Part shown: piece by piece, positions 1 to 64,000 of the stretch | Numbering within the stretch: the stretch's first letter is position 1 | Layout of the letters: every line of letters begins with the position of its first letter | DNA from: Tersicoccus phoenicis | Lineage (GTDB): Bacteria; Actinomycetota; Actinomycetes; Actinomycetales; Micrococcaceae | Direction: 5' to 3' | Assembly: GCF_001968835.1 (NCBI RefSeq) | Contig: NZ_MRDE01000076.1 | Span: 1-64,000, forward strand | Length of the DNA: 64,000 bases | Notes under the pieces: generated by a model | What the model was told of the DNA's origin: nothing | The model's database searches: none | The model's input: only the letters and a program-made list of their open reading frames with translations | Made by a program: the position numbers and the translations under genes

Positions 1-90
1 CCGGATCCGGACTCCTGGTCCCCCGACGACGTCCGCCCCATGCGCGACGCCGTCGCCGCCCGCATCCGGGAAGAACTGCTGCAGCCATAG
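1..90 (+). CDS. C-terminal end of an unidentified protein, possibly low-molecular-weight phosphatase/ArsC family (partial)
   Basis: Only the last 29 codons are in the window, read from base 1 and ending in TAG at 88-90. The tail has a W, then a DDVRPMRDAV-type stretch, then a charged helix ending in LL. That is like the end of low-molecular-weight tyrosine phosphatases and ArsC-type arsenate reductases, but it is too short to prove. The frame's codon use fits coding DNA. It faces the truncated aldolase on the other strand, and only about 65 bases separate its stop from the last recognisable aldolase codon. This abutment suggests a rearrangement joint. The family call is an inference. Confidence 0.4.
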   Translation, partial: PDPDSWSPDDVRPMRDAVAARIREELLQP

Positions 91-154
91 GGACTAACGG
101 GCCCGACATGAAGCGAAACCAAAACCACGACACCGAGCGCGGCTGTTCACAGCC

Positions 155-502
155 GACACCGGGCAGCGACGGCATCCCGGCCTCGGCGGAGGAACGCACG
201 ACCTCGACGTCGAACCCGGGGCTGACGGTGAACGCGGCGCCCGCATCCTTCGCCTGCTGCACATGTTCACCGGTGACCACGGTTCCTGCACCGACGCGCA
301 GTCCGCGTGCGGCCGCTGCTGTCGCGACGACCCGGAGCGCCTCTACGTCTGCTGGCGTCTGCACCGGAATCTCGACCGCCTCGATGCCGAGATCCCAGGC
401 GGTTGTGGCGACGGCGAGGCTGCGTTCGGTGCCCATACCGCGCAGGATCGCCATGAGGCGTGCGCTACCGAAGAGTTCACCGAAAGCGGAGTTGTCGGTC
501 AT
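155..502 (-). pseudogene. eda: 2-dehydro-3-deoxyphosphogluconate (KDPG) aldolase, truncated
   Basis: The ATG is at 502, 15 bases after the kinase stop, so this is the third gene of a leftward operon. The first 116 codons match the N-terminal half of KDPG aldolases: the AILRG strand with the active-site region, an EIPVQTP strand, VGAGTV, and FTVSPGFD, then PSLPGV. Homology stops there, near base 155. The expected TPxE segment and the strand with the Schiff-base lysine (KlFP) do not follow. The frame stays open with unrelated codons to the window edge, antisense to the gene ending at 90. Full-length enzymes have about 200-210 residues, so the catalytic lysine is lost and the product should be inactive. 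The joint may be a real deletion or an assembly join. Confidence 0.75.
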
Positions 503-517
503 GTCGGGGTCAGCCTT

Positions 518-1445
518 TCATCGTGGAGGCTCGGGGGCGAAGTCGCTCGGGGACTGCAGGACGAGGTGTGCCCGTGCGTGGCCGGCGGCCAGGCGCGCGG
601 CAGCGTCGGAGCCTTCGATCAGCGCGGCGAGGTAGCCCGCGGCGAATGCGTCGCCTGCGCCCACCGGTTCAAGCACCTCGGTGGGAATCGCCGGGACGAA
701 GCTGGCCCGCTCCGTGCCGTCGGTCCGTGCATACTCGGTCGCACCCCCCGGCGCCGTCCTTCACGACGAGCGTCGGCGGCTGCGGGATGAGGCGACGAAC
801 CTCGTCGGCCAGTTCACATCCCCAGAGCGTCGTCGCCTCGTCGAGTCCGACGAACACGATGTCGGCCCGGCGCGCGAGGCCGAGCAACACGGCGGCAGCC
901 TCCCCCGGCCGCCACAGGGCAGCGCGATGGTTGACGTCGAAACTGAGGGTGGCGTCACTTGCCGCCACCCGGTCGATGACGGCGTCGACGAGGGCGGCAC
1001 AGGACGGGGAGAGCGCGGGGGTGATCCCGGAGATGTGCACGACGACGGCATCCTCCAGCGGGACGTTCTCGACCGACGGCGGGCCCATCCGCGAGGCGGC
1101 CGAGCCGTACCGGTAGTAGAGCACACCGCGGCCGGGGTCCTTGAAATAGACCCCCGTCGAGGCGTCCGGGTCGGTCCGCACCCAACCGACGTCCACCCCG
1201 TGCCGTGCGACGGACCCACGCACCCGGTCGCCGAGCACGTCGGCACCAACGGCGCTGACCCATGCGGAGTACACGCCCAACGCCGCCGTGTGCGACGCGA
1301 CGTTGGACTCGGCGCCGCCCACGTGCAGTCGCAATTCATCTGCACTGGCGAGCGACTCGGCACCTGCGGGAGTGATCATCACCATGCTCTCGCCGAGGGC
1401 GATCAGCCGCGGTCGAGGTGAGGTGGGTGTCGGCGTGTCCGTCAT
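518..1445 (-). pseudogene. PfkB-family sugar kinase, probably 2-keto-3-deoxygluconate kinase, frameshifted
   Basis: It would phosphorylate a sugar acid (likely 2-keto-3-deoxygluconate) to feed the adjacent KDPG aldolase. The ATG at 1445 overlaps the transporter stop as ATGA. The N-terminal part shows the PfkB start (ALGESMVMITP), the GGAESNVA sugar-binding loop and an SFDVNHR strand. After LVVKDGAGG the frame fails at a run of six G (744-749 on the complementary strand). Removing one G restores the rest: a GAGDAF catalytic loop, then a normal PfkB C-terminus ending in TGA at 518-520. The restored length is about 308 residues, normal for the family. As it stands the product lacks the catalytic Asp. 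A homopolymer sequencing error is as likely as a true mutation. Confidence 0.8.
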
Positions 1446-2815
1446 CTCGCGGCGGCCCCGGTCCTGTCGATGTCAGTGCTCCGGGTCGCCGCGAGGACGT
1501 GCAGTCGACCTGCGCCTTCGACGTCAGGGCGGACCGAGGCAACGAGCGTCGCGAGCGCACCGACCACGGAGATCACTGCGGAGTACATGACCACGGGCCA
1601 GAAGGCCCCACCCGCCGCTGCAACGAGCGCCGCGCTGATGAGCGGTGCGAAGCCGCCGCCGAGCGTGTTCGAGATCTGGTAGCCGAGGTTCACACCGGTG
1701 GTCCGCGCCTCGGGGTCGAACATCTCCACCAACATCGTCGACAGGGTGGCCTGCATCGCCACGCCGAACAGTACGAAGCCGAGGATCTGCCCGAGCCAAA
1801 TCAACCACATATTGCCCGTGCTGAACAGCATGAAAGAGGGGTAGACCATCGCCGCGAAGCCGAGGCATCCGATGATGTAGGTCGTGCGACGGCCGATGCG
1901 GTCGGAGATCGCGCCCCATGTCGGAGCGACGATGATCTGGAGCAGACCCACGATCATCGTCCCTGCGAAGCCCATCCAGGCGGGTAGCTGTTTGTTGGAC
2001 ACCATGAAACTGAGTCCGTACGTCAGGACGACGTAACCGGCGATCGACTGCGGCAGACCGATGAGGATGCCCATGATGGCGTTCTTCGGGTGACGGAACA
2101 CCTCGATCAGGGGATTCGCCTTCTTGCCGACGGCCGCGATCTGCTGGGTCTGTGTCGTGATGAACTCTTCGGACTCCTCGAGCTTGCGTCGCAGCAGGAC
2201 CGCCACGATCGCCAGCACGATCGAGAAGACGAAGGGGATGCGCCAGCCCCACTGCAGGAACCAGGAGGAGGGAGTGAGGCCGAGCGCGGCCATGCTGCCA
2301 CCGGCGGCGACGTTGGCGATGCCGGCGCCACTGATGAGGAAGGCACCGTAGAACCCGCGCTTGCCGGTGGGGGCGTTCTCGACGACCATGGTCGCGGCAC
2401 CTCCCATCTCGCCACCGACGAAGAAGCCCTGGAACATCCGGAACAGCAGCAGCAAAAGCGGTGCCGCGATGCCGATCGACTGATCCGACGGAATCAGGCC
2501 GATGCCCGTGGTCGCGATGCCCATGCCCACGACGGTGATCATGAGCACGGTCTTCCGACCCATCCGGTCGCCCACGATGCCCCAGATGATGCCGCCGACG
2601 GGACGCAGCAGGAACCCCACGGCGAACGTGGCGAACGACGACAGTTGGGCGATGGTCGGATCGTCGGTCGAGAAGAAGACGGCGGGGAACACGGCCGCCG
2701 ACGCCAACCCGTACAGGTAGTAGTCGTAGTACTCCATCAGCGTGCCGATCGAACCGCCCGCGATCATCCGCCGCTGGCGGCGGGAGAGCCCACCGCGGGT
2801 GCTTGCTCCGGTCAT
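1442..2815 (-). CDS. MHS-family MFS transporter (metabolite:H+ symporter)
   Basis: A 12-helix major facilitator protein of the metabolite:H+ symporter type (ShiA/ProP/citrate-like), likely importing the sugar acid handled by the two genes that follow. Visible landmarks are the MEYYDYYLYG start of TM1 typical of MHS proteins, the GDRMGRKTVL loop-2/3 motif, FFVGGEMGGAA in TM5, and SDRIGRRT between TM8 and TM9. The ATG at 2815 is preceded by GAGGAG at a good distance. An earlier in-frame start at 2881 lacks this and would add 22 unlikely residues. It is the first gene of the leftward operon and is divergent from the regulator at 2980. Substrate is inferred from context only. Confidence 0.85.
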   Translation of the reverse strand: MTGASTRGGLSRRQRRMIAGGSIGTLMEYYDYYLYGLASAAVFPAVFFSTDDPTIAQLSSFATFAVGFLLRPVGGIIWGIVGDRMGRKTVLMITVVGMGIATTGIGLIPSDQSIGIAAPLLLLLFRMFQGFFVGGEMGGAATMVVENAPTGKRGFYGAFLISGAGIANVAAGGSMAALGLTPSSWFLQWGWRIPFVFSIVLAIVAVLLRRKLEESEEFITTQTQQIAAVGKKANPLIEVFRHPKNAIMGILIGLPQSIAGYVVLTYGLSFMVSNKQLPAWMGFAGTMIVGLLQIIVAPTWGAISDRIGRRTTYIIGCLGFAAMVYPSFMLFSTGNMWLIWLGQILGFVLFGVAMQATLSTMLVEMFDPEARTTGVNLGYQISNTLGGGFAPLISAALVAAAGGAFWPVVMYSAVISVVGALATLVASVRPDVEGAGRLHVLAATRSTDIDRTGAAAR

Positions 2816-2902
2816 GAGATCTACTCCTCGATGCGTGGCCCGAAGGGGCCGGGAACGGGGCATCGCCCTACTAGGAGCCAAACTAGCGAACGGCGAACTT
2901 TC

Positions 2903-2965
2903 TGTCTATAGCAAAGACATTTCGTTCATGGCGGGATGGAGCAGAGACGACGAGATGGAGCAGAG
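2903..2965. promoter_or_regulatory. Candidate operator region between the transporter operon and its divergent regulator
   Basis: The divergent intergenic region has two repeat structures. One is an inverted repeat TGTCT-N7-AGACA at 2903-2919. The other is an exact direct repeat of the 12-mer GATGGAGCAGAG at 2935-2946 and 2954-2965, 19 bases start to start. Both lie where the regulator or RNA polymerase would bind. Assignment to the YheO-type regulator is an inference from position. Confidence 0.4.
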
Positions 2966-2979
2966 TAGGAGCTGTGAAC

Positions 2980-3660
2980 ATGAACAGGCGCGAGACGTTC
3001 GAGGATGCGGCCGAGGTGCTCGAAACCTTTCGACCGGTGATGCGTGCCGTCGCCGCGGCCGGTGGCCCCGCGTGCGAGGTGGTGTTGCACAACCTCGACG
3101 GCGCGGACGTCGACCTGGGGCACACGATCGCTGCGATCGAGAACGGTCACGTCACGGGACGCGAAGTCGGTGGCCCGTCCACCAGCCTCGGACTGAACGT
3201 GCTACGAAATCGGCAGGAGGACCACGACGCGTTCGGGTACCGAGGTTTCACGGCCGACGGACGGGAACTGCGCTGCTCGAGCGTCTACTTCCACAACCGG
3301 GCGGGAGACATCATCGCTGCGCTGTGCATCAACGTCGACCTGAGCGCCCTCCAGCAGGCGCGGTCGCTGCTCGATGCGTTGCTGCCGGTGTCCGCTCATG
3401 CGGGGGCGGCGCAGCCGGACGAATACATCGGCCGCGATCTGGTGTCCGTGATGGACGGCATGATCAGTGAGGCGATCGCCGAGGTGGGAAAGCCCGTGGC
3501 GCAGATGTCCCGGGACGAGAAGATCGGCGTGCTGCAGCGACTGGACGCACGCGGCGCCACACAGATGCGCAAGTCAACCGAGACGATCGCCCTCCGCCTG
3601 GGCATCTCACGCGTCACCGCTTACGCGTATCTCGACGAGGCCCGCCGAGGCGCGAACTGA
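2980..3660 (+). CDS. YheO/DauR-type transcriptional regulator (PAS-like domain plus HTH)
   Basis: The N-terminal two thirds (about residues 5-125) match YheO-like PAS domains: LHNLDGADVDLGHTIAAIENG, then a GLNVLRN loop and a CINVDLS strand. The C-terminal 60 residues carry a Fis-like helix-turn-helix (STETIALRLGISRVTAYAYL). In this family the PAS domain binds a small ligand and the HTH binds DNA. The ATG at 2980 has AGGAG eight bases upstream; the in-frame GTG at 2974 is worse placed. It is divergent from the sugar-acid transporter operon, so it is likely that operon's regulator, with ligand probably a sugar acid. Confidence 0.8.
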   Translation: MNRRETFEDAAEVLETFRPVMRAVAAAGGPACEVVLHNLDGADVDLGHTIAAIENGHVTGREVGGPSTSLGLNVLRNRQEDHDAFGYRGFTADGRELRCSSVYFHNRAGDIIAALCINVDLSALQQARSLLDALLPVSAHAGAAQPDEYIGRDLVSVMDGMISEAIAEVGKPVAQMSRDEKIGVLQRLDARGATQMRKSTETIALRLGISRVTAYAYLDEARRGAN

Positions 3661-3749
3661 CGGGTGGTTCCGGCGCGAACGCGGGTGCCGGCCACGCCCG
3701 TACCGCTGCGGCGGAACGCCGGGAACGGCGCGCGTGACTTGGACGCGCT

Positions 3750-3773
3750 CATATACTAAGATGTAAATATGTG
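3750..3773 (+). promoter_or_regulatory. AT-rich imperfect palindrome upstream of the metal ATPase
   Basis: A short AT-rich block in otherwise GC-rich DNA reads CATATACTAAGATGTAAATATGTG. It is roughly symmetrical (8 of 12 positions pair) and contains a TATACT -10-like hexamer at 3752-3757. The layout recalls ArsR/SmtB-type metal-responsive operators overlapping a promoter, but no ArsR gene is present here. The 140 bases from here to the ATPase start contain no further gene. Confidence 0.35.
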
Positions 3774-3913
3774 AATGGGTTGGGTTGCTTCGTGGTGTCC
3801 ACGATGGCGGGTGCGGTCGCGGGCGCGACGGCTTCCGCGGACCCGGTTCGACCGGGTAAGACACGGCGAGGCAACCCCACCACCACCCTTCCCGAATCTG
3901 GAGAACGGCACCC

Positions 3914-6400
3914 ATGGCCACCGACACACAGCTCGATCTGAACACGGTGCTTCCCGAGGCATTGGACGAGAAGGACGCCTGCGTCCGACGACTTACCGCA
4001 GGTCTGCAAGCCCGCGACGGGGTCACGAGCGCCCACGTCGAGCAGGGACAGGCCGCCGCGCAGCTGTGCGTGCACTTCGAGCCCGACGTCATCAGCCTCC
4101 AGCGCATCCGTGAGCTCGCGTTCTCGCTCGGTGCTCGCGTCGACAACGACTTCGGGCACCTCAGCCTCGACGTGGACGAGGTGTCGCGCCCGGCGCCCGC
4201 CCAGTTGCTGGAGCAGAAGCTGCGCAAGGCTGCCGGGGTGGTGGAGGCGCACGTCTCCCCGACCGGTTCCGTCCGGGTCGAGTACTTCGCGGACCAGACC
4301 TCGGAACGGGAGATCGTCGAGTTGCTCGAGCGGAGCGGAACTCCGCCGCGCGTGGGCCGGCCGCAGGCCCCGGGGTCCGGTGACGGGGCGGCCGCCGAAC
4401 CCGAAGTCGTGGCCCAGTCCGAGGACGCGGGCCACGACGAGCACGATCATCAACACGGTGGGATCTTCGGTGAGCGCAGCGAGTTGATCTTCGCGATCCT
4501 CTGCGCCGTGACGTTGGCGACGGGTTTCCTGCTCGGGCTGAGCTCCGCTGTCCCCGACCTGGTCTCCACCGTGCTGTACGTTGCCGCGTACTTCTTCGGC
4601 GGCTACTACACGCTCAAGGAGGCCATCCAGAGCGTGATGGCCAAACGGTTCGAGATCGACTTCCTGATGTTGGTCGCGGCTGCCGGGGCGGCAGTACTCG
4701 GCGAGCTGGCCGAGGGCGCCCTGCTGCTGGCACTGTTCAGCATCGGTCACGCGCTGGAGAGCTTTGCGATGGGACGGGCCCGGAAGGCGATCCAGGCGCT
4801 GGCCGAACTCGCGCCCGCCACCGCCATCGTCCGACGGGACGGCACGGAGCAGGAGATCCCGGTCGAGCAACTGCGGATCGGTGACACCGTGGTCATCAAG
4901 CCCAACAGTCGCATTCCTTCGGACGGCTTCGTCTCGGTCGGCCGCAGCAGTGTCGACCAGGCGGCCGTGACGGGGGAGAGCATCCCCGTCGACAAGGAAC
5001 CTCTGGCGCCCGGCAGCTCGCGCAAGGAGGAGGACATCCCGGCCGAAAGCCGGATCTACGCCGGCACCGTCAACGGGCCGGGCGTCCTGGAGATCCAGGT
5101 CACTCGACTGTCGAAGGACTCCACGCTGGCGCGGGTCGTCCGGATGGTGAGCGAAGCGCAGGCACAGACCTCGCCCACGCAGCGCTTCACCGACCGGTTC
5201 CAGCGGATCTTCGTTCCCGCCGTTCTCACCCTGGTGGTCGTCCTGCTGTTCGCGGGTCTGGTCATCGACGAGCCGTTCTCCGCCACGTTGTACCGCGCCC
5301 TGGCGGTCCTCGTCGCAGCCAGCCCCTGTGCCCTGGCCATCTCCACTCCGAGCGCGGTTCTGAGTGGTCTGGCGCGCGGTGCGCGCGGAGGGTTGCTGAT
5401 CAAGGGCGGTGGTCCGCTGGAGAACCTCGGCACACTGCGCGCGATCGCTTTCGACAAGACCGGCACGCTCACCGAGGGCAAGCCGGAACTGACCGACGTC
5501 GAGCCGGTCGACGGAGTGACGGAGACGGAACTGCTCAGTGTCGCCCTCGCCGTCGAAGCACAGAGTGACCACCCGCTGGCCGCTGCCATCGTCGCCGCGG
5601 CTCGTACCAAGCTGGACGGGACGCCTGCGCTCAAGGCCGACGCGGTCACCAGCATCACCGGCCGCGGCGTGAGCGCGCTGATCGACGGAGAAGAGATCCA
5701 CATCGGCAAGCAGTTGCTGTTCAGCGAGATCGACGGCGCGCCACTGACCGAGCGCGTCAGCGAAACCACCGCACGGCTCGAGGCGTCGGGGCGGACGACC
5801 ATGGTGGTGCGGCGCGGGAGTCGGTACCTCGGTGTGCTCGGCCTCATGGACGTCCCTCGGCCCGCGGCGCAGTCCGTCGTCGCACGTCTGCGCCAGTCCG
5901 GCATTCGGAACATGATCATGCTGTCCGGCGACAACCAGACGGTCGCCAACGCCGTCGCCCGCAAGATCGGCATCGACGAGGCGCGTGGGGATCTGCTGCC
6001 CGATGACAAGGTCAAGGCAGTGGTCGACCTGCGTACCAGGGAGCACAAGGTCGCGATGGTCGGCGACGGCGTCAACGATGCGCCGGCGATGGCGAACGCG
6101 ACGGTGGGAATCGCGATGGGCGCCGCCGGCTCGGACGTGGCCATGGAAACCGCGGACGTCGCCCTCATGGCTGACGATCTGGAGCGACTTCCCTTCGCGG
6201 TGGACTTGAGCCGGAAGTCCAGTCAGATCATCCGACAGAACCTCTGGGCGAGCCTTGGTATCGTTGCCATTCTGATCCCCACCACCATCGCCGGAGCCGT
6301 CGGGATCGGAGTAGCCGTCCTGATTCACGAAGGGTCCACCTTGTTGGTCGTCGCCAACGCGCTCCGCCTCCTCGGCTACCGTGAACGTAAGAACAGGTAA
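3914..6400 (+). CDS. P1B-4-type heavy-metal-transporting P-type ATPase (CtpD/CtpJ/CoaT-like)
   Basis: A membrane pump that exports a divalent metal with ATP; P1B-4 members handle Co, Ni, Fe or Zn. Subgroup evidence is the SPC motif in TM6 (residues 470-472, not CPC) and the HEGST motif in the last membrane segment. Other landmarks are TGES in the actuator domain, DKTGT with the phosphorylated Asp at 514, the SDHPL nucleotide-site motif, and GDGVNDAP. The 190-residue N-terminus holds two ferredoxin-fold HMA-like segments (about 15-75 and 95-145), neither with the CxxC metal pair, then a His-rich linker (HDEHDHQH). At 828 residues it is longer than typical P1B-4 pumps of about 650-700. The start has GGAGAA upstream. 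It heads a rightward group with the DUF305 and DUF3105 genes. Which metal is pumped cannot be read from sequence alone. Confidence 0.9.
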   Translation: MATDTQLDLNTVLPEALDEKDACVRRLTAGLQARDGVTSAHVEQGQAAAQLCVHFEPDVISLQRIRELAFSLGARVDNDFGHLSLDVDEVSRPAPAQLLEQKLRKAAGVVEAHVSPTGSVRVEYFADQTSEREIVELLERSGTPPRVGRPQAPGSGDGAAAEPEVVAQSEDAGHDEHDHQHGGIFGERSELIFAILCAVTLATGFLLGLSSAVPDLVSTVLYVAAYFFGGYYTLKEAIQSVMAKRFEIDFLMLVAAAGAAVLGELAEGALLLALFSIGHALESFAMGRARKAIQALAELAPATAIVRRDGTEQEIPVEQLRIGDTVVIKPNSRIPSDGFVSVGRSSVDQAAVTGESIPVDKEPLAPGSSRKEEDIPAESRIYAGTVNGPGVLEIQVTRLSKDSTLARVVRMVSEAQAQTSPTQRFTDRFQRIFVPAVLTLVVVLLFAGLVIDEPFSATLYRALAVLVAASPCALAISTPSAVLSGLARGARGGLLIKGGGPLENLGTLRAIAFDKTGTLTEGKPELTDVEPVDGVTETELLSVALAVEAQSDHPLAAAIVAAARTKLDGTPALKADAVTSITGRGVSALIDGEEIHIGKQLLFSEIDGAPLTERVSETTARLEASGRTTMVVRRGSRYLGVLGLMDVPRPAAQSVVARLRQSGIRNMIMLSGDNQTVANAVARKIGIDEARGDLLPDDKVKAVVDLRTREHKVAMVGDGVNDAPAMANATVGIAMGAAGSDVAMETADVALMADDLERLPFAVDLSRKSSQIIRQNLWASLGIVAILIPTTIAGAVGIGVAVLIHEGSTLLVVANALRLLGYRERKNR

Positions 6401-6470
6401 GGGAGTCAGCGACGGCTTCGCTCGCGCACGGACGGGGAGTTGTGCATCCATCCGAGACCCCAAGGCAGGT

Positions 6471-7205
6471 ATGAACGTGAACACCGTCGCTCCGACCGAA
6501 GACGACGAAGTGGAATCGGGCACCGTGACCGCGCGCCGTGCACGGCCACTGAGCGGTCGGCTGTGGTTGGCCCTCCTCACCGTCGTCGTGCTCACGGCTG
6601 CAGCGTTCTTCGCCGTCGGTCGTCTCACCGCGGGTCCCCCTCCGGTACCCAATTCGGGGCCCGACGCCGGATTCGCGCGGGACATGCAGGCGCACCATGC
6701 CCAGGCCGTCGAGATGGCGTTGGTGATCCGGGACAAGTCCACCAACCCGGAGATCCGCTCCATCGCCTACGACATCATCACCACACAGCAGCAGCAGAGC
6801 GGCCAGATGTACGCCTGGCTGGTGGACTGGGGACTGCCCCAGGCCGGATCGGAGCCGCCGATGGCGTGGATGGGAGCCGGAGCGGGCGGAACGACGAGCC
6901 AGAGCGCCGGCGGCGGCGACATGCAGGGCATGAGCCAGAGCGAGATGCAGGGCATGAGCGGCGGCGACCGCATGAAGGGCATGGCCACACCCGAGCAACT
7001 GCAACAGCTGCGCGACGCATCCGGCCCGGCAGCGGACAAGTTGTTCACCGACCTGATGATCAGCCACCATCAAGGGGGTGTGGCGATGGCGCGCGCGGCC
7101 ACCAACCTGGCTGAGACCGCGAAGGTTCGCGACTTCGCAGCCAGCCTCGTCCAAGCGCAGACCGCGGAAGTCACCGCGCTCCAGGACTTGCGCGGCAGGC
7201 TCTGA
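6471..7205 (+). CDS. DUF305 membrane-anchored protein
   Basis: A single-pass protein with an N-terminal cytoplasmic stretch, one membrane helix (about residues 25-45) and an extracytoplasmic DUF305 domain. DUF305 has a four-helix ferritin-like fold; its two signature helices are visible as FARDMQAHHAQAVEMAL and MISHHQGGVAMA. Between them lies a Met-rich linker (repeated MQGMS, MKGMA) of the kind seen in copper-handling proteins. The start at 6471 was preferred over the in-frame 6381 because it follows AAGG at usable spacing and leaves a normal signal-anchor length. It sits 70 bases after the metal ATPase and 25 before the DUF3105 gene, so co-transcription in metal resistance is likely. Confidence 0.8.
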   Translation: MNVNTVAPTEDDEVESGTVTARRARPLSGRLWLALLTVVVLTAAAFFAVGRLTAGPPPVPNSGPDAGFARDMQAHHAQAVEMALVIRDKSTNPEIRSIAYDIITTQQQQSGQMYAWLVDWGLPQAGSEPPMAWMGAGAGGTTSQSAGGGDMQGMSQSEMQGMSGGDRMKGMATPEQLQQLRDASGPAADKLFTDLMISHHQGGVAMARAATNLAETAKVRDFAASLVQAQTAEVTALQDLRGRL

Positions 7206-7230
7206 CCTCTCTGACGAAAGGAACCACCAG

Positions 7231-7869
7231 ATGACCGCGACGCGGCGGAAGACCACCGAGGAACGCCGGGCGGTGCTGCAGGCCCTCCAGGCCAAGCAAC
7301 GGGCCGCCGACCGGCGCAGAGCCTGGTTGATCTACGGCACCGGTGCCCTCGTGGTCGCCGCGATCATCGCCTCGGTGACCTTCGTCATCGTCGGCGAGAT
7401 CAGGCAGCGTGATGCGACCCGCGCTGCTGCCGCCCGTCCCATCGAAGGTGAGCAGACCTTCTCCGGTCAATCCCGGAACCACACCACCGAACCCGTCACC
7501 TATCCCCAGACCCCGTCGACCGGAGGCGACCACGCCCCGGTGTGGACCAACTGCGGTACTTACACCTCACCCGTGGAGGAGACCCGTGCCGTGCACTCCC
7601 TCGAACACGGTGCGGTGTGGCTGAGCTACCGACCCGACCTCCCGAAGGACCAGGTGGCCAAGCTGACGGACCTGGTCGGCAGCCGAGACTACATCCTGCT
7701 GAGCCCGGTGCCGGAGCAGAAGTCGGCGGTGATGGCGACCGCGTGGGGCAAACAGCTCTCCGTCGACAGCAGTGGCGACCCCCGGCTGGCGCCCTTCCTC
7801 ACGAAGTATCGGCAGGGCCCGCAGACTCCCGAGCCGGGAGCCGTCTGCACCGGCGGCGTCCAGGGCTGA
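7231..7869 (+). CDS. DUF3105 membrane-anchored protein
   Basis: The protein has a charged N-terminus, one membrane helix (about residues 33-53) and an extracytoplasmic DUF3105 domain. Domain landmarks are PVWTNCGTY with a conserved Cys, VHSLEHGAVWLSYRP, and a C-terminal CTGG. The function of DUF3105 is not established; in actinobacteria it is often encoded next to DUF305 genes, as here. The ATG at 7231 has GAAAGGA upstream. No membrane enzyme motif is visible. Confidence 0.8.
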   Translation: MTATRRKTTEERRAVLQALQAKQRAADRRRAWLIYGTGALVVAAIIASVTFVIVGEIRQRDATRAAAARPIEGEQTFSGQSRNHTTEPVTYPQTPSTGGDHAPVWTNCGTYTSPVEETRAVHSLEHGAVWLSYRPDLPKDQVAKLTDLVGSRDYILLSPVPEQKSAVMATAWGKQLSVDSSGDPRLAPFLTKYRQGPQTPEPGAVCTGGVQG

Positions 7870-7898
7870 GCACGTCCCCGCGCCGCGCCGTCCGTGTG

Positions 7899-8090
7899 TC
7901 ACCACGTGGTGGCGAGCAGGGCGTCCAGCCTGGTGAAGGAGCTGTGCCAGCCCTCGGTCGAGGGCACGACGACGGCGGCCGGGAAGAGGCCCTGCCGCAA
8001 GTGCAGGATGGTACCGCCGCTGCGGCCGTCACGGAACTCGAGGTCGAGGTGGACCGGCTCGGTGAAGGTCAGGTCGTCGTGGTCACTCAT
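7899..8090 (-). pseudogene. C-terminal half of an SRPBCC/AHSA1-like domain
   Basis: Sixty-three codons resemble the last strands and the C-terminal helix of SRPBCC ligand-binding domains: a LDLEFRDG strand, GGTILHLRQGLF, then STEGWHSSFTRLDALLA. Family members have about 140-160 residues, so the N-terminal half is missing. The ATG at 8090 does have GAGAGGA upstream, so a short product could be made. The missing half would lie where the HNH gene now ends (8136), which suggests truncation by a rearrangement. It could also be an independent short protein. Confidence 0.5.
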
Positions 8091-8135
8091 GGGTGGGTCC
8101 TCTCGGGGGGTCATCCTCCACGGTAGCCACTGCGC

Positions 8136-9062
8136 TCAGCCGGCCCGGAAGCGCTCGAAGGAGTGCTCCAGTCTCTGCCGGTCGGGTCTCTCGCTGCGCA
8201 GTTTCGGTAGCGCCATGAGCTGCTGTCCGTGCCGTTCTTGCAAGCCGTAACGGAGCATCGGGCCGTCGATTTCATCGAGGAGGTCGGGCCGGATATGGAC
8301 GGTGTAGTTGGGGTCGATTCCCAAGATCCGCGCATCGAACGCGCTGTGATGGATCTTGCACAGCGCCAGGCCGTTGGTGACCGCGGCGATCCCTTCGGCG
8401 TGGCTGTCCGGCGTGATGTGGGCGGCGTCGAGGAGCTGGCCATGCTTGAGTTCGCAGACGGCGCACCGCGTCTCGTAAGCGCGCATCACCATCGATCGGA
8501 AGACCGGCTGGTGGACGCGCGCAAGAGTCGTCCGCTCGACGTATCGCCTCAGCGCCTCTTCGGCAACGGACGCTGGCGCCACGGGGATGTCTTGTGTTCC
8601 ATCGGTCGCAACGACGAACTGTTGAAGCTCTGGTTCTTCAGCCACGAGGAAGACGGGGTAGATCGCCTGGTAGTAGCCATCGCCGACGCCGTGGAACCAG
8701 ATGAGTGGCTTTTGCTGCCGCATCGCTTCTCGTAGCGCTCGATTCTCGGCATGTAACGGATTCGTCCCACGCCACTTGTATCGAACTCGTCCGTCCGAGT
8801 GAATGGCGTCTTCATAGGGCCGGTTCGCGCCTTCGGGCCGATACACCGTGGTCAGTGAGAGTGCAGACCTCAGCTGACGGGGTTTACGTATGCCCCGCTG
8901 GCGGTCTCTCAGCCTGAACTCTTCGCCGTTGAATCGGAAATCGAGCAGATCCTCGGACGACAACGGGTCGGCGCCGTCATTCGAGCGGACGGTCAGCCAA
9001 GCCATTGCCTCATGACGCAGCCGGCTGTCGTCGTCATCGTCGAACAGTCCCCCGTGCTTCAT
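8136..9062 (-). CDS. HNH endonuclease, predicted restriction-type (COG3440-like)
   Basis: The C-terminal third holds a complete HNH nuclease: CAVC zinc half-site, LLDAAHI with the catalytic His, NGLALCKIHHSAFDARIL. The N-terminal two thirds contain a segment (WFHGVGDGYYQAIYPVFL) seen in predicted restriction endonucleases that join a DNA-recognition part to HNH. There is no methyltransferase next to it, so if it restricts DNA it may be of the modification-dependent kind; this is inference. Base composition is less GC-rich than the downstream region. No clear Shine-Dalgarno precedes the ATG. The 247 bases to the next gene hold nothing I can name. Confidence 0.7.
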   Translation of the reverse strand: MKHGGLFDDDDDSRLRHEAMAWLTVRSNDGADPLSSEDLLDFRFNGEEFRLRDRQRGIRKPRQLRSALSLTTVYRPEGANRPYEDAIHSDGRVRYKWRGTNPLHAENRALREAMRQQKPLIWFHGVGDGYYQAIYPVFLVAEEPELQQFVVATDGTQDIPVAPASVAEEALRRYVERTTLARVHQPVFRSMVMRAYETRCAVCELKHGQLLDAAHITPDSHAEGIAAVTNGLALCKIHHSAFDARILGIDPNYTVHIRPDLLDEIDGPMLRYGLQERHGQQLMALPKLRSERPDRQRLEHSFERFRAG

Positions 9063-9309
9063 AGGAGAACCCTAGCCGGGGAGGCAAGCGTTCAAACACG
9101 TCAGGGGCGTCATTCAGTGGGAAACGCTTTCGCAGGCTCGACTCGAGGCCGAGACCTACCGCGGCTGGCCGTTCTCCGGCTGACGCAGGGCCCGAGCCAC
9201 GCCGGACGTAATCGGGATTCAGCGCCGTATCCCGGACGACGTGGGACCGGGCACAGCGGAGACCCGACGGATCCCGGCGGCGGTCTGCCCAGAATGCCGC
9301 CGAGGACCC

Positions 9310-10902
9310 TCAGTGACCCCCGCCCGCCGACGCCGGCGCCTCCCGGCGGGTGAACAGCGACAGCACCACCGCGCCGATAGCCCCGATGGCGGCCACGGTG
9401 AACGCGGTGTGCATGCCGGGCACCAGGTCCACCCGGGTGCCGGAGGCCGTCGTCGTCGTCACCGCCGCCGCGCTCATGATCGAGACGAGCAGGGCCGTGC
9501 CCGCGGCGCCGGCCACCTGCTGCAGGGTGGAGAGGATCGCCGAACCGTGCGAGTAGAGGTGCGGCGGCAGCGGGTTCAAGCCGCCCGTGAAGCTCGGGGT
9601 GAACAGGAACGACAGGCCGAGCGTGAGGACCAGGTAGAGCACCACGACGAACCAGACCGGCGTCGACGTGTCCAGCCGGGAGAACTGCCACAGCACCAGG
9701 ACCAGCAGGACGGACCCGGTCACGGTCAGCGGCCGCGGCCCCACCCGGTCGAACAGGCGCCCGACGATGGGGCCCATGACCCCCATCAGCAGCCCGCCGG
9801 GCAGCACCACCAGACCGGTCACGACCGCCGGCAGGCCCAGCACGTTCTGCAGGTAGATCGGCAGCAGGATCGCCGAACCGAGCAGCATGGCGAAGGCGAT
9901 GCACATGATCGCCACGGAAATGCTGAACATCGGGAACCGGAACGTGCGCAGGTCCAGGAACGGCGCGTTCCGCCGCTGCAGCTGCAGCTGCCGGGCGACG
10001 AAGAGCACGAGCACGACGACGGCGCCGATCACCGCGGCGAGCCCCATCGGGTCGACGCCACCGGCCTCGCCGATGTTGCTGAGCCCGTAGACCAGGCCGC
10101 CGAACCCGGGCACGGAGAGCACGACGGAGACGATGTCGAACCGCTGGCCGCCGCCCTCGTTCACATTGGTCAGCTTCCAGGCGCCGTAGGCCAGCGCCGC
10201 CAGCGCGATCGGCAGGACGAAGATGAACACGAACCGCCACGAGAACGCCTGCAGGATCAGGCCGGAGACCGTCGGACCCAGCGCCGGAGCCACCGAGATG
10301 ACGATGGACAGGTTCCCCATCACGGCGCCGCGCCGGGTCACCGGCACCAGAGTCAGGATCGTCGTCATCAGCAGCGGCATCATCATCGCCGTGCCACTGG
10401 CCTGCACGACCCGCGCGACCAGCAGCACGCCGAAGCCGGGGGCCAGCGCGGCCAGCAGGGTGCCGGTGCTGAACAGGCCCATCGCCGTGCAGAACATGGC
10501 CCGGGTGGAGAACCGCTGCAGCAGGAAGCCCGTCACCGGGATGACGACGGCCATGGTGAGCAGGAAACCGGTGGAGAGCCACTGCACCGTGGTGGCGCTG
10601 ACGCCGAGGTCGGTCATCAGCCGGGGCAGGGCGACGTTGAGGATTGTCTCGTTGAGGATGACGACGAACGCGGCGACCAGCATGGTGACGATGACGGCGA
10701 CGCCGCCGGCCGGGATCCGCTCGACGGTGCCCCGTTCGCCCGGACTACTGCTGCCGTAGCCGCGGTCGCCCGGACCGCCGACCGGCCGCTGGACGGCCGA
10801 TGGCGGCACGACGGGCTGCACGCCGGACTGCGGGTCGGGCTCGCAGATCACCGGGGCGCGGCCAGTGCGCGGAGCGGCGTCGTCGGGCAGGGCGGAAGGC
10901 AT
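9310..10902 (-). CDS. DHA2-family (EmrB/QacA-like) MFS drug exporter
   Basis: A predicted 14-helix proton-driven exporter of the DHA2 class. The N-terminus (about 75 residues) is a long hydrophilic Pro-rich tail before TM1 (VAVIVTMLVAAFVVILNETI). ATTVQWLSTGFLLTMAVVIP spans the typical TM2 of EmrB proteins, and the VTGFLLQRF loop and the GPTVSGLILQ antiporter motif C follow. The ATG at 10902 has GAGGA about nine bases upstream; the earlier in-frame start at 10962 has none. It appears monocistronic. Substrate is unknown. Confidence 0.85.
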   Translation of the reverse strand: MPSALPDDAAPRTGRAPVICEPDPQSGVQPVVPPSAVQRPVGGPGDRGYGSSSPGERGTVERIPAGGVAVIVTMLVAAFVVILNETILNVALPRLMTDLGVSATTVQWLSTGFLLTMAVVIPVTGFLLQRFSTRAMFCTAMGLFSTGTLLAALAPGFGVLLVARVVQASGTAMMMPLLMTTILTLVPVTRRGAVMGNLSIVISVAPALGPTVSGLILQAFSWRFVFIFVLPIALAALAYGAWKLTNVNEGGGQRFDIVSVVLSVPGFGGLVYGLSNIGEAGGVDPMGLAAVIGAVVVLVLFVARQLQLQRRNAPFLDLRTFRFPMFSISVAIMCIAFAMLLGSAILLPIYLQNVLGLPAVVTGLVVLPGGLLMGVMGPIVGRLFDRVGPRPLTVTGSVLLVLVLWQFSRLDTSTPVWFVVVLYLVLTLGLSFLFTPSFTGGLNPLPPHLYSHGSAILSTLQQVAGAAGTALLVSIMSAAAVTTTTASGTRVDLVPGMHTAFTVAAIGAIGAVVLSLFTRREAPASAGGGH

Positions 10903-11032
10903 GAGTCGTCCTCGGGAAGAAGGGGAGTCGATGATGAGGGGCAACGCTGCCCGCTGGCTCATTCTTCCGTACGCCGTGCCGATCGGGAACCGCCGGTCCG
11001 GATCAGGCCAGAGCCGCTCGCGCGGAGTCGGC

Positions 11033-11491
11033 TCAGCCGTATCGGCGCTGCAGCTGCTCCAGGGTGGATCGGATGCCCCGGGCGTTCAGGGCCGGGAACC
11101 GGAGCCATTCGTAGATCCGACCCAGTCGTTGACCGGAGTAGTCCCAGGTCTCGGTGACCGCGGTCCGGTCACCGCCCAGGTCCTCGAAGGCGAACCGCCA
11201 CCGGTGCCCGGCGGGGTGGCGCCACTCGATCAGCTTCCCGGGGTACAGCCGGCTGACGGAGGAGGTGATCCGGTAGGGCACGCCACGCATCCGCATCCGC
11301 ACGGTGAACCGATCGCCGGGGTGCAGTTCGCGCGGCCCGATCACCTCGGGCTTGACGGTGCCCGACCCGTCCAGCTCCGCATGCCGGTGGGGGTTGGCGA
11401 CGAGCGCGAACAGCTCCTGCACGGGCGCGTCGATGACGGCGCGCCGGCTGACCCGCCGGGGACCGGCGTCGACCGTGGTGATTTCACTCAT
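11033..11491 (-). CDS. SRPBCC family protein (polyketide cyclase/dehydrase-like)
   Basis: A 152-residue protein with the full SRPBCC pattern: RRAVIDAPVQELFALVANP in the first strand and helix, IGPRELHPGDRFTVRM, a WRHPAGHRW strand, TAVTETWDYSG, and a C-terminal helix RGIRSTLEQLQRRYG. Proteins of this fold bind hydrophobic ligands; no substrate can be named. The start at 11491 was chosen over 11632 because the extra 47 residues are low-complexity and cover the stop of the TusA-like gene. It lies downstream of the sulfur genes on the same strand but 57 bases away. Confidence 0.8.
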   Translation of the reverse strand: MSEITTVDAGPRRVSRRAVIDAPVQELFALVANPHRHAELDGSGTVKPEVIGPRELHPGDRFTVRMRMRGVPYRITSSVSRLYPGKLIEWRHPAGHRWRFAFEDLGGDRTAVTETWDYSGQRLGRIYEWLRFPALNARGIRSTLEQLQRRYG

Positions 11492-11547
11492 CGGGCTAGT
11501 GTAGGGGTGGCCTCTGACCGGGCCCGAACCGGAGATGGTCTCCGCGC

Positions 11548-11775
11548 TCAAGCCTTCTGCACCGTGATCGTCCACTCCGCCGCGCCGCGCTTGGCGAAGT
11601 TCGTCACCGGGTAGCCCTCGTCGGCCGCCCACAGCGGCAGCGATTCCGTCGCCTGCGTGCAGTCGAAGTTGATCACCAGTTCGTCACCGACCGGCAGGGC
11701 GTCGATCGCCCGCTTGGCCTCCACCAGCGGGAACGGGCAGACCTGGCCGTCGGTCTCGAGAACGTGCGCAGCCAT
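11548..11775 (-). CDS. TusA-family sulfur carrier protein
   Basis: A 75-residue protein with the family's Cys-Pro-x-Pro motif (C13 in GQVCPFPL), which carries a persulfide in TusA-like proteins, followed by a VEAKRAID helix and a small alpha-beta fold. AAGGAG precedes the ATG. It directly follows the YeeE/YedE transporter gene (38-base gap). This pairing of a TusA-like protein with a YeeE/YedE thiosulfate or selenium transporter is common, so it probably takes up the imported sulfur in the cytoplasm. Confidence 0.88.
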   Translation of the reverse strand: MAAHVLETDGQVCPFPLVEAKRAIDALPVGDELVINFDCTQATESLPLWAADEGYPVTNFAKRGAAEWTITVQKA

Positions 11776-11813
11776 GGATGTCTCCTTCGTGAGAGTCGGG
11801 TTCGGGTGGGCCG

Positions 11814-12923
11814 TCAGGCCGGGACGACGCCGGCCGGCGTCGTCGTGCCGACGGAGGTACCGGCAGACGCGCCGGCCGACTTACCAGTGGACCGGCCCAC
11901 CGAGGTACCGCGCCGGCCGGTGATGAAGACCTTCGTCGCCACGCCGGTGCCGAGGATCATGAAGATCAGCGACACCCAGCCCTGGTAACCGAAGATGGCG
12001 GTGTTGACCATGGCGTTGCCGATGGTGCAGCCGCCGGCCCAGGAGGCGCCGATGCCCATCAGAGCGCCGCCGGCGACGGAGCGGACCGCGGTGCGCGCGT
12101 CCGGCACCCGGAGCTTGAACTCGCCGCTGGCCTTCGCCGCGATGAACGAGCCGACCAGCAGGCCGGCGATGAGCAGCACCCCCCAGTCGACGAGGTCGAC
12201 GTCGCCCGTGGTCAGCCAGGTCACCGCGTTGGCCGACGGCGTCGTGATGCCCAGCCCGGATTGCCGGCCGGTGGCCCAGCTCAGCGGCCAGGCGGCGATC
12301 GCGATGACGCCGATGACAGCGGCCGTGGCGAAGGGGTGCCACCGCTTCTCGAACAGCACGTGCGCCACCCCGGTGCGTTCCGGCGGCAGGATCGCGACGA
12401 ATCGCTTCGGCCGGGTCAGATGGTGCCGGACGGCGAGGCCGACGCCCGCGACGAGCACCAGCACCAGCACCCAGGGGGAGACGCCGAGTGACTCGTACAC
12501 GGTGCCGACCGGCACCGTGACGGACCGGAACGCCTTGGTGGACGCCCCGAGCGGGCCGTACTTGGCGACCGCTGCGACCAGCATGTACATGGCCAGCGCC
12601 ATCCAGGAACCGACCAGGCCCTCACCGGACCGGTAGAAGGTGCCGGTCGCGCAGCCGCCCGCCAGGACGATCGCGAAACCGAAGACGAAGGCGCCCACGA
12701 TGGTCGCCAGCCACGCGAAGTCCGGCGTCCTCAGGCTGATGACGCCGAACGCGTCCAGCGCGAACACGCCGACACTCTGGATAGCGACCACGACCATGAA
12801 CGCCGTGAACCACCGCGTGTTGCGGGAGATCCACAGGTCCCGGAACGCGCCGGTGACGCAGAAGCGGCCCCGCTGCATGACGAACCCGAGGGCGGCACCG
12901 ACCGCCAGTCCGGAGATGAGCAT
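11814..12923 (-). CDS. YeeE/YedE family membrane transporter (thiosulfate/sulfur import)
   Basis: A polytopic membrane protein of two homologous halves. Each half carries the family's membrane-buried Cys motif: GGCATGTFYRSGEG in the first and GGCTIGNAMVN in the second. An N-terminal QRGRFCVTGAFRD motif is also present. In characterised TsuA-type members these cysteines form a relay that passes thiosulfate through the membrane. The last 35 residues are a low-complexity Gly/Thr/Ser tail. It is co-directional with the TusA-like gene and likely co-transcribed with it. Confidence 0.88.
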   Translation of the reverse strand: MLISGLAVGAALGFVMQRGRFCVTGAFRDLWISRNTRWFTAFMVVVAIQSVGVFALDAFGVISLRTPDFAWLATIVGAFVFGFAIVLAGGCATGTFYRSGEGLVGSWMALAMYMLVAAVAKYGPLGASTKAFRSVTVPVGTVYESLGVSPWVLVLVLVAGVGLAVRHHLTRPKRFVAILPPERTGVAHVLFEKRWHPFATAAVIGVIAIAAWPLSWATGRQSGLGITTPSANAVTWLTTGDVDLVDWGVLLIAGLLVGSFIAAKASGEFKLRVPDARTAVRSVAGGALMGIGASWAGGCTIGNAMVNTAIFGYQGWVSLIFMILGTGVATKVFITGRRGTSVGRSTGKSAGASAGTSVGTTTPAGVVPA

Positions 12924-13001
12924 CCGCCGAGGTTAGTCAGCCTGCCCGTCCCCGGTCGCGTTTGTGTGAAGCCCGATGACGCCGTGCTCAGCCCATGGTC
13001 G

Positions 13002-14963
13002 TCACTTCGCCAACTCGGTGAACAGGCGAGCGGCGATCGGGGCGCTGGTGATGGCGCCGTGGTCGCCCTCCTCCACGAAGACCGCCACGGCCAGGTCGCC
13101 CTGGTAGGCGATGATCCACGAGTGCGTCTGCGGCGGATCCGCCGTCCCGTACTCCGCCGTCCCGGTCTTGGCATACACCGAACCGCCGGGCACGTCCTTG
13201 AGCGGATCCACTCCCCCGCCGGTGACGACGCTGCGCATCAGCGTGCGCAGACCGGCCGCCTCCGCGCCGGTCAGCGGCACGGCCGGCACGGATGATGCCG
13301 TGGCGGAGGGTGACGCGGGTGCCGACGCGGACGCCGTGGTGGCTGCCGGGTCGGAGGTGACCAACCGCGGCGTCACCGTCGACCCGCGCGCCACCGACGC
13401 GGCCATCGTGGCCGCCGCGAGCGGGGAGACCAGCACCTTGCCCTGGCCGATCATCGACGCCGCGTGGTTCGTCGCGCTGACGCCGGTGGGTACCGACCCC
13501 AGGAACGCGGCGGCACCCGTCTCGTTCGGGCGACCGACGCCGAGGCTGCCGGCCGCGGACGTGAGGCCGGCGTCGTCGACCCGGTCGTACTGGGCGATGA
13601 ACGCGGTGTTGCAGCTGAACGTGATGGCCGTGCGGAGCGGGACGTCACCGAGGGCGGAGGCCGGGTAGCCGGGGAAGTTCTTGAAGGTGCGCCCGTCGAC
13701 GGTGATGCTCGGGGTGCAGGGCACGGTCGTCGCGGGGGTCGCCCCGGTCCGGAGCACGCCGAGCGACGTCGCCACCTTGAAGATGGACCCGGGGGCGTAC
13801 TGACCGAGCAGGGCCGTGTTGTACCCGTTGCTGCCGGGCCCGTTCGCCGCGGCGACGATCTCCCCGGTGCTCGGCCGGACGGCAACGAGCGCGCTGGCCG
13901 GTTTCTGGTCGGCGAGCAACCGTTCGGCGAGGGTCTGGACCCGCGGGTCGAGCGAGGTGCGCACGTCGGTGCCGGCCTGGGCCTGGTTCTCGAACAGCGT
14001 GCGCGGCTCACCCTGGGCCGGGACGGCCAGCACCCGGGTGCCGGGCGTGCCGGCCAGCCGGTCCTCGTACTGGGCCTGCAGACCCGACAGGCCGGCGGTG
14101 TCACCGGCCCGGTAACGCCCTCCCGAGTCGGCGACCATCTCGGCCGTGACCGGACCGACGCTGCCGAGCACCGCCCGCGCGAACGTCGCGGACGGGGCCA
14201 GGGGCAGCTGGTCGGGGACCTCGACGGCGCCGGTGACGGCGGCCGCGGCACGGCGTTCGGCGGCGTGGGTGCCGTCCCGGTAGGTGATGGCCTCGACGAA
14301 GGCCTGCGTGCCGGCGGCCTTGACCGCGGCGGCGTAGGCGGCCGGGTCGATGCCGACGGCGGACGCGACCGCCCGGGCGGCGCGGTCCTGCTCCGCCGCG
14401 GGCACCTTCGTCTTGTCCACACCGAGGTGGACGACCGGGCGGGCGGTGACGATCGGGGTGTCGCCGGCGCCGAGGATGTCACCGCGCTCGGGGGCGACCC
14501 GACGCAGCGCGAGCCGCTCCCCCGGGTTCAGGGAGGGGTCGATCAGCCCGTCGCCGTTGGTGACCGACCACTGCCCGTCCTTCCGGGCCAGCTGGGCGGT
14601 GACGGTGTACGTCCAGTCCCGGTCCGTGGCGTCGATGTCCCAACGCACGGTCAGCGCGACGTTCGCCGCGGCGCCGTCGGGCCGGTCCACCCGGTCCACC
14701 GTCACCGCGGGGGCGATCCCGCCGAGCTGTTCCGAGCGGGCGGCCAGCTGCTGGGTCACCGCCGCACCCGTGGTGCCGGTGAACGGGATCTGGTCCGCGT
14801 TGCGCGCGGAGAGGGCGGCGGCGAGCCGGTCGGCGACCGGCTGCACCGGGTCCCCGGTGTACGTGCAGGCGGACAGCGTGCCGGCGAGCAGGCCGGCGAC
14901 GACGACGGCGACCGCGCGGACCGGGTGACGACGACGCCGGGCGGAGCCGGGAGGAAGCAGCAT
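13002..14963 (-). CDS. Class B penicillin-binding protein, lipoprotein, MecA/PBP2a-like domain order
   Basis: A peptidoglycan transpeptidase. The N-terminus has a lipoprotein signal with lipobox LSAC (Cys33), replacing the usual membrane helix. Next come an NTF2-like MecA_N domain (about 35-145), a PBP-dimer domain (about 150-310) and the transpeptidase domain. The active-site motifs are SIFK (Ser393), SCN, and KTGTAEYG (Lys599), all intact. A Pro/Ala/Ser-rich insert sits near residue 545. The architecture is that of low-affinity PBPs related to MecA and actinobacterial PbpA/PBP-lipo; reduced beta-lactam affinity would be inference. It is monocistronic, between the sulfur transporter and the shikimate dehydrogenase-like gene. 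Confidence 0.9.
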   Translation of the reverse strand: MLLPPGSARRRRHPVRAVAVVVAGLLAGTLSACTYTGDPVQPVADRLAAALSARNADQIPFTGTTGAAVTQQLAARSEQLGGIAPAVTVDRVDRPDGAAANVALTVRWDIDATDRDWTYTVTAQLARKDGQWSVTNGDGLIDPSLNPGERLALRRVAPERGDILGAGDTPIVTARPVVHLGVDKTKVPAAEQDRAARAVASAVGIDPAAYAAAVKAAGTQAFVEAITYRDGTHAAERRAAAAVTGAVEVPDQLPLAPSATFARAVLGSVGPVTAEMVADSGGRYRAGDTAGLSGLQAQYEDRLAGTPGTRVLAVPAQGEPRTLFENQAQAGTDVRTSLDPRVQTLAERLLADQKPASALVAVRPSTGEIVAAANGPGSNGYNTALLGQYAPGSIFKVATSLGVLRTGATPATTVPCTPSITVDGRTFKNFPGYPASALGDVPLRTAITFSCNTAFIAQYDRVDDAGLTSAAGSLGVGRPNETGAAAFLGSVPTGVSATNHAASMIGQGKVLVSPLAAATMAASVARGSTVTPRLVTSDPAATTASASAPASPSATASSVPAVPLTGAEAAGLRTLMRSVVTGGGVDPLKDVPGGSVYAKTGTAEYGTADPPQTHSWIIAYQGDLAVAVFVEEGDHGAITSAPIAARLFTELAK

Positions 14964-15012
14964 GATCCCCAGTCAAGCGCATCGGGCCGCACCGCGGGAC
15001 CCGTCCACGCCG

Positions 15013-15885
15013 TCAATCGGCCGCGGCCCAGGCTTCGGCGGCGTCCACCTGTGCCGGGGTGGGCCGGACCCCGGTGTAGAGCTCGAACTGCGCCGCGGCC
15101 TGCAGGGCGATCACCTCGCCACCGGTGATGACGGTCTTCCCGGCCCTCTCCCCGGCCACCACCAGGGGCGTGCGCACCGGCATCGCGACCACGTCGAACA
15201 CCACCCGCGCGGCGTCGATCACAGCGGGATCGAAGGAGAGGCGATCGGCGGCGTCCCCGATCATGCTGCTCCCCTCCATCCCGATGGGCGTGACGTTCAC
15301 GACGACGTCCGCCCGTGCGTCCGCGCTGTCCCCGGGGTCCGCGGAGACCCGGTGGGTGAAGCCGTACCGGCTCGCGAGCGCGGACCCGGCGTCGCCGTTG
15401 CGCGCCAGGATCGTCACGTCGGTGAACCCGGCGTCGGCGAACGCGGCCGTCACGGCCTTGGCCATGCCGCCGGAGCCGCGCAGCAGCACGGAGGAGGCCG
15501 CGTCCACCCGGTGCTCGGCGAGCAGGGAGGCGATGGCCAGGTAGTCCGTGTTGTAGGCGGTCAGCCGGCCGTCGTCGTTGACGATCGTGTTGACGGAGTC
15601 GATCGCGGTCGCGGAGGCGTCTTGTCCGTCGACCAGCGGGATCACCGCCTCCTTGAACGGCATCGACACCGAGCAGCCGCGGATCCCCAGCGCCCGCACG
15701 CCACCGATCGCCGCGTCGATGTCGGTCGTCGTCATGGCCTTGTAGACGAAGTCCAGGTCGAGCTGGTTGTACAGCCAGTTGTGGAACCGGGTGCCGTGGT
15801 TGGAGGGCCGCGCGGCCAGCGAGATGCACAGCCGGGTCTCCCGCGAGAGAGCAGTCAGCGCGCGGGCGTGGGTGACGGGGTTCAT
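15013..15885 (-). CDS. Shikimate 5-dehydrogenase-family protein
   Basis: The protein has the two-domain shikimate/quinate dehydrogenase fold. The substrate half shows SLAARPSNHGTRFHNWLY, RGCSVSMPFKEAV with the catalytic Lys, IDSVNTIV and NTDYLAI. The NAD(P) half has RGSGGMAKAV, where canonical enzymes have GAGGA. The motifs for shikimate binding differ from those of AroE (SLAAR rather than SxS), so this may be a paralogue acting on another substrate. The start at 15885 follows GAGGGG; 15948 is an alternative. No other aromatic pathway gene is nearby. Confidence 0.8.
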   Translation of the reverse strand: MNPVTHARALTALSRETRLCISLAARPSNHGTRFHNWLYNQLDLDFVYKAMTTTDIDAAIGGVRALGIRGCSVSMPFKEAVIPLVDGQDASATAIDSVNTIVNDDGRLTAYNTDYLAIASLLAEHRVDAASSVLLRGSGGMAKAVTAAFADAGFTDVTILARNGDAGSALASRYGFTHRVSADPGDSADARADVVVNVTPIGMEGSSMIGDAADRLSFDPAVIDAARVVFDVVAMPVRTPLVVAGERAGKTVITGGEVIALQAAAQFELYTGVRPTPAQVDAAEAWAAAD

Positions 15886-15960
15886 CCCCTCATCCTGCCG
15901 TGCCGGCGGATCCGCGGCCGGGTGACGCTCATCGGCCGCCGTCGTCACCTGCCGCCGTCG

Positions 15961-16257
15961 TCACGTGTTGTCGGCACCACTCGGCAGGCTGCCGATCACG
16001 ATGGCCCACGGCTGCACGGTCCGTTCGGCGATGAGGCCCTCCAGCCGGAAGGGGTCCTGGTCGAGGTCCGTCTCGACGGCTTCGGCGTTGTCGGCCTCCA
16101 TGATGATCAACGCGGTCGCACCGCCGTCGGTCGGCCCGGACAGGCGCAGCCGGCCCTGCTCGTGCAGGCCGCGCAGGAAGGCCCGGTGGCGGGGCCGGTG
16201 CTCGTCCAGTCGCGCGGTGTCGTCGGCGTAGCGGTAGGTGACGGCGAACAGGGCCAT
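15961..16257 (-). CDS. YciI-like protein
   Basis: A 98-residue ferredoxin-like protein with the YciI pattern: FAVTYRY, RLDEHRPRHRAFLRGL with the conserved His-Arg region, GGATALIIMEADNAEAVE, and DPFRLEGLI. The family's role is not settled; the conserved His-Asp pair hints at catalysis. AAGGAG precedes the ATG. It is 88 bases downstream of the SDR gene on the same strand and may be co-transcribed with it. Confidence 0.85.
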   Translation of the reverse strand: MALFAVTYRYADDTARLDEHRPRHRAFLRGLHEQGRLRLSGPTDGGATALIIMEADNAEAVETDLDQDPFRLEGLIAERTVQPWAIVIGSLPSGADNT

Positions 16258-16345
16258 CGGGAAACTCCTTCGGTCGGGGGAACACTCAGTGGGCGGAAGG
16301 GACGGTGCAGCCGGTGCACCGCCTTCATCAGCGGCCGGGAAAGCC

Positions 16346-17230
16346 TCAGACGTGGTCGCGCCAGGAGTGCTCCGGCGCGAAGCCGAGCAGCCGTTTGGCC
16401 TTCGCGTTCGAGAGCAGGCTCTCGTGCTCGCCGAGCTCCTTGGTGACCCGCACGTCCGGGAAGCGGGCGGCGGCCAGCTCGGCGGTGCTGCGCGACATCA
16501 CACTGTCGTCGTTGGCGATCACGAAGGTCTCGTATCCGGTGTGCTGCCAGGTCAGCGCCTTGCGTACCGCCTGCGCGCCGTCGCGGCGGTCGATGTACGC
16601 CCACAGGTTCCAGTCGCGGCTGGCGGGATCGGCGTCGAACCCGGGGAACTGCGCGTAGTCCTCGACCCGCATCACGTTGGAGAACCGCAGCCCGACCATC
16701 TTCAGGTCCGGGTGCCACCGCACGAACTGGTGGGCCATCGTCTCCTCGAGGTGCTTGACCAGCGAGTACGTCGACTCGGGCCGCACCGGGTACTCCTCGT
16801 CGACGGGCAGATACGGCGGGTCCTGCGCGAAGGGGATGCCGAGCAGGGTCTCGCTGGAGGCGTGCACGATGTTCCGGATGCCCAGGCGCAGCGCCGCGCG
16901 GAACACGTGATAGCTGGCCAGGATGTTGTTCTCGAAGGTCGCGACGTCGGGCGCCAGCCCCGGAGAGGGCAGCGCGGCCAGGTGGACGACGGCGTCGAGC
17001 CCGTCGTGCCGGTCCTCGATGCCGCCGAGGACGTCCACGGTCTGGCCGTAGTCGGTCAGATCGACGCGGGCGCCCATCGCCGGGTCCGTCGGCGTGGTCT
17101 GGTCCAGAGTGATCACCCGGTGCCCGTGGGCGGTCAGGTCCTCGACGACGGCGACGCCGAGCTTGCCGGACGCCCCCGTCACCGCCACCCGCAGCGGGGT
17201 GTCCGAATGAGTGCTGGTTTCCTGGGTCAC
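16346..17230 (-). CDS. NAD-dependent epimerase/dehydratase family (extended SDR) oxidoreductase
   Basis: A 294-residue extended short-chain dehydrogenase. The cofactor loop is VTGASGKLG, then VVHLAA, and the catalytic pair is YSLVK. The C-terminal half (VGLRFSNVM, then a WNLWAYIDRRDGAQA stretch) matches sugar-nucleotide epimerase-like enzymes such as uronate dehydrogenases, but the substrate is not determined. The start is GTG at 17230 with AGGAGA upstream. Its neighbour upstream is the MarR gene on the same strand. Confidence 0.82.
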   Translation of the reverse strand: MTQETSTHSDTPLRVAVTGASGKLGVAVVEDLTAHGHRVITLDQTTPTDPAMGARVDLTDYGQTVDVLGGIEDRHDGLDAVVHLAALPSPGLAPDVATFENNILASYHVFRAALRLGIRNIVHASSETLLGIPFAQDPPYLPVDEEYPVRPESTYSLVKHLEETMAHQFVRWHPDLKMVGLRFSNVMRVEDYAQFPGFDADPASRDWNLWAYIDRRDGAQAVRKALTWQHTGYETFVIANDDSVMSRSTAELAAARFPDVRVTKELGEHESLLSNAKAKRLLGFAPEHSWRDHV

Positions 17231-17269
17231 GCGCGCTCTCCTGTATCAGTCGTCGATATCACGGTGGGA

Positions 17270-17875
17270 TCACACGCTACGGGATCGACCGGTCGGAGCC
17301 TGATTCGGCTCGTCCACCGGCCCGGCGAGCGCAGCGGCGGTCGCGTCCAGGAACCCGATCACGACCTCGCGCTCCTCGGGCGTGAGCTCCGCCGCCGGCC
17401 CGAAGCGGCGGGAATGCACCCGGCCGACGGTGTTCATCGCGGCCTCGTGGGTGCGGGCGGTGACCCGGACGGCCTGCGACCGGCGGTCGGTCGGATGAGC
17501 GGCCCGGGTGATGTGCCCGCCGGTCTCGAGCCGGTCGAGCAGTTTGGTCGTCGACGCGCTCGCGATGCCCAGATGCCGGGCGAGGGCGCCGGGGGTCACG
17601 GCCTCGTGCCGATGCTCGGCGACGATCAGGAAGTGGATCGCGCGCATGTCCGTCGCGTTCAGCCGCATGTACTGCTGGGACTGTTCGGCCAGCGCCCGCT
17701 CGACGTCGTTGAGCCGGCCCACCGCGGCCATCAGCCGGTTGATCTGCGCGATGTCGGCATCGCCGAGACCGGCACGTTCGACGAGGCGACCGTGCGGATC
17801 GCTGGCGTCGAGGTCGTAGAGGGACCCCCAAGCGTCGGGCGTCGTCCCGCTGTCGGCCGACTCCTGCTGCGCCAC
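17270..17875 (-). CDS. MarR-family transcriptional regulator
   Basis: A winged-helix regulator of about 200 residues. The recognition region reads TPGALARHLGIASASTTKLL, followed by the wing AHPTDRRSQAVRVT with the conserved DxR. The GTG at 17875 has GGAGG eight bases upstream; a GTG at 17884 is possible but poorly spaced. It is divergent from the MMPL exporter, and the shared 96-base spacer has inverted repeats. The usual logic is repression of the exporter, relieved by a bound ligand; here that is inferred from layout. Confidence 0.85.
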   Translation of the reverse strand: MAQQESADSGTTPDAWGSLYDLDASDPHGRLVERAGLGDADIAQINRLMAAVGRLNDVERALAEQSQQYMRLNATDMRAIHFLIVAEHRHEAVTPGALARHLGIASASTTKLLDRLETGGHITRAAHPTDRRSQAVRVTARTHEAAMNTVGRVHSRRFGPAAELTPEEREVVIGFLDATAAALAGPVDEPNQAPTGRSRSV

Positions 17876-17912
17876 CCTCACCACCTCCGCCCCGATTGTA
17901 AGCGCGGCTTCC

Positions 17913-17945
17913 TTCTCGCCGGGCTCTTTGCTAGCTTAGCGAGAA
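17913..17945. promoter_or_regulatory. Inverted repeats between marR-type gene and MMPL exporter
   Basis: TTCTCGC at 17913-17919 pairs with GCGAGAA at 17939-17945. Between them lies a smaller inverted repeat GCTA-GCT-TAGC (17930-17940). The half-site GCGAGAA recurs at 17955-17961 just before the exporter's ribosome site. This is the expected location of a MarR operator controlling both genes. Confidence 0.45.
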
Positions 17946-17971
17946 ACAAGATGGGCGAGAAAAGAGGTGTC

Positions 17972-20215
17972 ATGAGTACGAGCGTGACGACGGCGTCGAC
18001 CCGGGAGCGGCGCCCGGGTACCCGGGTCATCCGCGTGGTGCTGCCGGCCCTGCTGATCCTGATCTGGTTCGCGGCGGCCGGGGTCGGCGGCCCCTACTTC
18101 GGAAAGGTCGACGAGGTCTCCTCCAACGACCAGACGAGCTTCCTGCCCGCCAGCGCCGACGCCACGAAGGTGCAGAACCGGCTCGGCGAGTTCACCTCCT
18201 CGGATGCCCTGCCCGCCGTCGCCGTCATGACCGCGGATCAGCGGCTGACCAGCCAGCAGCTGACCGCGCTGTCCGACGCCGTCAAGGGTCTCACCGACGT
18301 CACCGGCGTCCAGCAGGGCGTCTCGCCCGTGATCCCGGCCAAGGACGGGCGCGCCGCCGAGGCGTTCATCCCGATCACCTCGTCCGGGGAGATCGCGGTC
18401 ATCGTCCAGGAGGTCCGCGACCGGTTGGTCGCCGCCGCACCAGCCGGCGTGACCGTGAACGTCACCGGACCGGCCGGGTTCACCGCGGACCTGGTCGGCG
18501 CGTTCGCCGGCATCGACGGCGTCCTGCTGCTGGTCGCCCTGGCCGCGGTGCTCGTCATTCTCGTGGTCGTCTACCGCTCCCTGCTGCTGCCGGTCGCGGT
18601 GCTGGCGACCAGCCTGTTCGCCCTGTGCGTCGCGCTGCTCGTGGTGTGGTGGCTGGCCAAGGTCGGCGTCCTCACGCTCACCGGTCAGACGCAGGGCATC
18701 CTGTTCATCCTCGTGATCGGTGCGGCCACCGACTACTCGCTGCTGTACACCTCCCGGTACCGGGAGGAGCTGCGCTCGAACCCGGACAAGGGCGCGGCCA
18801 CGCTGGTCGCCTGGCGCAGCGCCGTCGAACCGATCGTCGCGTCCGGCGGCACCGTGATCGCCGGGCTGCTGTGCCTGCTGCTCTCGGACCTGAACTCGAA
18901 CAAGTCGCTGGGCCCGGTGGCGGCCCTGGGCATCGTGTTCGCCATGCTCGCGGCCCTGACCCTGCTGCCGGCGCTGCTGTTCGCGTTCGGCCGGGCGGCG
19001 TACTGGCCGCGACGGCCGGTGTACGAGGTGGCGCACCAGCACAACGCGATCGACCCGCGGGGCCTGTACGCCCGGGTCGGCCGGCTCGTCGCCCGCCGGC
19101 CGCGGACGGTGTGGATCACCTGCGTCGTCCTCCTGCTCGCCGGGGCGGCCAGCATCACCGGGTTGCGCGCGGACGGCGTGCCACAGAGTGACCTGGTGAT
19201 CGGCGCGTCCGACGCGAGGGACGGCCAGCGCGCCCTGGCCGAACACTTCCCCGCCGGGTCCGGCTCGCCCGCCTCGGTGATCGTGGCCGAGAGCGACCTG
19301 CAGCGGGCGGCGGACGTGCTGCTGGCCAACGACGGCGTCGACGCCGTGACCGTGACCAGCGCGGACTCCCCGTCCGGTTCGGCGCCCGTGACCACCGCGG
19401 GCATCGGCGCGGTCGGACCGCCGGGCACCCCGGCGCCGGAACCGACGGTCGTCAACGGTGACGTCCTGCTCCAGGCCACGCTCACCGCCGCCGCGGACAG
19501 CGCCGCCGCCGAACGGACGGTGCGCTCCCTGCGGTCCGACCTCGCCGGTGTCGGCCTGGTCGGCGGGGAGACCGCGACGGCGATCGACACCAACGACACG
19601 TCCATCCGCGACCGCACCCTGATCATCCCGCTGACCCTGGCGGTGATCCTGCTGATCCTGATGCTGCTGCTGCGGGCGGTGGTGGCCCCGGTGCTGCTGA
19701 TCGCCACGACGGTGCTCTCGTTCGCCACCGCCCTCGGCGTGTCCGCCCTGGTGTTCAACGAGGTCCTGCGCCTGCCCGGTGCCGATCCGTCGGTGCCCCT
19801 GTTCGGGTTCGTGTTCCTGGTGGCGCTGGGCATCGACTACAACATCTTCCTGATGACCCGGGTCCGCGAGGAGTCGGCCCGGCACGGGACCCGGCCGGGG
19901 ATCCTGCGCGGGCTGGCCGTGACAGGTGGCGTGATCACGTCGGCCGGTGTGGTGCTGGCGGCCACGTTCGCGGCCCTGGCCGTGATCCCGGTGCTGTTCC
20001 TGTTGCAGATCGCGTTCATCGTGGCGTTCGGGGTGCTGTTGGACACGTTCGTCGTCCGGACGCTGCTGGTCCCGGCGCTGACCTACCAGATCGGTCCGGC
20101 CATCTGGTGGCCGGGCCGGCTCTCCCGTCCCGCAGGCCGGCACGCGGCCGAGCCCGTCGAGGCGGATCACGAGCACGCCGACGCCGACACCGTCCCCGCG
20201 CCAGCTCGTCAATAG
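17972..20215 (+). CDS. MMPL-family RND transporter
   Basis: A 747-residue, 12-helix RND exporter of the MmpL/YdfJ type: TM1 at about 20-40, a large external domain, a helix bundle, then a repeat of the same layout. The proton-relay regions are visible as GAATDYSLLYTSRYREEL in the first half and LGIDYNIFLMTRVREES in the second. The ATG at 17972 has AAAGAGG upstream; the alternative at 17951 lacks a site. It probably exports a drug or lipid and is under the divergent MarR regulator. Confidence 0.9.
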   Translation: MSTSVTTASTRERRPGTRVIRVVLPALLILIWFAAAGVGGPYFGKVDEVSSNDQTSFLPASADATKVQNRLGEFTSSDALPAVAVMTADQRLTSQQLTALSDAVKGLTDVTGVQQGVSPVIPAKDGRAAEAFIPITSSGEIAVIVQEVRDRLVAAAPAGVTVNVTGPAGFTADLVGAFAGIDGVLLLVALAAVLVILVVVYRSLLLPVAVLATSLFALCVALLVVWWLAKVGVLTLTGQTQGILFILVIGAATDYSLLYTSRYREELRSNPDKGAATLVAWRSAVEPIVASGGTVIAGLLCLLLSDLNSNKSLGPVAALGIVFAMLAALTLLPALLFAFGRAAYWPRRPVYEVAHQHNAIDPRGLYARVGRLVARRPRTVWITCVVLLLAGAASITGLRADGVPQSDLVIGASDARDGQRALAEHFPAGSGSPASVIVAESDLQRAADVLLANDGVDAVTVTSADSPSGSAPVTTAGIGAVGPPGTPAPEPTVVNGDVLLQATLTAAADSAAAERTVRSLRSDLAGVGLVGGETATAIDTNDTSIRDRTLIIPLTLAVILLILMLLLRAVVAPVLLIATTVLSFATALGVSALVFNEVLRLPGADPSVPLFGFVFLVALGIDYNIFLMTRVREESARHGTRPGILRGLAVTGGVITSAGVVLAATFAALAVIPVLFLLQIAFIVAFGVLLDTFVVRTLLVPALTYQIGPAIWWPGRLSRPAGRHAAEPVEADHEHADADTVPAPARQ

Positions 20216-20236
20216 CGAGTTGGCGGAGGGGAGACC

Positions 20237-21007
20237 TCAGAAGGTCAGCGACCCGCGGAGGATCGAGTCGCCCGAGTGGGTGGGGATGCCGTCGTAGGGC
20301 TCGTCGGAGATGTCGACGGTGGAGAAGTCGCGCACGTTCAGATTCGTCGGGACGGGCAGCTGCCCGGAGCGGCCCTGCAGGGTGCCCAGACTGACCATCC
20401 GTTTGCCGTCGCGGGCGATCAGCCACACCTCGGTGTAGCCGCGGACCTGGTCGGCGCTGATCCGCACGCGCAGGTCCGTGCTGCCGTCCGCGGCGCGCTG
20501 CAGCTCGGCGGTGCCCGAGGTGGCCTGCGTGCTCAAGGGTGCCAGCCGTGCGGTGGCGACGACCGTCTCGCCGTTGCGCGCGCCGACCCCCCAGACCACC
20601 GCCAGGATCACCAGGGCGGCCACGACCGCGCCGGCGAGGAAGCTCCAGGTGCGCGCGCCCGGACGCCGGCGACGCCGGCCGGGGCCGCGGTCGGCGTCGC
20701 CCCGGCCGCCGGGACCCCGATCCGAGCGCTGCTCGGGTCGCCCGGCTGCAACCGCACCGGAGCGGGACGGCGAGGTGTGCGCCGGAGACGGCGGAGTCTC
20801 GTCCATCCGGGACCGGATCCGGTCCCACACGCCTTCGCCGGGGGCGTCCGGCTCGGGGCCGGTCCATCGGACCGCACCCACGAGGGCCCGGAGTTCCTCG
20901 AACTCGGCCCGGCAACCGGCGCACCCGTTCAGGTGGGCCCGCGCGTCGTCGTCGGGCTGCTCGCCCAGGGCGAGGAGAGCGATGTACTCACCATCCAGAT
21001 GCTTCAC
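20237..21007 (-). CDS. RskA-family anti-sigma factor
   Basis: The N-terminus is a zinc anti-sigma domain with the His-x3-Cys-x2-Cys pattern (HLNGCAGC). A basic low-complexity linker (about 85-115) and a single membrane helix (about 122-143) follow. The extracytoplasmic part is an RskA C-terminal domain (YTEVWLIARDGKRMVSLG, then a DFSTVDIS strand). It should hold the partner sigma factor at the membrane until proteolysis releases it. Its start overlaps the sigma gene by 20 bases, a mark of translational coupling. Confidence 0.9.
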   Translation of the reverse strand: MKHLDGEYIALLALGEQPDDDARAHLNGCAGCRAEFEELRALVGAVRWTGPEPDAPGEGVWDRIRSRMDETPPSPAHTSPSRSGAVAAGRPEQRSDRGPGGRGDADRGPGRRRRRPGARTWSFLAGAVVAALVILAVVWGVGARNGETVVATARLAPLSTQATSGTAELQRAADGSTDLRVRISADQVRGYTEVWLIARDGKRMVSLGTLQGRSGQLPVPTNLNVRDFSTVDISDEPYDGIPTHSGDSILRGSLTF

Positions 21008-21560
21008 GGCTCTCCTCCATCCGTCGTCTCAGGTCGAGCAGTCCACGGCGCAGGTGGCTCTTCACCGTACCGAGCGGCACCCCGGTGCGATCGGCGATCT
21101 GCCGGTGGGTGAGGTCCTCGAAGAAGGCCAGCCGGAGGAAGGAGAGCGGCGGGTCCGGCAGGGTGGCAAGCGCGTCGCGGACCACCAACCGGGTGACCGC
21201 GGCCTCCACCTGGTCCTCGGTCGGTTGCCCCGCGTCCGCCTCACGCTCAGCCAGGTCGGCCGTCCGGTCCCGGTCGGCGGCGGCTTGCCGTGCCCGGTCG
21301 GCGATCACCCGCCGGGTGATGCCGATGATCCACGCGGGCAGCACCGCCCGGTCGGGGTCGAAGCTCGCCCGGTATCGCCAGGCACGCACGAACACGTCCT
21401 GCACGACGTCGTCGGCCAGGTGCGGATCGCGGACGGCGTGCAGCGCCAGTCCGCGGACGACGCCGCCGCAGTGCCGGAAGGCGCGTTCGAGCACCTCCGG
21501 GTCGCCCTCCCGGAACCGCGGATCGGCCGCGGCATCCCACACCGAGGCGGTGTGCGTCAT
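20988..21560 (-). CDS. ECF-family RNA polymerase sigma factor (SigK/SigL-like)
   Basis: A 190-residue group 4 sigma factor. Region 2 reads DDVVQDVFVRAWRYRASFD, and PAWIIGITRRVIADRAR follows. Region 4 carries the -35-binding HTH THRQIADRTGVPLGTVKSHL. The start is ATG 21560; further upstream codons are not coding-like. The gene is paired with the RskA anti-sigma factor and lies just downstream of the sortase gene. This suggests cell-envelope signalling controlling the sortase/DUF4397 genes, though that target set is inference. Confidence 0.92.
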   Translation of the reverse strand: MTHTASVWDAAADPRFREGDPEVLERAFRHCGGVVRGLALHAVRDPHLADDVVQDVFVRAWRYRASFDPDRAVLPAWIIGITRRVIADRARQAAADRDRTADLAEREADAGQPTEDQVEAAVTRLVVRDALATLPDPPLSFLRLAFFEDLTHRQIADRTGVPLGTVKSHLRRGLLDLRRRMEESREASGW

Positions 21561-21642
21561 CCCGTCTCCCGTGCTCGACCGCCCCGATCGGTGCTCCCGG
21601 GGCCGCGCCCGTGCCTGTCTGCCCGTGAGTATACGGAACGGC

Positions 21643-22503
21643 TCACCGAGCGGGTTCAGCGGTGACGACGACGTTGTCACGGTAGTCCTGCCGGTCGGGC
21701 AGCCACGGCCCACCGCAGGTGACCAGGCGCAGCACGGGCGATCCGTCGCGCCGGAAGAGGTCGGTGGCGCCCAGCCGGGCCTTGGCGACCGCATCGACGG
21801 CGCGAACCCGGTAGGGCAGGACCGCGCCGGTGCTGAGCACGACGTCGACGGCGTCCCCGGGCTTCAGGTCCTTGATCCGGTACAGCGGGGTCTTGCCCCA
21901 CGGCGCGTCGACGTGCCCGGCGAACACGGCGGACCCGCCCGGGTCCCCGGGTGCCGGCCCGTACCGGTACCAGCTGGCCCGGCCCGGAGTCTGCGGGATG
22001 GCCATGGCGCCGCGCCCGTCCACACCCATCGGGTCGACCGGCAACGCCAGATCCTGAGCGGGAGCGCGGAGCTCGACCGGGATCGTCGCGGCGCGCGGCG
22101 GTCGAGGCGTGGCCCGGGTGAGGGGCACCTTGCCCAGCACGGGTGACCGCGGAGCAGCGTCCGACCCCGGCGGGGAAGCGGACGCCGGCCGGGACGACGG
22201 GCCGGAGCCGGATGAGGTGGGGGACTCGGACGTGCTCGGGGACGCGGACGGTGCGGTCACCACCAGCCCGCTCGGATCACCGGGCTCGGCCGGTGGCAGT
22301 GCGGCGACGGAGGTCGAGGCGAGCAGGGCCAGCCCGGCGACGCCCAGGGCGGCCGACCCGCGGGTCAGGCGCAGGGGTGGCCCGGCGGCCGGTGACACGC
22401 GGGACCGCGCCGGTGCACCCGTCCGGGGCCGTCCGGGGTGGAAGGGGCGACCCTGCCGGTGCTTCGGGGGCCGTGCACCGGCAGGGTCGGTCGGGGAGGT
22501 CAT
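21643..22503 (-). CDS. Class F sortase
   Basis: A membrane-anchored transpeptidase. It has a basic Pro-rich N-terminus, one membrane helix (about 49-68), a low-complexity Ser/Pro stalk (70-120) and the sortase domain. Catalytic residues are His in SAVFAGHVD, Cys in LRLVTCGG, and a downstream Arg in DRQDYRDN. The short domain without extra strands, and its neighbours, match actinobacterial class F. Start 22503 is the first ATG, but a strong hairpin lies just inside it; a GTG at 22398 before the membrane helix is an alternative. The likely substrate partner is the DUF4397 protein upstream, although no LPxTG motif is visible there. Confidence 0.88.
   Translation of the reverse strand: MTSPTDPAGARPPKHRQGRPFHPGRPRTGAPARSRVSPAAGPPLRLTRGSAALGVAGLALLASTSVAALPPAEPGDPSGLVVTAPSASPSTSESPTSSGSGPSSRPASASPPGSDAAPRSPVLGKVPLTRATPRPPRAATIPVELRAPAQDLALPVDPMGVDGRGAMAIPQTPGRASWYRYGPAPGDPGGSAVFAGHVDAPWGKTPLYRIKDLKPGDAVDVVLSTGAVLPYRVRAVDAVAKARLGATDLFRRDGSPVLRLVTCGGPWLPDRQDYRDNVVVTAEPAR
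22448..22489 (-). terminator. Perfect 15-bp stem hairpin at the DUF4397/sortase boundary
   Basis: Bases 22448-22462 pair without mismatch with 22475-22489, around a 12-base loop. The structure lies 38 bases beyond the DUF4397 stop and 13 bases inside the annotated sortase start. No T-run follows, as is usual for GC-rich actinobacterial terminators. It could end most transcripts after DUF4397 and so lower sortase output, or it could mean that the sortase truly starts further downstream. Confidence 0.55.
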
Positions 22504-22526
22504 GGGAGTCGGATCGCTCCGGGGTG

Positions 22527-23339
22527 TCAGGCCCGGGAGCGCGCGGCGCGGCGGGACAGCACCAGGGCGCCGGCCACCGCGGCGAGCCCGGCGACGGCCC
22601 CGACCGCGAGCCCGGGAGACGGTTCGGCGGCGGCCCCGGTGGTGCCCGCGGGCACCCCGTTCGGGTTCTGCTGCATGCCGCCCACGGTCTGGGTGGCCAG
22701 GGCCAGGTCACCCTTCGCGGCCGAGCCCCAGGCGTACACGATCGTCGTCGTGCCCTCGCCGAGGGACAGATCGGCGGGTCCGAGCACCGGCTTGGTGGTG
22801 CCGGCCAGCGCCACCGCGGCGGACACCGTTCCGGCGGGCACCTCGAGCGAGGCCTCCTTCGGGTTGGTCAAGCCCTTCACCACGGCCTTGCCGCCGGCGA
22901 GGACGTCGACCGCGGGGGCGGCGGCGACGTGCCGCACCGTCAGTCGGGCCTGGCCCGCCGGCACCATCGAGGTGTCGTTGGCGAACAGGTTCGCGGTCGG
23001 CTTCCCACCGGCATCGAGGTTCGCGACGGCGGTGTAGTCGCCACCGGCCTTCAAGTCGGCCTTGACCGGGCCGATGATGGGCGAGGAGGCGTTGGTGGCG
23101 TTCGCCGCCGTGATGGCCAGTTGGTGGGATCCGGCGGGCACTGGCAGGGGTCCGGCGAGGGTGCCGGGGGTGAAGTCGTTGAGCGTGAGCGCGCCGTCGA
23201 CGTACACGTCGACCGTGACGCCCGGCACGGCGTGCAGCACGGACAGTCGCGCATCGGACGCCGCGTTCGCGGGAGCGGCCGAGGCGAGAGTGCCGAAGCC
23301 GAGGCCGAGGACGGCGACGGCGGTGAGGGTCTTGCGCAT
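22527..23339 (-). CDS. DUF4397-domain secreted surface protein
   Basis: It has a Sec signal peptide (MRKTLTAVAVLGLGFGTLAS, then APANA cleavage site). Two tandem beta-rich DUF4397 units follow (about 30-125 and 130-210), each opening with a hydrophobic strand then VDVYVDG or VDVLAGG. The C-terminus is a membrane helix and an Arg-rich tail, the layout of a wall-sorting signal but without an LPxTG box. GGAGGAA precedes the ATG at 23339. DUF4397 proteins are often encoded beside class F sortases in actinobacteria, as here. Confidence 0.88.
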   Translation of the reverse strand: MRKTLTAVAVLGLGFGTLASAAPANAASDARLSVLHAVPGVTVDVYVDGALTLNDFTPGTLAGPLPVPAGSHQLAITAANATNASSPIIGPVKADLKAGGDYTAVANLDAGGKPTANLFANDTSMVPAGQARLTVRHVAAAPAVDVLAGGKAVVKGLTNPKEASLEVPAGTVSAAVALAGTTKPVLGPADLSLGEGTTTIVYAWGSAAKGDLALATQTVGGMQQNPNGVPAGTTGAAAEPSPGLAVGAVAGLAAVAGALVLSRRAARSRA

Positions 23340-23474
23340 GATGGTTCCTCCGGGAGAAGGGAACCGGCGCGTGAGCCGGTCCGAGTGAGACGGGACACAC
23401 CTGCTACCGGTGCCACCGCCCTCCCGGATGCAACCGCCCTCCCAGATCATGCAGATGGCGGTGGGCCAGCGCCC

Positions 23475-23858
23475 TTATACGCCGAACCTGGGGAGGCTGC
23501 CAGTCCACCTGACACCGGGATGGCGGCTGGACAGTCGTGCGAGGAGTGGGTCGTCGTCTTCAACGCCAGGATCGGACGGTTCCACCAGATCGCCGATGAC
23601 GAAGCCCCTCGCGGTCATCGTGGCGTCGGCAGTGTGCTCATCGCCTTCGAGCAGGTGACGCACGAGGTAGACCCGCCCGGCCGTCCGGCCATCCCTGTCC
23701 TGGTACACGATCCCGATCCGCTCGTCATCGAGGGGCTCCGCCTCGATCGGAGCGACGCCGTCGAGCACGCTCGCGCTGGTCCGGTCGAAGGCTCGGCGAA
23801 GGGCCTCGGCCCATCTCTCTGATTGCACTGACCCGGGCTTCCCGAGAGACTTGCCCAC
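23475..23858 (-). CDS. Unrecognised 127-residue protein
   Basis: A GTG start directly abuts the TAG of the upstream gene (TAGGTG), so it is probably translated by coupling. The protein is soluble and acidic, with an alpha-beta look: RWAEALRRAFDRT helix, RIGIVYQDRDG strand, VYLVRHLLEGDEHTADATM. No family is recognised. It ends in TAA, unusual in this genome, and the gene pair has lower GC than its flanks, which suggests acquisition. Confidence 0.6.
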   Translation of the reverse strand: MGKSLGKPGSVQSERWAEALRRAFDRTSASVLDGVAPIEAEPLDDERIGIVYQDRDGRTAGRVYLVRHLLEGDEHTADATMTARGFVIGDLVEPSDPGVEDDDPLLARLSSRHPGVRWTGSLPRFGV

Positions 23859-24356
23859 CTACTGCAGCTCCGCCGTCGCGTCTTCGGCCTGCATAGCGGT
23901 CCGCTGGCTGGACACCGTGGTGGCCTCCACGGCGCTGCCCACGGGCAGCTCGTCGTAGCTGAGGTAGACGGAGTCGTATGAAGTCGCCGCCCGCGGCGGG
24001 TTGCTGACGACCAATCCGCCACCCGACGATCTACCGGGGATGGCCGACGCGACGGGCAGCGGGGTCTCTTCCGAAGTAGCAGCCGGGTTGGTGCTGTCCC
24101 TCGGGCCGATGAACGAGGCAGTCAGCGCCATGGTCACCCAGGATGGGCAGAGAGTCGGGCCCACGCAGTAGGCGGTCTTGACACCGAGCACGCCGTTGAC
24201 GGTGCGTCCGTAGTAGCTGCTGACGTAGGCCTTGTTGGTGACCGCGCGGACAGGCTGGGTCCGCACGGTGTAGCACCAGCGGGTACCGATGAGGCAATTG
24301 ACCTGATTTGCATAGGCCTGCGAGACCCAGTCCGTTCCTTCGCCACGGTCTGACAA
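23859..24356 (-). CDS. Unrecognised Cys-containing protein, start uncertain
   Basis: The frame is open and coding-like from the TAG at 23859 upstream, but it contains no ATG or GTG before the cupin gene's stop at 24395. TTG at 24356 is the best available start, without a clear ribosome site. The predicted product of about 165 residues has four Cys in its first 70 residues (CLIGTRWC and YCVGPTLC pairs), an aromatic-rich first half and a Ser/Pro/Ala-rich second half. No signal peptide is seen, so the 5' end may be lost. No function can be given. Confidence 0.5.
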   Translation of the reverse strand: MSDRGEGTDWVSQAYANQVNCLIGTRWCYTVRTQPVRAVTNKAYVSSYYGRTVNGVLGVKTAYCVGPTLCPSWVTMALTASFIGPRDSTNPAATSEETPLPVASAIPGRSSGGGLVVSNPPRAATSYDSVYLSYDELPVGSAVEATTVSSQRTAMQAEDATAELQ

Positions 24357-24394
24357 GGGGTCGAGTTGACTCGTCAGAAACCTCCGCAGTGAGG

Positions 24395-24733
24395 TCAGCG
24401 GTCGATCTTGGCGACGGTCAGCAGCACGACGGCGTCCTCCACCGCGGTCAGCGCGTGTCGCGCATCCGGCACGATCAGCAGGTCCCCGCGGGACCCGCTC
24501 CACTGGTCGTCGCCGGCGCTGAGCACCACCCGGCCGGTGAGCACCTGCACGGTCGCCTCCCCGGGATTGTTGTGCTCGCTCAGTTCGGCACCGGCGCGCA
24601 GGGCGATGACGGTCTGCCGGAGCACGTGCTCGTGCCCGCCGAACACGGTCCCACCGCTGCGGCCGCTGGATGACGCGAGCGCCTCCTCGAGCTGATTCCG
24701 TGCCAACGCGGTCAGCGACATCTTCTGCATCAT
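24395..24733 (-). CDS. Cupin-domain protein
   Basis: A single small cupin barrel. Strand motifs are VIALRAGAELSEHNNPGEAT (cupin motif 1 with its metal His partly replaced by Asn), TGRVVLSAG and GDLLIVPDARHAL (motif 2, His present). GGGAGAGG precedes the ATG at 24733. The incomplete metal set makes enzymatic activity doubtful; a sensor or binding role is possible. The 129 bases upstream show nothing notable. Confidence 0.75.
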   Translation of the reverse strand: MMQKMSLTALARNQLEEALASSSGRSGGTVFGGHEHVLRQTVIALRAGAELSEHNNPGEATVQVLTGRVVLSAGDDQWSGSRGDLLIVPDARHALTAVEDAVVLLTVAKIDR

Positions 24734-24862
24734 GGGCCCGCCTCTCCCGGTTCCGGAGCGTTGACCTCACGGTAGCAAGCGCCACCCCGAGCGGGAACGG
24801 CCCGCGAGAAGGGCCGCCAGGGCCGGCGGCACGCCGCTGGGCCCGCCCGCGTGGAGGTTGGC

Positions 24863-25312
24863 TCACCCCGCGCGTAGCTGAGCCAGGACCAGCCCGACCA
24901 GAATGCTGACCAGGATCACGACCAGCAGGATCCGGTAGGTCCACCGTGCCCACGCCGGTCCGCCCGTGCCGCGCACCGCATGGATGATCAGGCCGAGGCC
25001 GAGGCCGAGGAGCAGGCCGCTGACGTCGACGATCAGCGGCAGCCGGGCCAGGGTTCCCCCGATCACCCCGACCGCCCCCGCATTCCACGCCACCAGCTCC
25101 GCCACGACCACCCGGGACGACGGGCGCCGGACCGCGAGCACGCCCTGCACGACTCCGAAGACGTACTGCGTGACGCCGGCAACCAGCACCGCGTAGGCGG
25201 CCAGCCAGGAGCCGTGGTCCAGGCGCAGGGGACCGGTGACCGCGGCCACGAGACCACCCGCCACCACCCACGCGGCACCGAGGAGTCGGAGGGGATCCGG
25301 ACGGAACGACAT
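24863..25312 (-). CDS. Small integral membrane protein of unknown function
   Basis: About 149 residues with roughly five hydrophobic segments (for example WVVAGGLVAAVTGPLRL, AVLVAGVTQYVFGVVQGVLA, GLLLGLGLGLIIH, LLVVILVSILVGLVLA). Polar loops are short and basic. No family signature is recognised. It is divergent from the SufR-like regulator. Start 25312 (ATG) is preferred to a GTG at 25324. Confidence 0.65.
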   Translation of the reverse strand: MSFRPDPLRLLGAAWVVAGGLVAAVTGPLRLDHGSWLAAYAVLVAGVTQYVFGVVQGVLAVRRPSSRVVVAELVAWNAGAVGVIGGTLARLPLIVDVSGLLLGLGLGLIIHAVRGTGGPAWARWTYRILLVVILVSILVGLVLAQLRAG

Positions 25313-25403
25313 GTCGCGTGGCACGTGCCGGAACCTACAACGAACGACCGCCTGCTTTCAAGGACAGCCAACCTCTGAACTCGGCGACGCGCAGGATGGG
25401 ACC

Positions 25404-26072
25404 ATGCACGCCACCGTCTCCGATCGCGCACACGCTGCTCTCGCGGTCGCTTCCCGGCGCAGGCTCCTCGAGGTGCTGCGCCACCAACGTGAACCGATGG
25501 ACGTGGTCGAGCTGGCCGGGACCGTCGCTCTGCACGTCACCACGGTGCGCACCCACCTGGACATCCTGGAGCGAGCCGGACTGGTGCGTCGCGTGGGTAC
25601 CCAGCGCGGACGCACCGGCCGACCGAAGCAGCTGTACGCGGCGGTCTCCGACGGGGCTGAAGGACACCGACAGCTGGCCGAGATGCTCGCCGGCGCCCTG
25701 GCGGCGGACCCGGACCGGGGCACCGCGGGGGCGGAGCAGGCGGGCCGGGCCTGGGCCACCGCCCAGCTGCCGGACCAGGCAGTGCCCTCCTGGGATGCGG
25801 CCACCAGAAGGGTCGCCGACGTCTTCACCGACCTCGGCTTCGCAGCACGGGTGGTGGACGACGAGCGGTCTCGCCACCTGCACCTGGAAGCCTGCCCGTT
25901 CCGGGACGTGGCGCGCGCGCACCCGGACATTGTCTGCACGGTCCACCTGGGCCTGTGGCGCGAAGCGCTGAACCGGCTCGGCGTCGCCCACCCGGAGCGC
26001 GCGACCCTGCGGCCCTTCGTGCGACCGGAACTGTGTATCGCCGACATCCCGAGGGCCAGCGCCTCGGACTGA
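25404..26072 (+). CDS. SufR/ArsR-like HTH transcriptional regulator with conserved cysteines
   Basis: The N-terminus is a winged helix (ASRRRLLEVLRHQ, then VVELAGTVALHVTTVRTHLD, then the wing RTGRPKQLYAA). The C-terminal domain has cysteines in ACPFRDVARAHPDIVC (C-x13-C) and a later PELC, the layout of SufR-like regulators that bind an iron-sulfur cluster. One Cys of the canonical four is not evident. It ends 104 bases before narG on the same strand. An Fe-S-based sensor of oxygen or nitric oxide controlling nitrate respiration is therefore plausible, but this is inference. AGGATGGG precedes the ATG. Confidence 0.75.
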   Translation: MHATVSDRAHAALAVASRRRLLEVLRHQREPMDVVELAGTVALHVTTVRTHLDILERAGLVRRVGTQRGRTGRPKQLYAAVSDGAEGHRQLAEMLAGALAADPDRGTAGAEQAGRAWATAQLPDQAVPSWDAATRRVADVFTDLGFAARVVDDERSRHLHLEACPFRDVARAHPDIVCTVHLGLWREALNRLGVAHPERATLRPFVRPELCIADIPRASASD

Positions 26073-26090
26073 ACGGCAGAGAAAAAAGGG

Positions 26091-26148
26091 TTGCCACCCG
26101 GTCTTCTCCGGTTAGGATGACGGCAGGATCTACGCACTGTAAAAAGTG
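26091..26148 (+). promoter_or_regulatory. narG promoter and candidate operator
   Basis: TTGCCA at 26091-26096 and TAGGAT at 26113-26118, 16 bases apart, form a good vegetative-type promoter. About 17 bases downstream of the -10 is the inverted repeat CACT-GTAAAA-AGTG (26135-26148), conspicuous for its A-run in this GC-rich DNA. GAGAGGG precedes the narG ATG at 26177. Confidence 0.5.
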
Positions 26149-26176
26149 ACCGACGTCTCGCCGAGAGGGCTCGCTA

Positions 26177-29100
26177 ATGGCCTCCAGCACCACGGAAACC
26201 GGTTCCGGATCCCCCACTGAGCCGGGCCTCGACGGCCCGGCCTCGGACGCCCTGCTGAAGATCGGGAAGTTCTTCTCCCGCTGGAACGAGACCGACGACG
26301 GGCGCGCGGTCTTCCGTGAAGGTGGCCGGGCGGGAGACGCGTTCTACCGCAACCGCTGGAGCCACGACAAGGTGGTCCGCTCCACCCACGGCGTCAACTG
26401 CACCGGCTCCTGCTCGTGGAAGGTGTACGTCAAGGACGGCATCATCACCTGGGAGGCGCAGGAGACCGACTACCCGTCGGTCGGCCCGGACCGGCCGGAG
26501 TACGAGCCGCGGGGGTGTCCCCGCGGTGCCGCCTTCTCCTGGTACACCTACTCCCCCACCCGGGTGCGCTACCCCTACATCCGTGGCGTGCTGCTGGACC
26601 TCTACCGGGAGGCGATACGGGACGTGGGCGGTGACCCGGTGCTCGCGTGGGCCCGGGTGGTGAACGACCCCCGGAAGCGACGGACGTATCAGCAGGCCCG
26701 CGGCAAGGGCGGCCTGGTGCGGGCCAGCTGGCAGGAGGCCATCGAGCTGTCCGCCGCCGCCCACGTGCACACCATCAAGACGTACGGCCCGGACCGCTGC
26801 ACCGGTTTCTCCCCCATCCCGGCCATGTCGATGGTCTCCCACGCGGCGGGGGCCCGGTTCATCAACCTCATCGGCGGGGTGATGAACAGCTTCTACGACT
26901 GGTACGCCGACCTGCCGGTCGCCAGTCCCCAGGTGTTCGGCGACCAGACCGACGTCCCCGAGTCCGGTGACTGGTGGGACGCCACCTACCTGATGATGTG
27001 GGGCTCCAACATCCCCGTCACCCGCACCCCGGACGCGCACTGGATGGTCGAGGCCCGGTACCGGGGCACCAAGGTCGTCTCGGTCAGCCCGGACTACGCC
27101 GACAACACCAAGTTCGCCGACGAATGGCTGCCCGCCCAGGCCGGTACGGACGCGGCGATGGCGATGGCGATGGGGCACGTGATCCTGAAGGAGAACTTCG
27201 TGGACCGGCGGGTCCCGTTCTTCGAGGACTACGTGCTCCAGTACACGGACCTGCCGATGCTGGTGGCGCTGGACACCCGGGACGACGGCACCGTGGTGCC
27301 GGGCAAGTTCCTCACCGCGGCCGATCTGGGGGGCACCAGCGCCGACGCCGCGGACGCCGCGTTCAAGACGGTCCTGCTGGACCGGGACACCGGCGCCGCC
27401 GTCGTCCCCAACGGGTCGATGGGGTTCCGCTACAACGACCAGGACGCCGGCAGCTGGAACCTGGACCTGCAGGGCGTGCGGCCGGCGCTCTCCGCCGCGG
27501 ACGCGGCGGGGTACACGCAGGCCACCAGCGACGTCGCGCTGCCCGCGTTCACGGAGGCCACCGGGGACGGGTCGGTGCTGCGCCGCGGTGTGCCCGTCGT
27601 CGAGGTCGCGGGCCGGCAGGTCACCACCGTGTTCGACCTGATGCTCGCCCAGTACGGGGTGGGCCGGTCCGGGTTGCCGGGGGACTGGGCGACCGGGTAC
27701 GACGACGTCGCCACCCCCTACACCCCGGCCTGGCAGGAGGAGATCACCTCCGTGCCGGCTCAGGCCGTCGCCCGCATCGCCCGGGAGTTCGCGGCCAACG
27801 CGGAGGACTCGGGCGGCCGGTCGATGATCATCCTCGGCGCCGGCATCTGCCAGTGGTACCACGGGGACGTCACGTACCGGGCGATCCTGGCGATGCTGAT
27901 GCTGTGCGGCTGCCAGGGCCGCAACGGCGGCGGCTGGGCGCACTACGTGGGCCAGGAGAAGACCCGGCCGCTGACCGGCTGGTCCACCATGGCCTCGGCC
28001 GGGGACTGGTCCCGGCCGCCGCGCTTCATGATCGGCACCGCGTTCTGGTACCTGCACACCGACCAGTTCCGCTCCGACGGGTACTCGGGGGACGCGCTGC
28101 AGTCGCCGCTGGCGGCCGGGCACCTGAAGGACCGACACACCGCCGACCTCATCGCCACGTCCACCCGGCTCGGCTGGATGCCGTTCTACCCGCAGTTCGA
28201 CCGGAACTCCCTGGACGTGGCGGACGCCGCCGCCGCCGCCGTCGCGCGGGGGGAAGCGGCCGACGAGGCCCGGTGGGTCGCGGACCGGCTCAAGGCGGAG
28301 GACCTGCGGTTCTCCGTCGAGGACGTGGACGCGCCGCAGAACTGGCCGCGCACCCTCGTGCTGTGGCGCTCCAACCTGCTGGGCTCCTCGGCGAAGGGCG
28401 AGGAGTACTTCCTCAAGCACCTGCTCGGCACCAGCCACAGCGTGCTGGGCGCCGACCACGACGACGCCCGGCCGCGCGACGTCGTCTGGCACGACCAGGC
28501 ACCCGAGGGCAAGCTGGACCTGCTGGTCTCGGCCGACTTCCGGATGACCAGTTCCACCCTGCTCTCGGACGTGGTCCTGCCCGCCGCCACCTGGTACGAG
28601 AAGCACGACCTCTCCTCCACGGACATGCACCCCTACGTGCACGCCTTCAACCCGGCGATCAGCCCGCCGTGGGAGACGAAGACCGACTACGAGCTGTTCC
28701 GGCTGCTCGCCGAGGAACTGTCCCGGCAGGCACGCACGCACCTGGGGGTGCGCAAGGACGTCGTCGCGACCGCCCTGACGCACGACACCCCCGGGGAGAT
28801 CGCCCAGCCGGGCGGGCACGCGCCCGACTGGAAGGGCACCGACCTGCCCGCGGTGCCCGGGAAGAACCTGCCCAACCTCGCCGTCGTCGAACGCGACTAC
28901 ACGGCGATCGCGGACAAGTTCGCGGCGGTGGGTCCGCTGGCCGACACGCTCGGCCTGACCACCAAGCACGTCACGTACGACGTCACGGCCGAGGTGGATC
29001 TGCTGGCCCGGCGGCACGGGGTGTTCGACTCCGGCGCCGCCGCCGGCCGCCCCGCGATCGACACGGACGCGCGGATGGCCGAGGCGATCCTCGCCTTCTC

Positions 29101-29926
29101 CGGCACCACGAACGGCAGGCTGGCCGTCCAGGGTTTCGAGAAGCTCGAGCAGCGCACCGGCGTCCCCCTGGTGGACCTGGCCAGCGGGTCCGAGGAGAAG
29201 CGCATCACCTTCGCCGACACGCAGGCCGGACCGGTGCCGGTGATCACCTCCCCCGAGTGGTCCGGCTCGGAGACCGGTGGCCGGCGGTACGCCCCCTTCA
29301 CGGTCAACATCGAACGGCTCAAGCCCTTCCACACCCTCACCGGCCGGATGCACTTCTACCTGGACCACGACTGGATGCTGGACATGGGGGAGGCCCTGCC
29401 GATCTACCGGCCCCCGCTGGACATGCACCGACTGTTCGGGGAGCCGAAGCTCGGCGAGCGCGGCGAACTGTCCATCGCGGTGCGCTACCTGACCCCGCAC
29501 AACAAGTGGTCCATCCACTCCGAGTACCAGGACAACCTGCTGATGCTCTCCCTCGCCCGCGGCGGGACCACGGTGTGGATGAGCCCGCTGGACGCGGAAC
29601 TGATCGAGGTCGCGGACAACGACTGGGTCGAGTGCGTGAACACCAACGGCGTCTACGTCGGCCGCGCCATCGTCAGCCACCGGATGCCCGCGGGCGTGGT
29701 CTACGTCCACCACGCGCAGGAGCGGCTGATCGACGTGCCCAGGTCCGAGACCACCGGCCGGCGCGGCGGCATCCACAACTCGGTCACCCGGATCCTGGTC
29801 AAACCCACGCATCTGATCGGCGGCTACGCGCAGTTGTCGTGGGCGTTCAACTACCTCGGCCCCACGGGCAACCAGCGGGACATCGTCTCGGTGGTGCGCA
29901 AACGCTCCCAGGAGGTGCAGTACTGA
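26177..29926 (+). CDS. narG: Respiratory nitrate reductase alpha subunit
   Basis: The catalytic subunit of membrane-bound nitrate reductase, reducing nitrate to nitrite at a bis-MGD molybdenum centre. The N-terminal FS0 iron-sulfur ligands are His71, Cys75, Cys79 and Cys114 (HGVNCTGSCSW ... GCPRGA), the pattern of Nar enzymes. The molybdenum ligand Asp lies in NSFYDWYADLP (about residue 241). At 1249 residues the length is normal. The C-terminal molybdopterin-binding part includes PFHTLTGRMHFYLDH and SLARGGTTVWMSP. It overlaps narH by one base (TGATG). There is no Tat-like signal needed for cytoplasm-facing NarG. Confidence 0.97.
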   Translation: MASSTTETGSGSPTEPGLDGPASDALLKIGKFFSRWNETDDGRAVFREGGRAGDAFYRNRWSHDKVVRSTHGVNCTGSCSWKVYVKDGIITWEAQETDYPSVGPDRPEYEPRGCPRGAAFSWYTYSPTRVRYPYIRGVLLDLYREAIRDVGGDPVLAWARVVNDPRKRRTYQQARGKGGLVRASWQEAIELSAAAHVHTIKTYGPDRCTGFSPIPAMSMVSHAAGARFINLIGGVMNSFYDWYADLPVASPQVFGDQTDVPESGDWWDATYLMMWGSNIPVTRTPDAHWMVEARYRGTKVVSVSPDYADNTKFADEWLPAQAGTDAAMAMAMGHVILKENFVDRRVPFFEDYVLQYTDLPMLVALDTRDDGTVVPGKFLTAADLGGTSADAADAAFKTVLLDRDTGAAVVPNGSMGFRYNDQDAGSWNLDLQGVRPALSAADAAGYTQATSDVALPAFTEATGDGSVLRRGVPVVEVAGRQVTTVFDLMLAQYGVGRSGLPGDWATGYDDVATPYTPAWQEEITSVPAQAVARIAREFAANAEDSGGRSMIILGAGICQWYHGDVTYRAILAMLMLCGCQGRNGGGWAHYVGQEKTRPLTGWSTMASAGDWSRPPRFMIGTAFWYLHTDQFRSDGYSGDALQSPLAAGHLKDRHTADLIATSTRLGWMPFYPQFDRNSLDVADAAAAAVARGEAADEARWVADRLKAEDLRFSVEDVDAPQNWPRTLVLWRSNLLGSSAKGEEYFLKHLLGTSHSVLGADHDDARPRDVVWHDQAPEGKLDLLVSADFRMTSSTLLSDVVLPAATWYEKHDLSSTDMHPYVHAFNPAISPPWETKTDYELFRLLAEELSRQARTHLGVRKDVVATALTHDTPGEIAQPGGHAPDWKGTDLPAVPGKNLPNLAVVERDYTAIADKFAAVGPLADTLGLTTKHVTYDVTAEVDLLARRHGVFDSGAAAGRPAIDTDARMAEAILAFSGTTNGRLAVQGFEKLEQRTGVPLVDLASGSEEKRITFADTQAGPVPVITSPEWSGSETGGRRYAPFTVNIERLKPFHTLTGRMHFYLDHDWMLDMGEALPIYRPPLDMHRLFGEPKLGERGELSIAVRYLTPHNKWSIHSEYQDNLLMLSLARGGTTVWMSPLDAELIEVADNDWVECVNTNGVYVGRAIVSHRMPAGVVYVHHAQERLIDVPRSETTGRRGGIHNSVTRILVKPTHLIGGYAQLSWAFNYLGPTGNQRDIVSVVRKRSQEVQY

Positions 29927-31602
29927 TGCGGGTGATGGCTCAGGTCGCCATGGTGATGGCCCTCGACAAGTGCATCGGTTGCCACACCTGCTCGGTGACG
30001 TGCAAACAGGCCTGGACCAACCGGGCCGGCACCGAGTACGTGTGGTTCAACAACGTCGAGACCCGCCCCGGCCAGGGGTACCCCCGCCGGTACGAGGACC
30101 AGGACCGCTGGCGCGGGGGGTGGGAGCTGAACCGGCGCGGCAACCTCAAACTGAAGTCCGGTGGCCGGGTGAAGAAGATGCTGGGCCTGTTCGCCAGCCC
30201 GGTCCAGCCCGAGCTCGACGACTACTACGAGCCGTGGACCTACGACTACGAGAACCTGATCAACGCCCCCCTGAGCGACGACTTCCCGGTGGCCCGGCCG
30301 AAGTCGCTGATCACGGGCGAGGACATGAAGATCCGCTGGTCGGCCAACTGGGACGACAACCTCGGTGGCGCCCCGGAGATGGGGCACCTGGACCCGATCG
30401 TCGAGAAGGTCCGCCGGGAGTCCGAGGACAGGATCAAGTTCGAGTTCGAGAAGACCTTCGCGTTCTACCTGCCGCGGATCTGCGAGCACTGCCTGAACCC
30501 CTCCTGCATGGCGGCGTGCCCGTCCGGGGCGATCTACAAGCGGACCGAGGACGGCATCGTGCTGGTGGATCAGGACCGCTGCCGCGGCTGGCGACAGTGC
30601 GTCACCGGTTGCCCGTACAAGAAGATGTACTACAACCACAAGTCGGGCAAGGCCGAGAAGTGCACCTTCTGCTACCCGCGCATCGAGGTGGGCATCCCGA
30701 CGGTGTGCGCGGAGACCTGCGTGGGCCGGCTGCGGTACATCGGGGTGTTCCTGTACGACGCCGACCGGGTCACCGCGGCCGCCGCCACCCCGAACGAGCA
30801 GGACCTCTACGAGGCGCAGCTGGACCTGATGCTGGACCCGTTCGACCCTGCGGTGGTCGCCGCGGCCCGCGCGAACGACATCCCCGAGGACTGGCTGGAC
30901 GCGGCGCGGCGCTCCCCCGTGTACATGCTGGCCAAGGAGCTGCGGGTGGCGCTGCCGCTGCACCCGGAGTACCGCACGATGCCGATGGTCTGGTACGTGC
31001 CGCCGCTCTCGCCGATCGTGGATCTGCTCCAGGGCCAGGGCCACGACGGAGAGGACCCGGGCAACCTCTTCGGTGCGATCGAGGCGCTGCGGATCCCGGT
31101 CGAGTACCTGGCCGAGTTGTTCACCGCCGGGGACACGGACCTCGTCACCGACGTGCTGCGCAGACTCGCGGCCATGCGCTCCTACATGCGCGACATCGCG
31201 CTCGGCGGCGAACCGGACGAATCGATCGCCGCGGCCGTCGGCATGACCGGGGGGCAGATCAAGGCAATGTACCGGCTGATGGCGCTGGCCAAGTACGACG
31301 AGCGGTACGTCATCCCGTCCGCCCACCTGGAGGACGCGCACAACCTTGAGGAGATCGGCTGCTCCCTCGACGTCGAGGGTGGTCCGGGGATGGGTGGGCA
31401 GACCGGGGTGTTCGGCGAGGCCTCCGGCCGGCCGACCCCGGTCGCCGTCGAGAACTTCGCGGCCCTGGCCACCCGGCAGCGCGGGGAGGACCCGACGGGC
31501 AACGACGCGCTCGGTGGCCGGGTCAACCTGCTCAACTGGGACGGCCGCGGCCACCCGGAGGGCCTGTTCCCGCCGAGCGGGACGAGCGGGAGGAACACGT
31601 GA
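29926..31602 (+). CDS. narH: Respiratory nitrate reductase beta subunit
   Basis: The electron-transfer subunit with four iron-sulfur clusters, passing electrons from NarI to NarG. The Cys clusters are visible: CIGCHTCSVTC near the N-terminus, CEHCLNPSCMAAC, CRGWRQCVTGCPYKK, where Trp replaces one Cys as in the [3Fe-4S] site of NarH, and CTFCYPRIEVGIPTVC. The length (558) is slightly longer than E. coli NarH, through the C-terminus. It overlaps narG by one base and narJ by four. Confidence 0.97.
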   Translation: MRVMAQVAMVMALDKCIGCHTCSVTCKQAWTNRAGTEYVWFNNVETRPGQGYPRRYEDQDRWRGGWELNRRGNLKLKSGGRVKKMLGLFASPVQPELDDYYEPWTYDYENLINAPLSDDFPVARPKSLITGEDMKIRWSANWDDNLGGAPEMGHLDPIVEKVRRESEDRIKFEFEKTFAFYLPRICEHCLNPSCMAACPSGAIYKRTEDGIVLVDQDRCRGWRQCVTGCPYKKMYYNHKSGKAEKCTFCYPRIEVGIPTVCAETCVGRLRYIGVFLYDADRVTAAAATPNEQDLYEAQLDLMLDPFDPAVVAAARANDIPEDWLDAARRSPVYMLAKELRVALPLHPEYRTMPMVWYVPPLSPIVDLLQGQGHDGEDPGNLFGAIEALRIPVEYLAELFTAGDTDLVTDVLRRLAAMRSYMRDIALGGEPDESIAAAVGMTGGQIKAMYRLMALAKYDERYVIPSAHLEDAHNLEEIGCSLDVEGGPGMGGQTGVFGEASGRPTPVAVENFAALATRQRGEDPTGNDALGGRVNLLNWDGRGHPEGLFPPSGTSGRNT

Positions 31603-32297
31603 GCCTGCTCGAGAAGCTGCTCGGCAAGGCGGCGAGGGGAACCCTCGACGTTCCCGCCGTCGACGACCCGCACCCGCGGCGCAGCGCCGTCGTCCGGCAG
31701 GCGGCCGCCGTCCTGCTCAGCTACCCGGACGAGGACCTGCTCGCCGCCCTGCCGATGCTGCGCTCCGCCCTGACCGAGGTGGGGGCGGACGCCGAGCAGG
31801 TGGCCGAGCTGGGCACGTGGCTGACCGCGCGACCGCTGACGGCGGTGCAGGAGGACTACGTGCAGGAGTTCGACCTGTCCCGGCGGCACAGCCTGCACCT
31901 GACGTACTGGACGGACGGGGACACCCGCCGCCGCGGTGAGGCGCTCGCCGCGTTCAAGGAGATCTACCGCTCCCACGGCGCGGAGCTGGACGACGGCGAA
32001 CTACCCGACTACCTGCCGGTCGTGCTGGAGTTCGCGGCCCGCGTCTCGCCGGCGGACGGGTGCGAGCTGCTGCAGCGGTACCGCCCGTCGCTGGAACTGC
32101 TGCGGCTGGCCCTGCTCGACGACGGTCTGCCCCACCGCGGCGTCGTCGCCCTCGTCTGCTCCACCTTGCCCGGCGTCTCCCCGCAGGACCGGGACGCCGT
32201 GATGCGGATGGCCGGCTACGGTCCGCCGTCCGAGAGCGTGGGCCTGGACCCCTACGATCCCCGTCTGCTGCCCGTCAGCGAGAGGAACAGCGCATGA
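31599..32297 (+). CDS. narJ: Nitrate reductase molybdenum cofactor assembly chaperone
   Basis: A 232-residue TorD/DmsD-family chaperone that binds apo-NarG during cofactor insertion. Features are AAAVLLSYPDEDLLAALP near the N-terminus, the conserved YVQEFDLSRRHSLHLTY motif and an all-helical C-terminal half. GTG start, overlapping the narH stop (GTGA). It also overlaps narI as ATGA. Confidence 0.95.
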   Translation: MSLLEKLLGKAARGTLDVPAVDDPHPRRSAVVRQAAAVLLSYPDEDLLAALPMLRSALTEVGADAEQVAELGTWLTARPLTAVQEDYVQEFDLSRRHSLHLTYWTDGDTRRRGEALAAFKEIYRSHGAELDDGELPDYLPVVLEFAARVSPADGCELLQRYRPSLELLRLALLDDGLPHRGVVALVCSTLPGVSPQDRDAVMRMAGYGPPSESVGLDPYDPRLLPVSERNSA

Positions 32298-33181
32298 ACG
32301 CGACCGCTGCCGCCCTGCTCCCGGTCCCGCTGGCCACACCCGCCCAGGAGGTGCCGATCACCGTCGTCGGCATCCTGTTGTGGGGGGTGCTGCCCTATGT
32401 GGTCCTGGCGCTGGTGATCGGCGGGTCCATCTGGCGCTACAAGTACGACCAGTTCGGCTGGACGACGCGTTCCTCCCAGCTGTACGAGTCGAGGATGCTG
32501 CGGATCGCCTCGCCGCTGTTCCACTTCGGGATCCTCGCCGTCCTCGCCGGGCACGTGATGGGTCTGATCATCCCGCAGTCGTGGATGACGGCGGCCGGGG
32601 TGGGGGAGAACCTGTATCACCTGATGGCGTTGACCATCGGCACGATCGCGGGGGTGTGCACCCTGGCCGGGATCGTGATGTTGATCTACCGCCGGCGCAC
32701 CACGGGCCCGGTGTTCATGGCCACCACCAGGAACGACAAGGTCATGTACGTGATGCTCGTCGGGGCGATCCTGGCCGGGCTGGCCACCACCGTCATCTCC
32801 GTGTTCGACCCCACCGTGCCCAACTACCGGGAGACCGTCTCCCCGTGGTTCCGGTCCATCTGGATCCTGCAACCGGACGTCGCGGCGATGACCGCCGCCG
32901 GCCCGTCCTTCAAGGTGCACGCCTTGGTCGCGATGGTGCTGTTCGCGATCTGGCCGTTCACCCGTCTGGTGCACGCGTTCACGGCACCGTTGCACTACTT
33001 CTTCCGGCCCTACATCGTCTACCGCAGCCGGGACGGCCGCACCCCCGGCTCCGTCCCGACCCGGCGCGGCTGGGATCCGATCGGCACCCCGGACCGGGAC
33101 CGGCCGGGCGGGCGCGCGAGTCGCCGCTCCGGGGGTCGGACGCCGGCCCGGAGCGGCAGCCGTCCCGCCGACCGCCGCTGA
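32294..33181 (+). CDS. narI: Respiratory nitrate reductase gamma subunit (cytochrome b)
   Basis: The membrane subunit that oxidises menaquinol and carries two b haems. Five membrane segments are visible, starting ILLWGVLPYVVLALVIGGSI. Haem-ligand histidines lie in SPLFHFGILAVLAGHVMG and in the C-terminal FKVHALVAMVLFAIWPFTRLVHAF. The C-terminus extends about 50 residues past the last helix as an Arg/Gly-rich tail not typical of NarI, probably cytoplasmic and disordered. Confidence 0.96.
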   Translation: MNATAAALLPVPLATPAQEVPITVVGILLWGVLPYVVLALVIGGSIWRYKYDQFGWTTRSSQLYESRMLRIASPLFHFGILAVLAGHVMGLIIPQSWMTAAGVGENLYHLMALTIGTIAGVCTLAGIVMLIYRRRTTGPVFMATTRNDKVMYVMLVGAILAGLATTVISVFDPTVPNYRETVSPWFRSIWILQPDVAAMTAAGPSFKVHALVAMVLFAIWPFTRLVHAFTAPLHYFFRPYIVYRSRDGRTPGSVPTRRGWDPIGTPDRDRPGGRASRRSGGRTPARSGSRPADRR

Positions 33182-33219
33182 CACACCGTCCCCGCCACCA
33201 ACCCGCCGACCGCCACCGC

Positions 33220-33294
33220 GCACCGTCCGAACACCACCACCGAGCACCGTCCCGCCCGCACCGTCCCGACCGCACCGTCCCGAGCACCGTCCCG
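33220..33294 (+). repeat. Short imperfect tandem repeats between narI and narK
   Basis: The unit GCACCGTCC(C)G begins at 33220, 33244, 33258, 33272 and 33284, that is at 14- or 12-base spacing in the last four copies. It fills most of the 125-base gap before narK and ends at the narK ribosome site (GGGAGG). It is C-rich, non-coding and of slipped-strand type; a role in transcript processing or narK expression is only a guess. Confidence 0.6.
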
Positions 33295-33306
33295 AGGGAG
33301 GACATC

Positions 33307-34551
33307 GTGTCGTCAGCAGAGCAGGCGCACGTCGACCGGCCGACCGGACCGGATCTGCGGTCCGGGCAGTTGCGGAACCTGATCCTGGCCACCGTCGCCT
33401 CCACCGTCGGCTTCTGGGCCTGGACCGTCGTCGGACCCCTGTCCAAGCGGTACGCCCAGCAGATGGACCTGAGCTCGTCGGAGACCGCGTTGCTCGTCGC
33501 CATGCCGATCTTCGTCGGCTCCATCGCCCGGGTACCGGTCGGCGCCCTGACCGACCGGTACGGCGGACGGGTGATGTTCACGGTGATCCTCGGCATCACC
33601 GCGCCGCTGGTCCTGCTCACCGGGCTGGCCGGTCAGCTGAACAACGTCGCGGTACTGCTCATCGTGGCGTTCTTCCTCGGCATCGCCGGCACCGTCTTCG
33701 CCATCGGCATCCCCTTCTGCTCCGCCTGGTACGAGGCCAGCCGCAAGGGGTTCGCCACGGGCGTCTTCGGTGCCGGCATGGTGGGCACCGCGGTGTCGGC
33801 GTTCTTCACGCCCCGGCTCGTGGCCGGCGTCGGGTACCTGCCCGCGCACGTCATCATCGCCGTCGTCGTCGCCGTGATGGCCGTCGTGACCTGGCTCGGG
33901 CTGCGGGAGTCCCCGGTGCGGGCCGGCGTCGTCCCGCAGCCGATGCTGCCGAAGATCCGGCACGCCTTCACCCTCAAGGTCACCTGGCAACTGTGCTTCC
34001 TCTACGGCGTGGTGTTCGGCGCGTTCGTCGCCTTCTCCAACTACCTGCCGACCTACCTGAACACCGTGTACGCCTTCGACGCCGCCGCGGCCGGGACCCG
34101 CACCGCCGGATTCGCCGTGGCCGCCGTCGTCGCGCGGCCGATCGGTGGCGTCATCGCGGACCGGATCGGCCCGAAGATCGTCAGCCTGGTCTCCTACGCC
34201 GGCACGGTGGTGCTGGCCATGGTGGTCGCGTTCCAGCCGATCGACGAGGTGGCCTACGGTTCCACCTTCCTCGCGATGGCGGTGTTCCTCGGCCTGGGCA
34301 CCGGCGGCGTGTTCGCGTGGGTGAGCCGCGCCGCTCCGGCCAAGGATGTCGGCACCATCGGCGGCATCATCGCCGCGGCCGGTGGCCTCGGCGGGTACTT
34401 CCCGCCGCTGGTGATGGGCGCGACCTACAACGCCGAGCACAACAGCTACTTCGTGGGCCTGACGCTGCTGGCGGTCTTCGCCGTCGTCGCGCTGCTGCTC
34501 GCCCTGACGGTGCGCAACGGCGGCCGGGTCGACGAGCGCGTCCCCGCCTGA
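33307..34551 (+). CDS. narK: Nitrate/nitrite MFS transporter
   Basis: A 12-helix nitrate/nitrite porter that imports nitrate or exchanges it for nitrite. Signature features are the Arg in ARVPVGALTDRYGG after TM2, the nitrate-signature-like GFATGVFGAGMVGTAVSAFF in TM5, and GGVFAWVSRAAPAKDVGTIG in the second half, the second nitrate signature. GTG start at 33307 with GGGAGG seven bases upstream. It closes the narGHJI-narK cluster. Confidence 0.93.
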   Translation: MSSAEQAHVDRPTGPDLRSGQLRNLILATVASTVGFWAWTVVGPLSKRYAQQMDLSSSETALLVAMPIFVGSIARVPVGALTDRYGGRVMFTVILGITAPLVLLTGLAGQLNNVAVLLIVAFFLGIAGTVFAIGIPFCSAWYEASRKGFATGVFGAGMVGTAVSAFFTPRLVAGVGYLPAHVIIAVVVAVMAVVTWLGLRESPVRAGVVPQPMLPKIRHAFTLKVTWQLCFLYGVVFGAFVAFSNYLPTYLNTVYAFDAAAAGTRTAGFAVAAVVARPIGGVIADRIGPKIVSLVSYAGTVVLAMVVAFQPIDEVAYGSTFLAMAVFLGLGTGGVFAWVSRAAPAKDVGTIGGIIAAAGGLGGYFPPLVMGATYNAEHNSYFVGLTLLAVFAVVALLLALTVRNGGRVDERVPA

Positions 34552-34726
34552 GCCGGTCACGATCGGTCGCCGACGGATGTCGCCCGGTGACGGTCCGTTC
34601 CCCGTTCTGAGGCTCTGCTCTGGGCGCGCCGCAGGGGCCATTGCCCGTCGGGCAGCAACTCGCTTGCGGACCGCGGGCTGACGTCGGTCCGGCAGCTTCC
34701 CGAACGTTCGCGGCCAACTCTTGTAT

Positions 34727-34749
34727 TCGAACATATGTTCGAGTAAAGT
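34727..34749 (+). promoter_or_regulatory. LexA (SOS) box with adjoining -10, upstream of DUF222/HNH gene
   Basis: TCGAACATATGTTCGA at 34727-34742 is a perfect palindrome and an exact match to the mycobacterial SOS box TCGAAC-N4-GTTCGA. Two bases later TAAAGT (34744-34749) fits an actinobacterial -10. Transcription would then begin close to the ATG at 34756, so the message may be leaderless. A second palindrome, CGAACGTTCG, lies at 34701-34710 but lacks the four-base spacer. Confidence 0.85.
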
Positions 34750-34755
34750 GGGTTC

Positions 34756-36753
34756 ATGGACGAGGTATCCGACGAACCAGCCACCCGGGGCGGGCACCCG
34801 CAACCGGATGTCGCCGTGCAGCGGGATGACACCGTGCAACCGGCGATGATCGCGTCCTGGATCCGCGCGCTGGCCGGCCTCGCCTCCCTCCCCGTCGCTG
34901 TTCCCGGCCCTACCACTGGTTCTGTCGCTGGGCCGGGTCGATCCGGGCGCCCGACGGGTTCGCTATCCGTGACCAGTGAGCGCGCTCCTGACCCCGGTAC
35001 TCCAGCTTCCGGCGATCCGGCTGCCGGTACTGCAGGTTCGGGTGTTCCGGCTCTCACTGGCGGCTTGGGTGGCAGCGCTGTCCCCTCCGGTGGTGTTCCC
35101 GGTGGTGTGGTGTCGGGGGTGGGTGCGGAGTTGATCGATCGGATCCGTGCTCTGGAGGAGTTGAAGACGGCGGCTTCGGCGGCGCAGGTGCGGGCGACGG
35201 TGCAGTTCGAGGTGGTGCAGCGGGCCGCGCAGGCGGCGGTGGGGGTGCCGGCGGGGCAGCGGGGTGCGGGGGTGGGGGCGCAGGTGGCGTTGGCGCGGCG
35301 GGAGTCCCCGGCCCGGGGTGGCCGGTATCTGGGGTTGGCGCACTTGCTGGTGGCGGATCTGCCGCACACGTTGGCGGCGATGAGTGCGGGGACGTTGAGT
35401 GAGTGGCGGGCGACGTTGATCGCCCGGGAGACGGTGTACCTGGGTGAGGCGGCGGACCGGCGTGCGGTGGACGCGGCGTTGAGCGCGGACACCGGCGGGG
35501 TCGACGGTCTGGGGGATCAGGCCCTGGTGGCCGCGGCGCGGAGGATCTCGTACCGCATCGACCCGGCCGCGGTGACCGCCCGGGCGCGGCGGGCGGAGGG
35601 GGACCGGCATGTCACGTGCCGGCCGGCGCCGGACACGATGACGTATTTGACCGGGTTGTTGCCGGTCGCTGACGGGGTGGCCGTGTACGCGGCCCTGTCC
35701 CGGGAGGCGGACACGTTGACCAGTCGGGGGGACGGGCGTGGTCGGGGGCAGATCATGGCCGACACCCTGACGGCCCGGGTCACCGGCCACCCCCCGGTCA
35801 CCGCCCGCCGGGCCCAGGCCGGCATGGAGCCGAACGAAGAGCCGAACGGGCAGGCACCCGAGCAGGCGACCGGCGGGCAGGCGGGCAAGCACGCACCCGG
35901 CGGGCAGGCGACCGGTCAGGCGACCGGCGGGCAGGTACGGATCGGGCAGCCGCGGCGCACGCTGCCGGGCCCGTCCTGGCCCGGTCCGGCCGGTGGTGAA
36001 ACGCCGCGTGGCGGCCCGCCGCGCGATGGGGCACCCTCTGAGGACGCGCACGGCGAAGCGCGCCCCAATGATCGTCGAGCCGCTAAGCGGGCGCGGGTGG
36101 AGTTGCAGGTGGTGATCACGGATCGGGCGTTGCTGGCCGGGGGCGGGGAGCCGGCGTATCTGGCCGGGTACGGGATGGTCCCGGCCCCCTGGGCGCGGGA
36201 GCTGGTCGATGGCCGGACCGACGTGTTCGTCCGTCGCTTGTTCCTGGCCCCGGACACCGGGCAACTGGTGGGGATGGACTCGCGGGCCCGGTTGATGCCC
36301 GAGGGGTTGCGCCGGTTCATCCAGGTCCGGGACCGGACCTGCCGGACCCCGTGGTGTGACGCACCGATCCGGCACGTGGACCACGTGCACGCCCACGCCG
36401 CCGGTGGGGCCACCAGCGAGGTGAACGGTCAGGGCCTGTGCGAACGGTGCAACCACGCCAAGGAAGCCCCCGGCTGGGCCGCCGTGCCCGTCGAGGGGCC
36501 ACGACACACGGTGGTGACCACGACCCCCACCGGACACACCTACACCTCCACCGCACCACCCATCCCCGGCACCGGCATCGTCAGTCCGGCCGGGACGGCC
36601 GGTACGGTCAGGACGGTTGAGCGGGCTGGGACGATCGACCCGCCCGGGACGGTGAGCGCCGCAGGTCTGGCCCAGGCCGCCCAGGCCGCTGATGCCGCTG
36701 ATCCCGATGATGCCGCCGGCAGCGAACCGGTCACCGTCCTGTCGGCGAGCTGA
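34756..36753 (+). CDS. DUF222 (13E12 family) HNH endonuclease domain protein
   Basis: The DUF222 region spans about residues 125-340 (ELIDRIRALEELKTAASAAQ, then LGLAHLLVADLPHTLAAM, then MTYLTGLLPVADGVAVYAAL). After a low-complexity insert of about 90 residues with GGQATGQATGGQ-like repeats comes a C-terminal HNH nuclease: CRTPWC zinc half, RHVDHVHAHA with the catalytic His, GLCERCNHAKE. The family is multicopy in actinobacteria and some 13E12 genes are DNA-damage inducible in mycobacteria. The perfect LexA box 14 bases upstream supports the same control here. The tail after residue 600 is disordered. Its biochemical target is unknown. Confidence 0.9.
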   Translation: MDEVSDEPATRGGHPQPDVAVQRDDTVQPAMIASWIRALAGLASLPVAVPGPTTGSVAGPGRSGRPTGSLSVTSERAPDPGTPASGDPAAGTAGSGVPALTGGLGGSAVPSGGVPGGVVSGVGAELIDRIRALEELKTAASAAQVRATVQFEVVQRAAQAAVGVPAGQRGAGVGAQVALARRESPARGGRYLGLAHLLVADLPHTLAAMSAGTLSEWRATLIARETVYLGEAADRRAVDAALSADTGGVDGLGDQALVAAARRISYRIDPAAVTARARRAEGDRHVTCRPAPDTMTYLTGLLPVADGVAVYAALSREADTLTSRGDGRGRGQIMADTLTARVTGHPPVTARRAQAGMEPNEEPNGQAPEQATGGQAGKHAPGGQATGQATGGQVRIGQPRRTLPGPSWPGPAGGETPRGGPPRDGAPSEDAHGEARPNDRRAAKRARVELQVVITDRALLAGGGEPAYLAGYGMVPAPWARELVDGRTDVFVRRLFLAPDTGQLVGMDSRARLMPEGLRRFIQVRDRTCRTPWCDAPIRHVDHVHAHAAGGATSEVNGQGLCERCNHAKEAPGWAAVPVEGPRHTVVTTTPTGHTYTSTAPPIPGTGIVSPAGTAGTVRTVERAGTIDPPGTVSAAGLAQAAQAADAADPDDAAGSEPVTVLSAS

Positions 36754-37001
36754 ACCAGCGGGGCATACCGCACCGCCACCGCCCAAGACGGACGCCGGCT
36801 GCGGGAGTTCACCCCCGGACCACCGGCCAAGGGATGCCCCTCACCGCGAAATGATGGGTGCCGGGGGTCTGCCGGCAGCGGCCGAGGCCGAGGTGCCGGC
36901 CCGCACAACCGCGGCAACCGCGGAGTACGCGCAGGATGCCCGCATCCGACCCCCACCACGGATATGTTCTGCCCGAAGGATTCGCCTGTCCGAAGGATTC
37001 G

Positions 37002-38228
37002 ATGGCCACCCCAACCCCCGACGAGCCCGTCCGGTCCCGCCTGCGCCTGACTGGTGGGAAGGACCGGGTTGTCCTGATCGGCGCGCTCGGCATCCTGAGC
37101 GCGGTCAGCCCCATGGCCACGGACATCTACCTGGCGTCGATGCCGGCCATCAGCGCGTGGTTCGACACATCGGCGTCCGCGGTTCAGCTGACCCTCACGA
37201 CCTACATGATCGGCATGGCCCTCGGGCAGTTCGTCATCGGGCCGGTCTCCGATGTGCTGGGCCGCCACCGCCTGCTGGTCGCCGGCAACGTCCTGTTCCT
37301 CGTCTGCTCGTTGCTGATCGTCGTTGCACCGACCATCGAGACGGTGATGGCACTGCGGACGCTACAGGGGGTGGCCGGAGCCGCCGGCGTCGTCGTCGCC
37401 CGCGCCGTCGTCGCGGACATCTCCACCGGTCGGCAGGCCGCCAGACTGTATTCGATCCTGGCCACCATCACCTCGGTCGCGCCCGTCGTCGCGCCGCTGA
37501 TCGGCGGGGTGATCGCGACGGTGGCGCGCTGGCAGGTGGTGTTCTGGACGCTGACCGGATTCGGGCTGCTGATGCTGCTGTGCTCGGTGCTGGTGGTGCC
37601 CGAGACGCTGCCGGTGCACGCCCGTCATCCCGCGTTGCGGGGGGTGCTCGGCCTCTCCGCCCGGGTGCTGCGGAACGGCTCGTTCATGGCGTACGCCCTC
37701 TGCTTCGCGTTCACCTTCGGCTCGCTGTTCTCCTACATCTCCGCGTCCTCGTTCGTGATTCAGAACGTGCTCGGACTCTCCGCGCTGGCCTACTCCGTCG
37801 CGTTCGCCGTCAACGCGTGCGGCGCCATCGCCGGAGGCCTGGTCAACGTGCGCCTCGTGGACCGGGTGGAGCCGGCCGCCATCCTGCGGATCGCGGTGGT
37901 CGTCCTGTGCGCGACCAACGTCGTCGGCCTCGCCCTCATCCTCAGCGGGGTGACCGGCTGGACGACGCTGCTCCAGTTCCTCCTCGGGCAGACGGCCGTC
38001 GGTTTCATCATGGGCAACGCGGTCGCCCTCGCGCAGGGACGCGTGCCCGGCCTCGCCGGCGCCGGGGCCGCGGTGCTGGGGCTGCTGCAGTTCGTGCTCG
38101 GTGGTCTGGTGAGCCCGCTGACGGGCATCGCCGGCCAGCACACGGCCGTCCCGATGGCGCTCTCGATGGCAGTGTGGTCCACTCTCGCCCTCGGCGCCGC
38201 ACTCCTCGCCCGCCGGCTCAGCCGGTAG
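37002..38228 (+). CDS. Bcr/CflA-type MFS drug exporter
   Basis: A 408-residue, 12-helix exporter of the DHA1 Bcr/CflA group. Features are SPMATDIYLASMPAISAWF in TM1 with the family Asp, MALGQFVIGPVSDVLGRHR with motif A, LRTLQGVAGAAGVVVARAVV in TM4, and PLIGGVIATVARWQVVFW with motif C. The ATG at 37002 has AAGGA seven bases upstream; earlier in-frame starts at 36858 and 36936 add implausible basic sequence. The 248-base gap upstream shows no gene. Confidence 0.88.
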   Translation: MATPTPDEPVRSRLRLTGGKDRVVLIGALGILSAVSPMATDIYLASMPAISAWFDTSASAVQLTLTTYMIGMALGQFVIGPVSDVLGRHRLLVAGNVLFLVCSLLIVVAPTIETVMALRTLQGVAGAAGVVVARAVVADISTGRQAARLYSILATITSVAPVVAPLIGGVIATVARWQVVFWTLTGFGLLMLLCSVLVVPETLPVHARHPALRGVLGLSARVLRNGSFMAYALCFAFTFGSLFSYISASSFVIQNVLGLSALAYSVAFAVNACGAIAGGLVNVRLVDRVEPAAILRIAVVVLCATNVVGLALILSGVTGWTTLLQFLLGQTAVGFIMGNAVALAQGRVPGLAGAGAAVLGLLQFVLGGLVSPLTGIAGQHTAVPMALSMAVWSTLALGAALLARRLSR

Positions 38229-38285
38229 AGGTGCTCAGGGGAGATCGCGGAGGCGCCCGGCCGACAGCACGGGCAAGATGGAACC

Positions 38286-38606
38286 ATGACCATGCGCGCC
38301 TCGGCCAAATCCCTCGCCTCGCTGGGCTCGGTCCGCTCCATCGCCTCGGTCGGATCGATCGGATCGGTGGGCTCGGTCGGATCGGTGGGCTCCGTCGGAT
38401 CGGTGGGCTCGGTCGGCTCCGTGGGCTCCATCGGCTCCGTCGGGTCGACCGGCTCGATCGCCTCCATCGGATCGGTGGGCTCCATCGCCTCCATCAACAG
38501 CTTCGGCGGCCTCGGGGTCATCAACGGGATGCCGGTCCTGCTTCTCGCCGCCCTGGCATCCGTCCCCGCCGTCCTGTTGGTGCGGAGGCGACGCCGCCGG
38601 GGCTGA
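38286..38606 (+). CDS. Gly-Ser-Val/Ile tripeptide-repeat protein with C-terminal membrane helix
   Basis: A 106-residue protein. Residues 11-70 are an almost pure run of G-S-V and G-S-I triplets with a few S-I-A variants. Next come a short Gly/Asn segment, one hydrophobic helix (VLLLAALASVPAVLLV) and a tail of six Arg plus Gly. There is no signal peptide and no LPxTG. I do not recognise a characterised family. Such regular triplets with alternating hydrophobic residues could form a stacked beta structure or an extended surface fibre; that is speculation. The DUF1622 gene follows 93 bases later on the same strand. Confidence 0.7.
   Translation: MTMRASAKSLASLGSVRSIASVGSIGSVGSVGSVGSVGSVGSVGSVGSIGSVGSTGSIASIGSVGSIASINSFGGLGVINGMPVLLLAALASVPAVLLVRRRRRRG
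38316..38510 (+). repeat. In-frame tandem DNA repeat coding for the GSV/GSI run
   Basis: The stretch repeats a 9-base unit around TCGGTGGGC and TCCGTCGGA variants (TCGGT(G/C)GG(C/A)), three codons short, with drift in third positions. Codon variation (GGC, GGA, TCG, TCC, GTG, GTC) shows selection for the peptide rather than recent slippage alone. Copy number would be expected to vary between strains. Confidence 0.75.
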
Positions 38607-38699
38607 CGTCAGACCGGGCCGGATCCCCACAACGACGGCGTTGCCGGTGGTGCCGACAATGAACGACGAGATCCCCAACCAACCAGCAAGGACGCCCTG

Positions 38700-39053
38700 A
38701 TGACATTCACCATGATCATGGAGATCGCCGGCAAGATCCTGGACGGGGCGGGGGTAGCGGTCATCCTGATCGGCGCCGCGGTCGCCACCATCGCTGCCGC
38801 TCGCCGGCTGCTGAGCCGAACCCGCGTCGACGTCTACCCGCGCTTCCGCCAGCAGTTGGGCCGGTCCATCCTCCTGGGCCTCGAACTGCTCGTCGGTGCG
38901 GACATCGTCCGCACCGTAGCGATCACTCCGTCGCTCCAGTCGGTTACCGTCCTGGCCCTGATCGTCGTCATCCGCACCTTCCTCAGCTTCTCGCTCGAGC
39001 TGGAGATCACGGGTCGCTGGCCCTGGCAGAAGAAGAACGACGTCGTTGGCTGA
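38700..39053 (+). CDS. DUF1622 family membrane protein
   Basis: A 117-residue protein with two or three membrane segments (GAGVAVILIGAAVATIAAARR, then SILLGLELLVGADIVRTVAI, then TVLALIVVIRTFLSFSLELE). The sequence RQQLGRSILLGLELLVGADIV and IRTFLSFSLELEI are hallmarks of DUF1622. The function is not known; members look like small integral membrane proteins. AAGGA precedes the ATG. Confidence 0.85.
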   Translation: MTFTMIMEIAGKILDGAGVAVILIGAAVATIAAARRLLSRTRVDVYPRFRQQLGRSILLGLELLVGADIVRTVAITPSLQSVTVLALIVVIRTFLSFSLELEITGRWPWQKKNDVVG

Positions 39054-39178
39054 CGGCGAGCTGAAACGAACTTCAGGTGCCCGGCACAGCAGATGCACCC
39101 GGACGACGTCGCCGATGGCGGGACCGGAACTGGCCGTGCGCCCTGTTCCCGAACGAGGATTCCTGCCACGATGACGGC

Positions 39179-39826
39179 ATGGAGACCCTCACCGTCGACC
39201 AGATCCTCGACGCGTCACTGACCGACTGGCGACGGCTCGCCCAGGGACTGCACGCCCGCTACCGGACCGGGGACTTCCGCACGGGGCTAGCCCTGGTGGA
39301 CGCCGCGGCCGCAGCGGCCGAGACGGCGAACCACCACCCGGACATCGCGCTGCGACACGGCTCGGTCGAGTTCCGGCTGCTCAGTCACGACGCCGGTGGG
39401 GTGACCCAGCGTGACGTGGACCTCGCCCGGCGGATCAGCCGCATTGCCGCCGACCTCGGCGTCGACGCGACCCCGCAGCGGTTGGTGATGGTGGAACTGG
39501 CGCTGGACACCGCCCGCGTGGCCGAGCTCGGGCCGTTCTGGGCGGCGCTGCTGACCGGTTCGGCGGACAACGTGCACGGCGACGACGTCATCGACCGGAC
39601 CGGCCAGGTCCCCTTGGTCTGGCTCCAGCACACCGAGCCGCACGAGACACCGCGGCAGCGGTTCCATTTCGACGTGTGGGTCCCGCACGACGTCGCCGAC
39701 GACCGGATCGCCGCGGCCGTGGCCGCCGGTGGCCGGGTCGTGGACGACTCCTCGGCACCGTCCTTCACCGTTCTGGCCGACCCGGAGGGCAACCGCGCCT
39801 GCGTGTGCACCTGCCTCGAACGGTGA
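39179..39826 (+). CDS. Pterin-4a-carbinolamine dehydratase domain fused to a VOC (glyoxalase-like) domain
   Basis: Residues 1-100 are a PCD/DCoH domain: LARYRTGDF region, then the active-site NHHPD with paired His, a VEFRLLSH strand, and GVTQRDVDLARRIS. Residues 105-215 form a VOC domain (ELGPFWAALLTG, WLQHTEPHETPRQRFHFDVW, FTVLADPEGNRACVCTC). Standalone PCD enzymes have about 100 residues. The PCD part would dehydrate 4a-hydroxy-tetrahydropterin, but no aromatic-amino-acid hydroxylase is nearby. The start at 39179 fits both domains. Confidence 0.85.
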   Translation: METLTVDQILDASLTDWRRLAQGLHARYRTGDFRTGLALVDAAAAAAETANHHPDIALRHGSVEFRLLSHDAGGVTQRDVDLARRISRIAADLGVDATPQRLVMVELALDTARVAELGPFWAALLTGSADNVHGDDVIDRTGQVPLVWLQHTEPHETPRQRFHFDVWVPHDVADDRIAAAVAAGGRVVDDSSAPSFTVLADPEGNRACVCTCLER

Positions 39827-39855
39827 CCCACTCTCCCATCCATCCGGAGGTCCCC

Positions 39856-40395
39856 ATGTCGTTCCCGAGGAATCTCGCCGTCACCGGCGCGCTCACCGCG
39901 GTCACCGCCGTCGTCGGCTCGCTGGCGTCCGCGGACGTGCAGAGCCGTTGGTATGCGGCCCTGCGCAAACCGGCCTTTCAACCCCCGCCCGCGGCGTTCC
40001 CCATCGCCTGGACGACCCTGTACGCGAGCATCGCCCTGACGTCGGCGGGCGTGCTGACCGCCCGGGCCCGCCGTCGAGCCGTCGTCGAACCACCGGCCGA
40101 AGCGCCCGGACCGGTGCCGAGCCCGGTTCGACGCCGTCCCGGCCGTGGCTTCGGCCGGGCGCTGCTGGTGAACCTGACGCTGAACGCGAGCTGGTCCTGG
40201 GTCTTCTTCAAGCAGCACGACCTGAAGGGCGCCACCGTCGTCGCCGGAGCGCTGGCGATCAGCAGCGCCGACCTGGCGCGGCGCGCAGGCCGCGTCCGCC
40301 CCGGCTACGGCGTGGCATTGATGCCGTATGCAGCATGGTGCATATTCGCGACCGCGCTGTCGACGACGATCGAGCGGATGAACCCGGGCCGCTGA
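39856..40395 (+). CDS. TspO/MBR family membrane protein
   Basis: A five-helix translocator-type protein of 179 residues, known to bind tetrapyrroles and other hydrophobic ligands. Conserved family residues appear in WYAALRKPAFQPPPAAFPIAWTTLY and in NLTLNASWSWVFFKQHDL. A basic Pro-rich loop (about 75-105) between TM2 and TM3 is longer than usual. GGAGG precedes the ATG; it follows the PCD-VOC gene after 29 bases and could be co-transcribed. Confidence 0.9.
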   Translation: MSFPRNLAVTGALTAVTAVVGSLASADVQSRWYAALRKPAFQPPPAAFPIAWTTLYASIALTSAGVLTARARRRAVVEPPAEAPGPVPSPVRRRPGRGFGRALLVNLTLNASWSWVFFKQHDLKGATVVAGALAISSADLARRAGRVRPGYGVALMPYAAWCIFATALSTTIERMNPGR

Positions 40396-40433
40396 CCACG
40401 GGAGCCGCCGCGGTTGTCCAAGCCGACCGGTGC

Positions 40434-41660
40434 TCAGCCGACGGACCGGACCCGACGGAACGGCGAGAGTGCCAGCAGTAGCGCGGCGCCCACAAAGAGC
40501 GCCGCCGCCACGATCAGCGCGGTAGCAAGACCCGCACCGACCGCCAGTAGCCCACCGAGCGGGGCGACCACCACCACGACCGCACGGTTGAACGAGCGCA
40601 GGGTCGTGTTGGTCCTGCCCTGCAGCGCGTCGGGCGTCATCGCCTGTCGGTAGGACATCTCGTGGGAAGTGCTCAACCCCATCGCGAAGCCGTGGGCACC
40701 TTGGCCCAGGGCGAGAAGGACCCAACTGGCCCAGCCCGTGCCGACTACCGCCGTCACCATGAGAATGACGCCGACGACGCTGACCACATGGGCGCCGATC
40801 ACCGCCCGTCCGGCCCCGATCCGGCGTCCGACCGCAGTGGACAGAACGGCGCCGACGACGGCACCGAGGCCGGCGCCGGAGACGGCAAGGCCGAACTGGA
40901 ACGGCATCAGCTGGAGCTGGTCGAGAGCCCACGTCGCGAGTGCGGTCCCGAGCACCGCCTGCCCCGCGAACCAGACGTGCGTGCCGACAGCTACGGGCCG
41001 GAGTTCGCGACTGCGGTAGATCCACCGCAGCCCCTCGGAGATTTCCCGCCCGAATGCCCGCCGTGACGGTACGGACGGTACCGGCTCATCGATGCGGATC
41101 GAGGCCGTCGTCGCCGCGGCCAACACGTGGGTGCACAACGCGACCAGCACCGTCGCTGGCGCCCCGATGACGGTGGCCAGCGCACCGCCGACGGCGGGTC
41201 CCGCGTTCTGAGCGACGGCGTCGGCACCGTCCAGCCGGGCGTGCGCCAGCTGTAACCGGTCACGAGTCACCAGACGCGGAAGGAACGCCATCGATGCCGA
41301 CGCGTTGACCAGCGAGCCCCCACCCCAGAGCAGCACCAGGAGCAACAGCACGGGCATGGTCAGCAGTCCAACAGCCCAGCAGATCGGGATGAAGGCGAGT
41401 GCCACGGCCTGAGTGACGTGCGCCAGAACCAGAACCGGACGGCGTCTGAGTCGGTCCATCAGCACCCCGACGACGAGACCGAACATCAGCCAGGGCAACC
41501 ACCGGGCGGCATTCAACCAGCCGACATCGAGCGCGCTCCCGTGCAGCTGGACGATGACGAGCGTCTGAAGTGCGAGCAGTGTGACATAGGTTCCGAAACC
41601 AGAGACGGCCTCCGCCGTCCAGTAACGCCCGAAGGCCGAGGTCACCGGCGACCGAGCCAT
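40434..41660 (-). CDS. MFS transporter, macrolide-efflux (MefA)-like
   Basis: A 12-helix protein of about 408 residues. TM1 contains FGRYWTAEAVSGFGTYVTLLAL, the start pattern of MefA/Enterobactin-exporter-like MFS. LMDRLRRRPVLVLAH is the loop 2-3 motif and AGPAVGGALATVIG lies in TM5. A final helix ends in LSPFRRVRSV. Convergent with tspO. The ATG at 41660 is chosen over GTG 41663. Substrate unknown. Confidence 0.83.
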   Translation of the reverse strand: MARSPVTSAFGRYWTAEAVSGFGTYVTLLALQTLVIVQLHGSALDVGWLNAARWLPWLMFGLVVGVLMDRLRRRPVLVLAHVTQAVALAFIPICWAVGLLTMPVLLLLVLLWGGGSLVNASASMAFLPRLVTRDRLQLAHARLDGADAVAQNAGPAVGGALATVIGAPATVLVALCTHVLAAATTASIRIDEPVPSVPSRRAFGREISEGLRWIYRSRELRPVAVGTHVWFAGQAVLGTALATWALDQLQLMPFQFGLAVSGAGLGAVVGAVLSTAVGRRIGAGRAVIGAHVVSVVGVILMVTAVVGTGWASWVLLALGQGAHGFAMGLSTSHEMSYRQAMTPDALQGRTNTTLRSFNRAVVVVVAPLGGLLAVGAGLATALIVAAALFVGAALLLALSPFRRVRSVG

Positions 41661-41689
41661 CACCCCGGGACCCTCGGTGCCGTCGGCCC

Positions 41690-42706
41690 TCAGCCGCCCA
41701 TCGTCAGGACCATCCGGAACCGCGCGTCGCCGGCCATCATCTTGTCGTATGCCTCCTGCGCCCGCTCCAGCGGCATCGTCTCGATCCGCGGCCGCACCCC
41801 CGTCAGCACGCTGAATCGGAGGGTGTCCTCCGAGTCCTTCGACGTGCCGGAGGCGTGCCCCTGCACCGCCGTCGACCCCGGAATCAGCGCGAACGGCGGC
41901 ACCTGCATCGGGTCGGCGGAGGCGCCGACGACGACGAGCTGGCCCCGCGGGCGCAGACCGCCCAGCGCCGGGGTCATCGCGTCCGGCACCGTGACCGTCG
42001 CCAGCACCACGGACGCCCCGCCGAGCTTGTTCAGTTCCGCCGCGACGTCGGCGCTGGTGGAATCGAGGTAGTGATGGGCGCCGAGTTCGCGGGCGAGGGA
42101 CTCCTTCTCGGTACCGCGGGCGACGGCGACCGTCTCGAAGCCCATCTTCGCGGCGTACTGGATGCCGAGGTGACCGAGACCGCCGACGCCGAGGATCGCG
42201 ACCACGTCACCGGGTCGGGCCACGGAGGAGCGGAGGGCGTTGAACGTGGTGATGCCCGCGCACAGCAGCGGGGCGGCGTCGACGTCGGTCAGGTCGTCCG
42301 GGATACTGACCAGCGCTTCGGCGGGAGCGATCACGTACTCCGCGTACCCGCCGTCGTAGGCGATCCCTGGCACCAGCACGTTCTCGCAGGAGATGAAGTC
42401 GCCGCGCCGGCAGGAGTCGCAGGTGAAGTCACACCCGCCGAACCAGCCGACGCCCACGCGCTGACCGGCCTGCCAGGGCGTGACGCCGTGGCCGACGGCG
42501 TCGATCTCTCCGGCGATCTCGTGGCCGGGCGCGCGGGGGAAGTCGTTGCCCATCGCACCGGCGACGGTGAGGGAGTCGGAGTGGCAGACGCCGCAGGCGC
42601 GCACGTGGACGCGCACCTGGCCGGGGCCCGGTTCGGGGACCTCGACCTGAGTGATCTCGAAGAGGGCGTTGGCCTCGGGCACACGTGCGATCGTCATCGT
42701 CGTCAT
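41690..42706 (-). CDS. Zinc-dependent alcohol dehydrogenase (MDR family)
   Basis: A 338-residue medium-chain dehydrogenase. The catalytic zinc site is CGVCHSDS and GHEIAGEI. The structural zinc lobe has four Cys (CDFTCDSCRRGDFISC). The Rossmann loop reads GVGGLGHLGIQYA. Typical of enzymes that oxidise primary alcohols or reduce aldehydes with NAD(P). The ATG at 42706 was selected; 42697 would also serve. Confidence 0.9.
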   Translation of the reverse strand: MTTMTIARVPEANALFEITQVEVPEPGPGQVRVHVRACGVCHSDSLTVAGAMGNDFPRAPGHEIAGEIDAVGHGVTPWQAGQRVGVGWFGGCDFTCDSCRRGDFISCENVLVPGIAYDGGYAEYVIAPAEALVSIPDDLTDVDAAPLLCAGITTFNALRSSVARPGDVVAILGVGGLGHLGIQYAAKMGFETVAVARGTEKESLARELGAHHYLDSTSADVAAELNKLGGASVVLATVTVPDAMTPALGGLRPRGQLVVVGASADPMQVPPFALIPGSTAVQGHASGTSKDSEDTLRFSVLTGVRPRIETMPLERAQEAYDKMMAGDARFRMVLTMGG

Positions 42707-42848
42707 GGCCGCGATGCTACCCATTGATCCTGCGGTCCCGCTCGCGACGTGTTCGCCGGCCGGTTCCAGCTGATCACCACGTGTGGTTCCCGGACGTGGA
42801 ACGGCATTGCGGTAGCTACACGGAGCTCACCGACCCTCGCGCCGCCCG

Positions 42849-42953
42849 TCAGGCGAGCAGCGCCGTCACATACTCCGCGTCCGTCCGGTACTGGATGGCG
42901 TGCTCGGCCAGTTCCGGCTTGCCCAACTCGGTGGCCTTCGCCTCGGAGACTGC
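42849..42953 (-). pseudogene. Coding-like remnant after the stop of the NAD(P)-binding gene
   Basis: Directly after the TGA at 42954-42956 the same frame continues for 34 codons with strongly coding-like composition (SEAKATELGKPELAEHA, then YRTDAEYVTALL) and ends in TGA. No start codon belongs to it. It may be the tail of a lost gene, or a C-terminal extension cut off by the stop. The family is not recognised. The rest of the gap to the alcohol dehydrogenase start shows nothing. Confidence 0.3.
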
Positions 42954-43595
42954 TCAGTACGCGACCGTGAACCGCTGCCGGTGGTGCACCGGCCGCTCGA
43001 TCTCGTCCACGATGGCGGTCGCGAGATCCTGGCCGGAGAGGTCGGAGCGGCCGTTCTCATCGGTGAGCAGGACGTCGCCGCCCGTGCGGTAGGTCCCGGT
43101 CGCCTCCCCGGGTGCGTACGCGCCGAAGCCGCCGGCGGGGCTGACGAAGAACCAGTCCAAGGTCTCGTCCTGCTCCTGCAACCAGTCGAGGACGTCGGTC
43201 ATCTCCCGGGCCTCGGCCTTGAAGCCGTCGGGGAACTCCGCAGTGTCCATCAGCCGCGGGCCGTTCGGCTCCACCTGCAGGGAACCGGCTCCACCGATGA
43301 TCCCGAACCGGGTGCCGTGGCGCTGCGCGTGGCGGGCGACGTTCTCGGCGGAGGGCGCCACCTGCCCGGCCATCGGGCCGCGCGGGGAGACGGCGACGAC
43401 GACGACGTCGGCGTCCACGGCGGCCTCGGCCACGGGGTCGTCGGTGATCGACCCCGCCCGGTAGGTGACACCGTCGAGCTGCGCGTCCGGGACGGTGCGG
43501 CTGATCGAGGTGACGGAGTGGTTGCGACGGGCGGCCTCGGCGACGAGGTGGGCACCGGCGTAGCCCGTGCCCCCGATCACGGTGATGCGTGCCAT
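42954..43595 (-). CDS. NAD(P)H-binding atypical SDR protein (NmrA/YwnB-like)
   Basis: A 213-residue atypical SDR. The nucleotide loop is VIGGTGYAGAHLVAEA, then VVVVAVSPRG, FGIIGGAGSLQVEPNGP and a terminal HHRQRFTVAY, which is where such proteins normally end. Members are NAD(P)-dependent reductases or redox sensors. AAGGAGA precedes the ATG. Divergent from the SufU-like gene with an 89-base spacer. Confidence 0.85.
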   Translation of the reverse strand: MARITVIGGTGYAGAHLVAEAARRNHSVTSISRTVPDAQLDGVTYRAGSITDDPVAEAAVDADVVVVAVSPRGPMAGQVAPSAENVARHAQRHGTRFGIIGGAGSLQVEPNGPRLMDTAEFPDGFKAEAREMTDVLDWLQEQDETLDWFFVSPAGGFGAYAPGEATGTYRTGGDVLLTDENGRSDLSGQDLATAIVDEIERPVHHRQRFTVAY

Positions 43596-43684
43596 GTGTT
43601 CTCCTTCAACGGACGAGCGGGGTGCTCACCGATCACAAGCTGCGCCGCATTCCCGGCATTCCCGCGATCGTCCGTCGTGCGAGG

Positions 43685-44209
43685 ATGTGCGCCGTGGACC
43701 TGACCTTCGCTCGCGAGTTGATCGAGCACCACGCTGCCGCCATGCCGGGCCTGCCCCCTCCGGCCGGAGGAAGCGCGTCGGACGGCGACGTGCCCCGGGT
43801 GGACCGGGTGCGCGTGGTCAATCCCACCTGCGGTGACGTCGTCGATCTGACGTTGACCACGACGAACGGCGTGGTGCGGCTGACCGGAGTGGCCTCCGGC
43901 TGTTCCCTGTCCCGCGCCGCGGCATCGATGCTGGGCGACGCGCTGGAGGGACGACCGCCGGCCGACGCGCTCATCCTGGCCCGGGAACTGGTGCAGGCAC
44001 GCGAAGCCGGTCGCACCACCGCGGTCCACGCCGACGTCGCCGTCCTCGCCGTCCTGCCCGTCGCTCCGCTGCGTCGGCGATGCATCCTGCTGCCCTGGCG
44101 AGCCGCTGCCGAGGTACTGGCGGCGGTGACCGACGCTTCCCACCCGACGGCACCCCGCCGCGGCCCGGAAGGTGACATCGGGTTGCGCTTGCCCGATCAG
44201 CCCTCCTAG
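43685..44209 (+). CDS. SufU/IscU-like iron-sulfur scaffold protein
   Basis: The three cysteines and the Asp of SufU-type scaffolds are all present: Cys49 and Asp51 in NPTCGD, Cys73 in SGCSLSRAAASML, and Cys133 in RRRCILLPW. In SufU these bind zinc or a nascent cluster and accept sulfur from SufS. The usual GEGC is here ASGC. Suf operon genes are absent; instead it stands just upstream of the xanthine dehydrogenase genes, whose products need two [2Fe-2S] clusters. A dedicated maturation role is therefore possible but inferred. Start 43685 chosen; an earlier in-frame ATG at 43589 overlaps the divergent gene. Confidence 0.8.
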   Translation: MCAVDLTFARELIEHHAAAMPGLPPPAGGSASDGDVPRVDRVRVVNPTCGDVVDLTLTTTNGVVRLTGVASGCSLSRAAASMLGDALEGRPPADALILARELVQAREAGRTTAVHADVAVLAVLPVAPLRRRCILLPWRAAAEVLAAVTDASHPTAPRRGPEGDIGLRLPDQPS

Positions 44210-44388
44210 GATGTGATCCAGCCCACGGCGGGTCCAGTCCAGGACTATCTACCGGGTGACCTTCCACGAACCGCAGAGCCGGTCGTCGGGCCACGTCCTT
44301 CCCGGGTCCCCAGCCTCGACGGCCTGCGCTCTCCGTCCTGTCGAGGAGTCGACTGCCGTGAGTTCCTTCCCGTTCCGCCGCCGAACCG

Positions 44389-45606
44389 ATGACGGTGTCG
44401 AGCATGCTTGAGCGCATCAACGACCTGCTGGCGCAGGTGACCGTCCCCGCCGACTGGGCCGTCGCGACCGTCGTCTCGGTCACCGGGTCGGTGCCTCGCG
44501 AGCCCGGGTCCACCATGTTCGTCCACCGCGACGGGACGACGATCGGATCCCTCTCCGGCGGTTGCGTCGAGGCCGCCGTCGTCGACGCCGCTCTCACCGC
44601 CCTGACGACCGATCGTGCCGAGCTGGTCGGCTTCGGTGACGCGGACGGCACCGGGTTCGACGTCGCCCTCACCTGCGGCGGTGAGCTGACCGTCCTGGTC
44701 CAGCCGCTGAACCAGCTGGCCGGCGTACTCCCCGGGCTGCGTGCGATCGCCGAGCGATCGCCCGACGGCGCGCTCGACGGCGCACTCGACGACGCGATCT
44801 CCCTGGTGCGCGCCCTGCCCGGGAGCACGGTACCGCTGCCCGGACCGTTCCTGGTGCGGGACGGTGACGCGCTGCCGACCGTGCGGGTGCCGGGCCTGCC
44901 GGAACGGGCCACGGGTGACCTGGCGGCGGCGCTGCGGAGCGGGGTGACGACGACGGTGCCGGTGTTCGGGCCGCCAGAAGCCGGCTGCCCGGAGCTCGGC
45001 CGGCTGCTGGTCGAATCACGCCGGAGCGCCGCTCGCTTGCTGATCTACGGTGCGAACGACCACGCCGCGGCGCTGGCCCGGCTCGCGCGACCGCTCGGCT
45101 GGCAGGTCACCGTCTGCGACACGCGGCCCGTGTTCGCCACCGCCCGGCGTCACCCCGACGCCCACGACATCGTCGTGCAGTCCCCGGTCGATCATCTGGA
45201 GGCCGAGGCCGCCGCGGGCCGCGTCGACGGCCGGACCGCCGTGGTCGTGCTCGGCCACGATCCTCGTTTCGACCTCGCCGTCCTCGACCGGGCGTTGCGG
45301 CTCGGCCTGGCCTATGTGGGAGCGATGGGGTCCCGGACCACCGACGGCCGGCGCCGGCAGGACCTGCTCGCCGGTGGCCTGCCCGCGCACCTGCTGGCCT
45401 CCCTGCACTCCCCCATCGGCCTCGATCTGGGCGCACGCACACCGCCGGAGGTGGCGGTCTCCGTCCTGGCGGAGATCATCGCCGTCACCCGGCGTCCCGA
45501 CCGCCGCCCCGCGGCGCACCAACTGCGGGACACCACCGGTCCGGTCCACGCCACACCCGCCTTCGTCTCCGCGGCCGGCAGAGAGGACCGATTCTCGTGG
45601 ACATGA
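44389..45606 (+). CDS. xdhC: XdhC/CoxI family molybdenum cofactor-insertion protein
   Basis: XdhC binds the molybdenum cofactor, promotes its sulfuration and inserts it into xanthine dehydrogenase. The N-terminal XdhC/CoxI domain shows ATVVSVTGSVPREPGSTM and GSLSGGCVEAAVV with the conserved Cys. A C-terminal Rossmann-like domain has LLIYGANDHAAALARLA and YVGAMGSRTT. At 405 residues it is the long two-domain form. The ATG at 44389 has no clear ribosome site; 44404 is an alternative. The end overlaps the FAD-subunit gene by 10 bases. The 179-base leader shows no recognised riboswitch. Confidence 0.92.
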   Translation: MTVSSMLERINDLLAQVTVPADWAVATVVSVTGSVPREPGSTMFVHRDGTTIGSLSGGCVEAAVVDAALTALTTDRAELVGFGDADGTGFDVALTCGGELTVLVQPLNQLAGVLPGLRAIAERSPDGALDGALDDAISLVRALPGSTVPLPGPFLVRDGDALPTVRVPGLPERATGDLAAALRSGVTTTVPVFGPPEAGCPELGRLLVESRRSAARLLIYGANDHAAALARLARPLGWQVTVCDTRPVFATARRHPDAHDIVVQSPVDHLEAEAAAGRVDGRTAVVVLGHDPRFDLAVLDRALRLGLAYVGAMGSRTTDGRRRQDLLAGGLPAHLLASLHSPIGLDLGARTPPEVAVSVLAEIIAVTRRPDRRPAAHQLRDTTGPVHATPAFVSAAGREDRFSWT

Positions 45607-46550
45607 CCAGCGTCGACGACGTGCTGTTCACCGCCGACCCGGCGGACTGGCAACCCGGTGACTCGTGGTTGGCGGGCGGGACGGTGCTGTACTCGTACGG
45701 GACAGACATCGCCCGCGGCCGGCCCCGCCGCCTGCTCGACCTCGGCCGAGCGGACTGGACGCCGGTGACGTGGCACCTCGACCCGGCGGTACTCGAACTC
45801 GCCGCCACCTGCCCGGTGGCCACCGTGTACGCGCTCCCCACCGACCCGGACCTGCCGGTGTCCCGGCACCTGCTCCCCGGCCTCGACCTCTTCCGCCCCT
45901 GCTGCGACTCGTTCGTGGCGTCCTGGAAGATCTGGACCGTCTCCACCATCGGCGGCAACGTGGCGACGGCGCTGCCCGCCGGGCCGATGACCTCCCTGCT
46001 GGCCGGACTCGACGCCGTCGCCGTCCTCCTCGGCCGGGACGGGGGACGCCGGGAACTGCCGGTGGCGAACCTCGTCACCGGCGCCACCCGCACCGCCCTG
46101 GCCGACGGAGAACTGATCCGCAGCTTTCGCGTCCCGCTGACGACGCTCGAGCAACCGTGCGCCTTCCGGCGGATCTCCCTGACCGAACGCGGCCGATCCG
46201 CGGCACTGCTCATCGGTCGCCGGACCGGGCCCGGCCGCGTGCGGATCACCGTCACGGCCTCGACGCCGCGTCCGGTCGTCATCGACCTCGGTGGTCCGGA
46301 CGGATCGCCCGTCACCGCCGACCAGTGGCGCAGTGCCGTCGACGAGGCCGTCGGCAGTGCCGTCGACGAGGCCGTCGATCGCGTCGGGTGGTACGACGAC
46401 GTCCACGGCGACCCGGAGTGGCGCCGGGCCATGACCCACCGACTCGGCGAGGAGATCCTGGCCGAACTGCTGCCCGACCACAGCGTCACCGACCCGGCCG
46501 CCGTCGGCCGCTCGACCGGTGACATCGTCCGCGAAGGGACAGCCCGATGA
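45597..46550 (+). CDS. Xanthine dehydrogenase-family FAD-binding subunit
   Basis: The middle subunit, carrying FAD and reducing NAD+. FAD-site motifs: [13 protein letters not shown] near the N-terminus (AGGT loop) and [16 protein letters not shown] (TIGGN). A CO_deh_flav_C-like domain follows ([15 protein letters not shown]). It contains a duplicated SAVDEAV stretch (two copies, about residues 247-263), a small in-frame repeat. GTG 45597 or ATG 45603 may start it. It overlaps the next gene as ATGA. Confidence 0.9.
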
Positions 46551-49363
46551 CCTCCATCCCCGCCGACGCCACGACGGTCAACGGCCGCACGGTGGCCCTG
46601 GACCCGCAACCGGGGCAGTCGCTGCGCACCTGGCTGCGCGAGACCGGGGCGCTGGGGGTCAAGAAGGGGTGCGACGCCGGCGACTGCGGGGCCTGCACCG
46701 TGCACGTCGACGGGGCACCCGTGCACAGCTGCCTCTACCCCGCCCACCGGGTGGCCGGGCGGGAGGTGACCACCCTGGAAGGGCTCGGCACCACTGCGGC
46801 ACCCCATCCCACCCAGGACGCGTTCCTGCGGGCCGGCGCCTTCCAGTGCGGGTTCTGCACCGCCGGGATGATCATGACCGCCGCCACCTTCACCGAGCGC
46901 GAGCGTGAGGACTTGCCCCGCAGCCTCAAGGGCAATCTGTGCCGCTGCACGGGGTACCGGGCGATCGAGGACGCCGTGCACGGGCGGGTCAACGTGGACC
47001 AGGGATCCGGCGGGGTCGGCTCCAGCCCGGGCGCCCCGGCGGGTCCGCAGGTGGTGACGGGCACCGCCCGGTACACCATGGACGTGGACCCGGCCGACCT
47101 GCCGGCTCCCCTGCTGCACGCCGTCGTCGTCCGTTCACCACACGCGCACGCCCGGGTGGTGCGGGTCGACGGTTCGCGGGCGCTGGCCGAGCCCGGCGTC
47201 GTCCGGGTCCTCAGCCACGAGGACGCGCCGACCATCCGCTACTCCTCCGCCCAGCACGAGCTGGTCACCGACGACCCCGACGACATGCGCGTGCTCGACG
47301 ACGTCGTGCGACACGTCGGTCAACGGGTCGCCGTGGTGGTCGCCGACTCCCGACGCGCCGCCGAGCGCGGCGCCCGGCTCGTGGACGTGACGTACGAGGT
47401 CCTGGACGCGGTGCTCGATCCGGAGCTCGCCGACGCACCCGGTGCCCCGGCCCTGCACGGCGACCGTGACCCCGAGACGTCGCGCATCGCCCGGCCCGAA
47501 CGCAACGTCGTCGCGGAGGTGCACGGGCGGATCGGAGACGTGGAGGCGGGCCTGGCGCAGGCGGTCGTGACCCACGACCAGACGTACCGCACGCAGCGCC
47601 TCTCCCACGTCGCGCTGGAGACCCACGGCTCCATCGCCTGGACCGATGACCGGGGCCGGCTGGTGGTCCGCTCCAGCACCCAGGTGCCGTTCCTGGTCCG
47701 CCGCACCGTCGCCCGCGTCTTCGACCGGCCGGCGGAGACGGTCCGGGTGTACTGCGAACGGGTCGGCGGCGGGTTCGGCGGCAAACAGGAGGTGCTGACC
47801 GAGGACCTGGCCGCCCTGGCCAGCCTCGCCACCGGCCAGCCGGTCGCGGTGGAGTTCACCCGGAACGAGGTGTTCACCGCGACCACGGTGCGGCATCCCT
47901 TCCGCATCCGGGTCCGCGCCGGCGCAGACCCGGACGGCAGGCTGACCGCGCTCGCGGTGGACGTCCGCTCCGACACCGGGGCCTACGGCAACCACGCTCC
48001 CGGCGTCATGTTCCACGGGTGCGGGGAGTCGATCGCCGTCTACCGGGCGCCGAACAAGAGTGTGGACGCCTGCGCGGTCTACACCAACAACGTGCCCTCC
48101 GGCGCGTTCCGCGGCTACGGGCTGAGCCAGATGATCTTCGCCATCGAGTCGGCGATGGACGACCTCGCCCGCGGGCTGGACATCGACCCGCTCGAGTTCC
48201 GACGCCGCAACGTCGTCGGCGTCCTCGACCAGCTGGTCTCCATGCACGCCGAGCCGGAAGAGGACGTCGTCTTCGGCAGTTACGGGCTGGACCAGTGCAT
48301 CGACCTGGTCCGGGACGCGCTCGACCGCGGCCGACGGCGATGGGACGACGCCGAGGCGGCCGGCCACGTCGCCCCGCTCGGCCCGGAGTGGCGGACCGGG
48401 GAGGGCACCGCCGTCGCCATGATCGCCACCGTCCCGCCGCGTGGTCACATCGCCCACGCCACGGTGCGGTTGCTGCCCGGCGGCAGGTACGAGGCACGGG
48501 TGGGCACCGCCGAGTTCGGCAACGGCACGTCCACCGTGCACGCGCAACTGGTCGCCTCCGCCCTCGGCACGACGACCGACCGGGTGGTGCTGCGCCAGTC
48601 GGATTCCGACCTCGTGGAGCACGACACCGGGGCCTTCGGGTCGACCGGCACCGTCGTCGCCGGCCGGGCGAGCGAGGCGGCCGCCCGGGACCTCGCCGGC
48701 CACATCCGGGCTGCCGCGGCCGCCCGCGTCGGTGCCGACCCGGCCGAGTGCCGACTGGACGGGACGACCGTGCGCACCGCCCACGGTGACATTGAGCTGG
48801 ACGCCCTGCTCGGCGACGTCGGCCAGGGCACCGACGCGGAGCGGTACACCGGTGCAGGCCGGTGGGCGGGCACACCGCGATCGGTGGCGTTCAACGTCCA
48901 CGGTTTCCGGGTCGCCGTCAACACGGGCACCGGTGAGCTGCGCATCCTGCAGTCGGTGCAGGCCGCCGACGCGGGAACGGTCGTCAACCCGCACCAGTGC
49001 CGGGGGCAGATCGAGGGCGGCATCGCCCAGGCGATCGGGGCGGCCCTGTACGAGGAGGTCCGGGTCGACGAGACCGGTCGGGTGACGACCGACATCCTCC
49101 GCTCGTATCACATCCCGACGTTCGCGGACGTCCCGCGCAGCGAGGTGCTGTTCGCCAACACCGCGGACGACCTGGGCCCGCACGGGGCGAAGTCGATGAG
49201 CGAGTCACCGTTCAACCCGGTCGCCCCGGCGATGGCCAACGCCGTGGCGGACGCGATCGGGATCCGGTTCACGTCCACACCGATCACCCGGGACCGGATC
49301 CACGCGGCGCTGACCCGTCGGGCGAACCCGGCGGGCGAGCCGGCGAAGGAGCCGGCGGGCTGA
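46547..49363 (+). CDS. Xanthine dehydrogenase, fused [2Fe-2S] and molybdenum-binding subunits
   Basis: Residues 1-150 hold both [2Fe-2S] clusters: Cys42, 47, 50, 62 (plant-type) and Cys101, 104, 132, 134 (CGFCTAGM ... LCRCTGYR). From about residue 165 the molybdenum subunit begins ([12 protein letters not shown]), with the GGGFGGKQ cofactor loop, FRGYGLSQ, and the C-terminal [13 protein letters not shown], whose Glu matches the catalytic Glu of the family. The fusion of small and large subunits with a separate FAD gene recalls Mop-type aldehyde oxidoreductases plus an FAD protein. Xanthine as substrate is supported by the adjacent purine permease and deaminase. Confidence 0.92.
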
Positions 49364-49973
49364 CCCGGGAGCTGACCCGGGAGCGATCGCCGGCCGACCA
49401 GCGCGCCAGATCGGCCGGTGTGTCCAGGTCGTCGTCGGTCCCGAGGTCCGCGCACTCGACGAGGTCGACGACGGCGCGGTTCGCCCGCAGGTACTGGCGG
49501 GCGCCGGCGTCGCCGTGCACCCGCGCCGCCGCGGCCCGGGCATGTCCCGGGTCGAACACCACCGGATGGCCGGCGCGGCCGCCGTAGGCCGCCCGCGTGA
49601 TCCGGCCGGGACGATGCGTGTCCGCGAGCCTGATCAGCACCGGTCCGCTCACCCCCGGCTGGTCCACCAGCACGACCGTCACCGGCAGGCCGGGCTGCCG
49701 CCGCAGTGCCTCCTGCACGCCCGCACGCCACGACGCCGACATCCCCTCCGCCGCGGCGTCGTCGACGTGGACCACCACCAGCGGCCCGGCCGGTTCCTCC
49801 CGCCGCACGGCGGCGACGACCTCGGCGGCTGCCGGCCCGACCACCACCACGGGCAGCGCGCCCGCGGCTCGCACCACCTGCACCGCACGGGTGGCCAGGG
49901 TGATTCCGTTCACCCGGACCAGGGCCTTCGGCCCGAGCCCCAGACGCCGGCCGTGCCCGGCGGCCAGCACCAC
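49284..49973 (-). CDS. MocA-like molybdenum cofactor cytidylyltransferase (NTP transferase)
   Basis: It would attach CMP to molybdopterin to make MCD, the cofactor form used by xanthine dehydrogenases. The nucleotide-binding loop is [12 protein letters not shown] with [16 protein letters not shown] is the metal-binding DQP motif and GHPVVF follows. The GTG at 49973 is the only usable start before the motif. The last 25 codons are low-complexity and overlap the 3' end of the xanthine dehydrogenase gene by 80 bases, in convergent orientation. It is downstream of the permease gene on the same strand. Confidence 0.87.
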
Positions 49974-50062
49974 GACGCAGGGACGCCCCCCGCCCGGCTC
50001 CGGCGGGGTGCCGGGTCGGGGGGAGGGCGACCGCGACGACGGGCTGTCGTCCGGGGTGGCGT

Positions 50063-51613
50063 TCAGGTCTGCTTCGCTCCCAGAACGGCCGGGAGCTGGG
50101 TCGTGTCGGTGATCTCTCCGGCCTCGATCATCGACTTCACGTCCTCGAACCGGTGATCCGGCACCACCGCCACTTCGACGCCGTCGTGCCCGACGACAGT
50201 ACCGTTCTCAATCCGGTCCCCGTCCCGCAACTGGGCGAGGACGTCGGATCCGATGATCCGGACGGGGGCGGCGGCGATCACCGACGGCTGCGCCACGTTG
50301 CCGAGACGCACCTCGTTGAAGACCAGGTTCAGGACGATGGCGACGATCGCCGCGGCGCTGATCCCCGACCCGAGGATGGTCTGCGTCCACGCCGGGAAGT
50401 CCCGGTAGAAATTGGGCGCGGCCACCGGCACCAGCCCGAAGGCGAAGGACACCGCCACGATCACCAGGTTCATGGAGTTGCGGTAGTCCACCTTGGCCAG
50501 GGTCCGCACGCCGGAGGAGGCCACCGTGCCGAACAGCACGACCGAGGCGCCCCCGAGCACGGGGTCGGGAATCGCGGCCACGACCTGCCCGATCGCCGGG
50601 AACAGACCGAGCAGGACCATGATCAGGCCGGCCGCGCTCACCACGAACCGACTGCGGACGCCGGTCACCGCCACCAGCCCCACGTTGGCGGCGAAGGCCG
50701 TCTGCGTGAACGAATTGAGCAGGGGGGCGCCGGCGGAGGAGATCATGTCCGCGCGCAGCCCGTTGGCGACCCGGCGGGCGTCGACGCGGGCGCCGGTGAT
50801 CTCGCCGACGGCGAGGATGTCCGCCGTCGTCTCGGTCATGGTCACCAGCACGACGATGAGCATCGACACGACGGAGGCGATCTCGAACCGCGGCAGTCCG
50901 AACGCCAGCGGGGTGGGGAAGGTGATCAGCGCACCGTTGCCGACGCCGGAGAAGTCCACCATGCCCATCATCGCCGCCACCCCGGTGCCCAGCACGAAGG
51001 ACAGCAGAATGGAGAGCCGGGAGATCATCCCCACCCCCAGCTTGGACAGCAGCAGCACGATCAGCAGGGTCGCTCCGGCCAGGGCGAGGCTGGTGGGATC
51101 GGCGGCGCCGTCCTTGCCGCCGCCCGCGGCCCAGGAGATGGCGACCGGCAGCAGCGAGATCCCGATCACGGTGATCACCGTGCCCGTGACCACCGGGGGG
51201 AAGAACCGGACGATGCGGGAAAACGCGCCGGCGAGCAGGAAACCGACCACGGACGAGACGATGACGGCGCCGAAGATCGTCGCCAGGTCCCGGCCACCGG
51301 CCAGGATGGCCAGCATGGGGGCGACGCCGGCGAACGAGACGCCCTGCACCAGCGGGAGCTTCGAACCGATCCAGGGCGCCCCGAAGCTCTGCAGCACGGT
51401 GGCGATCCCGCCCATCAACAGGCAGGAGCTGATCAGCAGGGCGATCTGGTCGGCGGTGATGCCGGCGGCCTGACCGACCACGAGGGGAACGGCGACGATG
51501 GCGCCGTACATGGTCAGCACGTGCTGGAAGCCGTATGCGGCGGTCCGCCCGAGCGGCAGCCGCTCGTCCTCGGGACGGTCGGCCGATGAGTTGATGGTGG
51601 AGAACGATGACAT
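50063..51613 (-). CDS. NCS2-family purine (xanthine/uracil-type) permease
   Basis: A 14-segment nucleobase:cation symporter. FQHVLTMYGAIVAVPLVVG is the TM1 signature with the conserved His, and TETTADILAVGEITG carries the substrate-binding Glu of TM8. NSFTQTAFAANVGLVAVTGV is the TM10 signature. The C-terminal 75 residues are cytoplasmic. GAGGAGG precedes the ATG at 51613. Position between the deaminase and the xanthine dehydrogenase genes supports xanthine, uric acid or guanine uptake. Confidence 0.92.
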   Translation of the reverse strand: MSSFSTINSSADRPEDERLPLGRTAAYGFQHVLTMYGAIVAVPLVVGQAAGITADQIALLISSCLLMGGIATVLQSFGAPWIGSKLPLVQGVSFAGVAPMLAILAGGRDLATIFGAVIVSSVVGFLLAGAFSRIVRFFPPVVTGTVITVIGISLLPVAISWAAGGGKDGAADPTSLALAGATLLIVLLLSKLGVGMISRLSILLSFVLGTGVAAMMGMVDFSGVGNGALITFPTPLAFGLPRFEIASVVSMLIVVLVTMTETTADILAVGEITGARVDARRVANGLRADMISSAGAPLLNSFTQTAFAANVGLVAVTGVRSRFVVSAAGLIMVLLGLFPAIGQVVAAIPDPVLGGASVVLFGTVASSGVRTLAKVDYRNSMNLVIVAVSFAFGLVPVAAPNFYRDFPAWTQTILGSGISAAAIVAIVLNLVFNEVRLGNVAQPSVIAAAPVRIIGSDVLAQLRDGDRIENGTVVGHDGVEVAVVPDHRFEDVKSMIEAGEITDTTQLPAVLGAKQT

Positions 51614-51765
51614 GGAAGGAGCCTCCTCGAGCGCACAGGTCCAGCCGGTGCGCAAGGTCTGGCGATCCTCGTTTTTCCTCCGTGCTGCCGCAGCAGCGCG
51701 GGGAAGTGTCCAGATCTTCTGTTGGGGGATGGCCGGTCACCCGGCCGGTTGGGAAAGGAAACGCG

Positions 51766-52269
51766 TCAGTACCGGGTGCGGGCGGCGTTGGCCGCCCACG
51801 TGTCGAAGGGAGTGGTGCGCGTGTCCAGCCGGACGTGACGGACCGGCAGCAGCCGGTCCCGGTCCTCGGCGGACCCGGTGAAGAACGCGTAGAACTCCGC
51901 GTCGTCGAACCCGCCGGCCGCGGCGTCGTGCCGATCGGCCGCGAAATGGACCGCATCGAGCCGGGCCCAGAGGGCGGCCGAGAGGCACAGCGGACACGGC
52001 TCACAGCTGGTGTAGAGCACCGCTCCACTCAGCTCGAAGGTGCCCAGCGCACGGCACGCGGCGCGGATGGCGGCGACCTCGGCATGCATGGTCGGATCGT
52101 TCTCGGCCGTGACACGGTTGACGCCGGCGAACTGCTGCCCGTCGGCCGTGACGATGATCGCCCCGAACGGGCCGCCGTCGTTCGCGGCGTTCTCCGCCGC
52201 GAGCTGGATCGCTCGCTGCAGGTACTGCTGGGTTCGAGGGGATTCCTCGATCAGAGGGATGGTCGACAT
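51766..52269 (-). CDS. Nucleoside/guanine deaminase (cytidine deaminase-like fold)
   Basis: A 167-residue zinc deaminase. The zinc-site motifs are MHAEVAAIRAA (HAE) and TSCEPCPLCLSAA (PCxxC). The C-terminus, ending NAARTRY, resembles bacterial guanine deaminases of the GuaD type, which convert guanine to xanthine. This makes it the step ahead of xanthine dehydrogenase in this cluster. The ATG at 52269 was taken over 52314. First gene of a leftward unit with the permease and mocA-like gene. Confidence 0.85.
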   Translation of the reverse strand: MSTIPLIEESPRTQQYLQRAIQLAAENAANDGGPFGAIIVTADGQQFAGVNRVTAENDPTMHAEVAAIRAACRALGTFELSGAVLYTSCEPCPLCLSAALWARLDAVHFAADRHDAAAGGFDDAEFYAFFTGSAEDRDRLLPVRHVRLDTRTTPFDTWAANAARTRY

Positions 52270-52572
52270 GATGCTCACGTCCTCGGGTGAGGGTGAACCC
52301 GGGAGACGACTCACGTCGGCGGCGGGCTCACCTGGCTGTCAGATCATGCCCGGTTGATAGCTCCGCATCGGGAGCCCGCCTGTGGCTGGGGCTCAGCATA
52401 CACGCCGTCAGCGTGACATGCACCACATACGAGCGAGTCATTCAGATGGGTTCCCACTCCGGAGCGAACACCGGTTGTCTGGTTCCCGGCTTGCCGGTCG
52501 CCGGGGGGTCGGGCCCAGGGGTGGTCGCTGCTCCGCAGGAAAGTAGCCCCCACCCGGAAGGCATCAGTCAAC
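52270..52572. other. Divergent intergenic region, no gene seen
   Basis: About 300 bases between the deaminase and the MHS transporter, read outward on both sides. It contains several short GC-rich inverted repeats (for example around 52470-52500, CGG/CCG arms) that could belong to an RNA leader, but I cannot match it to a known riboswitch class. GGAAGG at 52556-52561 is the likely ribosome site for the transporter. No coding frame is supported. Confidence 0.5.
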
Positions 52573-54012
52573 ATGTTCGGCCCCGAGAACGTTCGTCGCC
52601 GGTGGCGTGTCGAAGACATCACCGTCACCAAACCCGACGTCGTCAAGCGCGCGATCGCGGCGGCCGCCATCGGAAACGTCACCGAGTGGTACGACTTCGG
52701 CGTCTACGGCTACCTGCAGACCACCATCGAAGGTGTCTTCCTGCCCAAGGACGCGGGGGTCGCCGGTGGCATCATCGTCGCGGGCCTGTTCGCCGTCGCG
52801 TTCCTGGTCCGGCCCTTCGGCGGCATGTTCTTCGGCCCGCTCTCCGACCGCATCGGCCGCATCGGCCGCAACAAGGTCCTCGCGGTCACGATGATCATGA
52901 TGGCGCTGGGTACGTTCGCCATCGGCGTCCTGCCCGACTATGCGGCCATCGGCCTCGGGGCGCCGTTCCTGCTGCTGGCCTGCCGGCTCGTGCAGGGAGC
53001 CTCCACCGGTGGGGAGTACGGCAACGCCATGACCTTCATCGCCGAGTACGCGCCCGACAAGCGGCGAGGCTTCCTCGGCAGCCTGCTCGAGGTGGGCACC
53101 TTCATCGGGTACCTGCTCGGTGCGACGATCGCGACCCTCGTCGGCATCCTGCTCACCGATGAGCAACTCACGTCCTGGGGCTGGCGGCTGCCGTTCTTCA
53201 TCGCGCTGCCGCTCGGGCTGGTCGGTGTGTACCTGCGATCCCGGCTGGCCGACACCCCCGCCTACCTGAAGCTGGAGAAGGAGTCCGAGGAGCGGGAGAA
53301 GGGCCAGAAGGTCGCCGGGGAGTTCAAGAAGATCTTCTCCCTGTGGCCGAACCTGCTCGCCTGCATCGGTCTGGTGCTGGCCTGGAACGTCACGAACTAC
53401 ATGCTCACCGCCTACATGCCGACGTTCTTCCCCGACATCCAGCGGATCCAGGGCGGTGGTGGCGTCTCCGAGGTGACCTCACAGGTGCTGCAGATCGTGG
53501 TGATGGCCGTGTGCGTGGTGCTGATCCCGGTGATCGGCCGGCTCTCGGACCGGTTCGGCCGGAAGATCATCGTGCGGCTCGGGTCGATCGCCCTGATCGT
53601 GCTCTCGGTCCCGTCCCTGCTGCTCATCCGCGGCACCGGTGACGTCACCGTACTGGCCGGGTTGCTCTTCATGGGTTTGAGCCTGATCTGCTTCAGCGCG
53701 ACCATGCCGTCGACGCTGCCCTCACTGTTCCCCACGGTGGTGCGGGCCGGTGCGCTGTCCATCGCGTTCAACATCTCCGTCTCCCTGTTCGGTGGTACGA
53801 CGTCGACGGTGATGAAGACCCTCGTCGGAACCACGGGTGACCTGATGTGGCCGGCCTACTATCTGATCGCCGCCGGCGTCATCGGGCTCATCTCGATCCA
53901 GTGGGTGCCCGAGTCGAACGGGCGGGCGCTGTGGGGCTCGACGCCGTCGGCCGGTTCGAAGCAGGAGGCCAAGGAGATGGTCGCGGCGATGCGGACGGAG
54001 ACGGCCGGCTGA
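52573..54012 (+). CDS. MHS-family MFS transporter (ProP/ShiA-like)
   Basis: A 479-residue metabolite:H+ symporter. TM1 starts with GNVTEWYDFGVYGYL, the MHS signature; FFGPLSDRIGRIGRNK is the loop 2-3 motif; RLVQGASTGGEYGNAMTFI lies in TM5; SDRFGRKI in the second half. The short hydrophilic N-terminus resembles glycine-betaine/proline ProP proteins, but those have a C-terminal coiled coil not seen here. Its substrate is unknown; divergence from the purine genes could mean a related compound. Confidence 0.87.
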   Translation: MFGPENVRRRWRVEDITVTKPDVVKRAIAAAAIGNVTEWYDFGVYGYLQTTIEGVFLPKDAGVAGGIIVAGLFAVAFLVRPFGGMFFGPLSDRIGRIGRNKVLAVTMIMMALGTFAIGVLPDYAAIGLGAPFLLLACRLVQGASTGGEYGNAMTFIAEYAPDKRRGFLGSLLEVGTFIGYLLGATIATLVGILLTDEQLTSWGWRLPFFIALPLGLVGVYLRSRLADTPAYLKLEKESEEREKGQKVAGEFKKIFSLWPNLLACIGLVLAWNVTNYMLTAYMPTFFPDIQRIQGGGGVSEVTSQVLQIVVMAVCVVLIPVIGRLSDRFGRKIIVRLGSIALIVLSVPSLLLIRGTGDVTVLAGLLFMGLSLICFSATMPSTLPSLFPTVVRAGALSIAFNISVSLFGGTTSTVMKTLVGTTGDLMWPAYYLIAAGVIGLISIQWVPESNGRALWGSTPSAGSKQEAKEMVAAMRTETAG

Positions 54013-54037
54013 GGTCGGCCGGTCGGTCGGTCGCCGG

Positions 54038-54075
54038 TTGACGGTTGCGCAACCGCGTACGTACTGTGTACGTAC
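54038..54075 (+). promoter_or_regulatory. Promoter and operator of the DUF1778/GNAT toxin-antitoxin operon
   Basis: GTACGTAC-TGT-GTACGTAC at 54057-54075 is a perfect inverted repeat with a 3-base centre. TTGACG at 54038-54043 and TACTGT at 54062-54067 (18-base spacing) form a promoter whose -10 lies inside the repeat. AAGGAGG follows at 54078-54084. This is the expected design for autorepression by the antitoxin. Confidence 0.75.
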
Positions 54076-54090
54076 ACCAAGGAGGCCATC

Positions 54091-54390
54091 ATGTCCGAGC
54101 CCACCGTTGAAGGTCGGCCTTCCAAGCGACAGCGAATCAATCTGCGTGCGACGGACCGGCAGGAGAGCCTGCTCCGCCTCGCGGCGGAGGCGACCGACCA
54201 TACGCTGACAGAGTTCGTCCTGGGAAGTGCTGTTGACCAAGCCGAACGAGTGCTGGCTGATCGCCGCTGGTTCATCGCGACGGACGACCAGTTCGACGAG
54301 TTCACGCGGCTGCTGGATGCGCCAGTTCCCGACCACGGGAAGTTGAAGGATCTGTTCTCCCGCTCGTCCGTGTTCTCGGACGAGGCGTGA
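54091..54390 (+). CDS. DUF1778 (TacA-like) antitoxin
   Basis: A 99-residue protein with an N-terminal ribbon-helix-helix (RQRINLRATDRQESLLRLAA, then LTEFVLGSAVDQAERVL), the DUF1778 pattern. The C-terminal tail (WFIATDDQFDEFTRLLDAP) is the toxin-neutralising segment in TacA proteins. It overlaps the GNAT gene as GTGA, so the pair is coupled. Confidence 0.92.
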   Translation: MSEPTVEGRPSKRQRINLRATDRQESLLRLAAEATDHTLTEFVLGSAVDQAERVLADRRWFIATDDQFDEFTRLLDAPVPDHGKLKDLFSRSSVFSDEA

Positions 54391-54887
54391 CGACCTTCAG
54401 TACGCCGCGGAAGCTCACCAGATCCGACGACCATGACAGCTTCAACAGCGGTGCTTCCGAACTTGATGATTGGTTCCGCAGATTTGCGTGGGAGAACCAG
54501 GCAGCGAACAACGCGACATCCTACGTCGCGTGTCATGGTGATCGGATCGCGGGCTACTATTCGATCACCATGGCCGCGGTGGCCAGAGATGCCGTCCCGA
54601 CGGCGCTCGCAAGCCGGCGCCCCAGCCAGATTCCTTGCGTTCTCCTCGCACGACTCGCGGTCGACCAGGATTACAAGGGAAACGGTCTCGGGTGGGGCCT
54701 GTTGCGCAACGCGCTCATGAGGGCGTATCAACTCAGCGGAAGCATCGGTGCAGCCGCGGTTCTGGTTCACTGCCGCGATGAGCAGGCCAAAACCTTCTAT
54801 CTGCATCACGGCGACTTCATCCAGTCGCCGGTCGATGAACTCCACCTCATGGTTCCCATGAAACAACTCAGGGTATTTGCTGAGTGA
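54387..54887 (+). CDS. GNAT-family acetyltransferase toxin (TacT-like)
   Basis: A 166-residue N-acetyltransferase. The acetyl-CoA loop is LARLAVDQDYKGNGLGWGLL, with the GNGLG turn; FNSGASELDDWFRRFA and NNATSYVAC are typical of TacT toxins, which acetylate the amino group of aminoacyl-tRNA and block translation. GTG start overlapping the antitoxin stop. All key motifs are intact, so the toxin should be active. Confidence 0.9.
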   Translation: MTTFSTPRKLTRSDDHDSFNSGASELDDWFRRFAWENQAANNATSYVACHGDRIAGYYSITMAAVARDAVPTALASRRPSQIPCVLLARLAVDQDYKGNGLGWGLLRNALMRAYQLSGSIGAAAVLVHCRDEQAKTFYLHHGDFIQSPVDELHLMVPMKQLRVFAE

Positions 54888-54939
54888 GTCCTCCCGTGGC
54901 CTCCAAGCGCAGAGGACCGGCCAACGCCCGTGATTCAGT

Positions 54940-55662
54940 TCAGCCCCGCCTCGCGCGGACGATGACGAGGCGGGAATTCTCCGTGAACGCGGAACCGTCC
55001 CAGTCACCGTGGACGGCGTCGACCGTGAACCCGGCCTCGTGTAGCTGCTCCTCGATCGCTTCCCGATCACGGAAGACCAGGGTCTCGCTCTCGACGACGT
55101 GGTTGCCGCTGTCCTCGAAGACGTTGTGAGCGATCAGTCGCACGACGCCGCAGCCGAGGAGTTCGATCTCGGTCCATTCCCGAAGTGCCCCGTGGGCCGT
55201 CTGACGGGTCGTCGGCTCGGAGGACACCCACGTCTCCCACGCACGGACCGCCGGGTTACGGCTCTCGAAGACCAGCACGCCGCCGTCCCGAAGTGCGCGA
55301 TGGATGTCGACGAGCGTACGCTGCCACTGCGGGTCGGGGATGTGCTGGGCGACGTTGCTGGTCATGACGGCGAGATCGAAGCGGCCGGGCGGGATGTTCC
55401 GACTGTCCCCATGGATCCACTCGACCGAATCCCCCTCGGGACGCCGTCGCGCGTAGGCAAGCATCGCGGCGGACGGATCGACTCCTACAACGCGTCGTCC
55501 GGAACTGGCGAGGGTGACGGTCAGAATGCCGGTGCCGCAGCCGACGTCGATGATGGATCGCGCACCGACTTCATCAGCGAGCCGGCGGACGTATGCGTGG
55601 TCGGGGCCGTCCGGATTGTCGTCGTCATAGAGGGCGACGATGCGCGGATCGTAGTCGGTCAC
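54940..55662 (-). CDS. Class I SAM-dependent methyltransferase
   Basis: Motif I is IIDVGCGTGILTVTLA, motif II VVGVDPSAAMLAYAR, and FDLAVMTSNVAQHI is the post-I/acidic region. The N-terminus DYDPRIVALYDDDNPDGPDH is common in a small actinobacterial methyltransferase group. GTG at 55662 fits that family start; TTG 55689 would add nine residues. Substrate unknown. Base composition is lower in GC than the flanking dnaB block. Confidence 0.83.
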   Translation of the reverse strand: MTDYDPRIVALYDDDNPDGPDHAYVRRLADEVGARSIIDVGCGTGILTVTLASSGRRVVGVDPSAAMLAYARRRPEGDSVEWIHGDSRNIPPGRFDLAVMTSNVAQHIPDPQWQRTLVDIHRALRDGGVLVFESRNPAVRAWETWVSSEPTTRQTAHGALREWTEIELLGCGVVRLIAHNVFEDSGNHVVESETLVFRDREAIEEQLHEAGFTVDAVHGDWDGSAFTENSRLVIVRARRG

Positions 55663-55757
55663 GCGGCCACGATACGGCGAACTCTCCAACTGAGGCGCGA
55701 GAATCGTCGTTTCCGTTGCGAGGCAGCCAACGCGCCAGGACCAGTCACGTCTCGCCG

Positions 55758-56318
55758 TTACTCACGTGGCCGGTATCGCAAGGCGACCGCGCCTGAGCAA
55801 AACTCATGGCGATCCACGAGCTCAAGCTGAATCCGCTCGCGCAGACCGGTGAGCAACGTCGGCCCGTGTCCGGCCAGGACCGGCTGCACCAGGAACTCGT
55901 ACTCGTCGATCAGACCCACATCTGCCAGCGCCAGGGGGAGCGTCACTCCGCCCACCCACAGGCCCTCGCCTGGCTCCTGTTTGAGCCGCCGAACCGCTTG
56001 CCCCGCGTCGCCTCGGACGAGCTCGGCATTCCAGTCGGCCCCGCTCAGCGTGCTTGACACCACGTGCTTCTTCGCCCGGTCGATGGTCTCCGCGAACGGA
56101 ACCTGCCACTCATCCATCCAGCCGGGCCATTCACCCGTGGTCGGTTTCCGCCACGCCGCCTCCATCATCTGGTAGGTCACCCGGCCGAACAGCAGGGCAT
56201 CGGCTCGTGCCATCTCGGCGGTCCAGTAGCGCATCGACTCCTCGTCCGGCGGGAGCCCTGCCTCGTGATGGCAGCAACCGTCGAGCGTGACGTTGATCGA
56301 GTATCGAAGTGGTCTCAT
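55758..56318 (-). CDS. Dihydrofolate reductase-like (RibD C-terminal) family protein
   Basis: A 186-residue reductase-fold protein. YSINVTLDGCCHHE at the N-terminus, ARADALLFGRVTYQMM, and GEGLWVGGVTLPLALADVGLIDEYEFLV are the RibD_C/DHFR-like signatures. Members use NADPH; the true substrates of stand-alone proteins are mostly unknown. GGGAGAG precedes the ATG at 56318. It stops 39 bases from its neighbour methyltransferase region and is not part of the dnaB operon. Confidence 0.85.
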   Translation of the reverse strand: MRPLRYSINVTLDGCCHHEAGLPPDEESMRYWTAEMARADALLFGRVTYQMMEAAWRKPTTGEWPGWMDEWQVPFAETIDRAKKHVVSSTLSGADWNAELVRGDAGQAVRRLKQEPGEGLWVGGVTLPLALADVGLIDEYEFLVQPVLAGHGPTLLTGLRERIQLELVDRHEFCSGAVALRYRPRE

Positions 56319-56367
56319 CTGGGTGCTCTCCCTGGACGATCGGTATCGTCAACCGTTCGTTACGCTC

Positions 56368-58872
56368 CTACATCCCGTCCGGGGCCATGTTGCTGAACCG
56401 CGAGTAGTGGCCCTGGAAGGCGACCTCGATGTTCTTCGTCGGGCCGTTACGGTGCTTGGCGACCATGATGTCGGCACTCCCCGCCTTCTCGGACTCCTTG
56501 TTGTACAGGTCCTCGCGGTGCAGCAGCACGACCATGTCGGCGTCCTGCTCGATCGAATTGTGGACAGCCAGGCCGTTGGCGATGAAGTTGTGATTACCGA
56601 GCACCGTGGCGTCGAAGACCTCCTCCTCACCATCCGGCTCGACGGAGATGATCTTGTCCCAGAACACGTCATTGACGGCGAGGACGTCCATCTCGACGCG
56701 GTCGAGCACCCTGGCGATCTGACCCATCCGGGCCACCGAGCGATCGACCCCGACCAACGTGGGCCCACCGAGTTGCTCACTAAGGCTCGTCGGTCTTGGC
56801 GCACTCTGCTTGTCGGCCAGGATCGAGGTGACCTCGTCCCAGATGCCTGTGGGCTCGACAGGGGCGCACCCCCCGACCTTGCGCGCCCGGATGATCCGCA
56901 GCAACGACGCCGCCGCCGAGACGCACTCCCCCTCCACGCCGATTTCCTGCAGAAACCGCCGCTGGTCGTCGGTACCGGCGATCTCTAGGACGTACCCCTG
57001 CCTACGGGGTCGGATCGATGTCTTGTGTCCCTTCGCACTCCCGCCCCGTATGCGGCCGGTGATGCCGAACCGCAGGAGCAGACGAGCGACGTCATCGACC
57101 AGCCGGCGCGACGTCGAGGGAAGGGTGATGCTCCCGGTTCGGCGGTCACGGGAGATGCTCACGCGACCCCCGGTCGACCAGAGGTGCTTGAGGAACAGAG
57201 CGATCTGCACCTTCGGCAGGGCGAACACCGCCTGCGGCACGAAACCACCGACAGTCACCGCCGCCAGATTGTGCTCGTCCACGGAGGCGTACCGGATGGG
57301 CTGACGACGGACGAAGGAGCCGTCGCCGAGCAGGTGGGCCAGCATGACGACGCGCGCGTCCTCCCACTCGGTGCGTTCGGTCGGTCCGTCGGTGTGGCGG
57401 GGAGCCGCGATGCGGGTACCCGGCGTCAGGTCGCCCAGTGCACGCCACCCGTCGTAGGTGAGGAACGGGTGGTTCGCCGTCGCGCGCAGCGTCCTCCCGG
57501 ACGCCGTCGTCAGCCGGAACACCGGCTTCACCCCGGTGGAGAACACGTGGGTGAGGTGCCGCTCGACATACCGCAGATCCTCACCGACCGACCACACCGG
57601 TACGTCCGTCGCCCCCGACGCGTACAGCTCGCCCATCGTCGTTTCCGCCCCGGTGTCGGAGCGGAGGATGCGAGTGTCCGCCGTCAGACATCCCGACTCA
57701 CGCAGGTCCGAGACCATCGGCCGCTTGTCGGTGCGCTGCTCCGACCCGCGGTTCAGCTGCGAGAGGGCGATCACCGGGATCTCCAGCTCCTTGGCCAGCA
57801 GCTTCAGCGCACGGGAGAACTCGGAGACCTCCTGCTGCCGGGACTCGACCCGCTTGCCCGAGGACATCAGCTGCAGGTAGTCGAGCACGACGAGCTTGAG
57901 CCCGTGGTTCTGCTTCAGCCGCCGGCACTTGGCGCGGATCTCCATCAACGACATGTTCGGGGAGTCGTCGATGAACAGCGGGGCGTCGTTGAGCCTCTGC
58001 GACACCGCGGCGATCTTGGTCCAGTGCTCCTGCCGCAACGAGCCCTTGCGCAGATCCTGCAGGTTGATGGTCGCCTCGGCCGAGAGGATGCGCATGGCGA
58101 TCTCGTTCCGACTCATCTCGAGGGAGAAGACGACGGTCGGCAGCTCGTGCTTGATCGCCGCGGACCGGGCGATGTCGAGGGCGAACGTCGACTTGCCGAC
58201 CGCCGGACGCGCGGCGATGACGATCATCTGCCCGGGTTGCAGCCCGTGCGTCAACTCGTCGAACTCGTAGAAGCCGGTCGGCACCCCGAGCATGCCCTCG
58301 CCGCGACCGGAGGCCGACTCGATCTCATCGATCGTGTGCTCCATGATGGCCTGCAGCGGCAGGTAGTCCTCGTTGGCCCGGGTGTCGGCGACCGAGAAGA
58401 TCTCCGCCTGCGCGGCGTTGACCAGGTCCTCGACCTCGCCGTCGTTCGAATAGCCCAGCTGGACGATCTTCGTGCCCGCGTCCACCAGCCGGCGCAGCAC
58501 CGCCCGCTCCCGGACGATCTCCGCGTAGAACCCCGCGTTCGCCGCCGTCGGCACGGACGAGATGAGGGTGTGCAGGTACGCGGGACCACCGATGCGCGAC
58601 AGCTCGCCGCGCTTGTTCAGTTCGTCGGCGACGGTGACGGCGTCCGCCGGTTCCCCCTTGCCGTAGAGGGTGACGATCGCGTCGTAGATGTTCTCGTGCG
58701 CGGGCCGGTAGAAGTCGTTGCCCTTGAGCACCTCGACGACGTCGGCGATCGCGTCCTTGGACAGCATCATGCCGCCCAGCACGCTCTCCTCGGCCACCAG
58801 GTCCTGCGGCGGGGTGCGGGAGAACTCGTCCTGCCGCGACCGTTGCTCCCGGTCCAGCTCCCCGATCGACAC
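56368..58872 (-). CDS. dnaB: Replicative DNA helicase DnaB, interrupted by an intein
   Basis: The replicative helicase. The N-terminal domain spans about 20-125, then a linker and the RecA-like domain with Walker A ARPAVGKST (about 222-229) and Walker B LKLVVLDYLQL. After SDLRESG (residue 394) the frame enters a 378-residue intein, and it resumes at SIEQDADMVVLLHRED, followed by the normal C-terminus. Spliced DnaB would be 456 residues, the usual length. The GTG start is at 58872. It lies downstream of rplI, in the same direction but after a 561-base gap, and so probably has its own promoter. Confidence 0.97.
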   Translation of the reverse strand: MSIGELDREQRSRQDEFSRTPPQDLVAEESVLGGMMLSKDAIADVVEVLKGNDFYRPAHENIYDAIVTLYGKGEPADAVTVADELNKRGELSRIGGPAYLHTLISSVPTAANAGFYAEIVRERAVLRRLVDAGTKIVQLGYSNDGEVEDLVNAAQAEIFSVADTRANEDYLPLQAIMEHTIDEIESASGRGEGMLGVPTGFYEFDELTHGLQPGQMIVIAARPAVGKSTFALDIARSAAIKHELPTVVFSLEMSRNEIAMRILSAEATINLQDLRKGSLRQEHWTKIAAVSQRLNDAPLFIDDSPNMSLMEIRAKCRRLKQNHGLKLVVLDYLQLMSSGKRVESRQQEVSEFSRALKLLAKELEIPVIALSQLNRGSEQRTDKRPMVSDLRESGCLTADTRILRSDTGAETTMGELYASGATDVPVWSVGEDLRYVERHLTHVFSTGVKPVFRLTTASGRTLRATANHPFLTYDGWRALGDLTPGTRIAAPRHTDGPTERTEWEDARVVMLAHLLGDGSFVRRQPIRYASVDEHNLAAVTVGGFVPQAVFALPKVQIALFLKHLWSTGGRVSISRDRRTGSITLPSTSRRLVDDVARLLLRFGITGRIRGGSAKGHKTSIRPRRQGYVLEIAGTDDQRRFLQEIGVEGECVSAAASLLRIIRARKVGGCAPVEPTGIWDEVTSILADKQSAPRPTSLSEQLGGPTLVGVDRSVARMGQIARVLDRVEMDVLAVNDVFWDKIISVEPDGEEEVFDATVLGNHNFIANGLAVHNSIEQDADMVVLLHREDLYNKESEKAGSADIMVAKHRNGPTKNIEVAFQGHYSRFSNMAPDGM
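56557..57690 (-). other. DnaB intein with degenerate LAGLIDADG endonuclease
   Basis: The intein is precisely bounded by Cys1 (CLTADTRIL) and the terminal His-Asn (ANGLAVHN) before Ser+1. Block B is TANHPFLT. All residues needed for class 1 splicing are present, so it should splice. It sits at the SDLRESG/SIEQDAD site, the same place as the Synechocystis DnaB intein. The endonuclease has its first motif (LLGDGSFV, intein 120-127), but the second reads WSTGG, with Gly where the catalytic Asp belongs. The region between AAVTV (about 146) and FVPQAVF (about 150) is far shorter than in related actinobacterial DnaB inteins, where roughly 60 residues intervene. It therefore looks splicing-competent but not mobile. 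Confidence 0.9.
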
Positions 58873-59433
58873 GACGGCCCCTCCGCTCCCGAATTGCGTC
58901 CTACTGGTGTTCGCCCTCGCTGACCATCCACTCGGTGGTCCCGAGTGCGGACGCTCGCGTGCTGCTCACGGTCTACCGGTGCCCACTGACAGAACCTCGA
59001 TCTGGGCGATGACGGTGGGCTCCGTGCCCGTGCGGGGGTGGAAGACACCGCAACGTTAGCCCTCGGTCGGAGCAGCACCAACCCGGTCGTCCACCGCTGA
59101 TCCGATCACCTGTGGGCGACACGCACGCGACTGTGGAAAACGCCGTGGACAACTGTGCACGCCGTGGGGACGACGGTGTGGATCCCGCGGTGGATAACTC
59201 CGCTTACCGCGGTTGACCTGGGAAAACGTCGTCCCCACTCTGTGGACGAGAAAACATTTTCGGCGTGTCCGGTTCACAGCAGGCTTGTTGACAACACGCC
59301 TCCCAAGCCCTACCGCAGCAACACACGACGCTTCGTCCGCAGCAGCGAGGAGGCAGGTCCAGACGACGACGGCGAAGGGCCGGGCACCGTGTTCGGTGCC
59401 CGGCCCTTCGATGCCGTCAGTGCGACGCAGGTG
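58873..59433. other. dnaB-rplI intergenic region with a cluster of DnaA-box-like sites
   Basis: No gene is supported in these 561 bases. Near-matches to TGTGGA(T/C)AA occur in one orientation: TGTGGAAAA 59132-59140, CGTGGACAA 59144-59152, TGTGGATCC 59177-59185, GGTGGATAA 59189-59197, TGTGGACGA 59241-59249 and TGTTGACAA 59286-59294 (also the palindrome TGTTGACAACA); TGTGGGCGA 59111-59119 is weaker. Several differ from the DnaA consensus at one position. An A/T-richer patch (GAGAAAACATTTTC) lies at 59247-59260. The dnaB promoter should also be here. Confidence 0.55.
59374..59409 (-). terminator. Strong hairpin terminator after rplI
   Basis: Bases 59374-59388 pair perfectly over 15 base pairs with 59395-59409, around a 6-base loop. 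It lies 25 bases beyond the rplI stop and should end the rpsF-ssb-rpsR-rplI transcript. No U-tract follows, as is common in actinobacteria. Confidence 0.85.
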
Positions 59434-59883
59434 TCAGAGCGCGACGACCCGGACGTCGACGGTGGCGGAGACGTCCTCGTGCAGACGGACGGTCGCCTGG
59501 TAGTCGCCGGTGGACTTGATGTGTCCCGGCAGCTCCACCGTGCGCTTGTCGATCGAGCCCAGCCCGGCCTCGGACACCGCGTTGGCGACGTCGTCGGTCT
59601 TGACCGTGCCGAAGAGGCGGCCAGACTCGCCGGCCTTCATCTTGATCTGCACGGGGGTGGACGCGAGCCTGGCGGCCAGCGCCTGGGCGTCGGCCAGTGA
59701 GGCGACGGCGCGGGCCTTGCGGGCTGCGCGGATCGACTCGACCTGCTTCTCGCCACCGCGGGACCAGGTCAGCGCGAAGCCACGCGGGAGGAGGTAGTTG
59801 CGGGCGTACCCGTTCTTCACCTCGACCACGTCACCAGCGGTGCCGAGTCCGGTGACTTCCTGGGTCAGAATCAGTTTTGCCAT
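59434..59883 (-). CDS. rplI: 50S ribosomal protein L9
   Basis: A 149-residue L9. The N-terminal domain has the L9 signature ([21 protein letters not shown]), a long connecting helix follows ([17 protein letters not shown]) and the C-terminal domain ends in the DVRVVAL strand. It is the last gene of the rpsF-ssb-rpsR-rplI operon and is followed by a strong hairpin. Confidence 0.97.
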
Positions 59884-59902
59884 GAGAGGGGATCCTTTCC
59901 GT

Positions 59903-60142
59903 TCAGCCGCGGCCGGCGCCGGAGTAGGGCAGCAGGGCGACTTCGCGCGCGTTCTTGATCGCCAGGGCGATCTTGCGCTGCTCCTGAACGGACACGCCGG
60001 TCACGCGACGGGCGCGGATCTTCCCGCGGTCGGAGATGAACTTGCGCAGCAGGGCGACGTCCTTGTAGTCGATGACAGTGACGTCGGCCGCCTTGAGCGG
60101 GTTCTGCTTCGGTTTCGGCTTGCGGATCTCAGCCTTGGCCAT
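59903..60142 (-). CDS. rpsR: 30S ribosomal protein S18, cysteine-free (zinc-independent) form
   Basis: A 79-residue S18: [25 protein letters not shown] and [19 protein letters not shown] are diagnostic. The N-terminal Cys pair of zinc-binding S18 is absent; QNPLKAADV stands where CPFC is found. So this is the C-minus type. It lies 19 bases ahead of rplI, in the core operon. Confidence 0.97.
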
Positions 60143-60272
60143 CGTGGTGCTCCTTCAGATGTCGTGGAGCCCGCGGGGCATGAGCCCGCGGGATAGCGGA
60201 TGAATGGTGATGGGACGGCGACCGGCGCCATCCGTCGTCACGGTCGAACCGGCACGTGACGGTGTCAGACGA

Positions 60273-60833
60273 TCAGAACGGCGGCTCGGAATCCGCGCCG
60301 TTGCCCCACCCCGAGGAGGTGGAGGTGCCGGGCGTGGCCCACGGGTCGTTGGTGCCGGACTGCTGCGAACCGCCGCCGGAGTTGCCCCCGAAGCCGCCCT
60401 GGTTTCCGCCGCCCCCGAAGCCGCCGGAGTTGCCGCCGCCGAAGCCGCCGCCTCCCTGGCCGCCGCCGCGGGCATTGCGGTTGACCTTGGCCGAGGCATA
60501 CCGCAAGGAGGGGCCGATCTCGTCGACCTCCAACTCGGTGACGGTGCGCCGCTCGCCTTCCTTGGTGTCGTACGACCGCGACTTCAACCGGCCCTGAGCG
60601 ACCACGCGGGTGCCCTTGGTCAGTGTCTCGGCGACGTTCTCGGCCGCCTCACGCCAGACCGAGGCACGGAGGAACAGCGTCTCGCCGTCCTTCCACTCGT
60701 TGGCCTGCCGGTCGAACGTCCGCGGCGTGGACGCGATCGTGAAGTTCGCGACGGCGGACCCGGACGGGGTGAACCGCAACTCCGGGTCGGCCGTCAGGTT
60801 GCCCACGACGGTGATGACGGTCTCGCCTGCCAT
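60273..60833 (-). CDS. ssb: Single-stranded DNA-binding protein
   Basis: A 186-residue SSB. The OB-fold occupies about 1-115 ([19 protein letters not shown], then [19 protein letters not shown], then [16 protein letters not shown]). A Gly/Asn/Gln-rich flexible tail follows, ending in the acidic tip SEPPF that binds partner proteins. It is set between rpsF and rpsR, the usual order. A 130-base spacer separates it from rpsR. Confidence 0.97.
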
Positions 60834-60897
60834 CTGCCCTGCCTTCCGTGATTGACGTCAGTGAATCGGTTCGGCTCAGGTGCGACCCGGCCGGGGA

Positions 60898-61203
60898 TCA
60901 CTCGGCGCTGACGCGCTGCTCTTCCGGACGGGTGATCTTGGTCCGCAGGATCGTCTCGTTCAGGTTGAGCTGACGATCGAGTTCCTGGGCACCGGCCGGG
61001 GTGGAATGGAAGCTGACGACGGCGTAGATCGCCTCCGCCTTCTTCTGGATCTCGTAGGCGAGCCGACGCCGACCCCAGATGTCGACCTTGTCGATGGTGC
61101 CGCCGTCGTTGCGGACCACGGTGAGGAACTTGTCCAGCGACGGCTGGACCGAACGCTCCTCGACCTCGGGGTCGATCAGAACCATCAGTTCGTATTCACG
61201 CAT
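60898..61203 (-). CDS. rpsF: 30S ribosomal protein S6
   Basis: S6 of 101 residues: [39 protein letters not shown] and a final ILRTKITR strand. AAGGAGG precedes the ATG at 61203; the GTG-type start 12 bases upstream is less likely. It opens the leftward ribosomal/ssb operon. Confidence 0.97.
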
Positions 61204-61233
61204 GTGTGAACCCACCTCCTTCGGGCTGAAACG

Positions 61234-61252
61234 GCTGCGGTCCTTCCGCAGC
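61234..61252 (-). promoter_or_regulatory. Hairpin in the rpsF leader, possible S6:S18 control site
   Basis: GCTGCGG at 61234-61240 pairs with CCGCAGC at 61246-61252 around a 5-base loop. It lies about 30 bases ahead of the rpsF ATG. Leaders of rpsF in many bacteria carry a hairpin with CCG bound by the S6:S18 complex; the position fits, but the full consensus cannot be confirmed by eye. Confidence 0.35.
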
Positions 61253-61349
61253 AGGAGGTTCGTGCGTTGATCCGTGCGGCTCTCGACCCCGGGCTACGCG
61301 CACACGCGGATCCGGGCCGTGCCGAGCACAGACTTTTCGATCCTACCAG

Positions 61350-62237
61350 TCAGATGTCGCGGGACTGTACCAGTGCGATCCCCGCGCCCAGCAGCACGAC
61401 GGGCCACCCGGCGATCACGGCCCAGGAGCCGCCGACGTCGAGCTTGCCCGGCGACGCTGTCGGATCCAGCGTCACCGACTGCGCCGTGGACGGCAGGAAC
61501 GCCGATACCCACTGCACCCACTCCTGCTGGAAGATCGCCACCAGGATCGGGAACACCAGCAGGATCGCCACGAGCACCACGATCGCGGCCGCGGTGTTGC
61601 GGATCAGCGCGCCGAGGCCGAGCCCCATCACGGCGATCGCAGCCGCGTACAGGCCGGAGAGGAACATGATCTGCGGGACGAGCCGCGCGTCGAACGCGAA
61701 GTCCAGCCCGGCCGGCCGCAGCAGGGGCTGCGCGACGACATATCCGAGCAGCTCGCAGACGGTGATGACCACCCAGGTGACGACAGTGAGGACGATCGCC
61801 TTCGCGATCAGCACGGGCCACCGCGCGGGCACCGCCGTCATGGTCGCGGCGATGGACCGATTGCCGAACTCGCCGGAGATCGCCATCGCGCCCATCGCAC
61901 CGAGCACCAGGATCGCCAGCGACAGACCGGAGGACGGCACCGTGTGCACGAAGTCGGACCCGCCCGGAGGGCCCCCCGGGCCGCCCGGACCGCCGGACGG
62001 GCCGTCCTGGGCGAACGAGGCGATGCCCCAGGCGCTGAGGGCGGCGAAGCCGACCATCAGCACGGCGGTCACGACCAGCAGCACCCAGGTGGACCGCAGA
62101 CCGAAGAACTTGACCGTCTCGGCGGCGAGCACCCGCCCGAAGGAGGGGCCTGCCCCGGGCCGACCTCCGGTCCCGGCGCGGTGGGCGGCATCGTGCGGGG
62201 AGCCGGCGTGAGAGGTGGCAGCGCTCATCGGGGTCAC
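61350..62237 (-). CDS. ABC-2-type transporter permease
   Basis: The membrane partner of the adjacent ATPase. About six membrane segments (for example TWVLLVVTAVLMVGFAALSA, LAILVLGAMGAMAISGEFG, IVVLVAILLVFPILVAIF). The ISGEFGNRSIAATMTAVP stretch is typical of ABC-2 permeases of the NatB/bacitracin-resistance kind. A Gly/Pro-rich external loop follows TM1. GTG start overlaps the ATPase stop (GTGA); ATG 62228 is an alternative. Substrate unknown. Confidence 0.88.
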   Translation of the reverse strand: MTPMSAATSHAGSPHDAAHRAGTGGRPGAGPSFGRVLAAETVKFFGLRSTWVLLVVTAVLMVGFAALSAWGIASFAQDGPSGGPGGPGGPPGGSDFVHTVPSSGLSLAILVLGAMGAMAISGEFGNRSIAATMTAVPARWPVLIAKAIVLTVVTWVVITVCELLGYVVAQPLLRPAGLDFAFDARLVPQIMFLSGLYAAAIAVMGLGLGALIRNTAAAIVVLVAILLVFPILVAIFQQEWVQWVSAFLPSTAQSVTLDPTASPGKLDVGGSWAVIAGWPVVLLGAGIALVQSRDI

Positions 62238-63157
62238 TTCCCTTCGGCGACCGGCTCGGCCGCGCGGTAGTCGACGTGGTCGTGGGTCAGGCGCAGGTAC
62301 GCGTCTTCGAGGGAGGCCCGCATCGGAGTGAGTTCGCTCAGCAACAGACCGTGTTCCAGCGCCGCGCGGGAGATCTGGAGCGGGTCCCGGCCGGTGACGA
62401 GCAGCCCGCCGTCGGTGCGCTGCTCGATGTGCACGCCGTCGCCGGCGATCGCCACGCCGAGCCGCTCCACGTCCGGGGACCGGACCAGTACCCGCGGCTG
62501 CCCCTCGCCGTCGAGCATCGCGTCGATCGGGGAGTCGGCCATCAGCCGACCCTGCGCGATCACCACCAGGTGGTCCGCCGTCTGCGCCATCTCGCTCATC
62601 AGGTGCGAGGAGATCAGCACCGTGCGGCCCTCCGCCGCCAGCGCCCGGGCGAGGTTGCGGACCCAGATCACACCCTCGGGGTCCAGGCCGTTGACCGGTT
62701 CGTCCAGCACCAGCACGCCGGGGTCCCCCAGCATCGCGGTGGCGATGCCGAGCCGCTGGCCCATGCCGAGGGAGAAGCCGCCGACGCGTTTGCCGGCGAC
62801 GTCGGAGAGTCCGGTCAGGCCGAGCACCTCGTCGACGCGGCGGGTGGAGATGCCATGGGTGGTCGCGAGGGCGCGGAGGTGGTTACGGGCGGTCCGACCG
62901 GGGTGGACCGCGCGCGCCTCGAGCAGCGTGCCCACCTCCCGCAGGGGGGAGGCCAGTTCCTGGTAGCGCTTGCCGGCGAACGTCACGGACCCCGCGGTCG
63001 GCCGGTCCAGGCCCACGGCGACCCGCATCGTGGTGGACTTGCCGGCCCCGTTGGGGCCGAGGAACCCGGTCACCGTCCCGGTGCGCACCGTGAAGGAGAG
63101 GTCGTCGACGGCGACCTTCTCCCCGAATCGCTTGGTCAGATGCTCGACCTGGATCAT
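62234..63157 (-). CDS. ABC transporter ATP-binding protein
   Basis: A 307-residue ATPase of the drug/antibiotic export type. Walker A GPNGAGKST, signature FSLGMGQRLGIA, Walker B VLVLDEPVNGLDP, then the SSHLMSEMAQTADH switch His. The C-terminal 90 residues form the extra domain of BcrA/CcmA-like exporters. The ATG at 63157 follows a GAGG-type site. Pairs with the permease at 62237. Confidence 0.92.
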   Translation of the reverse strand: MIQVEHLTKRFGEKVAVDDLSFTVRTGTVTGFLGPNGAGKSTTMRVAVGLDRPTAGSVTFAGKRYQELASPLREVGTLLEARAVHPGRTARNHLRALATTHGISTRRVDEVLGLTGLSDVAGKRVGGFSLGMGQRLGIATAMLGDPGVLVLDEPVNGLDPEGVIWVRNLARALAAEGRTVLISSHLMSEMAQTADHLVVIAQGRLMADSPIDAMLDGEGQPRVLVRSPDVERLGVAIAGDGVHIEQRTDGGLLVTGRDPLQISRAALEHGLLLSELTPMRASLEDAYLRLTHDHVDYRAAEPVAEGK

Positions 63158-63196
63158 GCCCCTGCCTCTCCTCGGTTGGTCACCTGTCATCGAACG

Positions 63197-64000
63197 CTAC
63201 CGGGTACGGTCGGTGCTTTCGACCTGCGGCGTGCCGCCGGGCCGGGACGAGGCCGTCGCGGGCGGACGCGCCGCCCGCACCGCGACGGTGGAGGCCAGGG
63301 CGACCACCCCGACGGCGAGCAGGGCGCTGCGGATCCCGACGCGGTCGCCGAGGAATCCGAGCACGGGCGGGCCGGCGAGGAAGGCGGAGTAACCGATGGT
63401 GGTGACCACCGAGACCCGGGCAGCGGCTCGTCGCGGCTCGTCGGCGGCGGCCGAGATGCCCAGCGGGAAGCCCATGGCGGCGCCCGCCCCCCAGAGCACG
63501 GCACCGATCAGGGCGGGCAGCACCCCGGGGGCGAGGACGAACAGCAGGACGCCGACCAGGCCGGTGCCGAAGCTCGCGTACAGCACCGCGACGCGGCCGA
63601 ACCGGTCCACCAGCGCGGAACCGGCGTACCGGAACACGGTCATGGAGAGCACGAACGCGGCGAAGGTCAGGGCTCCGGCCGCCTCGTCGACCCCCAGTCC
63701 GTCGACGGCGGCCTTGGCGATCCAGTCGTTCGCGGCACCCTCGGTCAAGGCCGCCCCCAGGACGATCAGTCCCAGCACCAGGGTGCGCGGCTCCCGCCAC
63801 GCGTCCAGCCGCCCCGGCGGGGGCCCGCCGTCGGGCTCGTGCACGGCGTCCGGCAGGAACCACCGGGGGATCACGGCCATGGCGATGACGGCGAGGACCA
63901 CGATCCCCCACAGGTGGGCGGGCAGGTCGACGCCCGCCCCGGCCATTCCCGCGCCCACCAGGGCCCCGATGAACGCGCCGCCGGAGAAACCCGCGTGGAA
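63197..64000 (-). CDS. MFS transporter, C-terminal part (partial, runs off the window)
   Basis: The frame is open to base 64000, so the N-terminus is outside. Visible are about seven membrane segments, with TEGAANDWIAKAAVDGLG and SALVDRFGRVAVLYASFG in the second half and GISAAADEPRRAAARVSVVT. This resembles small actinobacterial MFS of the YbjJ/fucose-permease-like type. It ends in TAG at 63197-63199, 40 bases from the ABC ATPase start. Substrate unknown. Confidence 0.82.
   Translation of the reverse strand, partial: FHAGFSGGAFIGALVGAGMAGAGVDLPAHLWGIVVLAVIAMAVIPRWFLPDAVHEPDGGPPPGRLDAWREPRTLVLGLIVLGAALTEGAANDWIAKAAVDGLGVDEAAGALTFAAFVLSMTVFRYAGSALVDRFGRVAVLYASFGTGLVGVLLFVLAPGVLPALIGAVLWGAGAAMGFPLGISAAADEPRRAAARVSVVTTIGYSAFLAGPPVLGFLGDRVGIRSALLAVGVVALASTVAVRAARPPATASSRPGGTPQVESTDRTR

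Follow-up and report, generated by a model that had tools for sequence, protein, structure and literature searches.

The triplet gene and its neighbours

The window we analysed is a stretch of 64,000 nucleotides from Tersicoccus phoenicis, and it carries on its plus strand a small open reading frame with an ATG start (38286..38606) for a Ser-triplet repeat protein of 106 amino acids. Residues 6-74 (38301..38507, +) form 23 in-phase triplets starting with Ser. The in-phase Ser run from residue 6 to residue 72 with zero off-phase Ser, and the highest count reached in 2000 residue shuffles was 15, compared to the real 23. After the triplets come GLGVINGMPVLLLAALASVPAVLLV and then RRRRRRG. The C-terminal part holds a cap motif, SFGGLGVINGMPV (residues 72-84; 38499..38537, +), which resembles the SxGGxGxxxGxPV found at four other loci (L086-L089), a predicted transmembrane helix at about residues 82-99 (38529..38582, +) and an Arg6 tail at residues 100-105 (38583..38600, +), the last being read directly from the sequence. 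The tail stays basic in the Tersicoccus relatives (RARRRRH in L002 and RRRSRG in L003). The earlier note had described a tiny protein made almost wholly of strict GSV/GSI triplets with a single helix and an RRRRRRG end. The helix and the end are present as claimed, and the strict triplets hold for the middle of the array but not for its ends, where ASI, ASL, ASV, GST and INS triplets occur. Repeat units of 9, 18 and 27 bp were identified at the array by Tandem Repeats Finder, and searches of the locus for Rfam families, promoters and terminators gave no matches.

This open reading frame is a protein-coding gene under purifying selection. Absence from close relatives, which the earlier note had raised against its own proposal, is not what we see, as intact orthologues are found in both other Tersicoccus genomes with 74% and 71% identity. 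The pN/pS of the triplet frame is 0.35, 0.39 and 0.46 in the three species pairs compared to 0.61-3.82 for the other five frames on both strands, making it the lowest of the six in every pair, and the whole-gene dN/dS is 0.24-0.35 (Nei-Gojobori), all of these figures being approximate because the alignment of a repeat is inherently uncertain. Differences at codon positions 1/2/3 number 21/12/49 between the window and L002 and 22/17/45 between the window and L003. The third-position changes that dominate here, together with the pN/pS ranking, bear out the synonymous drift and the selection on the peptide that had been proposed. The C-terminus, which has no repeat, gives the same selection trend when analysed alone, and at the 22 columns where Ser is found in all three species the same codon is used throughout at only 5. 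The purity of the array alone would be no proof, since GSVGSV runs arise elsewhere as apparently simple DNA repeats (L054, L055, L059, L061 and L206, one of them broken by a stop); the proof is in the comparison of species. Such runs, and the further open frames at the locus, two of them on the minus strand, lend something to the idea that this is a non-coding simple DNA repeat read as protein by chance, or that the true gene is on the opposite strand, but the pN/pS ranking in all three pairs and the conservation of the C-terminus outside the repeat make this highly improbable.

Upstream of the triplet gene is an MFS transporter gene (37002..38228, +; Pfam MFS_1, 1.1e-43), which we judged to be functionally unlinked; its cluster mate (F2) is found at position -1 in one of the other Tersicoccus genomes (G002) and at position -3 in the other (G001). 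Downstream is a gene (38700..39053, +) whose identification as DUF1622 is confirmed by Pfam (PF07784, E 3.3e-25), and this we judged to be outside of the system. It had been suggested that the two proteins could form a surface or membrane assembly, and that their co-occurrence be checked across genomes. The two genes are on the same strand and adjacent in the window with a gap of 93 bp, but a DUF1622 search of both other Tersicoccus genomes gave no match, and among the 28 genomes with triplet proteins there is a DUF1622 match in 8 and an adjacent one in the window genome alone. We therefore rejected the partnership, and a joint membrane assembly is almost certainly not what these genes encode.

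The downstream neighbour in G002 is convergent and is an APH-type phosphotransferase by Pfam, and in G001 it is convergent as well and a cluster mate of that gene. When window positions 38607-39178 are compared with the corresponding loci of the relatives (L107 and L108), the relatives have APH-type and DUF1905-type genes near the place of DUF1622, typed by Pfam for L108 and by clusters F40 and F41 for L107; this part of the window is a local replacement or insertion with respect to the other Tersicoccus. The next gene (39179-39826, +) is a fusion of pterin-4a-carbinolamine dehydratase-like and glyoxalase-like domains; in each of the other two Tersicoccus genomes a cluster mate of it (F27) lies close to the triplet gene. 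Across the 67 triplet loci described below no ORF cluster recurs as immediate neighbour at more than 3 loci, with ORFs called by a crude script. At 20 loci a single gene close by (mostly the upstream one, and not always the immediate neighbour) was typed with Pfam; 8 of these 20 genes had no match, and the others vary by locus, including MFS, NUDIX, arginase, Na/H exchanger, STAS and trigger factor types. As the neighbours differ between loci we rejected gene neighbourhood as a guide to function, and the protein seems to work alone.

Elsewhere in the window there is a DUF222/HNH endonuclease-type gene (34756-36753, +; Pfam PF02720 and PF01844) within which there are repeats at about 34994-35052 and 35847-35935. 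An ORF with a Gly-rich repeat tail and an acidic end (60273-60833, -) codes for what we take to resemble a single-stranded DNA-binding protein.

Relatives in the Actinobacteria

Of 59 genomes of relatives, 24 had a match to the whole window protein at E<=1e-3, which was strong only in Tersicoccus and at one simple-repeat locus. With a profile made from the last 45 residues, 18 of 295 family genomes had a match at E<=0.01; the three Tersicoccus stood at about 1e-28, and the remaining 15 had E-values no better than 6.5e-4. In genome_contigs this profile found 2 loci, both of them Tersicoccus. At the order level the C-terminal profile matched 8 of 297 genomes at E<=1e-3, the window's own among them, and four of the seven others (L041, L043, L044 and L046) have in-phase Ser triplets together with a similar C-terminal motif. 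Profiles of the triplet proteins themselves reached further. On 346 phylum genomes at E<=1e-8, profile A3 matched 19 and profile A4 matched 14, with the matches in G056, G372, G682, G809 and G844 set aside as simple repeats or unclear. The 21-row profile A5 matched 71 of 316 sampled class genomes at E<=1e-10, a count in which 8 genomes themselves supplied A5 rows, at least two are DNA-repeat artefacts and 20, including G056 and G372, do not belong to the members read. At E<=1e-16 the count at class level is 53 of 316, and at family level A5 matched 48 of 295 genomes at E<=1e-6 and 23 of 295 at E<=1e-12. The gene is usually single, with one match in the window genome and one listed match in 68 of the 71 positive class genomes. 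Some of the matches are not genuine, among them GSV runs resembling simple DNA repeats in G056 (with a stop), G372, G809, G844 and G204, and the second loci of G677 and G854 were left out of the reading. The run in G204 (L206, G204:C8, from 998, +) is a 749-codon open frame of more than 200 GSV/GST triplets that far exceeds the family length; it is probably a simple DNA repeat, and the gene proper may lie on the opposite strand.

The statement that no characterised relative is known agrees with the searches we made, which found none, and uncharacterised relatives are numerous. When 15 members were compared with Pfam and NCBIfam none reached the cut-off of any model. The solved structures gave 7 matches at E<=1, which are short stretches of eukaryotic or fusion proteins and include no bacterial repeat family. 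No paper on the triplet family was found in the literature by exact repeat strings, which led to one unrelated paper, by other wordings or by way of DUF1622, nor was any experiment on a member of it. Two plasmid records, both from Streptomyces, were found with one query and none with another, and the Streptomyces plasmid copy WP_164369710.1 is annotated just as "hypothetical protein". Searches of viral_contigs and phages gave no triplet relative by a BLAST-type confirmation that may lose sensitivity through low-complexity filters. Of 5 members compared with PHROG, only the window protein gave weak matches, to 10 families (best 6.5e-6) that include several tail fibres, and we attribute these to shared composition. 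A phage origin was rejected on these results.

To describe the family we read 68 loci, 67 fetched and the window, and a scripted search gave a triplet ORF for 67 of them, L182 being the exception; the ORF starts are those chosen by the script and some may be wrong. Ser makes up 98.7% of 1550 phase-0 positions, which is partly by construction given that the script picked the repeat by its Ser phase. In all 21 of the A5 proteins the in-phase Ser (23-41 or 19-27 per protein) exceed the maximum of 2000 shuffles of each, and jointly these proteins have Ser at 499 of 506 phase positions. The second residue of the triplet is mostly V, I, A or L and the third mostly G, L or A in the 67 proteins, and the number of triplets is 19-28 in 65 of them, with outliers of 42 and 13. 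The larger outlier (L085 in G211, 7543-8088, +) has nearly twice the usual number and contains ASAGSIASV units. The 67 proteins have a 9-residue superperiod, S-V-L-S-I-G-S-V-G, that is far above shuffles. It shows in the autocorrelation of third-residue Gly, which is 0.43 at a lag of three triplets (shuffle maximum 0.04) and 0.31 at lag 6, and is negative at lags 1 and 2. Additionally, the triplets follow a position-specific order, as would be expected of a folded domain, in 8 of the 10 canonical members that were held out and scored with a profile of other members, none of their 200 shuffles each reaching the real score; the two that fail are L186 (28/200) and L088 (111/200). A C-terminal hydrophobic segment above the cut-off is found in 34 of the 67 and not in 33, of which L148 and L177 narrowly miss, and the residues after the segment carry net positive charge in 28 of the 34 and not in 6. 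Five proteins (L151, L155, L157, L173 and L183) are only 73-93 amino acids long and have little beyond the repeat. This appears to be a widespread and unnamed actinobacterial group with Ser at almost every third residue, often membrane-anchored.

Placement of the Tersicoccus proteins

The 23 triplets of the window protein, all of them with Ser, lie within the family range of 19-28. The three Tersicoccus proteins jointly have a lag-3 Gly autocorrelation of 0.56 (shuffle maximum 0.29), a superperiod that by eye disappears where the window array turns to GSV in its middle and that could also stem from duplicated 27-bp units. In the triplet order test the score was reached by 25 of 200 shuffles for the window protein, 199 of 200 for L107 and 56 of 200 for L108, and all three fail the full-score version of the test too. 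The long protein L085 also fails (116/200). Given this failure the window protein is not a canonical member.

The C-terminal cap offers another comparison. The four loci with the SxGGxGxxxGxPV cap are from other families of the same order, and with their tail profile none of 3000 shuffled tails scores as high as the real ones, a test that is not independent and is biased to success as these loci were originally found by way of a profile of the cap region. Three tails from genus g22, in the bacterial family to which Tersicoccus belongs, show no clear match, with 637, 39 and 15 of 1000 shuffles reaching the score. Three features together tie the Tersicoccus proteins to the triplet family: the in-phase Ser, the superperiod and the GGxGxxxGxPV cap. 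On these we tentatively place them as a divergent branch of it, although they may be an analogue that arose by convergent repeat growth.

Structure and possible role of the repeat

The membrane helix with its basic tail, as proposed in the earlier note, is supported by hydropathy, with a mean of 2.48 in the best 18-residue window, and by the AlphaFold prediction, in which a helix spans residues 84-105 with pLDDT of 82, 92 and 93 in the last three blocks. The structure prediction suggested there thus gave a confident C-terminal helix and no confident model of the repeat: pLDDT is below 50 for residues 1-78 in the job with 3 sequences and 1-75 in that with 21, the former being the poorer of the two. 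For the window repeat we obtained a hydrophobic moment of 1.51 at 120 degrees and 0.07 at 100, in agreement with a step of three residues rather than with an alpha helix; any strict triplet pattern is bound to behave in this way. By eye there is no N-terminal signal peptide. As the repeat is nearly uncharged and the Arg6 would be inside by the positive-inside rule, the repeat would face outside. A similar arrangement has been described in part of a paper on SCO2900 of Streptomyces coelicolor, a tail-anchored protein of 110 amino acids with no signal sequence and a C-terminal helix ending in GGTRRRKR, which was retained in the membrane on carbonate extraction and for which protease treatment suggested an outside N-terminus (PMC3087755). 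The likeness is in the length of about 110 residues, the single C-terminal helix with a basic end and the N-terminus that is probably outside; the difference is that the conserved residues named in that part of the paper are Pro and Arg, with Ser triplets unmentioned there, and the two proteins are compared by description and not by sequence.

Known repeat architectures were considered as well. Collagen-like repeats (PF01391) share the triplet period and the window protein matches them weakly, but the match is below the cut-off (24.5 bits against 27.2) and the Gly pattern is wrong, with Gly at 38.8% of phase-2 and 0.3% of phase-0 positions in the triplet family, so collagen was rejected. A left-handed beta-helix of hexapeptides is disfavoured, as its 6-residue period predicts a signal at lag 2, where the observed Gly autocorrelation is negative. 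RTX-type nonapeptide beta-rolls presumably have a 9-residue unit in common with the triplet family, the likeness being in unit length alone, and the GGxGxDxUx sequence that we take to be their signature is not in the triplet family. Bactofilins, which we take to be small regular repeat proteins, some of them membrane-anchored, have no sequence link to it, and the window protein has no Pfam match over cut-off.

Our best explanation, a tentative one that may well be wrong, is that the window protein is a divergent, membrane-tethered member of this unnamed group, with a triplet array that is structural or adhesive and regular in a solenoid-like way. The group would comprise small, usually single-copy, stand-alone proteins with Ser-(I/V/A)-(G/L/A) triplets (about 19-28) in 9-residue units. 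These triplets could wind into a regular solenoid-like array with nine residues to a half or a whole turn, in which the Ser hydroxyls would line up as a ladder along one face and the aliphatic side chains would occupy a different one; such an array may stack or self-associate. In Tersicoccus the C-terminal helix would sit in the cytoplasmic membrane with the Arg6 in the cytoplasm and the repeat pointing outward without a signal peptide, and the role of the array, at the membrane or wall, would be structural or adhesive. Since a clear anchor is missing from about half of the proteins that were read, the working unit would be the repeat itself. More doubtful is the bolder version of this proposal, that the group represents a novel repeat fold, a Ser-ladder solenoid with three-residue steps grouped by nine, in self-assembling proteins that stand alone, are sometimes anchored and are found in about one fifth of the sampled class genomes.

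The alternative that survives best, although we consider it unlikely, is that the repeat is a disordered low-complexity spacer or a phase-separating segment, in which the Ser phase sets solubility with no fixed fold, and the Tersicoccus array may then be convergent with the canonical family. The low pLDDT of the repeat in both AlphaFold runs is what this would give, as are the high Gly and Ser, the resemblance of the middle of the window array to a fresh GSV expansion in 9- and 18-bp units, and the failure of Tersicoccus in the order test. However, the superperiod and the narrow range of triplet numbers are more regular than a spacer requires, and the position-specific order in the canonical members argues against it too.

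It is more improbable again that the Ser ladder is a substrate for modification, in a RiPP-like precursor or a Ser-glycosylated or phosphorylated surface protein. Ser at each third residue would suit such a role, and the best NCBIfam similarity of the window protein, at 32.5 bits against a cut-off of 55, is to the His-Xaa-Ser repeat proteins (NF038313, HxsA4), which also have a long array with Ser at each third residue. Additionally, a LanC-like gene is found two genes from one Streptomyces plasmid copy. The window protein, however, has no His, and among 14 triplet genomes none has HxsB (TIGR03978) over the cut-off, and the window genome lacks even a weak match. Weak radical-SAM matches are found in 8 of these 14 compared to 14 of 14 control genomes, and the limited recurrence of immediate neighbours, at most 3 of the 67 loci, also speaks against such a role.

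The triplet group matters because it combines such regularity with such a wide spread (71 of 316 sampled class genomes at E<=1e-10), and our searches gave no family model, no solved relative and no paper for it, a gap that further work could close. From its Ser phase a sharp structural prediction follows, and the members of 73-93 amino acids are of a size that NMR or peptide synthesis can handle.
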